From Sycon ciliatum (taxonomy: Eukaryota > Porifera > Calcarea > Leucosolenida > Sycettidae), in assembly GCF_964019385.1 (NCBI RefSeq), contig NC_088650.1, positions 30,283,161-30,347,160 on the forward strand: a stretch of DNA of 64,000 bases, given 5' to 3'. The notes beneath the pieces are model-generated. The model made no database searches, had not been told where the DNA came from, and saw only the letters and a program-made list of their open reading frames with translations. Numbering within the stretch: position 1 is the stretch's first letter; each line of letters opens with the position of its first letter. Below are positions 1-64,000 of the stretch, one piece after another. Position numbers and translations under genes: made by a program.

Positions 1-444
1 ACACATGTACATGTAGAACTATAACGACTACTGTGCTGATCTCAAACCTACTTAGTAGTTATGCTCATACAATGCTCATACACTACATGCTCCGCAATGT
101 GCAGGTGGCTCTTATAGGAGAGAGTATTGTGCTGGAAAATGATATCTCCACAAAAACAACACATGCATGATCATTGTACTCCAAGCTTGGTGAAATCCCA
201 CCCTGGATGGGTTTGCGGTTTACGTGTGCCAAGCTTGATGAAGCAATGGAGATACTGCCCCACAGATCGAGCTCATAATTATTCACGTGATGGTGGCCAG
301 GCCTGGGGTCTTTCCCGGTATCAAACGGGCGAAGTGCAGTGTGACAGTGAAACAACATCACTCTTTGTTCGGCAGCTGTCCTCAGCACATGCACGCCTCT
401 CTGTGAAGTGAAACTGCCCCCGTGCAATATCACATTGAACTTAC
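1..444. other. intron of the MST gene at the window edge
   Basis: The GTAAGT donor lies just below the 445-540 exon. The following sequence to position 1 is read as intron. A 116-codon minus ORF here has no recognisable motif and unconvincing composition. Confidence 0.6.
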
Positions 445-9001
<8,557 letters not shown>

Positions 9002-11875
9002 CTGCAAGATACACAGTGAGGGGGGGGGGGGGGACAAAAGACGTTAATGCCCATTCTAGAGCATCAGGATAGAGGCATGCGGTCATGTCCCGCATATCAA
9101 TCTGAGGGGAGGGAATGGGGTAGCGTAATTCCCCTGACCTATTCCTACCAACGCAAGGATCTCACAGAAGACGCACACGTGTTGCTGTAGGTCACCCTCA
9201 GGCAGCCCATGCTCTAGCCTGCACCTGCCACACTCAGCTGGACAGCCTTGTGTGGAACCCCTGGGACTTTCAAGGCTGTTGGCATGCAGAGAATGTCTCA
9301 GCAGCACCTCACATTGGACAAGCTCACAGCTGCTGCCAACTCAACTGAAGACACGCGCTGTCTGGACAGTGATTGCTTTGAATTCGGAGTGAAAGAGTTC
9401 GTCCTCAGCACCTACAAAATATTGAACTCCTTTCAATTTAGACTATGTCTTTGGGGAAAATCCTCAAATAAAATAAATGATCGTTTACGCTGGAAGACCC
9501 TTGTACATTAGCGCACAGCGCCTCCACGGTCATGGGAATGGAAACGGAGGACCCAAGTTGTCACTGATGTCTCTAAACTAGCTCACATAGATTTAGCATG
9601 TACACATGTTCGCAGTTTTGCAAAATTGAGCCAACTTAATGCTCGCCATGGTAAAGCCACGTCCAGCTCTGTTTAAAGCAAGGAGCTACACTGACCTGTC
9701 ATGGCTGGGCTTTTGCATAGGAAGGTTTGTGCGCTCGATAGAAGCCTCACCAGTGTGAAATATTGGACAGACTTCATTAACAAGTGAGTATACTCTATGG
9801 TCCTATAGCGGCACATTCCGCATTGAAGTTGGCAGCCAGGTGTCAGAATCCCGCTAAAGGCTGGATCGTCGCTAGTCAACCTTGATCCATAATTATACAG
9901 ACAAAGAGAACGGAGTCTCACTGCTGAGATTTGGTGGCCAACTGCACATATCGCGTCCTCTGATGACGGAGTTTGACATACTAGTGATGCTTCCACCATG
10001 CCATCGCGTTACTGACCTCATCATCAGGCATGAAGACGAGCGTTAACATTATGTGTGTGCGTGGGGGGGGGGGACATCTATACAGGTTATGCGAATGATG
10101 TCATGGGATGAGTCAGTGTATTTTTGTATGGGCGTTACGTATGCAGCGTGAGTCGCTGGTGGGAGAGTGAGTGCAGCGCGTCGCCGCGACTTCACCAAAG
10201 CATCTCAACTGATTACGTTATCGCATAACCTCCATTGGTAAACCTGGCAGATTGCGACTGGCTGGTGAAGAGAACAAGGGCCACCTCAGTTATTGTGGCA
10301 ATGGTGTTTCAGAAAAGTCGGACGGTGGAAGTGCCAATGTCCATTCGTTCTCCGGAGCGCATGATTATACAAGCAATGAAAGGGCATACCCGGCTGCTTC
10401 TAAAATATTCCGTAGCATAACGGCTTTTTCTTTACATTTTTTGTTGAATAATGAATAATGATGAGTTGTGCTGCAAAACGGCATCCACCCCGTGCAGCCA
10501 GTTACTTGTACTAGATGAGTAATAGCCAGACCCTCGCTTTCAACAATACAAAGGCAGTCTCTCCCTCTAAGCTAGCTACATGTATTTACAGGCAGTGTAA
10601 GACACCCGTGTGCTAGGTGTGTGTTCACTCAACACGTGTGCTGCATTCTCTGTCACTCAGATTACTCAGCAGCAGAACACACTGAATTGTTCGCATGCAC
10701 ACCTATTTTGATTGCATTCGTGATCTTATCCCACAGGCACTCACGGTAATCTCGACGTTCCGTCGGTCGTCGCTCCGTCGTCCATGCTCCCCACACGTTT
10801 CGTATAGTAGGGATTGAAAATATCCAAGCGATGCGCTGGGCTTTGCTCAAGCTTGGCAACTCAAATAATAATTGCTCGACTTCACTGGCAACTGCTAGCG
10901 CTCGGGAACAGTCAGTGGATTACTGAGTACACTGCAGTCATGTACTTGACATCAGACGTCACACAGCGCGCTTTGCTGCAGAAGAAATCCAACCCCTTCC
11001 AATGAAAATGCCCGCAAAATCAGCTACAACCAACAGCTAGCTCCAGAATTCGGCGTTCTCCACGTTTTATACTGTCCTACTTTTCTTGCGATTTTTATCA
11101 GGGAGGCCAGCCTCGAGCCTCCTTGCTATCGTGACAACGCGGCCCTGAGTCTGTGGCGTGCACGCAAAGGGTAGATCAATCCACCAATGGCAGTGATTCG
11201 TGGGCAGAATAACTACTGCGCCACTATTTATCCGGGCAGCAGTCTAGATCGGTCGCCTTCAAAGTTCAAGGTCGAGCTGGGTAAAAGCTTGCCTGACTAC
11301 TGCTCAATCTACACCGGCAATGAACGGCCAGACAGCTCGCCTGATGCCAAGCACTAGCCGAAGCAGGGCAGGAACGAGTCCTTTCCGCTCGCTAGATCCT
11401 CAGAATCTCACTTCTCAGAGGCAGTCGTCGGTAGCTGTCGATCTAGGACTAGGCGTCTCTCAACTAACAAGACTACTCTTGAAATGCCACATTCATTTTG
11501 AGTGAACAGCATGCTAGCAAGGAGCTAGCACAATGAAAATTGAACAAAAAATGTGTATGATGATGATGTCAGTTTCTTCTGGCGCAGTTAGCAGTGCAGG
11601 CGGCAGGCGCCTGGCCAGCCTGACATTTCAGTCAAACTCAGAGGCTGGCATTGCAACACTGCAATATGCTGTACAACTCGTAGATCATCTACTAACTACT
11701 AGTACTATTAGTATTAGTAGTATTACTAAAGAAGTACTATGATCTAGCCTAGGTCTACTGAATGCCATACTGCTTAAAAGCCTAGTATTGCGGCCTAGTG
11801 ACCATGGTGACTAGTGTAGGCTAAAATGTAGCTGTATGAACAGTCTGTCACACTTCTTGCGGTGGGGGAAGTAGA
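9002..11875. other. region upstream of the first identified MST exon
   Basis: The initiator exon and promoter of the MST gene should lie in or beyond this stretch, but I found no ATG exon ending in the required phase. A 15-base G run occurs near 9020. No other gene is supportable. Confidence 0.4.
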
Positions 11876-12233
11876 CATGGTTAGCATTTTACCGTTCACG
11901 CAATTTCGACGGTCGGCCTGCACCTTTTTTTGTGTGTGTAGACATTGCATTTTACAGTTCACGCGCTAGATCCAACGGTACTCGTATCCCAAACCCAAAA
12001 TACCGTCGGTTTGGTATCGTTTCGACGATAGAAAGCTCTTTTTAGCGGGAGAACGAAACGGTAAGATTCTAACTAGGGTTACCTCACACGTCTATCGTTG
12101 CGTCAGGAGTCAGGACTCAGAAGCCGAACTGCTAACCGTGTCTCGAAAACACATAAAAAAAACAGTAGACTCGCCCTCTACACGCCGACCGTCGAAATAC
12201 AATGTAGCGTGAACGGTAAAATGCTAACCATGG
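11876..12233. mobile_element. 360-bp MITE with about 45-bp terminal inverted repeats
   Basis: The left end CATGGTTAGCATTTTACCGT is matched by the inverted right end ending in aaaatgctaaccatgg. The arms continue with ttcgacggtcgg on both sides. There is no ORF. The element ends in a CCATGGTCCGGACCATGG palindrome. Confidence 0.75.
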
Positions 12234-12247
12234 TCCGGACCATGGCT

Positions 12248-12952
12248 AGTAACAAAGAAAGTAACGACGGTTACGTAGTCGTTAGTTACATTGTACATGT
12301 AGTTAGATAGTTTCGTTTTGCCTTTCTCATCTCGCACTCACAGGACACAAGTCACACAGTCATACTCATAGCAATACCAATGCCCCGAGTGTTATGACTG
12401 TGTGACTTGTGTTTAGGGACCGGCGGATTCTGCTCGAAAAGGTGGCAGATTCTGCTCGAAAAGCAGTGAAATTGGCAGAACCATACAAACCTTATCGCGG
12501 GCAATTCCTCGAATTCGGCTCCATTTCTTTATCCACATATAGGGACCGGCGGATTCTGCTCGCTCGAAAAGGTGGCAGATTCTGCTCGAAAAGCAGTGAA
12601 ATTGGCAGAACCATACAAACCTTATGGCGGGCAATTCCTCGAATTCGGCTCCATTTCTTTATCCACATATAGGGACCGGCGGATTCTGCTCGAAAAGGTG
12701 GCAGATTCTGCTCGAAAAGCAGTGAAATCGGCAGAACCATACAAACCTCATGGCGGCAATTCCTCGAATTCTGCTCCATTTTTTATCCACATACCAAACA
12801 TGCATGAAGCTTACCAGAAAAAGTACCGAATTCTGCCAATTTTTCTGCCGGCAGAATCCGCTGGACCCTACAAGTTGTGCTCTGTGAGTGCGAGATGAGA
12901 AAGGCAAAACGAAACTATCTAATTAACTAACGTTACTTTCTTTGTTACAGGT
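12248..12952. mobile_element. inverted-repeat element containing three 127-bp tandem repeats
   Basis: The outer arms are inverted copies: GTAACAAAGAAAGTAACG at 12248 and its complement ending at 12950. Both continue through gatagtttcgttttgcc and a ctcgcactcac segment. Inside, units starting AGGGACCGGCGGATTCTGCT begin at 12415, 12541 and 12671 (126, 130 and about 126 bp). A reverse-oriented fragment of the unit follows near 12830-12870. No coding function is evident: minus-strand ORFs through the repeats only reflect the repeat. Confidence 0.8.
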
Positions 12953-13920
12953 GAAATCCTGATAATTCGAATCTCAAAATGCCAGGAAAAACTTCTAATT
13001 TAATATCCGGACATTCTATTATTCAACATTCACTCCACACAACAACGGATCACGGTTGGTATTTTTTGGAGGGGTTTCATGTGCCCGAAATTTATTAATC
13101 ATTCGAATCAAATTTTGAAACATCTGAGAGCAAAGTGATACTGTTCCAAGGCAATGATCAGGGAACAAGGGAATAGTGATAAGGTGAGAAACATTTTGAA
13201 GTCGTGGGCCGCGGTCACCCTGGGCAACCCGGTGCCCGGCCACCTCTGGGGGCATTTTGCGATGACAACCCGGTGTCATGTGTTTGCCCGAAGCTGCGGG
13301 CAGGCGATTGACCGCCAACCCCACATGCCTCCATGTGTACGAGTAATACTTGTACAGTGGGAGTGGAGGGTGGGGAAAACAAATTGTTGGTCAGCAATGA
13401 CACACTCAGTTGCAGCACTTTCGCCGGAAAGGGAACCTTGCATTTGTTGTCACACTAACTTGATTTTTTTCTGTTTCTTATTCTAATTATTGTTATTTTT
13501 GCGGGTTCGTTTACTGGTTGCCATGGCGCCTTTGGCTTGTTGGTTTCGTGAATGTTAACTACGGTTTGCAATGTGCAAACCTCCATTTATCCAAACATGA
13601 ACCCACAACTCAATATTTATGTCAAAATGCTCTCATGGTCACGCAGAGTTGCGCTATGGACCTTTTAATAGTCTTAGACACACATTTTACGGACACTGAA
13701 CTGACCGGCACGGCCGCACAGCCTGCATTGAACTGACCAGTACAGTGTACAGTGAACTTCGAATTACACTTTGCTAACTTCGAATTATCAGCACAAATCC
13801 CACACATTTTCTATGTAAGTGGAATCTGTGGGACTTCTAATTAACCGGACATATCCAGTTTGAGGTTTGAATTATCAGAAATGTTTATGTGCTCCTCAAA
13901 CCGCACCCCAACTCTCTCTT

Positions 13921-14265
<345 letters not shown>

Positions 14266-14359
14266 TCTCTTTTTTATCTGTCTTGTCTTACTCGTTTTTT
14301 CTTTGTCAGCTTTCCTGGTGGTTACGTGCTTTTCAAGTAAAAAAACAAACAAATAAACA

Positions 14360-14590
14360 TGTAAACGCACACTTGTCTTGGTACCGGGCTAGCTGCGGGT
14401 GTGGGGTGGCTGGGCGCCAGACCCTGATCCCTTCTAGGTGTGGCTTTTTTGCACCAGGAGTGTGCCGGGACGTCCCCGATCGAGACTCATCGATCAAGCG
14501 TGAGTGAGGGCCAAGTCCAGATAATGATTCATGTGCCGTCCCGCTGTGAAATAAAGCTACCCAAACTAAGTAAGTAATAGTTCCCAACCC
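14360..14590 (+). mobile_element. possible 3' tail of a retroelement
   Basis: The segment ends with aataaagctacccaaactaagtaagtaat after a GC-rich body, the usual look of a LINE or SINE 3' end. No ORF is recognisable. Confidence 0.3.
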
Positions 14591-15228
14591 GTATAGATTC
14601 GTACACAAAGTGATCCCAGTCACCAAGCGGATCCAACACTACTGGTACTTGCTCTCAAGACGACGCATACATCATGTACAATGACAATGTACATGACTGT
14701 ACAAGTACATGTATATCGTGTTGACAGTTGAGGCCCTGATATGATGGAACCGAAAGGGTTTTATCGACCTACATGTACATGTACATGTAGGCAATCTCCA
14801 GCTTCTCGGCTAGGCAAAGGTTGCGTTGTTTGGAGGTTTGGTGCGGCTTTCCTCACGACTGACCATTCAATGCACATGTACATGTAGATTGTCTCCATCC
14901 TTTATTATATCTATATAGCCGACATACAGTGGTGTTTCTACATACTTCGTTGTGTTGAGTTATCACATACATTGTATTTCCGGTGCCAAATGGATTGTCG
15001 ACTTCGTAGTTCGTACTGATCTTTGTCCGCAAGGTCGCGTGAATGTAGTCTTGTAGTGGCTGCCTCTGGCTGGTCAATATACCGCCTGTATTTTGCTTGC
15101 TTGGCCGTTCCACCTGTGACTTCTAGCCTGCTAACACTAAAGACAGCAAAGTTCATCTGATGTACATGTACATGTAGATCGTTGTTTGCTCCCACCCTGG
15201 AGCTCTTGGGAGCAAACACATTCCTTTA

Positions 15229-16094
15229 GGGGTCGTCCGTAAATATCGATGTTTTTTAGAGACGATATTGGTGCGTCTGGGGGGGGGGGTTTGAGCCATG
15301 TGCGTCTTTTCGAGCATCAGAAAAATATCGATGTAAATATCTGAAGTTTCGCCGATCCCTGCACGCGGATGTCTAAATGGCTATACAAGAAATGTGAAAC
15401 CAGCTTCCGTTCGCGGAGCTAAAACTCGCGACACAAGAACAAAATCAAAAATTGGAAGCTGTACGCCCATGGCGAATTTCAAGAGCAAAAGAATGAGCTA
15501 TTGATTGTGGAAATCGGCCGAGCGATGCCTGCAGGAGACCTTTTTCAAGACGTAGAGGCAGTGCGAACAAACGCAGTCCGTGCAGATGTTGTTCGACAAG
15601 CGCAGGCAAAATGGAGTAGTCTAAAGGACAATGAAGCCGGTGTCCGCGAGTTCGTTGCTGAGGTTGGCAAATGGAAAGCGGCCCAAGAGAGCAGCCAGTC
15701 ATGGCTGGGCATTCAGCGGCCAGAATCACCCGACTGTGTGGTGGTCGAATCGACCTCTTCCGTAACTCCTGCTGCTGCTGCAACGAATGTTGTTACTCCC
15801 GTTGAGATGCCTTTGGCTTTGACTGCCCCCACATCGAATGCTGAGACTACCTTTCTGGAGTCCGTTGGCATTAGCGCTGAAAAGCTGCTGACCCGTGAGG
15901 TTGTCGAACAGGCCTGCAAACTTGCCATCTTGGGTTCATATTATTGACAAAAAAAGGAAAAAATGAGCATCCAAAAATATTGATTCCATGATCTAGATGT
16001 ACATGTGCGTCTTCTGGGGGGAGGGGGGGGGTCAAGGGAGAGAAGCACCAATAATATCGTCTCTAAAAAAACATCGATATTTACGGACGGCCCC
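15229..16094. mobile_element. 866-bp Harbinger-like transposon with TTA target duplication
   Basis: The termini are GGGGTCGTCCGTAAATATCG and, inverted, GGGGCCGTCCGTAAATATCG. The inverted repeats extend to about 55 bp (through the gagacgatatt segment). The flanks are TTA on both sides (15226-15228 and 16095-16097). A 3-bp TWA duplication is the mark of the PIF/Harbinger superfamily. A shorter relative with the same ends and duplication is at 37700-37958. It contains one long ORF but no recognisable DDE transposase, so it is probably non-autonomous or carries unrelated cargo. Confidence 0.75.
15525..15947 (+). CDS. unrecognised ORF carried by the Harbinger-like element
   Basis: The frame is open from 15423. 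The first ATG, at 15525, gives 140 residues (MPAGDLFQDVEAVRTNAVRA...). The first half is charged and helical-looking, rich in Ala, Val, Lys and Glu. The second half has Ala-, Thr- and Val-rich linker sequence with four consecutive Ala, then a short C-terminal helical part. There are no Cys/His clusters, no membrane segment and no DDE triad. It could be a DNA-binding accessory protein, since Harbinger elements often encode a Myb-like partner, but I cannot see a Myb repeat. An upstream in-frame extension HGEFQEQKNELLIVEIGRA suggests spliced N-terminal sequence. Confidence 0.4.
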   Translation: MPAGDLFQDVEAVRTNAVRADVVRQAQAKWSSLKDNEAGVREFVAEVGKWKAAQESSQSWLGIQRPESPDCVVVESTSSVTPAAAATNVVTPVEMPLALTAPTSNAETTFLESVGISAEKLLTREVVEQACKLAILGSYY

Positions 16095-16417
16095 TTACTT
16101 ACAATTATCGTTGAGGTCGCTACCACTATTTCGCAGCTCTACATGCACCGGTACATGTAAATCATGTACTCGTAGTCGTACATGTATCATTTATAGTTAC
16201 CATGGTTACCGGTATACCACCTCTGAGCCGTGAGAACGGGTCTATTCACAAAGCATTTAAACTTGGGTGATGCTAGTATTACTGATACCATAAAGAAAGA
16301 ACCAAATCAAATACAACCCAAATAATTCGGCAATGAACAGAACACTCGAAGTGCACTGACTGTACTAAAGATTGAACACCTTCGTCGTGCCACTGCTGCA
16401 GAACCACACTGTCTTAC

Positions 16418-16626
16418 CGGTATCGACTTTTGTCTTCGAATATCGGCTGCACCCGGACCCCGCCGGAAGCTTGTACGTACAGGTTCCTGCACGAGTATGA
16501 GGGCAGTACCGCGGAATCCTGCCCGCGCCGCGATAGCGGCAAGGGCTGGATGAGCAGCGGTGCTGACCGAGTATGAGTGACTGGAACGTGTTTCCCGTAT
16601 GCACCCAAGCCAAGGAGATCACTCAC
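16418..16626 (-). other. candidate coding exon of an unidentified minus-strand gene
   Basis: An open minus-strand frame of about 70 codons starts near SDLLGLGAYGKHVPVTHTRS and ends FEDKSRYR at a good GTAAGA donor (phase 2), with an in-frame stop just upstream. Codon composition is even and GC-rich compared with surrounding repeats. Its donor phase does not match the MST exon at 9001. No family recognised and no partner exon found. Confidence 0.3.
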
Positions 16627-16830
16627 AATCTTTGACGTTTGAGTTTACATGAACCATTCTGTGACTTGACTCGAGTCCTGTATGGCTGTATGAGGCTGTG
16701 TCAGTGTGAGCTGAGTGAGAGTGACTTCGACAACCGGACACGGACTACAGACTCAGTACACGACTTTTGCATGTACTTTCAGACCACAGAAGCTTGTCAT
16801 TGAAATGGTAGACTCATGAGTGGATTCTGT

Positions 16831-16946
16831 CCACTGCCCGTCGTCAAGTGACGACGGGCAGTGGATTCTGTCCACTGCCCGTCGTCAAGTGACGACGGGC
16901 AGTGGATTCCGTCCACTGCCCGTCGTCACTTGACGACGGGCAGTGG
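16831..16946. repeat. array of three 34-bp palindromes
   Basis: Each unit begins CCACTGCCCGTCGTCAAGTG and folds back on itself (16831-16864, 16872-16905, 16913-16946), spaced by 7-bp linkers of the type attctgt. The period is 41 bp. The third unit is inverted at its centre. The DNA could form cruciforms. No coding. Confidence 0.9.
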
Positions 16947-19182
16947 AACTAGTTCCATCACCATTCATCAGGCAGGATCGCGCTTTCCAGCCCGCGTAAT
17001 TTGATCTGTCATTGGTCGACTCCAAGGCGACAGTCATGTGACATACGGGAAATCGTTTTCCCTCGTCGCCTCGCTCCGCCTTATCACCCGGATCGCGGAG
17101 TTGTCCGGTGATCCATCGTACGTACAGTGCGGGGATGCGTTGCAACCGCGATAGCTTCCTTATTTCCAGTTCTCTCTACTGATTGTGCTGTGTGCTGTGT
17201 GCCGTGACCTGGTGACCTAGCAGAAAAGAGTGGTGCTCATGACATGACCATGATGACATCTAGTACAGTAGTAGTAGTAGTGCCAGTGGCGGTCTGGCGT
17301 CTGGCGAGACCTTCCTCTTTGACAGAAACCCGATACAGACATGTACATGTACATGTGCGCTACTACTAGTACATGTACTACTAGTAATAGTATCCTTCAG
17401 TCGTCACAGCCGCCACCAATCAAGCTGATCACCGCCATTATGACAGACGGTGTACAGCAATGGTAACGGCCATAATAATAATTATTCAATGTCACTTTCG
17501 GGCTGAGAGTCTGACTAGTACTAGTAGTAGTACTGGCACCTGCAGAGCTAGAGGTAAACAGTACTCAGTACTACAGTAGCTCCACTGTTATGTTGTCGAG
17601 TGTTGAAGCTGATCCTGTTACTTAGCAGCGTTGTACATGTAGTTACAAAGTGGACGTCCGAAAGAACGGACTACACTCTAGTTTAGTGTGTACTACTTAC
17701 TACAGCCGTACAGGTAGTAGCAGTCCCTGTGACTGTGACTGTGAGAGGAAAATTAAAATGTTACAGTCCCCGGGCATGCAGTGCTTTGTGGACGCGAGGA
17801 ATTCGTCCAACTGCACACACACACACACACACACACGCACACCAGGCAGTCCTGTCTGAGAGTGAGACGACCGCTCAAAAGGGACCTTCAAACTAACGTT
17901 ACTTCATCTAAGCGTGGTCTCTGTTGCCAGGTGGTCTCCTTATCCAGGGTCATCTGACTGGATCATGGAAAGAGCATGCCTTGTGACCCCTGGTGGTCGC
18001 CTTCACAGGTTTTGCTGTATCGTGTGAGATGTCACGATCATCGTGACGATGTGAACCAAGTCTGTCACAACAAACGAAGTAGTTTCTTCCACTGTTCCAG
18101 TAAATGTTCACAACTCACTGCCGTAACTGCCGTAACTGCCGTTACCTCGTGAGTACAGTACTGTAGTGTAGATCTACCTGGACTGATGTCTGAAGTGAAC
18201 TGAAGCCCAAGTGAACAGTTTACTTGACGCGATCGCCCGGATTTCATATCTGCGCTGCATCACCAAGACTACAGTCATTTTTGAAAGAATGCTAACTACA
18301 TATACAGAGTGAGGCACTCAGTGGCGGATCCAGGGGGGGTTCCGGGGGTTCCATGGAACCCCCTAAATTTTGCAAAGTGTGCGGCTGAGAAATATCGAAA
18401 AATATCATGTGTGCACAAAACTCAAGGGCGTCCGTCCGATCACTCACAGTCAGCGCAGTCACTGAGTCAAGGAGCACAGACTGTCAGCCAGTGCACTGCA
18501 TGCGCGTGCGGTAGATCGATACTGTACGGATAGTAGTCTGTACTGGTGTTCACGTCCGTGATTTACAAACGGACACTGTAGACAACATTGGGTGGTTGTT
18601 TCCTTTTTGATCTTTCGAAACGATCCAAACTTACCTCCATTGGCGCTGTCATTCACTGCTGCTCAGGATGGGTGTGGTGTGGTCAGTATTCCTTGGACAA
18701 GTTTTTTGCAGAAGAGAAAGGATGTTCCGAGTACTGACACTCTTCAACGAACTTCGAACCGTACACGTAGAGTTCAAGCTCCTCAGAAGATGAGGGCTCC
18801 GACATCCAAGTCAGTAATCTCTACCTGCTGCAGCATGCAGTAGTGACTAGTTGTTCCTCCGCAGGAACGGAGTGCTGCGCCAGCGATGTGTTTTAGATGA
18901 CATTGGAAGGATTGTGCAATTGTCGACACTGTTTCGCTGTTTTTGTTTCTGTCACTGAAGTGAAGACGATGCTCTTGTCCTGTGACTATAGAGCATTTCG
19001 CATCGTAAAAATGCCAAAAATTTCCGAAAGTACACGTACAAATGGACAGGGAAAGTAACTTAGTTGTCATTTCGGCATTCCTGGCTCTCAACGTACCCAT
19101 GGCTTGCATATTCGATCTTTACAAGAAGTTGAAAGGGTCTTCAAGCCCTCACTGAACCTGTGTGCCAGTCGATTGTATACAT

Positions 19183-20982
19183 CAGGGGCGTCGGAACCGG
19201 TGCGGCAGGTGCGGCCAAAGCCGCACTAATAATTATTTTATTAGTGCAATTAGGAGTATAATCGATGCAGACATGGCCAGACAACAACGAGTTCATGGAA
19301 TTTTTAAGGATTTTTTATGTTATTCAAAATCGATTTTCGTGTTCCGCTCATCAGTGAATAGTATCGGAACTGAGGGTACTGTGTACAAAAATAGAACATT
19401 TTATAACAGCATAATTAATTAAAAGTGTGAACAACAAAGGAAGTGCTACAGCATTACATAATAGGTGTCAAACATAGTGCTAACGTATATAACTGAGTGC
19501 AGCCACAAAGCAAGAAGTGATACAGTGCAACATGACACAACATTTACATCTGATAACCAGCTACGAGAACAACTTTAGCGCGACTACGTGCTTCTTTTGT
19601 TTACAAAGAACAGGATTATGCACACGAATACATACAGCTTCCAGAACCTTCAACTGCTTAACATAACTTGCACGGCACAAAACAGAAAAGTGAGAATCAT
19701 CGTACACACTAAGACAATCTGGACGTGATAACAAGTGACAAAATACAGCTGACTTTTTGCTCACGTCGCTCTCTTCCGTCTCATCCCGCTCCTTTCCTTC
19801 GACCTCCTCCGCCCTATCCTCGTCCTCCGTCTCATCTTCATCATCATCGTCCTCATCACCACCATCATCATCATCATCATCATCAGTCACTTCCTCATCA
19901 TCCGGTTGATGCTCAGTCTCACTGCACTCCTTATCAGCCTCCAACATGGCTCCATCATCTCCACCAGCATCACAAGTCGTTTGACCGCTGCTCCGCGTCG
20001 CCGTTGCTGGGTTCTCTGCTACTGCACACCCATTTCCATTGTCCATTTTGCGTGGGCCAAGTCCATTCCGTGCATAAATTTCAAGTGAATAGTTTGCTGT
20101 GCTTCTTCTGGGTCTATGAGTGAGGATATTGGTTTCATTTTGGTCCGTCGATGATCTCCCTCTCTGTCCAGACACAGTCGGCACCGTGGATCCCAGCACG
20201 GGGGGGACCACCGTCTCGGTAGTCACCAAAGGTAAAGGGGGGTGGCTCAGGTGGAGGCAAGTATGTATTCGTGTGCATAATCCTGTTCTTTGTAAACAAA
20301 AGAAGCACGTAGTCGCGCTAAAGTTGTTCTCGTAGCTGGTTATCAGATGTAAATGTTGTGTCATGTTGCACTGTATCACTTCTTGCTTTGTGGCTGCACT
20401 CAGTTATATACGTTAGCACTATGTTTGACACCTATTATGTAATGCTGTAGCACTTCCTTTGTTGTTCACACTTTTAATTAATTATGCTGTTATAAAATGT
20501 TCTATTTTTGTACACAGTACCCTCAGTTCCGATACTATTCACTGATGAGCGGAACACGAAAATCGATTTTGAATAACATAAAAAATCCTTAAAAATTCCA
20601 TGAACTCGTTGTTGTCTGGCCATGTCTGCATCGATTATACTCCTAATTGCACTAATAAAATTGCTTTCTCCACGCCGACTCTTTAAATAATTATTTTGGA
20701 AGTTTTTTTAATTTTATTTTATTTTTTTTACATTTTCAACCTTGTTGATGGCTTGTCGACTCTTATAAAGATCTTGTACAGGTACCATGTTTTACATCGA
20801 CAATGCAATGTGTCATCACTCATCAGCATGCATATTCTTATTTCTCATATTATTCTGAAGCATTAAAATATGGCCTTTTAGGCCAAATTTTCCAAAAAAA
20901 TCCCAGGGGAGGAAACCCGGACCCCCCCCCCCCCCGCTCACACTTCCGCCGCACCAATGTTAAACTGCTTCCGACGCCCCTG
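19183..20982. mobile_element. 1.8-kb hAT-like element (inner) with 401-bp inverted arms
   Basis: The termini CAGGGGCGTCGGAACCGGTG and, inverted, CAGGGGCGTCGGAAGCAGTT are flanked by TACAT on both sides (19178-19182 and 20983-20987). Within it, 19235-19635 and 20261-20661 are inverted copies of equal length, 401 bp each and nearly identical. They surround a 625-bp core with an acidic ORF. It sits inside the 18319-21349 element. Confidence 0.8.
19561..20379 (-). CDS. acidic-repeat ORF across the core of the inner hAT-like element
   Basis: The 272-codon minus-strand frame enters from one inverted arm and ends in the other. Its first and last parts are therefore palindrome sequence and probably not coding. 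The core section has an RKMDNGNGCAVAENPATA-type stretch and then a long Asp/Glu tract encoded by a diverged (ATC)n-like repeat. No family recognised. It may be captured host exon sequence or simple-sequence artefact. Confidence 0.25.
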   Translation of the reverse strand: MIQCNMTQHLHLITSYENNFSATTCFFCLQRTGLCTRIHTCLHLSHPPLPLVTTETVVPPVLGSTVPTVSGQRGRSSTDQNETNILTHRPRRSTANYSLEIYARNGLGPRKMDNGNGCAVAENPATATRSSGQTTCDAGGDDGAMLEADKECSETEHQPDDEEVTDDDDDDDGGDEDDDDEDETEDEDRAEEVEGKERDETEESDVSKKSAVFCHLLSRPDCLSVYDDSHFSVLCRASYVKQLKVLEAVCIRVHNPVLCKQKKHVVALKLFS

Positions 20983-21059
20983 TACATGTACATGATTATG
21001 TATCCGTACTAAATTATACAATGTATGGGTAAGCAGCAGCATTTGGCCCTGTATACAGG

Positions 21060-21181
21060 TTTTCCATCGTCCACCACACCACAACTGCGCTCCGACTCAG
21101 TCTCCAGCGATGGTGGTGTGCTGTGGCAACGTGTCGAGGCCGGCTGGAGAGCGCAGTTGTGGTGTGGTCGATGATGGAAAA
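21060..21181. repeat. hairpin element with about 36-bp arms
   Basis: TTTTCCATCGTCCACCACAC at the left is matched by ggtgtggtcgatgatggaaaa at the right. The arms continue through acaactgcgctcc. The loop is about 50 bp. Confidence 0.8.
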
Positions 21182-21453
21182 ATTAAATAATAATGTCCGT
21201 AGTGTGTTTTAAAAGCATGCGATTGCCACTAACACATTCGGATTGTCGTTATTACAAGTGCCAACCGCACATCTGATTCCATAATATTTTGGTTCTTCAC
21301 TTTTGGCTCAACCGGAACCCCCCTGTAGAGATCTCTGGATCCGCCCCTGGCACTGAGAGCAGTGTGAGAATGCGCAGTGTGCGGATTAGTGCAACCGCAC
21401 ACTGGCCACAGCCTCACACTACACTGCTCACTAGACACTAGTCTTGTCAAGTA

Positions 21454-21532
21454 CAGTGCTGGCAACTGAAATCCGACACCCTTGCTGGGGCGGCGCACCG
21501 GCAAGGGTGTCGGATTTCAGTTGCCAGCACTG
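21454..21532. mobile_element. 79-bp perfect snapback with TA target duplication
   Basis: Two arms of 32 bp, starting CAGTGCTGGCAACTGAAATC, are exact reverse complements around a 15-bp loop. TA flanks both sides (21452-21453 and 21533-21534). This fits a tiny mariner-type MITE; a transcript would form a microRNA-precursor-like hairpin. Confidence 0.85.
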
Positions 21533-22021
21533 TACAATGTATAAAAGCGATGCGCATCGCGCATAGCATCCGACATCGATGATCCAGATACATGTAGATC
21601 TACGTAGATCTACATGTATACAGTCAGATCATGTCGATTTCAGGCGAAAAGATGCACAAGTATTCACCATGTTCACAGACAGTACGAGTACTCAGTAGTA
21701 ACGCAACGCCGCACGCGCAAGTAGCACACATACACATGCATAGGCATTATGCATGTGCACATGTATAGTCATCCTGATCATCTGGCGCGGCCGCATGGCG
21801 TAGTGGTGATTATGCATTGTGTGGATTTTTGACACACTCAGTGACAGTACAATGCCATGTTTGTACAGCTTTATGTGCATATGTGACAGATATACAGTCA
21901 TGAGTCAGTTGTAGGCCAAAATCTAGGATTCGGCCTTTCTTGTGTCGTAGAATCAGCTCGGAGCTAGCGTTGGTGTCTTGTTGTCAGTTTTCATTTCCTT
22001 CCCTCCTGCTTCTAGTCTCAG

Positions 22022-22210
22022 GCGGTGTTAGTACTTACAGCTGCAATTTTGTTACTCTTTGTGCTCGTAACAATTGTGTATTCATTGCCAGTCAGTCGTC
22101 CTTTCAAACGTGATCGACCGTTTCGTGGATGTACTTCGTGCAACATTAGTAGTAGTCAGCCAGCTCAGCCGAATCAACGCTATCTCTATCTCTCCGTGTC
22201 TGAGGTCGAG
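22022..22210 (+). other. candidate exon encoding a membrane anchor
   Basis: A good acceptor (tctagtctcag) and a GTGAGT donor bound 63 in-phase codons. They encode a hydrophobic helix (LVLTAAILLLFVLVTIVYSL) followed by a basic then Cys/Ser-rich segment ending YLYLSVSEVE. This fits a type II membrane protein stem, for example a glycosyltransferase, but no catalytic domain was found nearby. No partner exon was identified. Confidence 0.35.
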
Positions 22211-22499
22211 GTGAGTGCTTAGCCAAGCGCTGGCGTTGCTGTTTCCTATGCAGCCATATCAGTGAGACCAGATGGAGGCAGCAGGAGCGCAATGTGCTCT
22301 AAATCTTCGTGTAAAGCCCATGTGTGTTTTCCGCCCGACTATTATTTCCACGTACGCGAAAAATAGACGGGTGTTGGGCCCGGGTAGCGTCGCCGAGTAA
22401 TATTGTGACAGGTGCATTTCACTTGCTTGTTGTTCTCCGTGTTCGTGCTGCCAACGGCAGCATGGAACGCAGGATCGCAGGCCAGGGCCATGGCTGCCA

Positions 22500-22932
22500 A
22501 TGCCGACTAACAGCATTAGCAAGCAGGCTCCTGCAGCCAAGCGCGAGCGACAAATTGCTCTGGAAAGGCTTTCCAAGCGATTTCAGCATGTATCAGTTTA
22601 GCTTTACAACAGGCTGCCATTACATGAAGCTAGTGGAACATTGAATGGATCTTCACGCACATGTGTTTTAGACAGAGAAACTAGCGGAACGTGGTGTTCA
22701 GGATTCCAGTTTGCGAACGGCCGACTTGAGCCCCATTTTTGCTGCTGTTATGTCGTCACAGACAGACAGCCACTTTGTTCTGTTCTCGTATCGAACGATG
22801 ACTGACTATCTATCTCACCTCATCCACAAGTCGTGGCATTCAAGTGCTGAGTGCGTACGATGTGGTGAAAATACCGATTGTGAGGACGGATTGTGGTATC
22901 GCTGGAATCGCCTGACTAAACATACAAATTGA
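22500..22932 (+). other. candidate two-exon gene fragment, unrecognised
   Basis: An ATG at 22500 starts 30 codons (MPTNSISKQAPAAKRERQIA...) up to a weak GTATCA site at 22590. After an 82-base intron ending TTTTAG, the frame continues at 22672 in phase for 86 codons to a TGA at 22932 (LRTADLSPIFAAVMSSQTDS..., ending WYRWNRLTKHTN). The composition looks coding, and the second part contains a Cys-x2-Cys and another Cys. I do not recognise a family. The second exon might donate earlier and continue elsewhere. Confidence 0.35.
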
Positions 22933-24914
22933 TACAAATTGATGTACGCAATAGGCAACACCTTAGTCTCTCTCCAGTATCGCTGATGGCTGTTGGTTGG
23001 TGTTTCTGGGATCGTAATGGCTGTGTTACTGAGATAAGTGAGAAGCAGCTGCATACTCCTAGTATCTGGTAAGCAAAGTGACGGTGGACAATTGCTATAA
23101 AAGTCAATGTGCATGCCTGCCAAGACTATGCTTTTTACCAGGTTGATTGATCAGGTGCAAAACCACTCTCAGCTTGGAAATAGTCGGTGTTCAGAATATC
23201 GGAAATATAACGATAAAGACTAGCCAACAAATTTGTACAGTCGTGGCCAAAGAAATCCAACCCACGTGCCGAAAGCAGCGCCAAGGCTCATGTGGCACTG
23301 CACCCCTCGTTGTTGTACTGTGCATGCTGTAATGGAAATGGAAACGCGACACTACTTTAGACTGGTGGCTCAGACTTCTTTGCCCAGGATTGTTGTACCA
23401 TGGCCACGTAACTTGTTCGTATCCGGGGTGAGGAGGGACGGGATGGCATTTTGATATTTTCTATGCACAATGCATAATACAACTTCGGCGATGCGATGGG
23501 TATCGGGCAGTGTGGTGTTTTGGAACGCGTGAATTGTCTCTTGTGAAAAGTGCAATGTGCATCGCGATGCGGCCTGCGATGTGCATCGCGAGAACCAGTG
23601 ATGCAACACTATGCAAACAAAACTGTCGATTGCATCGTATGGTTTCATCACGTCACAGAACTGATAATTATTTCATTGCGCTTGGCTGTAAATGTTGAAC
23701 GCACTCATTTTTGGTGCTGTGAGATTTTAGTACACTTGGGCCATTTCTTTTCTTTTCTGGGGTGACCAGTATTTATTTTTTGGTACCAACTTGTAATTCT
23801 GATGGAGTAGGATGGAATAGATAATATCTAGATATCTAGATGATAACGTGAAGTAGCATGGAAACACCGCAAAGATACTGTGATTCCAATGTCAGTACAG
23901 ACGACTGCGCAATGGTGTATGCTGATGGGGGTCGTTGAGGAGACGCCAGGGTGGCTGTACTTTGAGGTATGAAAGAGGACGTGATATCCAATGGCAAATA
24001 CTTGTGTATTCCAGACTGGCCGTACCAGCATGGGTCTGTCATTGTTGCAAGCGAGTACTATGCTAGTGTGCATTGGAATAACACGTCAACGTTCCTTAAA
24101 ATTCCTTTTTTTAAATCCTGCATCTGCCACCTTGGTACCTCAGGCATGGTGGTGGCGTGGCGAAAGCGAAAACTTCCTAAGCGGATAGTGATTCTCAACA
24201 CAATTGTACAGCAGGTGGTGATGCGAACAATGTCATGTGAACTGTAATTTACTTTTTATATTGTATTGCTACGTCGCCAGTCAGATCTCTCATAGAATGT
24301 TTCACTATATTTGTCGGCACGCTGTATTGGCGGTTGACATAGTATAATTCACCGCATGTCCACATGATGGCGTCTCGCCGAAATATTATGGCTATACAAG
24401 CGCATACTAGTAGTGCGCACCGAACCTCAAAAAATCTGTACAGGCTGTAGTCGATCTCACGTCATAAGGCAACACTGCCTGTTTGTTCTTCAACATTAAA
24501 TAATCCAATTCTAATCCCAATCTATACATGTGTGTCGGCTCGTGTTCCCTCCAGGTTTACACCGGTGAAGCAACCAGCTGCGGTGGTCGTGTGTGGGCTT
24601 GTCGCGACAGCCCATTCAGTTCACACGTATACACCAGCCAGCTATAGGCGGACCACGGGTGACGATCTCCGCGTTCTACAATCATACGCGGTGAAATCCA
24701 ACTTATCAACACGCTAACACTTCCTGTTGGGCAGGCCAGCGCCTTCTACAGGCTCTTGTCTGTGTCCATGCAGTGTACCACAACAACAGCAACAGCAGCA
24801 GCCACAAGCAGCTCCTAGCCAGCGTTCCTACTGTTCAGCAACCACACGCCCTTCTCAGCTATCTCGTGACGGTTCTAGGAACTCGACATCGTCGAGGCCA
24901 CGTCACCGTGTGCC
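22933..24914. other. upstream region of the Ras-family gene
   Basis: No gene can be supported between the candidate exon and the Ras start codon. The last 200 bases before the ATG are CAG/CAA-rich with acceptor-like tracts and probably hold 5' UTR. No TATA box or CpG promoter could be fixed. Confidence 0.4.
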
Positions 24915-27900
24915 ATGAGCAAGAAGGGGAAGCAGGCGAAATCGCCGATCAAGCTGGTGGTTCTCGGCGAAGGCGGCGTGGGCAAATCAGGTACCGTATT
25001 TTACCGGTTATAAGTCGACCCCGGTTATAGGTCGACCCCCCGTATCCGGAGGTCTTAATTATGTTTTTAAAGTGTTTGCCCAACGAAGCACTGCTAACCG
25101 CTCCCTTCTACTAACACATGAACAAATCACATAAACACTCCTCATTGGATTCTGAAACATCCCAATCCTTGAAAAAGGCAAATAAACTTGGCAAAAATGC
25201 ATACACATGGTGCACTCGTGTATTCAGTGCAGGTCATTTTTGGAAGATACCGATAATTCCCGGTTATAACTATATAAGTCGAATCCCGGTTGTAAGTCGA
25301 CCCCCACCTTTTCTCCTGCTATTTTCAGTCGTAAAAGGTCGACTTATAACCGGAAAAATACGGTAGGCGGCCTGGCGCGTGGCCTAAGACAATATTGCCT
25401 GTAGCGTGGCTGGAATACTACCCTCACTACTAGCTGGATCATTAGTGTCGTGTACAGCAACAGGTGCAACCCGCTGCATTATTTAACAGTGTAGTAGGCA
25501 GACGCTCTTCTGAATACAGGCAGGATTTAATGGGGAGCAGCATTCATATGTTGACATCAGAATCTGACCTGTTCACCAAGGACATGCAGCTGATTGCCAG
25601 CTGCCGGTGCACATTTAGTACGGTACTGAAACGTTGGGCACACGAATCAAAGTAGCTTTTCAACCTTATGCGAAACCTTTTACGCTATCCATCCTGGAAT
25701 AGAAAGTTTCAATTTGTTTTCAAGGTTTCACAGAAGAGTTGAACAGAAATGAAGAAGACATCTTCGTTACTATACAAGTGTCTTGCTGCAGTTTCACCCT
25801 GTTGTTGTTGTCGTTGTCGTTGTCGTTGGCGTTGTTGTTGTTGTCGCCGTTGTCACTGCCGTGCATGTGCGTATCTCCCTCTCACTGTCCCTCACTTTCC
25901 AGCCCTAACCATTCAGTTTGTGAGTCATGAATTTTCAGCAGATTACGATCCTACAATCGGTAAGCTAACAATTACTTCAGTACAATGGTGCTGTTGACCT
26001 GTGTTAGTTGAATGGCTATTATGTTTTGAAGTGGCAGAGAGTTTTATATTCATCATTTTGTTTGCTGTTATCGGCTCCTTGTCTCCTGAACAAATAGCCT
26101 GGAAAGTGGTGCTGAGCACACAAACACACACACACACATACACACATACACACACACATACACACACACACACACACATACACATACACACACAATACGA
26201 TACAATAATGCCCATCCACAAATGATGGCAGGTCCTGAAAGGACCGACAGTGTTTCAGTCACGGGGAACAGAACTTCGAGTGGCGACGGCAAAAATCTCG
26301 GCCACAGTGACACCTGAAATCGCGAGTCACAGGACTAGGCAGCACACACCCAAGCACACGCTTTGCAGCCAAAATACATTGTAATGTCAGGTGTGCTTTG
26401 TGTGTGTGAGAGGCCGGACGTGTGTTCGCCGACACGTTTCCCCTAGAAATTTGTTTCATTTCAAAAGCGAATAGGAACCGTTCTATCTTTGTGAAGTCCA
26501 CTGAGACGACTTGCCGGAATAACGGGCTTTCAAGGCGGAACACTAGTGTACACCGGCTCCTGTTCCAGGGTACTAGTCATGGAGAAACCCGGCAACAAAA
26601 CATTACACCGTGGCCGTCATGACTCTCGCCGGATAGTAGTACTGCTCTTCTCCTCATACTCTGGCTGGTCTCACCTGCACATGGCTCCGTCTTGGTTGTT
26701 GTGTGCGTTTGTTTGCACTACAGAGGATGCGTACAAAGTGACTTCTGACGTTGATAATGAAGCAGTGGATTTGGATATCCTGGATACTGCCGGTCAGGTA
26801 AAGTGATACAATACATGTACTGTTGATGCTGGTTTATTGCCAGGGATGTACAGTAAAATCTGTAACTAAAGACCACCGTGACTAGCGACCAGCCTGGTAC
26901 TACAGACCACTTCGCCAGGCACGGACGGTCTCACATTCATATATGGTTGTGTGGTGCAAACCTCTAACTAAGGACCACCTGCCACTAAAGACCGCTTTCT
27001 CTGGTCCCAAGGCCGGGGGTGGTCGTTAGTCACAGGTTTTACTATATACGATTGCGCTTCAGGGGTGGATACCTTTTTTTCCGGCTATAAGTTGACCCCG
27101 ATCACTTGGGGCCTCAATTTACCAGTTCAGTATTGATATGATCAATAGCGGTTGTGCCGGGGGGTTGCGCAGTCCTAAACTGGCGAACACCGGGCTGAGA
27201 AATAGTGCCAGGGCAAGCTTGAGTGAAGCGACTGGATCTCTGGTCGGTCGAGTTGCTCCCTGTACATCGGCACGTCGTCCCTACATCCCCTGTGTCTTGT
27301 TGTGTGTTTGTCTCCATATGTCTCTTTGTAGAGCTGTGTTCCCAATAAAAAATAAAAAAAATAAAAAAATCTCATTGAGCATCACTCTAGTTAGTAGACG
27401 TGTAAGTTAGCCTACGCTTTCATGTGCCGGGGGACTAGCTCACATGGTAGAGCGCTCGCTTAGCATGTGAGAGGTACCGGGATCGATACCCGGGTTCTCC
27501 AAGAAGTTCTTTTTTCTTCTTTTTTTTGTGACGCCAGCTCAGAAGTGTTCCTTGGTCAGAATTCTAGAAAGGGGAAATCTCTTGTTTTGCAATCACCAAA
27601 AAGCAGCAGTTGTCTGCACACAGGAACTGTTTCGATAGAAAAGCAAAAGATGAATGAACTGAGTTTGCAACTTTATCCACCTGTTACGTCCCCATTTTCC
27701 GATTCGGTTTTCTTCTTAATAGTACTCTGTTGAGCTACCAAAGTAAAATAAAATAGAGTGAATAGACAATTTTGATTATTATGCAACTTTTTAGCTTCAA
27801 AAGCATAATCAATAGGCCAAGCTGGATCGGCATACCATGAACTTCATTTCATAGCGAAAAGAAGAAAAATGTGAGTACAATCATCGACAGACATGGAGCG

Positions 27901-30900
27901 ACAATGATCAGATTCGAACGTTTTCTATAACGTTTCTTGCTCGATGTTCAAGTCTGTTCACCGTAAAAGTCCGTAAATAAGTGCGCACTCAGGCTAGACC
28001 AAAAAATAGAGATTCCCGGGCCATCCCGCACCAAAATCGAGCCAAAGTCTTCTTCTTTTTTAACAGTTCATATCCATGTACAGTACTGATCGTGTGAGTA
28101 GATCTGCCATGGAGTCACACAAACCCGGGCTTGCACGACTCCCTGATGTACGACTCAGGGCTGTCATTGGCCGAAATACAAAAACTTTGTACGGGTAAAC
28201 CGCGTACCTGTTGTCTGTAAAAATTAAAAATTAAATTACCGGATAATACTGTAAGAAGAGGGTTCAGCATGCGCCGTGCGTACATACAAAGGAAAGAATA
28301 TTTTTTTTAACGGCTGACTCGCGCTGTACGTAGTGGCCATCACATAGTCAGCTGATAGCTACAATGTAGCTTGTCTTCTTGCGCTTTGCAGCCACTGAGC
28401 TTGTTGTGAGCTGGCAGCGCTGATCGTCAGGTACTGGGCCACTAGAATCCTGAGGCGGTCGACATCCTTGTTCGTATTTCGCAGAATGTGGCGCAACATG
28501 TTGAACTTGTGGTGGATGGACTCGCCACCTTGCTCTCCAAGAGCACCAAGAGCAATGCCAAACCTCTCCATGCAGGGGACAAGATGACACTCGAGAAGGT
28601 GCAACTTAGGAGTTACAGGGCGTTTGTGGCGTGCTGAAACCTCAGACCGGACATTCGCCATGAAGGAGTTGATCTTCTCCCGCAAGCTGGAAGTGGCAGT
28701 GTCGTCTGCTGTGCTAGTCAAAGAGAAGATAGCTCTGCAGGTGGCGTGCGCAGCAAAAAGCGACAAGTACCTCTGAGAATACTCTGCGGCAGCTTGGATC
28801 AGTTGATGCAGAGACTGTGTCGGAGCAAAGTAGGCACCATCAGGATTGACAACAGGGGCGACTACATTGACCGGAGCAGATACAATTTCCTGAGTTACTG
28901 ACGGTTGTAGTGCTTTGTTGATGTGGTTTCCGACAAACTTACCAGATTGATGGGCCTGCCGATCGATCCTGTGCTTCACCAAAACTGGTTCAAGGGATGA
29001 AGCGCAAGGACCATTCTTGACCTTAGCACTCACAAGCTGCTCCTCTAAATGAGCGATGCGGCCGCTGAACTCATTCAATTGCTTCTGTTGTGTTGCCCAG
29101 TGTTGCTGTACTGAGCAGCAGACCCTCCATGTTGTGCTTCTGCCGCATGTTCTACTTGCACCGCTTGTGCTGCACTCAGCAATGCCTATTGCAGTTGGGT
29201 CTGTGCAACACATAGCTGCTGTTCTTGCTGTGCCTTCTCTGATAGCAGTGCCCATAGCTGCTGCTGTTTCTCGGCTACTTTCTTTAATGTTCTGCCGGAT
29301 GATTCCGTGTTGATCAATCTTGCCAGCATGTGGTCAATGGCTTCTGCATCTCTGATCAATGCCTCAAAGAGCAGAGGTAAAATACCAAGATGAAAGTGCA
29401 AATTGGGAATGCACACATCATGTATGTGTATCGGGAGGATTTGTGGTCTAATGACATTGTGGAAAATCTTGGCATTTGGATCCAGATGCCACAAACTGAC
29501 CATGGTCTTTACTCACAAAGTGCATTGCTCGAGTTGCATGTTGTGGTCACTCAGGAGTGTTAAAGTTAAAAGCGATCTAAAAAGCTTGCTGCTCTTTTTG
29601 CTTTCATGCCGTATTCCCAGGAGGTGTTCAGTGCCGTTCGCGATGAGTACATGCGCGATGGCGAAGGCTTCGTCTTGGTCTTCTCCCTGACGCACAGGGG
29701 CTCGTTCCACGCGATCAGAGACTTCTACGAGCGCATCAGACTGGCCAAGGACAGTGACGAGGAGCTGCCTGTTGTGCTTGCTGCTAACAAGGTATGGTGA
29801 AACCTGTTATAAGAGACCACCCTCCTTTAGAGACCACCTGGCTTTAAAGACCACCTGCCTTTAGAGGCCAACCTCCCTTTAGAGACCACCTGCCTTTAAA
29901 CACTGACTCCAGGCCCAAGGTTATGCTTCACCTTACATTCTCATCTGTGTAAAAGGAACGCCTTTCTTCTCTCAGAACCGACCTGTGTTTGTGCAGAATT
30001 GGGTTCAGGGAAACTTCAGTATACTTTAAAAGCATGTTGTACAGTCAGACCTCGCTTAACCGCACACATCCGTTTTCCACAAAAATATCCGGATAGGCGA
30101 GGGAACCGGATAATCGAACACACATACTGGATGTAAGCATGGCATATGCTGTACATTTGTAACCAACTATTTTCTTCCGGATGGCGAGGGATCCGGATAA
30201 ACGAGGACCGGATAAGCGAGGTCTGACTGTATAACGAATTAAACGAAGTGCTAAATCTAAGGAGGAGAAATCTGTCGTTATTATAAATATAAATATAGAA
30301 AACGTTCTAAAACAGAAATCGATGCTGTATTTTTGTAACATGGAAAAATGTGGGCACAAGTTTTGCGATCCTTGGCTCACCATCTGAGTTCTTGATACTG
30401 TACCACCGGCCAGCGTTGCCTGGCCGAATGTGGCAAGCGGGTGAAGCAAGTACATGAACAGCACACGTGCTCAGCACGTGGTGGTGGCCAGACCGCTGAA
30501 GTCCTGGTGAGGGAGGTTCTTCATCGTTGGAAGGAGAAGGAGGGACGTCTGTTACGCCTTCGGGAGGCTGGTCAGGGTTGTCCATCACCTGGTGGCGGAT
30601 ATCGGATGAAGCGGCTCAAAAAATTCATAAACTTACGAACAAAAGTGCGATGCGCTCTTCACTGCAGATCAGATGCAGAGTGCAGTCAGTGCAGATCTTT
30701 TGTATCCTTTTGTTGCAGATGTTTCTATTTGCAGAGAACGGTTCACGTGGTCCGCAGCGCTTGTGCGGCTGCTAGTGCTACCTATGGCCTAGGCTAGGTG
30801 GCTACATGATTCGCACGCTTCGCGTGCTCAGTCAGTCAGTGCTTCTTAATTCTGCGCACGGCTGCTACTGCTACTCGTACTGTTCGCACGCTTCGCGTGC

Positions 30901-30980
30901 TCAGGGCAGCGCTGCTCCGCAGCGCTTCAGCGTGACACAAACACACACGTCACAGGTGCCTCTTCTTTATAAGGAGCGTG

Positions 30981-31012
<32 letters not shown>

Positions 31013-34000
31013 ACGTCACAGGTGCCTCTTCTTTATAAGTAAAGATATAGAAAACGTTCTAAAACAGAAATCGATGCTGTATTTTTGTAACATGGAAAAA
31101 TGTGGGCACAAGTTTTGCGATCCTTGGCTCACCATCTGAGTTCTTGATACTGTGATTTCACAAATGTTCGGTACTTTTATTTTCGGTACTTTCGGTGCAT
31201 CTATTTCATACCTAAAATTTCAATAACCGAACAAACACTAACACACGTAATTGTGACATAATCCGAAATTTCTGTTCACCTAGCCTGGCCTTTTGGCTCT
31301 TATACCGAAAAAATTTGAGCTCCTAAAATTTCTAAAATTAGAGTCCTTATACTATTTCTAGTGAACGTTGAGGGTGGGTGAGAATCGTTACCTCCGTTGC
31401 CACGGAAATCTGATAACGGAGCTTCCAGATCCACACTCTCAAGGAAAGTGCCTTAAAATCAGCACTGCAACATGCTGCCTTGTCACCATGCTCTTCAAAA
31501 GCCTTGGTTGTTGGAGGAAGGACACGCACGGACTAGCGATGCACCGACTTAATACTCACATCAGTAGCCTGCACTACTCTTCCAACCAGATTTCTTCGCT
31601 TGCGGGCACTGCCGCACCATGTGGCCAACTCTGCCACAGTTGAAACACGCCTGCTCCTCCGTGGTGGCAGCCGCCACAACAACATCGCCACGTACTCGAG
31701 TCAAGTAGTCCGAGGTCGCAGCCTTCAAAGCCCGCCATAGCACTCAGCCGCTGCAAATCGGCAACGTAGGCGTCGGGAGACTCGTCCACACGCATCGTCC
31801 GTGAGGTGAATTTGGCGTATGCCTGTGCCTTCGTCAGAGTGAACGACTGTTCCATTTTTTGCGCAGACTTTGTCTTTCTGATCGCTTGTCGGCATCAGCG
31901 AAAATTCAAGGAACGCATCATCTGTCAGGAACAACGGGAAATTCTTCATCTCCTTGTTGTCGGTGTCCCAACCTTGGATGTTAGCGAGCACCGGAAACTT
32001 GTCCCAAAGTCGCCCGAAATCGTCTCCGTTCCCACGGAGCGGCTGGAGAAAGTTGTCAAACTTTAGCGACATCTCGCTGGCGTGGCAGGGTTCGCACTCG
32101 TCAATGCAACACACACGTCCTGGGTTTCGGCACCAGTTGTGGAACCCACGTTCGACCACCCAGCACTAACGCAACACTTCGGATTAGGGAACAAGTTATA
32201 TTATGTGAGTTGGGAGAGACATAGAACCAGACTGAACTACACTGAACTAAAGATCAACTGAACTAATGAAAGACGGACGTGCAATATAAGAAAGAAGTCC
32301 AGCTACAGCGTTAGCTGACAAACTAAGAAACTGAAAGGCAGCAAAGACAATGGAAGGTACGCATCACTAGCCCCATTGTTGTTGCAACATGAATGCGGAT
32401 CCTACCTATCATGTAGCAGTAAAGCTAAACCGAGCCAAACCATTCGTGCGACACGGTTGGTCAATCAGACCGCGGACCAGTCGTGCCCTGCCGGTGACAT
32501 GATACATACAGCGCAGCTAAGCAAGGTCACCGCGACCAGACTGCAGCGGTGAGCTACAAGTGCACTATAGATGCATGGCTAGACACACACATGACAAAGT
32601 GTAGCGCAGCAGGCCACGGATTGCAGCGCACACCGCACGCTCGTCTAGACATGTCTACATCTTTCCTTCTGTTCTCTTTGATTTCAAATTTCGTTTTTCA
32701 TCATCCTCCCGATGTTTCGGGGTAAACAAGTTAGTTGTTTACGATAGGATTATATTCTCACTTGGCCATTGTGACAAATCATAAGAACGCCAACATCTAA
32801 AGGATGCTGCATGAAAGTAGGCAGCTGCGAGATGCGTATCTCGCGCATGCTCTTGCACGGCTACGTAATGCATTACATCATAATACAACATCCCCTTCGT
32901 CATAAGGAGTTTAACAACCTACATCACATACCGTACGTACACGACGGCGTGTTCACAATATAGAACATAACATCCAACAATAGCTCTATGTACACTGTAA
33001 CAATCATGAATGGCACACGACGACGTGCTAACAATACAGAGACATAGTATCCAACAATAGCTCTATGTACAATATAACAATGGCACCTCAGCTAATGTGA
33101 CATAAGCGAACAGGTCCATAAGGCCTCTCTTGCCCTACACATCCAGGATTGTCCTGGGTGCGACTGCGCGGCCAGACCGTGTTCGATACAGCTGGGTGGC
33201 AGGTTCAGCAGGCTGGCTGACGTCACACGGTGACGGCGGCTGAGACTGGCTAATGTCGCTCCACGGCGACGGCACGTCACTCAGCGGCTGAGGCCCGCCA
33301 ATGTCGCTGTGCGTCGACGGCTGAGGGCCTGCGGGACTGGCATCCGGCGGGAAGTGGACCCGCCTCTCTCTGAGGTGGGTACGGTTGCGCCTCACTTCTC
33401 TCCCATGGTCAGGCTGCACCATGTATGACCGTGGCCCGTTGGCAGACTGGGGTACGATACCAGGTTCCCACAGGTGCGTGGTCGGGCTGCGGATGCCGAC
33501 GTGCTGACCAGGAGCTAGGGGGCGGAGAGACTGCGCTCGCTGGTCATGGTGCACTTTCTGCTGGTCCTGCCGTTCCTCGAGCTTCTGTCGGATGGCCTCG
33601 TCCCGAGTGTCGCGCTGGTGTTTTCGAGGCAGGTTGTCCTGTACCTGACGACCGAACAGCATCTCGGCCGGCGACGGTAAGCCCTGGCACACTGGGGTGG
33701 CGTGAATGCACAGCAGTGCTAAGTGCGGGTCGGTCCCGCTCTCCCTTGCCTTCTCGAGAGCTCTCTTAGCGATCTTGACTTGCGATTCGATAAACCCGTT
33801 ACTCTGCGGGTGATGTGGCGACGACATACTGTGGCGGAATCCATATTCGGCAGCGAACTCCGTGAACAGATGGCTGCTGTACTGCAGCCCGTTGTCCGAC
33901 TTCAGCACGGCTGGGATGCCATGCTCACCGAAAATCTCATTGAGGTGCTGGATGATGGCCCTGCTGGTTGCTTGTCCGGCAGGCAGCTTCCGGGTGATGA

Positions 34001-36272
34001 AGTACTTGGAGTAGTAGTCGGCGGCAATGAGGTATTCTGACCCGCCGAGGCAGAACAGGTCCGTGCCGAAGGTGTGCCATGCCCTTGGCGGAATATCGGG
34101 CTGCACCAGCGGTTCCTTGGCTTGTTGACTCAAGTTCTGGTCCACGTATGTGGGCGTGGGTTCGAATCCCACTTCTGACACCATGTTTCGGGGTAAACAA
34201 GTTAGTTGTTTACGATAGGATTATATTCTCACGTGGCCATTGTGACAAATCATAAGGACGCCAACATCTAAAGGATGCTGCATGAAAGTAGGCAGCTGCG
34301 AGATGCGTTCAATCTGTTTTTGTTTCTCTTCTTCTCCCGGTTTCCTGATGCGTGAAGTAGGCGCGGATGCCGAGACCATTGGTCGGCGGAGCCTGCAGCA
34401 CCCCATCACCACCGCTGCGTTGCATTTGCAGCCCCATTCAGTCAATGTCTTGTTAGTCTGTTGTTTTGTCATTTCCTGCTTCTTTCTTCTTTTACGAATT
34501 GGGTGCGTGGTTTCAAGTAAAAAATAAAATAAATAAAAAATGCGTATCTCGCGCATGCTCTTGCACGGCTACGTAATGCATTACATCATAATACAACACC
34601 CGACACCCCAAGTCTCTTGTCCTTCCACCAACTGGCAATTACTTTGCTAAATCCTTCCTTTTTCTTATCGCTGTTGCTTGGAGTAAACTTCCTGCTGATA
34701 TACGTTCACTCGATAGTCCCACGCTATTTAATCGCCAGGTAAGGAAGCTTTATGAAGTTTACCGCTTCTCAGTTTCCGGCATACCTAGTTTCACGTGTTG
34801 AACAATATAGTCTAAATCCGCTGCTGCAGTTATTTTGTTTTAGTGCCTTTCCAGTGTTCTATTAGCACCCCTGGTTCTCAATCTATTGTTCTTCCTCTCC
34901 TTTGACTTCAAAAATCTCAGATTTTGAGTTTTTTGCACTCCATACATAAATTTATTCTCATTATTTATATAGTATTGGTTTGGTGAGACTCCCATGATAG
35001 GTATCCATTTACCTCTGGAGAATCCGTAAATAAACAAACAAACAAAGACATTGACGGTAGACTAGAGATGAAGGCTATCACCTGCAGCCAGTCAATGGAT
35101 ACTACATACGTAGTTGTAGAACACAGACATACAGGTGAGAATGCAGCACTTCGGATGGCATCAACGAACATGTGCTGCATACCGGTTCCATTTCACCGAA
35201 TAGATCAGGCGGTTGGTGGAGCTGTGGCTTGAATCTCAAGCGCCAGGCAGCTCACCAGCTCCAATGGCTTTCTCGCCACCAAAGTGGACCTCCTCGGCAC
35301 TTCTTGAACAGTGCATCTGCTCAGTCTGTGAGGCCAACAATCTAATACAAGCCACAAAAGAAAAAAACTCATGACAGAAAGCTTCTTTTGCTGAGTCTCC
35401 GGCAATGAAGAGTAAAAGCCGCACTACTTTAAACACCAGCATGGTAGTTCACCCATACAACAGTCAGTGTGGCTTATGCTAGGATGTACAAATTTACGGT
35501 GATAAACAGGGTAGATGTCTGTATTCCGTGACAAAAAAAGCTGGGTGCGGCTTATACTCTAGTATAGTGCGGCTTATACTTTGGAGAATACGGCGTACAT
35601 GTACTTAAGTTGTTCATTGCAAGTTTACACTTTTTACACTTGATGTGTTCGTTTGTTTGACTGGTTCTGTGCAGAGCGACCTTGTCGATGAACGCCAAGT
35701 GACGGTCGAAGAAGTGACAAGCCTTGGCAAGGAGCTAAACTGCCCGTACCTGGAAACATCAGCGTTAAAACGTTCTAACGTTGACGAGGTCTTTCATGAG
35801 GTAAAGTCCCCTCTATTTGCTTGTTCAGCATGGGATTATTTGCACATGCCGCGCCAGTTTTGTGAAATGCATTTTTCTATCTTGTGCCATTGCTTGGACT
35901 TTGGATTAAACCTGATAAAGCAAAGGGATTTGCTCTTGAAGCTGCGGTGTATCCTGTTCTCATTTCAGTCAACTCCGATACCTACGTTCGTGTGACGCTG
36001 ATGCCAAGTGTGTGCTAAAGAGATCATCTTGTTTTGTTTTAATTCGGATTGCGCATGCTGCGAAATGGTCTTGAATGCTTGGACCGCCTGCATGTACATG
36101 TATTATTGTCTTCAGTGTGTTTCGCCCGGTGCTCATGGTTTGGATACGTGCGATGTTTGTTTGTGTTTAGGCTGTGAGACTGGTGTGGGCGGATAAAAAA
36201 CACTACCGTCTTCGGCATGGCGGTGAAAGAAGTGGCGACAACTGTTCTGGCCGATGTTGTATCATTCTTTGA
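24915..36272 (+). CDS. Ras-family small GTPase, M-Ras/R-Ras-like, complete
   Basis: This is a membrane-anchored GTP-binding switch of the Ras family. Exons 24915-24990, 25903-25959, 26724-26797, 29621-29791, 35675-35800 and 36171-36272 join in phase to 201 residues and a TGA. P-loop GEGGVGKS is at 18-25, switch I YDPTIED at 40-46, G3 DTAGQ at 65-69 with the catalytic Gln, NKSD at 125-128 and TSAL at 154-157. The C-terminus CCIIL gives a CaaX box (Cys198) whose final Leu predicts geranylgeranylation, with a neighbouring Cys that could be palmitoylated. AGQEVFSAVRDEYMRDGEGF is closest by eye to M-Ras and R-Ras. Glu at P-loop position 19 and the DNEAVDLDIL strand are divergent, so orthology is open. 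The ATG is preceded by an in-frame stop in the leader. A MITE abuts the first splice donor. The introns hold a tRNA gene and several transposons. Confidence 0.93.
24994..25363. mobile_element. 370-bp MITE inserted at the first splice donor of the Ras gene
   Basis: Left end CCGTATTTTACCGGTTATAA and inverted right end CCGTATTTTTCCGGTTATAA are flanked by TA (24992-24993 and 25364-25365). The left TA supplies the T of the donor GT. The interior repeats gtcgaccccc-type words. A family with similar ends is at 44416-44728. Confidence 0.85.
26117..26195. repeat. (CA)n microsatellite in a Ras intron
   Basis: CA dinucleotides with periodic TA interruptions. ORFs of His-Thr or Cys-Val repeats here are artefacts. 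Confidence 0.9.
26851..27044. mobile_element. MITE of the CAGTAAAA family with TA duplication
   Basis: Left end CAGTAAAATCTGTAACTAAA and inverted right end TAGTAAAACCTGTGACTAAC lie between TA dinucleotides, with gaccacc words inside. It is a relative of 3186-3345. Confidence 0.75.
27138..27378 (+). mobile_element. short retroelement tail with A-rich end
   Basis: A GC-rich body is followed by aataaaaaataaaaaaaataaaaaaat, the look of a SINE or LINE 3' end on the plus strand. It lies 50 bases upstream of the tRNA-Ala gene. It shares only general architecture with the insertion at 34308-34539. Confidence 0.4.
27429..27501 (+). tRNA. tRNA-Ala (anticodon AGC)
   Basis: The 73-nt sequence folds as a canonical cloverleaf. 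The acceptor arm GGGGGAC pairs with GTTCTCC, with two G-U pairs. The D arm contains TAGCTCACATGGTAGAGC, the anticodon arm CTCGC-TTAGCAT-GTGAG carries AGC, and the T arm is CCGGG-ATCGATA-CCCGG, as in animal tRNA-Ala. There is no intron and no encoded CCA. It lies in intron 3 of the Ras gene on the same strand, followed within 10 bases by T runs. Confidence 0.93.
27510..27527 (+). terminator. RNA polymerase III terminator of the tRNA-Ala gene
   Basis: Two T runs (six at 27510-27515 and eight at 27520-27527) lie directly downstream of the tRNA, the standard pol III stop. Confidence 0.8.
28359..29503 (-). pseudogene. decayed transposon-associated ORF in Ras intron 3
   Basis: Two minus-strand frames give one broken protein. 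The upstream part (29503 to about 29186) contains HNVIRPQILPIHIHDVCIPN and LHFHLGILPLLFEALI, followed by a Gln-rich coiled-coil-like stretch interrupted by a TAG. The downstream part (to 28359) includes HLEEQLVSAKV and the C-terminal block KLHLLECHLVPCMERFGIAL then LGEQGGESIHHKFNMLRH. That block resembles ORFs repeated in cnidarian and sponge genomes and thought to belong to DNA transposons. This is from memory and the superfamily is not fixed. A frameshift near 29075 and the stop show it is inactive. It lies antisense to the Ras gene and ends about 110 bases from exon 4. Confidence 0.55.
30042..30229. mobile_element. 188-bp pogo/Tigger-type MITE
   Basis: CAGTCAGACCTCGCTTA at both ends in inverted orientation, with TA at both flanks (30040-30041 and 30230-30231). 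CAGTCA..CCTCG termini plus TA are typical of pogo-like elements. Confidence 0.85.
30295..31155. repeat. 108-bp direct repeat flanking a 645-bp segment
   Basis: 30295-30402 and 31048-31155 are near-identical direct repeats (gaaaacgttctaaaacag to ttcttgatactgt). The interval holds a minus-strand Pro-rich ORF starting MMDNPDQPPEGVTDVPPSPS near 30585, CA repeats, duplicated cgcacgcttcgcgtgctcag hairpins and a duplicated ggtgcctcttctttataag. This could be a segmental duplication with later insertion. Assignment is uncertain. Confidence 0.6.
31561..32072 (-). pseudogene. gag fragment of an LTR retrotransposon (frameshifted)
   Basis: On the minus strand an ATG at 32072 opens MSLKFDNFLQPLRGNGDDF and a gag-like capsid segment. 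It continues after a frameshift near 31855 as AYAKFTSRTMRVDESPDAYV, and after another near 31740 as a CCHC zinc knuckle, CFNCGRVGHMVRQC, close to the stop at 31561. This order (capsid then one zinc knuckle) is that of Ty3/gypsy-type gag. No protease or RT follows, so it is a truncated, dead copy. It is separate from the integrase element at 32713-34598, which has its own LTRs and target duplication. Confidence 0.75.
32118..32134 (-). other. primer binding site of the gag-bearing retroelement
   Basis: The minus strand reads TGGTGCCGAAACCCAGGA, directly after a CCACA-AC that would end a 5' LTR and 45 bases before the gag ATG. This is the usual position for a tRNA primer site. The matching LTR should occupy the sequence above 32136, but no second copy is in the window, so its start is undetermined. 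Confidence 0.6.
32713..32890 (-). repeat. 3' LTR
   Basis: 178 bp, TG to CA, preceded on the sense strand by the purine tract GAAGGGGA. It is intact and nearly identical to the other LTR. Confidence 0.9.
33135..34184 (-). CDS. Ty3/gypsy-type integrase (catalytic core and C-terminal region)
   Basis: This 349-codon intact ORF encodes an integrase that would join LTR DNA to the host genome. The catalytic triad is visible: Asp42 in GTDLF, Asp97 in KSDNGLQY and Glu133 in NGFIESQVK, with 35 residues between the last two (DD35E). HHPQSNGFIE and PAEMLFGRQ are typical of the family. The N-terminal HHCC zinc finger is missing: the frame enters just before QAKEPLVQPDIPPRAW. The first 20 codons are antisense tRNA sequence. 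The ATG is made by the last base of the LTR plus the TG of the primer site. The tail is Pro/Ser-rich with no chromodomain that I can see. Confidence 0.85.
   Translation of the reverse strand: MVSEVGFEPTPTYVDQNLSQQAKEPLVQPDIPPRAWHTFGTDLFCLGGSEYLIAADYYSKYFITRKLPAGQATSRAIIQHLNEIFGEHGIPAVLKSDNGLQYSSHLFTEFAAEYGFRHSMSSPHHPQSNGFIESQVKIAKRALEKARESGTDPHLALLCIHATPVCQGLPSPAEMLFGRQVQDNLPRKHQRDTRDEAIRQKLEERQDQQKVHHDQRAQSLRPLAPGQHVGIRSPTTHLWEPGIVPQSANGPRSYMVQPDHGREVRRNRTHLRERRVHFPPDASPAGPQPSTHSDIGGPQPLSDVPSPWSDISQSQPPSPCDVSQPAEPATQLYRTRSGRAVAPRTILDV
34127..34183 (+). other. DNA copy of the 3' half of mature tRNA-Leu(CAA) as an extended primer site
   Basis: The plus strand reads as the 3' half of tRNA-Leu(CAA). 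It has anticodon loop CTCAAGT and stem half TCTGG, a variable arm CCAC-GTAT-GTGG that pairs perfectly, T arm GTGGG-TTCGAAT-CCCAC, acceptor half TTCTGAC, discriminator A and CCA. The intron that animal tRNA-Leu(CAA) genes carry after the anticodon is absent and CCA is present, both marks of a copied mature tRNA. A normal primer site would be only 12-18 nt. Confidence 0.85.
34184..34598 (-). repeat. 5' LTR interrupted by a retroposon
   Basis: It matches the 3' LTR except that 34308-34539 is inserted after the sequence agatgcg. Its last base abuts the primer binding site with no spacer. Confidence 0.9.
34308..34539 (+). mobile_element. SINE-like retroposon inserted in the 5' LTR
   Basis: 232 bp ending in aaaaaataaaataaataaaaa, flanked by a 5-bp duplication ATGCG (34303-34307 and 34540-34544). 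Removing it restores the LTR exactly. An inner gccgagaccattggtcggcg motif resembles one at 39969-39990 near the LINE tail, suggesting a shared 3' region. Confidence 0.8.
35400..35600. repeat. diverged repeat with gcggcttata words upstream of Ras exon 5
   Basis: gcggcttatac recurs at 35546 and 35570, and ggagaatacggcgta near 35583 resembles CCGTATT-type MITE ends. It is probably a decayed relative of 24994-25363. Boundaries are unclear. Confidence 0.35.
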
Positions 36273-39200
36273 GAACAGTCTTTCTCTCTAGGCGGCCATT
36301 GTACATACGACAGGAGTTCTGTACAGTTTGCTCGAGTTCATCTCTCTCTTTCATAATTGCCAGGTTGCCTCTGAGGACTTAGCTGGTACTGTGCCAATAG
36401 GTCCTTTACAGTCCCATGAATCCGGTCACGCATTGCAATCTTCACTCTGGACTATAGAAAATTTGCTCATCTCTCCCACTCTTGCTGTATCCGTAGCGCT
36501 CCCATTTTGCCCTTGATATTTAGGTTTTCAAGTTGAAACACTAGGTCGTGTACATGTAGGCCGTCGAAAGAAGCTATTATTCTCTATCTAGTTCCCGTAA
36601 CTTACTCACGGTCTGGCTGATCGTAACGCAGTGTTTATGAGGATCTCAGTGTTTTTGTTTGTTGTCTTAGTCTGTAAGCTATTCTATTGCGGTTTCACCC
36701 GATACTGACTGATCTCTGCTTTAACCTGCATGTAGCTGTAGTGGCTGGAACGGCTGCACCACTGAATGATTCTCAATGCCTCTGTTTGTATCCAGTGATT
36801 TCTTCATCACAATTTTCTTCATTACTGAGCGTAGACAACTTACTTACACTTCTATTTGTTGGATTCAATCATAGTTGTTTTTTCCTCCCAACAAGATAAT
36901 ATTATTTTCATATGTGTGCCAAGTAGTACCTTCTGTCAGTTGTTTTGTTTCTAGGTAGAAAGGAATGTTGGTATTGTGCTCAGAAACTACATGTACTAGC
37001 TCTTACCTAAGGTGTGGTCACTGAGGTGCTTCGATGTGAGCAAGAAAAGGACTAGGATGAGTTTAGGGGGGTGGGGTGGGGGGTCAGGTACCTACCTACA
37101 CGTACCTAGCATTTTCCAAGAAGGTACTTATGATGGTAGTGTGTTGGGGTACAACTCTCTACAGTAGTCGACATACCACATTACTATGTCACGGTTACAG
37201 TGAGAACAGCCTAATTAGACAGTGATTACGTCATGTAACTCATTTGTTGTTTTGGAACTATACTAGTAGTAGTACATTATTACTATACTAGAACGCTCAT
37301 TGAATGCTACAAAGTACATGGCTGTCTCCGCTTCATAAAATTAATGTAGTTTCCGGGGAAAAAAGTTTTCCGTGTTCTGAAAAACGTATTTCCGGGGACC
37401 CCAAATTTTCACTGGCTCTACAGACTGTCTACACTCATGTCATGATGGTACGACGCATGGTGCTTGAATGTGAAGGGTCGGAACTAGTTCTTACTAATCT
37501 TAGGCTGGGCCGGCAATCACGGAAGTCAATGTCTAATACCTAGTGATGGCTAATGCCTGGCAGTGAAGATTTGGTATCGGCCATGGCATAATAATAATTA
37601 TTGTGAATGGCCACACTCCAGTCATCTAATCTACACGTCCACACGTGATGGTCTTGTGCTTCAACACTTTTTTCTTTATTTCTTTGAATAAGCCTCTTAG
37701 GGGCCGTCCGTAAATATCGAACGTTGTTCACCAAACGAATTGTTTTAGTTTAGACCCAACCCCTCCCTCCTCCCCCTCAGAACGTAAAAAATTGTTGACG
37801 TATACATGCATATACAACAAAAGTCGCAAGTGTGCCACTGCTCCTGTGGCCATGTACATGTATCGAAGTTTTCTGAAACGAAATTGGTCAACCCCCTCCC
37901 ACCCCATAACGAAATTATTTCGTTTTGTGAAAAAAGTTCGATGATTATGGACGACCCCTTATACGGCGGGCAATCACAGAACATGATAATCACTGGCCTG
38001 ACGCAACAACTAAAGACAAAGCAAACTTGTTACTTCAACACTCAACAGTCAATACTTGAACAGACTGTAGGCTAGCACCGAGCACTGCCACTGAGCATTG
38101 AGCAACCAATACTCATTTATAATCATGTTCTCATATTTTCTAATATTAATTTTGTTCTGCTTTTCTTGTCATTCTTGCCTCTTGTGTTTGTTTGTTTTCC
38201 TCTAGTTTTCTTTTGTTTGCGGAGAAGGCGGAGAGCCGCGAAACAAAGAACTTTTTTTTAAATATTTTTCACGGAGAAGGCGGAGAGCCCGAAGAACGTG
38301 CCGGCCCTTGTAAGTAGTTGTATCATACTCATGTCATGATTGATGGAGCATTGAGCGACCACCTACATGTACATGTACATGTACTTGCACATGTACAATA
38401 ATAATGTCAATATTATGTACATTACGTACATGACATTGTACTTTTAGACCCTGACGTTTACTTTTCATTCTTTCATCGACTTATTGCTCACAAATCGTGC
38501 GCAGCGTTCGTGTCAATTAAACAGGTGAGAACTTTATTCCGTCTTGAGAACTACTTGTGGTTGTTAAAGAAGTGGTAATGATCAATTATTGGACACCCGG
38601 CGCCGGCGGTGCACCACGCCATAATAATAAATAGAGGCAAACGCGATGGCATTCTGCCCATTGTTCCGGGCAGGCAGCTGGACTCCCCGAACACGTTTGA
38701 TGACACAACGATAAGACGTGCAAATGAAATAAACCTTCTTTGGAGCATGGAGCATCCAGGCAGAGGTTACTTTGCTCGAGGCGATGATATCATCCTTTCT
38801 CTCTCTCTCTCCCTCACTCTCTGTCTGTCTGTCTGTCCATCCATCCGTCCGTCTGTATGTCTGTCTCTGTTTGTTGGCACCTAGCCAAAAGTTAGTAGTC
38901 GACACCCTTCGCTTTCTTTACTTCACACTGACCTTGAAAAGTGTATGAATGCGGCGGTTTACATAGCCAGTAGCCACAACATTCCGGTGTGAAGAAGTTA
39001 GAGATCTGTTTCTCGTGAACCTGCAGCCACTTACATGTACATGTACATGTACATGTATGCAGGTGACACCAGAGCTCAGTAGTAGCCCTTTCCCAAAGAT
39101 GCCATAATTTTTCGCAACTTATGCTTTCGCAACCGTGCCAAAACAGGTGCTAGTTGCTGAAATCGCATCCATATTTTCAGGAAAAGCTCAAAACTTGCTA

Positions 39201-39390
39201 ATATCGCAACGTAAAATAATTGGAGAGTTCCTGTGCAAAAACCATCAAAAACAGGAGCAGAAATACATGTAGCATGCAGAAGTGCAGCGACAGCGAACTC
39301 GTACACCCCTTCCTGCTGTGTATCCTACATCATTCCAATGCATGGGAAAGGGAATGCACATTATCGTAACTTCCGTTAATCTACTGTTTC
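36273..39390. other. sequence downstream of the Ras gene
   Basis: It contains the Ras 3' UTR (polyadenylation site not fixed), the Harbinger-like MITE, a paired ggagaaggcggagagcc motif near 38220 and 38274, CT/GT simple repeats near 38800 and TACATGTA tracts. No gene supported. Confidence 0.5.
37700..37958. mobile_element. 259-bp Harbinger-like MITE with TTA duplication
   Basis: Ends GGGGCCGTCCGTAAATATCG and, inverted, GGGGTCGTCCATAATCATCG are flanked by TTA (37697-37699 and 37959-37961). This is the same family as 15229-16094. No ORF. Confidence 0.8.
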
Positions 39391-39391
39391 T

Positions 39392-39877
39392 CTGAAATTA
39401 GTGGAGTATGCGGAGTATGCGCCATTGGTATGGATGGGAGCAGCTTCAAGGCATCTGCTCCTTCTCGATCGAGTGCAGAGACGCGCCCTCCACATTCTTG
39501 GCCCTGATGTCCTCCTCCAGAGTTTGGCAGTAAGGAGATTGGTCGCCGCCCTCAGCTATACGTATAAACTGATGTGTCTGGCAGGGCCACCGCAACTAAC
39601 GTCGCTGGTCCCCCCACAGCTTCCTCCACGAACATGTCCTCGAACTCGGTCCGACCACTCGGTGCGCAACGAGTCTCAGCTACAGAACGTCCTCCCGGCT
39701 TCCTCTCCCGATTACGTGCGATGGTGCTTCCCCTACAGCATCATTGATGAGTGGAACAACTTGCCCCCAACTGTGCTGCAGTCTCCGCCATGCCTGACGT
39801 CCCTCCAGTCGTTCAAGGGCAAGGTGCATCAGCACCCACGACAAATCCGCTGGTATTGGGCTACAGACTCGCTGTAA
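39392..39877 (+). pseudogene. 3' end of a non-LTR retrotransposon reverse transcriptase
   Basis: An open frame reads EYAEYAPLVWMGAASRHLLL, LDRVQRRALHILG, then RRLVAALSYTYKLMCLAGPP and near the end FPYSIIDEWNNLPPTVLQSP, LQSFKGKVHQH. This string is the conserved region downstream of the RT domain in CR1/L2-like LINEs. The catalytic RT and endonuclease are missing, so it is a 5'-truncated copy. Sequence to about 40030, with a gccgagaccctaggtcggcg hairpin, may be its 3' UTR. Confidence 0.75.
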
Positions 39878-40143
39878 CACCCCATATATCCACAATCAAC
39901 TCCCTCTCCCTCACTTATCTATTTACATGTGTTTCGTAATCCCGTCCATGGTGCGCTGGATAGCGCTAACGCCGAGACCCTAGGTCGGCGTTACTAGTCC
40001 CGCCTCACCGGCACAGGCTCCCTGAGAGCCCCTACTAGTACATTGTCCGTCTTTCTCCTGTGTTGTCTCGATCATTATTTTCTTTTGTCTTCTTCTTCTC
40101 CTCTCTTTGTTATGGTCTATCAGTTGGAGGTGCATTCTGTTAA

Positions 40144-41004
40144 AGGGGAAGTATACCCTAAAATCAAATTTTCACCAGTTGTAGTCTTCGGGGTGCTGAG
40201 TCGAATGGTCTTGGTCCGAGGAAGCTGAGACGCTCCCTTCCTACTTGAATCCCAATCGAACTCGCGCACTTCCACCGAAACTGGGTGACTGCGCCCTACT
40301 AGATGGGGATTTGTATGCAAAATGTCACTAAAAGCGCCATTTCGTTCTTATAAAAGCACGGATGACCGCGATTGGCCCATATGTTGTAGTCTTTTGGACG
40401 CTGAGTCGACTGGTTTTGGTCCGAAAAGGCTGCGATGCAGCGTTCCTCCTTTATTCCCAATCGAACATGGTTGAACAAGCGGTCACGTGCTCCTGCGTAC
40501 ACCAGTCAGCTGGTCACCGTGCCTGCAGGGTACAACTTACTAGCCTGTTTGACCTTTTTTGGGTGCAGTCCTGTCACTCGAGTTGAACTCGAGTTGAACC
40601 TTGGTGTGAAAGTTGTCGCCTGCTGGCGCAGTGACCAGGTGATTTGGGCACCCAGGAGCACGTGACCGCTTGTTCAGCCATGTTCGATTGGGAATAAAGG
40701 AGGAACGCTGCATCGCAGCCTTTTCGGACCAAAACCAGTCGACTCAGCGTCCAAAAGACTACAACATATGGGCCAATCGCGGTCATCAGTGCTTTTATAA
40801 GAACGAAATGGCGCTTTTAGTGACATTTTGCATACAAATCCCCATCTAGTAGGGCGCAGTCACCCAGTTTCGGTGGAAGTGCGCGAGTTCGATTGGGATT
40901 CAAGTAGGAAGGGAGCGTCGCAGCTTCCTCGGACCAAGACCATTCGACTCAGCACCCCGAAGACTACAACTGGTGAAAATTTGATTTTAGGGTATACTTC
41001 CCCT
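40144..41004. mobile_element. 861-bp snapback element with TTAA duplication
   Basis: Ends AGGGGAAGTATACCCTAAAA and its complement are flanked by TTAA (40140-40143 and 41005-41008). The two halves are inverted copies of over 400 bp each. A mirrored ORF (MHTNPHLVGRSHPVS...) appears in both arms and is an artefact of the palindrome. TTAA targets are used by piggyBac and Kolobok elements; the AGGG ends favour a Kolobok-like origin. No transposase. Confidence 0.85.
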
Positions 41005-41640
41005 TTAAAAAAAGTCTGAAGCCGTGAAGGCAGGCGAGAAATGAGCGAAAATGCGTTTTTCCGACATGTAGTCCGTGACTTGACCTTTATACCCCATGCC
41101 ATTGGGCCAAGGTTGCGGAAAAGTTGCGAAATAGTTCGCGAAAAAGAAGAAAGTTGCGAAAGTTGCGATTTCTTCCTAACAACGAAACAACGAAAAGTTG
41201 CGAAAAAAGCGGCGAGCATCTTTGGGAAAGGGCTAACCACCATGCCTGATTGTACCAGGGTGGCAGATCCAGAGCAAGGGCGAGGCGGTAAGTCTCACGA
41301 CCAATGCCTGATAAGGGGTCGTTTAGCTGTACCAGTATAACGTGCATACATGAACCATTTCTCAGTTAGCGACATGTGGCAATGCCAATGCCAATGCCAA
41401 TGGTTTCTTATCTACTAGTACCCAGTAGTAGAACACATCCCATGTAACAGGCTAGTAACATCTCAAGCCACAAAACCAGGTACAGTGTAGAAGGCCCAAC
41501 AGACACACAAAAATGCAATGTACTTCACGCTTGTACATATACAGTGCACCAGGTCCGTGGTACACGTACATGTACACGCGGACTGGCATTTCTGTTTTTC
41601 ATGAATATGAAGTCCCGGGTATGCCTACCACTAGTGCACT

Positions 41641-42600
41641 GTATGGCTACCACTGCAACCCACAGAAGTCACTCCTCCTGGTCAAGCCCTCCAAGTACGA
41701 GTCGTACGCAGCTGCTGTCGAGACCTTCGAAGAGACCGGTGTACAGGTCACATGTGATGGGTGCCGCCACCTAACCTTGGTGCACCACGCAGGCTTTGGG
41801 CACGGACGAGTTTGTGGAACAATTCGTCCAATCCAAGGTCGTCACCTGGTGTGAGGAAGTTGCGCAGCTCACGACCATCGCTGCATCGCAACCACAAGCC
41901 GCCTACTCCGCATTCACGCAGGGCCTGCAAAACAAGTGATCCTTCCTCTGCCGGACCTCCTCCGTCCCGCCGTCCCTTCTTGAACCGCTGGAACACGCAA
42001 TCAGCGATCGGCTCATCCCGGCCATCACGGGTCAAGCTCCACCTGGGACAACTGTTCGCTGCCTACTCTCTCTGCCTTGCCGGAATGTGGGACTGGGTAT
42101 GGCAAACCCCTGTTCAATGGCTGTGCAGTAGTCAGTACACCTCGTCAAGGATCACGGCTAGCCTCGTGTCTCGCCTGCAGGATAGGCATGGGCGGGTAAT
42201 GCTAGCATTATGGCTGGCATTATAGTCCCTTTTTCCAGGTGGCATAATTCTGGCATTATAGCACCATTTCGCACGCAAAATTGGCATTACAAGCATAATT
42301 GCCGGTCGACAACGGTGTCATGCATGAAGCTGGCTAGGTCCAGTTCCGAAACTCGTGTCCGGAGACTTGACAGCCTTCTTTAATCGACTTTTCCAACTTT
42401 CAAACTGGCATTATGGAGTAGTGTGAGCATTATAAGTGGCATTATATCCTCATATTATGAGCATTGGCTTTAGCATTATCGCAGCAAATAACTACTTGTA
42501 GCATTACCCGCCCATGCCTACTGCTGGAGCAGGAGTCGTCTCTCGGCGACTCTCTGACTCAGCTACAGCAGGCCGCTCATGGCCATGATCACTGAACGCG
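41641..42600 (+). pseudogene. reverse-transcriptase relic, frameshifted and split by a MITE
   Basis: Frames combine to a retroelement RT tail: YGYHCNPQKSLLLVKPSKYE, then in another frame GTDEFVEQFVQSKVVTWCEE and IAASQPQAAYSAFTQGLQNK followed by an in-frame TGA, then LLEPLEHAISDRLIPAITGQ. The MITE at 42185-42518 interrupts it, after which ILLEQESSLGDSLTQLQQAA continues. This type of RT tail is common in cnidarian and sponge repeats. I cannot name the clade. At least two frameshifts and one stop make it inactive. Confidence 0.6.
42185..42518. mobile_element. 334-bp MITE with TA duplication
   Basis: Ends GGCATGGGCGGGTAATGCTA and, inverted, GGCATGGGCGGGTAATGCTA match over 20 bp. TA flanks both sides (42183-42184 and 42519-42520). 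The interior is rich in gcattata words. Confidence 0.9.
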
Positions 42601-44415
42601 GCATTCTTGAAACTTGACAAAATAGTAATAGTACAGACGGTGCATTTTATCACGGATTCCGCAGCCGTTGAGTGCCTGGAGGCACAATAAGTCAATAACT
42701 TACTTAGAGTAAGAGGACCCGCCCGTGAATCCAAATGTGGACAAATCAAAAAAATCAATCATGCTGTCGTCCAGTTGGAAAGTACTAAACTGTCTTGCCT
42801 TTGATGGTTCTGGGCTGCAGACTGTCGAACTAAGTACTGTGGTCGCTTATTATGCCAATATGGGGCGGTGGTTCGCCGTTCAGTCGGCCATGCATTGTTG
42901 TCATTCACAAGCGATCAGCATGCTCATCACTACAATGCCATTGTGTAGGCATACTCATTACATGTGCCATGTTCTTGAGAATGATCGCTGATATGACCAC
43001 AGTACAATCATACAGTAACATGATTGTAGACCAGTTGTACACGTATGAAAAGATCACAATCCGCAGAATGTGAGAAGAAGAACACAACGTCACAAGTAGT
43101 TACACAACCCATACCATGGGCATTGGTATGTACATGTAGCATGTAGCACATGAGCATGATATTTCCATTTTGAAGTACATGACTGTACACATTTCTAAAT
43201 GGCAATGCAGAAGTGCTGCACCCTGTCCCTGGTACCAGAGAATTGCTGCTGAAACTACATGTTTTGTATATTGCACTACTACAAAGAGTAAATGAGCTCC
43301 CTCGAAGCTCCGTTGACTGAGCATACATGTACATGTACATGTAATCTCTTTTTTTTTCGGGGTAACGGCCTCCTTTACGAGCAAGATAACGTCATGTACA
43401 TGTACATGTAGATGTGAAAAAATAGAGATACCATGAGAAGTAAAATAGAATATTGTTCCAGTACAATAAATTATAATCTCTTCCTACATTTACACAAGAG
43501 AGAGTTTGGAAGCTTTGTCACAACTCCGAGTTTCACGTATTTCTACGATCATCAGGCAACCCTACATGGGCATTGAGCACTCTTCGGACATGTCGACAGT
43601 GAAGCACACCACTTGACTACGTCTTCCTACATTTACATACGAAGTACCAGACTGTACAGTGTACATGTACATGTGCAGGCAGATCAATTCATTTGCTACC
43701 ATACCTGCTTATTTTGTGCATGCTCACTTGTAAGTACATGTAATACAGTCATGTAGTTACTAGTAGTAGTTGCAGTTCAGTGGTCTTGTGACTTCATCTA
43801 ACCCTCTCCTTTCCTCATTCGCTGCCATGTTGTTTCCAATTATTTGTAAGGTCTAAAACATCCTTCGTTTGGCCTTGCAAATTCTAATAAAATCAATCAA
43901 TAAATCCTGAGCTTTAGTCTAGAGTAGACAAATGGTTGGGGCCGGGGATGAATAGAGTGAACAGATTCATATACGGCTCTGTTGAAACCTAACCATTTCA
44001 TGTTGTGGAAAAGCAACCCCATCACGACGTCAGGGCCGGCCAACGTTTTCAAGACCTAAGCAACATCTGCCTACACATCCAAATTTAACCTGATTCGATT
44101 CAGGTCACTTCCCTAGGCTACAGCGGAGTACAGCCTACAGGTACTTGGAGAGCAAAACGAACGGTCCAACGGTCCTCTCAAGAGTCATCAGCCGGCCTGG
44201 CACAAGAGAAAGAGCTGCTGCACGTGCTCAACAGTTACTGCACACGCCATATATAGCAGCATGCATTGCAAAGCCTGGCCGGACGCCCGATGGACAAATC
44301 CGTGTGGTCGGAAAAGCCGGTAACTGGAGGCCCAGGCCAAGAAAACAACAAGGGGTGTCAGTCACAAAGCTTAGGAAGTAAAGTAACTTACTTTTAATAA
44401 TACTAGTAATACACA

Positions 44416-44728
44416 CCGTATTATCTCTAATATAAGCACGGTCCTTTATTTTTTCAATGTACCTCCGCCCCGTGCTATTATGGAGACGTTCCTTTATTGG
44501 AGACTGTTCCATTATTATTTCAACCTCATTTCAGAGGCATGTTGCCATGCCAAATTCATATCAGACACACACATTTCAGGGTTTTTTTTCGCCGGTACAG
44601 ATAATGAAATTACACAGTGTGCTTATAATGGAGACTGAGCACTTTATTTTTTGAATGCCGCCCCAAGGTGTTCTATTATTGGAGACGTGCTATTATTGGA
44701 GACTGTGCTTATATTAGAGATGATACGG
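44416..44728. mobile_element. 313-bp MITE with CCGTAT ends
   Basis: CCGTATTATCTCTAATATAA at the left is paired with the inverted right end CCGTATCATCTCTAATATAA. TA is present at the right flank, degenerate at the left. Inner repeats read attattggagac. Confidence 0.75.
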
Positions 44729-45969
44729 TAGTTAGGGGCCCACCGTACGGAAGATTTACCACACGCCGAATAGCAATCCGTTATTTTGAGAAAAGTCACC
44801 GGTGCACTGGTGTTTGATTCCTGAATACAATCATGTACTAGTACATGTACTTGTTGTTTTTATAGTTGGAGTGAAATCTGAAGAGCGAAATGTCCAGTCC
44901 TACTACACTACTCTTTACCCATGCTAGGTACTAGTGCTACTGCTAGTGACTAGTGTCCCTAGCCAGGGTTCGTTCTTTGCCGTGCATGTGAGTCATGATG
45001 CACGGTGCATACAGTAGTCAGCAGCTGAGTTCGCAAATACGCATCAAAAGGAGGAGGCGACACAATAATTTAAAATGGCCGCAATGTGTCATTGTTCTTG
45101 ATATATATGCAGCATATCTTCACTTGGCTTATAAAAACTGCACTTGAACAAGTTGAAGATGCAACAATGCAAATACATTACTTATAGTCTTATACAGTCA
45201 TGTACTTAGTACTGACGTGAAATGTTAGTACGTGACAGTAGTGATGAAAGAAAGCACTGAGTCGTGAGGCTCGACTAGAGGTCCAATGAAGGGACACAGA
45301 GAGTTATTATTGTAAGGCCAGAAAACAGCGTTGCGCACTACTGCAGGCCTTCACAACAAACTACTATAGTATACCAGTTACTTCAAGGCAAAGTGTTCTC
45401 AGCCTGGTCTCCCGTGACGCTCGATCGCCCGCGGAGCGATGAATGCTCATGTGGCGCATAGGCAACTGATGAAGCCACGCGCAGAATGACAGCCGTGGGA
45501 ATTCAATGCTGCATTGAAGAATGAAGTCTATCGCTCTCTCTCGCTGAGCCGGTCGGAATCACTTTGGGTACCATTCAGCCACACCACCCTGTGACTCTGA
45601 GTCACCCTGTTCTTACTCTCAGTGGGTCAGTGGAGCGAAGACAAGTATTTCAAGTCTGTGTTCATGGTGTTAGAAATGGCGGGCGGTGCACTTCTCTCCG
45701 TCCTTGCCTCCTGTCATGTAATAGCGTGCCTATGCGCTTTCATCACACCCATATCCTGACCTGACCTGACCTGGCCAGGCTGGGGACACTTTGAGCGAAA
45801 CCGGCCCCAGTCAGGACCCAGATAAGATCGGCGAATATGGGTACGGGTCTTCTTCACCCACTTACACCATGCACACGCTGGCTTGAATCAGAGGTTGCAA
45901 ACCGTGTTAGTAGAGGTTTAGTTATGAAGCTGTGTCTGCGACCGCATTGGTGGTGGCATTCACTATCAC

Positions 45970-46165
45970 GGAAACAACTGTTACTTCTACATGTTCATGA
46001 AAATAATTTAATTTTCATGAACATGTAGCAGTAACTGTTGTTTCTGATTGTGGGAACATAGTGAAGGGAACATAGTGAAGGGATCGGAACATAGTGAAGG
46101 GAACAATAACACACATAGTGAAGCAGTCGTCAATGATGACTGCTTTACTATGTTCCCACAATCAG
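45970..46165. repeat. nested palindromes and a short tandem repeat
   Basis: cggaaacaactgttacttct to ttttcatgaacatgtagcagtaactgttgtttc forms a hairpin with an AAATTAATTTT-like centre. ggaacatagtgaagg then recurs four times, and a second fold pairs ctgattgtgggaacatagt with actatgttcccacaatcag. Confidence 0.8.
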
Positions 46166-48371
46166 TGTGTTCATTCGATCAACGAAATGAGAAACGTCTT
46201 TCGTGCCGGTAGTGCTACTCAGTACTCACTTCAGGTCTCAAGAAACACTCTACACTCAGGAGCTATAGCCTATACTATAGCTACCGGAGAGGCTCTGCAC
46301 TTGCACTCCGAACTGGAGTCTCGCACATGGTCTATCGATCATTCATCATGGAATGCGAGAATGGGACCATTCTACGACTAGTACCAGTACTACTAGTACC
46401 AGTAGTTCTAGCATGTACTAGTAATTGTTGTTTTCGTACAGCATGATATGATCATGAGTATCCGTGGTGGAGTTTGCTTTCCCAATGCATCGGCGCGATA
46501 CTGAGAGTCTGTGCATGTATTGGCCATTGACATTGTGCAGGTCTCAACACCTGTTCACCATGAGTGCACGTGATTATGATCACAGTGACAGGCTCCCACC
46601 ACAGGATCAGGGTAGTTGCATCTCCGATTCGTTTTCCTTTCACTTCGGCAGCAAGCCAACACAACAGGTCACCGTGTAAATCTACACACAAAAAGTCACT
46701 GCTACTAGTAGTAGTATGCCGCACGTGCAAGCCAAGACTTGCGCTTCGATCCGTCGCCGGGAGTGTGATGAAGAAGTAGCAGTTTGCAGGTCTTCGGCTG
46801 AGTCTGTTCGTGTCAATGAAAGCTGAGTAGCGTATCGGATAACAGCCGATACTTCCACTCTAGACTAAAGCACGCCTTCTCTCACCTCGCGCTCGCCTGC
46901 CATTTGCACGCGCGGAAGCTTCGATCGAAGGGCAGGGCGGCCAGTTATTCGTGTGCCAGTATCACTGGCGCCGTCGTAGCCAGCATGTATACATGTACCT
47001 GATGACTAATCTACTCTATCCTTGTCGACGCGACAGTCGAGTCAGTGCAGTGAGTTATCATGGTTATCATGGTTATTGCTATTATTATTGGCGCGGGAAG
47101 ATATCACGCGACGATATCATCATTCTGTCACGTGCCGCAGGATAGGTTCGGTCCGACCTCTTTTTTATCTGAGTCTGCATGCATGTGCCCGTGGTCAGTG
47201 GTGGTGATGTGGCCTTTGTGGGTGTATCGCTACCATGGTTACATGACTGTATGTAGCTAGCTACTGCCGTACTGGCAAAGTGGCATTGGCAGTGCTGCCA
47301 ACTGGTCACATGGTCACTGAGCGTGAGATGCTCAGTCTCAGTAGTCATGGTAGTACTACTACTAGTACTAGTAGTAGTAGTAAAGTACCTCACTGATCAC
47401 AATGACGTCAATGTCTGTCCTCAGCTCAGGCTAGAACTCGGAGGTGTGCGTCGGACTATGCAGTACTACTAGTACTAGCATGCACTGGCACAGCCCACCT
47501 CCACGTGAAGAAGTCTGTATCAGTGACTGGGTACTCAGTATGTACCGGTACATAACATAAGTACTGTGTAACATAAAGACGTTCATACTGACAGTAACTT
47601 GTACAATGTACATGTACATGATTGTATCACACTGTACTCAGTATTTCCAGACTGTGTTACTGTTAGTTTACTGGACGAAAGAACATCGAACAACGTTACG
47701 TGCAACAGTCATATGCAGCAAGCGTGACCATGGCTACTGATCGGGACATTCAAAGGGAACTACAACTAGAGTACAGTACATGTAGTACACGTAGTACATG
47801 ACCAAGCGACCATCTGAGTCACGTCACGATGCTTCGTACTAGAACATGAAATGATGAAGAAGACCAGTACAATGCTAGCAGTAGCAGCTGTTTAGAAGGA
47901 GCTCCTGCATGGCTGCAGTGAGACATTCAGTTTGCAGTGGGTGTTCCTCTCGCCACCCGCACGAAGATCGCTCTGAAAATAATTGTATGGTCTAATTGGT
48001 TATTGCACAAACGTTAAACTAGACAGAACCAAGGCCCGGGATTGATTGAAGATGGATGATGCAAGGGGTCCCTCAATCACCAGTTTTTATTTGTTCCATG
48101 ATCCACTAGTAGGCACTACATCATGTGCACCTAGTACAAAGGTGTGACATTTGAAGGACGACGTGGAACCTTGTAAAGGCTTGAACATGTTCAGTACATG
48201 ATTGTATCTCCTTTCAGCGAGATCAGCAGAGATGTACCTGTATTAGGCTGTAACGCAACTGTTACATTGTTACATACTGAAATTACCCCAATCCTTCTCT
48301 ACAACTTACAAGTAATGTACATTGTACGGTATGTATTTATAAAGTATAAAGATTGCACATTATGTTATTAA

Positions 48372-48774
48372 TAAGATAAATTGTGCACTCATAACAACAG
48401 CAAAAATGAAGAAAGTCAAGTTCCATAACGTTTTCTTGTGACTGTCATCAGTGGAACGCCGTCACATAAAAATGTAATAACTAAAACACACACTTATATA
48501 CATGTAGCTAATATGGTTTCAGGTAGAAATACAGCAGCTAACCTTTCTCACATACACTATATTCACACATTGCAAAGGTGCAAACTTCGCTTTTTGTACT
48601 TGTTAGCTGCTGTATTTCTACCTGAAACCATATTAGCTACATGTATAAGTGTGTGTGTGTTTAGTTATTACATTTTTATGTGACGGCGTTCCACTGATGA
48701 CAGTCACAAGAAAACGTTATGGAACTTGACTTTCTTCATTTTTGCTGTTGTTATGAGTGCACAATTTATCTTAT
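48372..48774. repeat. 403-bp palindrome with about 172-bp arms
   Basis: 48372-48542 and 48602-48774 are inverted copies (taagataaattgtgcactca at the outside, acagcagctaac at the inside) with few differences, around a 59-bp loop. Outside the arms cattatgttattaata recurs on both sides. No ORF; probably a snapback transposon of unknown family. Confidence 0.85.
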
Positions 48775-49486
48775 TTATTGCCATTTTACGACTATTGTCT
48801 CCTCGTCGATCATTATGTTATTAATAGTCACTGTGCATTGAACATTACACCCATGTTACTCGTAGTACATGACATTGTATTACAGAACATGCAGACGTTG
48901 AAACAGCCAGTGTCTACAGTACAGTTCAGTACAGTGTCAGTAGCACCGTGACATCCTGTCGCTATTTCCACTAGTATTATCGACTCCTAGGACCTACAGG
49001 AACATGAAAAAAATAATAATAGAACAGTTCGCGTACAAGGCAGCAAATGCTAACCTTTCCGCTTCTGTCTCTTTGAGGTCTGTGATGGTTGTGAAAAAGG
49101 AAAAGAAAAAACCCGAGAGAAATTAAAGTGCACAACCGGATAGAGGTGTTATTATGATGTACATGTACATGTAATTCTTCCTAAATCTACAAAGTACAAT
49201 GTCATACAGTAGTGACGAGTCCAGTGTACAGGACCGATACAGTAAGCTAGTTTTATGTGTAGTGGTCAGAAATGGCTGATGCACTGACATTACCGAAGTC
49301 TAGTAACAGATTAAAAAAAAAAGAACAAACAAAACAAAAACATGACATTGTATAATATGTAGATCTAACAAGTATACAGACAGGTCAGTATCATAATGTG
49401 GTAGATCTACAGTGCAGCCTGGGCATGCAGGGCTAGCCTGGAGCTGGCACATACATGTACATGTAAACTGTATGATTGTACATGTA

Positions 49487-50358
49487 TAGTCAAACCTCGT
49501 TTATAGGACGAACTTACTTCAACTATTATATAAACTAAGTTACTTAGTTCAAGGGACCGAACAAGTATGAAATAGTTTGTTTGTCTTATCGGGAGTTCTT
49601 CTTATCCAGATCTGACAAAAAATTGATATGCATAATTATCATAATGGTGTGTATTTATGTGAAGTTGCATTCTGTGGCAAATGTAAAACATTTCTTTCAT
49701 AACATAACCCAGCAACAGGTACAGTGGTCCCTCTATAATCCGGCACCATTTGTGCCGCGGAAAATCTGCTCGAGTAGGGAGGGTGCTGGATTAGAAAATC
49801 TGATCTACTGCTGCAAAGTGCATGAAAAGAACATTTTGGCTACTGAAAGTTGTGCTGGTTTTTAGAGGGTGCTGGCTTATAAAGTGCTGGATTAAAGAGG
49901 GACGACTGTACAATGAAGGTACAATGTGCAAGGAATTCATGACAGCATATCCGCCTTGTAACATGTTTTGCCTCTACAACAGGCCTCGACTATTGAGAAG
50001 AACTACAGCCAGCGTACCCTGGGGACCGAAAGTTCGTACTACACGCTGATTTTGTTCAAATCACGCTTGAAACTAGTTCGTCTTCACGAAAGTAACATAC
50101 ATGTACATTGTAGTTCACTACTCAATCTGCGGACAGCATGCTGTTTCGTTCTTTGTGAACTCATCAGCGCAGCACAGAGGAAATGAGGCTGAACCTGAAA
50201 GCAATGAACATAAAAAGTAGTTCACCGTACAGAGTTCGTCGCGACTTGATATGATGCCTGGCCAACCATAGGCCTAGGCTATAACTTATAAGATTGGCCC
50301 TAGTTCGTACTAAAGAAAAGTTCGCCGTATCAGTGTTCGTCCTAACGAGGTTTGACTG
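49487..50358. mobile_element. 872-bp pogo/mariner-type non-autonomous element
   Basis: Ends TAGTCAAACCTCGTTTATAG and, inverted, CAGTCAAACCTCGTTAGGAC, flanked by TA (49485-49486 and 50359-50360). It contains a second MITE at 49722-49908. No transposase seen. Confidence 0.75.
49722..49908. mobile_element. 187-bp pogo-type MITE nested in another
   Basis: Ends CAGTGGTCCCTCTATAATCC and, inverted, CAGTCGTCCCTCTTTAATCC with TA on both sides (49720-49721 and 49909-49910). Confidence 0.85.
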
Positions 50359-50756
50359 TACATGTAAGCAAGACTACATAAACCTTGATGACAATGATGT
50401 AACATAACACTAAAGAGTAAAGACTAAAGTCTAAAGTAAAGTCTAAACCATGCTAAACAGTGGCAGTTCAGCTTTGTACATCTACTACGAGTACTGATAC
50501 AGGTGCAGTTCTTCTTCACGACTTCAGTGCAGTGTATGTTTTATTGTGTGTGTGTGTGTAAAAATTATTTTTGCCAATAAAAGAGGCGTCTATACATGTA
50601 ATTAGTTTTATCACTCCCTAAGTATTGACTCCCATAGATTTTTGCCATACCTAAGCAGTCAAATATTCCTGCATATTTCACTCCTTAGGGCTATTGACCG
50701 CTTATTTTTGACTCCTTTTTAGCGATTGAACACTTGCTTTGGTTAGTCGTGATAAA

Positions 50757-50896
50757 TCTAATATTGACTTCGTACTTGGTCAGTATACATGGTATAGGAA
50801 ATAAAAGACCTCGTAAAAGACCTCGGCTTCGCCTCGGTCTTTTACTCGGCTTTTATTTCGTATACTGACCTCGTACTCAGTCAATATTACTAGATA
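50757..50896. repeat. 140-bp hairpin element
   Basis: ctaatattgacttcgtacttggtcagtatac pairs with gtatactgacctcgtactcagtcaatattac. An inner ggaaataaaagacctcg pairs with cgg(c)ttttatttcg. No ORF. Confidence 0.8.
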
Positions 50897-51570
50897 CGTA
50901 CGAATTCGTTACGTCAAAAAAAACACTGCTACACGCAAAGCATCCCTGGCCTAGGCCCTACTCGGCCCTCGCAAGGCCATGCATGCATGTGCAGCCTAGC
51001 AGGGTACGGCCCGGGTATGGACTATGCCTATGCCTATGGCCCGTAATCCCCGTATGGCTGTGGCCCGGGTGCCCAGGTACGTGCATAATATCTACACTGC
51101 ACTGATTGACTGCCTGTCTAGTCTGTAGATCTACATCATACATTCACGTGTAAAGGTAGACGTGACGCGTCTGGTCGCAGGTTTTCGTGGGTTATCGATA
51201 TACAAATTACAATGTACTAGTATCAGCAGCTAGCCCGGCCAGAGTGTCCTGACGAGTGCAGTAGTGGCGGACGCGACGGTCGGTAGTTGAATGTGTCAAG
51301 CGTGTCGTTGGAACATTTGCTACTAACAACATACAGACAGTGCAGTGCCAGTATTCGAAAACGGCAGTGCTCGTCCTCGTTGTTGACTTGTCGGCTCTGA
51401 TCTGTGCCGCTAGCGAGAGTTACCTGGTCTGGCGCACAACGCTACTTGTTGCACTACACTCCGTGAACAAGCGAAGGCATCTGATCTTGTGCTAGCTCGA
51501 GTTGGGTTCAGTTGCAAGCGAATTTTTTCGTTCTTTCTCTTCTTTGGTTCGACTCTGCGTGGCTGGATGC

Positions 51571-63772
<12,202 letters not shown>

Positions 63773-64000
63773 TAACCATTTGCCTAGACTCTCAATAAAG
63801 GATGAAAAAGGTTATAACTTCTAACACAGTTCAATAGTGCTGATGTGGTGGGGTTGGTGATGGTGGCTGCATATTGACAGTACCATTATAAGCTAAAGGT
63901 GCACTGCCCATCCCTCTTCCCTGTTTTGAAGCAAAGGGTCGCATCCAAATTTCCACAGGCTGGGCTTCATTGATCCTTTTCAAAACTAAAATTTCGGCTC

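Follow-up and report, generated by a model that had tools for sequence, protein, structure and literature searches.

Recurrent capture of primer tRNA-Leu by defective LTR retrotransposons of Sycon ciliatum, with an apparent signature of tRNA modification

Failed second strand transfers have usually been studied in test tubes or in cultured cells. The plus strand of HIV-1 normally halts just short of m1A58 in the primer tRNA, and loss of the methyltransferase leads to extension; the longest over-extended products are described as unusable for transfer (PMC13191261). In Ty1 and Ty3, a stretch of the tRNA is copied into plus-strand DNA and is normally not inherited (PMC5371799). Reverse-transcribed tRNA has been described at retroviral DNA joints of HIV and MLV, partly with deletions and circles (PMC12220202, including Colicelli and Goff 1986 and HITME 2006 as described there). 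Two further kinds of element bear comparison: Helenus, an LTR element with tRNA-derived sequence inside its LTRs (PMC10886601), and the TRIM elements, which are shortened, non-autonomous LTR elements (PMC6934838).

The locus described here lies in a 64,000-nt stretch of S. ciliatum DNA, which was analysed as a whole and is referred to as the window. It is an LTR element with a long copy of tRNA-Leu beside its 5' LTR. As in HIV-1 when m1A58 is missing, the plus strand appears to have passed A58 into the primer tRNA; unlike the HIV-1 products as described in PMC13191261, those found here are integrated and inherited, occur in several LTR retrotransposon families, and have ectopic joints and an internal deletion. 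The parent element resembles Ty1 and Ty3 (PMC5371799) in being an LTR retrotransposon primed by a host tRNA, but differs in that the tRNA stretch has been inherited in exceptional copies with deletions. Whereas the HIV and MLV joints described in PMC12220202 involve non-cognate tRNAs in cultured cells or clones, the tRNA here is the presumed primer, sits at the primer-site position, and is found in the genome repeatedly. Unlike Helenus (PMC10886601), the window element has its tRNA copy once, between the 5' LTR and the interior, and so is not an element of that kind. Its shortened, non-autonomous state recalls TRIM elements, but these are <1 kb, amplified and non-coding (PMC6934838), whereas the window copy is 1886 bp long, contains an integrase open reading frame (ORF) and is single among those scored. 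In titles and abstracts, with subscription papers mostly outside the search, we recognised no report of LTR retrotransposons that had integrated together with an extended copy of the tRNA priming them.

The window element and its tRNA copy

The element occupies 1886 bp on the minus strand of the window, with the following features:

32708..32712, no strand: left target duplication CCCGA, 5 bp (sequence)
32713..32890, minus strand: 3' LTR, 178 bp, TG...CA (LTR comparison)
32891..32898, minus strand: purine tract adjoining the 3' LTR, sense GAAGGGGA (read by eye)
33135..34184, minus strand: 349-aa ORF that begins with about 20 codons contributed by the LTR/tRNA junction and the tRNA copy and continues into the integrase core and C-terminal part, without the zinc finger
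34125..34126, no strand: deletion joint with two extra bases, lying between integrase (to 34124) and the tRNA copy
34127..34183, plus strand: 57 nt copied from the 3' end of spliced, CCA-tailed tRNA-Leu(CAA), the final 13 nt being the normal primer site
34184..34598, minus strand: 5' LTR, interrupted, 415 bp (178 bp of LTR plus 237 bp)
34309..34545, no strand: later 237-bp insertion within the 5' LTR, with an A-rich end
34599..34603, no strand: right target duplication CCCGA, 5 bp (sequence)

The CCCGA duplication reported in a first-pass annotation of the window is present on both sides of the element, whose LTR ends are TG...CA. That annotation also took both LTRs to be intact at 178 bp, which holds for the 3' LTR but not for the 5' LTR, split by the 237-bp insertion. 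With the insertion set aside, the LTR pair differs at 2 of 178 aligned bases. ATGCGT repeats lie at 34303-34308 and 34540-34545 (read partly by eye); 34303-34545, with its 6-bp direct repeats, is perhaps a short retroposon. The deletion joint can also be read by eye as an AGTC microhomology with a CAA duplication (sense strand). Elsewhere in the window, a tRNA-Ala(AGC) gene lies at 27429-27501.

The tRNA copy abuts the 5' LTR and is identical at 57 of 57 positions to the spliced host tRNA-Leu(CAA) with CCA added. It passes G37 and the splice joint unchanged and breaks off two bases into the 5' anticodon stem, where the element resumes at 34124. A 25-nt piece of it that includes the terminal CCA is found at one place in the window, against a chance expectation of 0. 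Of 17 host stretches fetched, 16 contain tRNA-Leu genes: seven Leu(CAA) genes (L069-L075), all with an intron of 36–39 nt, and nine Leu(CAG) genes (L076-L082, L084, L085), which have no intron; CCA is encoded in neither group. Since the copy is spliced and CCA-tailed and the genes carry introns and lack CCA, the template was a mature RNA. Splicing, the CCA tail and the primer-site position rule out insertion of a tRNA gene or pseudogene. The annotation's identification of the 57 nt as the intronless, CCA-ended 3' half of mature tRNA-Leu(CAA) thus passes the comparison with the host tRNA, and its placing of the break in the 5' anticodon stem agrees with our reading of the junction. Its paired variable arm and T arm stand as sequence identical to the tRNA, but the predicted fold of these arms is no better than that of shuffled sequences (z −0.72); folding was dropped, and the evidence is therefore sequence identity. 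ARAGORN called no tRNA at the site, because only the 3' part of a tRNA is present.

Recurrence in the parent family and in other families

A query with the whole element gave 46 matches (among the best 40 of 378 candidates scored), 38 of which stop at query position 1411-1412, the joint. By their coordinates, two full-length parent copies are 5115 and 5121 bp long. Pfam domains on one of them (L004) follow the order RVT_1, RT_RNaseH, Integrase_H2C2, rve; this arrangement of reverse transcriptase, RNase H, zinc-binding domain and integrase core identifies the parent family as Ty3/gypsy-type. The family also has the TG...CA LTRs, tRNA primer site and short target duplication of Ty3/gypsy LTR retrotransposons, and it may be similar to Steamer-like elements (mag/Steamer).

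Ordinary relatives have a 13-nt primer site. An exact whole-genome pattern, with A, G or T as its leading letter and with L013 and the changed-site copies L032 and L035 falling outside, found 48 own-family junctions, of which 44 have the short site only and 4 are extended (31–57 nt of tRNA). These 44 rule out that the 57 nt are ordinary internal sequence; full-length relatives with the same 57 nt, which would have contradicted the first-pass annotation, did not occur among these junctions. Among the 29 own-family junctions in the loci read, tRNA identity spans exactly 13 nt in 23, the site carries a point change in two, and the other four are extended. The 29-junction list favours long sites because the query held one, and neither 4/29 nor 4/39 was used as a rate, as those lists rank extended copies first. 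The four extended copies are as follows:

Window copy: 57 nt of tRNA; 1886 bp; target duplication CCCGA; 2 LTR differences; joint with 2 extra bases
L010: 42 nt of tRNA; 1957 bp; target duplication AAGGG; 1 LTR difference; joint without extra bases or overlap
L011: 31 nt of tRNA; 2792 bp; target duplication CACAC; 0 LTR differences; joint with 1 extra base
L012: 38 nt of tRNA; 3760 bp; target duplication GCCAC; 0 LTR differences; joint with a 2-nt overlap

In all four, the U5 end of the LTR carries a copy of mature tRNA running past position 58, and the 3' side is collinear to its LTR end. Compared with standard copies spanning the same point, the tRNA is joined to a different internal point in each. 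The source is Leu(CAA) in three; the 31-nt copy of L011 fits Leu(CAA) and Leu(CAG) equally. These are independent insertions, recent by their LTRs. The annotation had suggested read-through into the primer tRNA combined with internal deletion, and the three further copies, representing the same event at other points, strengthen that proposal. L013 and L035 are short family members that have lost their interior and retain a primer site of the ordinary kind (with one changed base in L035), so deletion does not require tRNA capture.

Captures extend beyond this family. In the assembly (538 Mb, 313 contigs), an exact search with a 24-mer that ends in CCA finds 36 places, 4 of them in the own family; with 3 mismatches allowed there are 350 places, including tRNA genes, against 0 for the control. 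We read 1.5 kb on each side of 30 loci, including two of the own family, and about 200 nt at 10 more; LTR comparison sorts those outside the own family into several families and some single loci. In the second family, with LTR TGTTGTGTCATG, 5 of 35 exact junctions are extended and 30 are unextended; in the two families together, 9 of 83 surviving, exactly matching 5' junctions are extended. The family with LTR TGTAGTGGTTCT gave 10 exact-site copies, 9 of them extended, a proportion not used as a rate because the normal site of this family may be shorter than 13 nt. A count of 26 extended sites in 166 was likewise dropped as a rate, because the leading letter of the pattern excluded standard copies of at least one family.

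Five of the other-family loci have perfect target duplications: L039 (GATCT), L044 (GTCTC), L047 (ATACA), L051 (GTCCC) and L068 (CATGT), those of L044 and L068 having been spotted by eye and then checked. The 3' LTR is reduced to its last 61 nt in L039, 62 nt in L044, 12 nt in L047 and 16 nt in L068; in L044, about 260 nt separate this remnant from the tRNA copy, and the 5' LTR ends in TA. L042 and L053 are similar by eye but imperfect (a 7-nt remnant matching at 6 of 7; a duplication matching at 4 of 5). A convincing second LTR end with a target duplication was not found on the inner side in 23 of 28 other-family loci searched over 1.5 kb per side. Pol sequence lies near the tRNA copy in L056 and L065, and integrase lies directly beside it in L062. 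In L043, L060 and L097 the LTRs are inverted around the tRNA copy, as if two strong-stop strands had been joined.

A capture need not come with a large deletion: in L045 and L046, gag-like sequence is retained next to a 43-nt capture. The joint is shared by L094 and L095, and these four related copies lie at 96.6-97.2 Mb of one contig (C1). The DNA flanking L045 and L046, the two of the four that were compared, is homologous; this argues against amplification of a captured site and for a single insertion that was later duplicated, and the group is probably a segmental duplication.

Where copying stopped, and bases read from the tRNA

The 42 capture loci form 41 distinct combinations of flank and length. 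Copying ended in the variable arm (29–44 nt from the 3' end) in 33 combinations, in the anticodon arm in six, and at ≤28 nt in two; none extends past nucleotide 57 of 87. As L045, L046 and L094/L095 were counted as three of the 41 and are related, the independent junctions number at most 39. Shorter captures are under-represented because capture places were found, among those read, by a 24-nt match with ≤2 mismatches, and chance matches at a joint can add a base or two to the copy length.

When base 58 was left free in the search, it was A in 52 of 53 matches (a few of which are not captures), the single T being that of L097. In zebrafish, m1A58 is described in nearly all tRNAs (PMC11417395). 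That the primers lacked the methyl group at A58 seems more likely than that this reverse transcriptase reads a methylated A58 correctly, and unmethylated primers would also explain copying past the usual stop.

The Leu(CAG) copies, all in other families, show a more specific pattern. The variable loop of the gene has a single C, 36 nt from the 3' end, and 19 of the 20 loci whose copy reaches this base have a different letter there; at any other position, at most 2 of 26 differ. A strict count made by hand, taking only copies of at least 38 nt and counting the duplicated group once, gave a non-C letter in 14 of 15 (8 T, 6 A; one C, in L043). The weakest of these is L054, which is only 38 nt long and lies within a T run; L041 (G) and L048 (A) were left out because they end at or next to the base. 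At the host gene places the base is C without exception (24 of 24, nine of which were read as tRNA-Leu(CAG) genes), and a 25th match is the capture L068. Conversely, a search for a non-C letter at this base found 13 places (6 T, 7 A), all of them captures already read as loci. Fisher's exact test of 14/1 against 0/24 gives 1e-9 with junctions treated as independent, although joints from one LTR family with the same letter T might not all be so. Three further captures (L057, L062, L089) end at 35 nt, one base short of this C. The Leu(CAA) copies, including that of the window, have no such hot spot.

In mammals, m3C is described at position e2/47d of Leu-CAG (PMC8373065), and for zebrafish m3C at e2/47d is described in Leu-CAG and Ser tRNAs, Leu-CAA not being named in that description (PMC11417395). 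The variable-loop C of S. ciliatum tRNA-Leu(CAG) appears to correspond to m3C47d of the vertebrate tRNA, and its place in the loop points to e2 exactly. The T and A letters appear to be heritable traces left when reverse transcriptase passed a modified base of the tRNA.

Origin of the captures and alternative explanations

The window locus is a defective member of a multi-copy family of ~5.1-kb, tRNA-Leu-primed LTR retrotransposons of the Ty3/gypsy type, and we infer the following order of steps. In the course of plus-strand strong-stop synthesis, reverse transcriptase would copy the LTR and then run into the primer tRNA past the usual A58 stop, reaching G30 of mature tRNA-Leu(CAA). Because the over-long end does not pair beyond the 13-nt primer site, normal second strand transfer would fail; the nascent plus strand would jump to minus-strand DNA inside integrase, with little or no homology, and its extension to the 3' LTR would yield a two-LTR DNA lacking everything from gag through the integrase zinc finger. 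Integrase from complete elements would then insert this product, making the usual 5-bp duplication. Accidents of this kind have recurred in the genome, across several LTR families, with tRNA-Leu(CAA) copied in some cases and tRNA-Leu(CAG) in others. A plus-strand jump explains the direct-orientation joints, which fall in the leader, gag, reverse transcriptase, integrase and the last bases of the 3' LTR. The three loci with inverted LTRs are not predicted by a simple jump. Taken as a whole, the account of a defective Ty3/gypsy-type copy arising from over-extended plus-strand strong-stop DNA by ectopic joining, and of its recurrence, is very probably correct.

Its main rival concerns the last step only: the same over-extended strand could have been joined otherwise, through host end joining to broken or unfinished element DNA or through switching by an unfinished minus strand. 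Joints with no overlap, one or two extra bases or a 2-nt overlap are equally typical of end joining, and the inverted-LTR products also suit it. However, the outer ends are still proper LTR ends with 5-bp duplications, where these were found, and the four own-family copies are collinear on the 3' side to the LTR end, as continued synthesis predicts; we consider this route possible but unlikely. More distant is the idea of an ancestral master element whose primer site was long and tRNA-like and which later lost pieces, such that captures would be inherited rather than recurrent. The high proportion of extended copies in the TGTAGTGGTTCT family and the common junction of L045, L046, L094 and L095 could be cited for it, but that junction looks like a segmental duplication (two of four compared), and within the TGTAGTGGTTCT family L088 copied Leu(CAA) whereas L039, L056, L060 and L090 copied Leu(CAG). 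Where short sites could be counted, most junctions are unextended (44/48 and 30/35), and the 42 loci represent up to 39 independent junctions by flank and length. Inheritance from such a master is very improbable, nor does the tRNA piece have the appearance of an enlarged primer site maintained by a lineage. For the T and A letters, the alternative source is a tRNA gene variant missing from the assembly, which, in 313 contigs, may be incomplete. Yet both letters are seen, in different LTR families and at one position only, and the assembled gene places (C in all 24) and the non-C places (captures in all 13) separate cleanly; a hidden gene is a very improbable source beside a modified base.

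The integrase ORF also calls for an explanation. The annotation had described an open frame with DD35E and a start codon created at the LTR/primer-site junction, and this is what we find: 349 aa from that ATG, in a frame that crosses the tRNA copy into integrase, with an integrase core match in the product and D,D35E spacing read by eye in the translation. The join, placed by alignment at about residue 500 of the parent pol frame, where the zinc-binding domain match (445-499) ends, bears out the claim that the tRNA copy is joined to integrase just after the position of its zinc finger. The intact frame, catalytic residues and new start codon might suggest an integrase-only mobile element, as the annotation proposed, or a domesticated gene. 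However, the genome search it called for found the window junction at the window locus only, among the best 40 of 215 candidates scored, and no mobile integrase-only family emerges. Compared with seven other copies, the private integrase substitutions comprise 15 replacement and 7 silent changes, with no sign of purifying selection, which was rejected on this count. With the zinc finger absent and the 5' LTR split as well, we give almost no credence to a functional gene here; the ORF looks like a by-product of the rearrangement, reading through the tRNA copy into integrase, we think, by chance.

The recurrent capture, with its apparent modification signature, is of real interest and wider than the window locus. 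Several failed second strand transfers are preserved with their target duplications, so that natural insertions allow stops, read-through and joining to be measured, and one likely cause, an unblocked primer tRNA, is tied to one source of deleted elements. Dozens of similar accidents appear to preserve a copying error at a modified tRNA base. On present evidence it is reasonably likely that the genome keeps a heritable archive of tRNA modification, recording the isoacceptor used, position 58 read as plain A, and a methylated variable-loop C of tRNA-Leu(CAG) misread as U or A, and that over-extended strands are not dead ends but can yield gene-stripped elements. The position-specific T and A letters suggest that past germ-line tRNA modification may be readable from genome sequence alone, an idea testable in any genome with tRNA-Leu(CAG)- or tRNA-Ser-primed elements. 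At four further places (C8:12631857, C9:25516968, C11:1820532 and C12:506466), CCA-tailed 3' ends of what we take to be another tRNA-Leu type are followed by TG; these are possible captures of a third isoacceptor.
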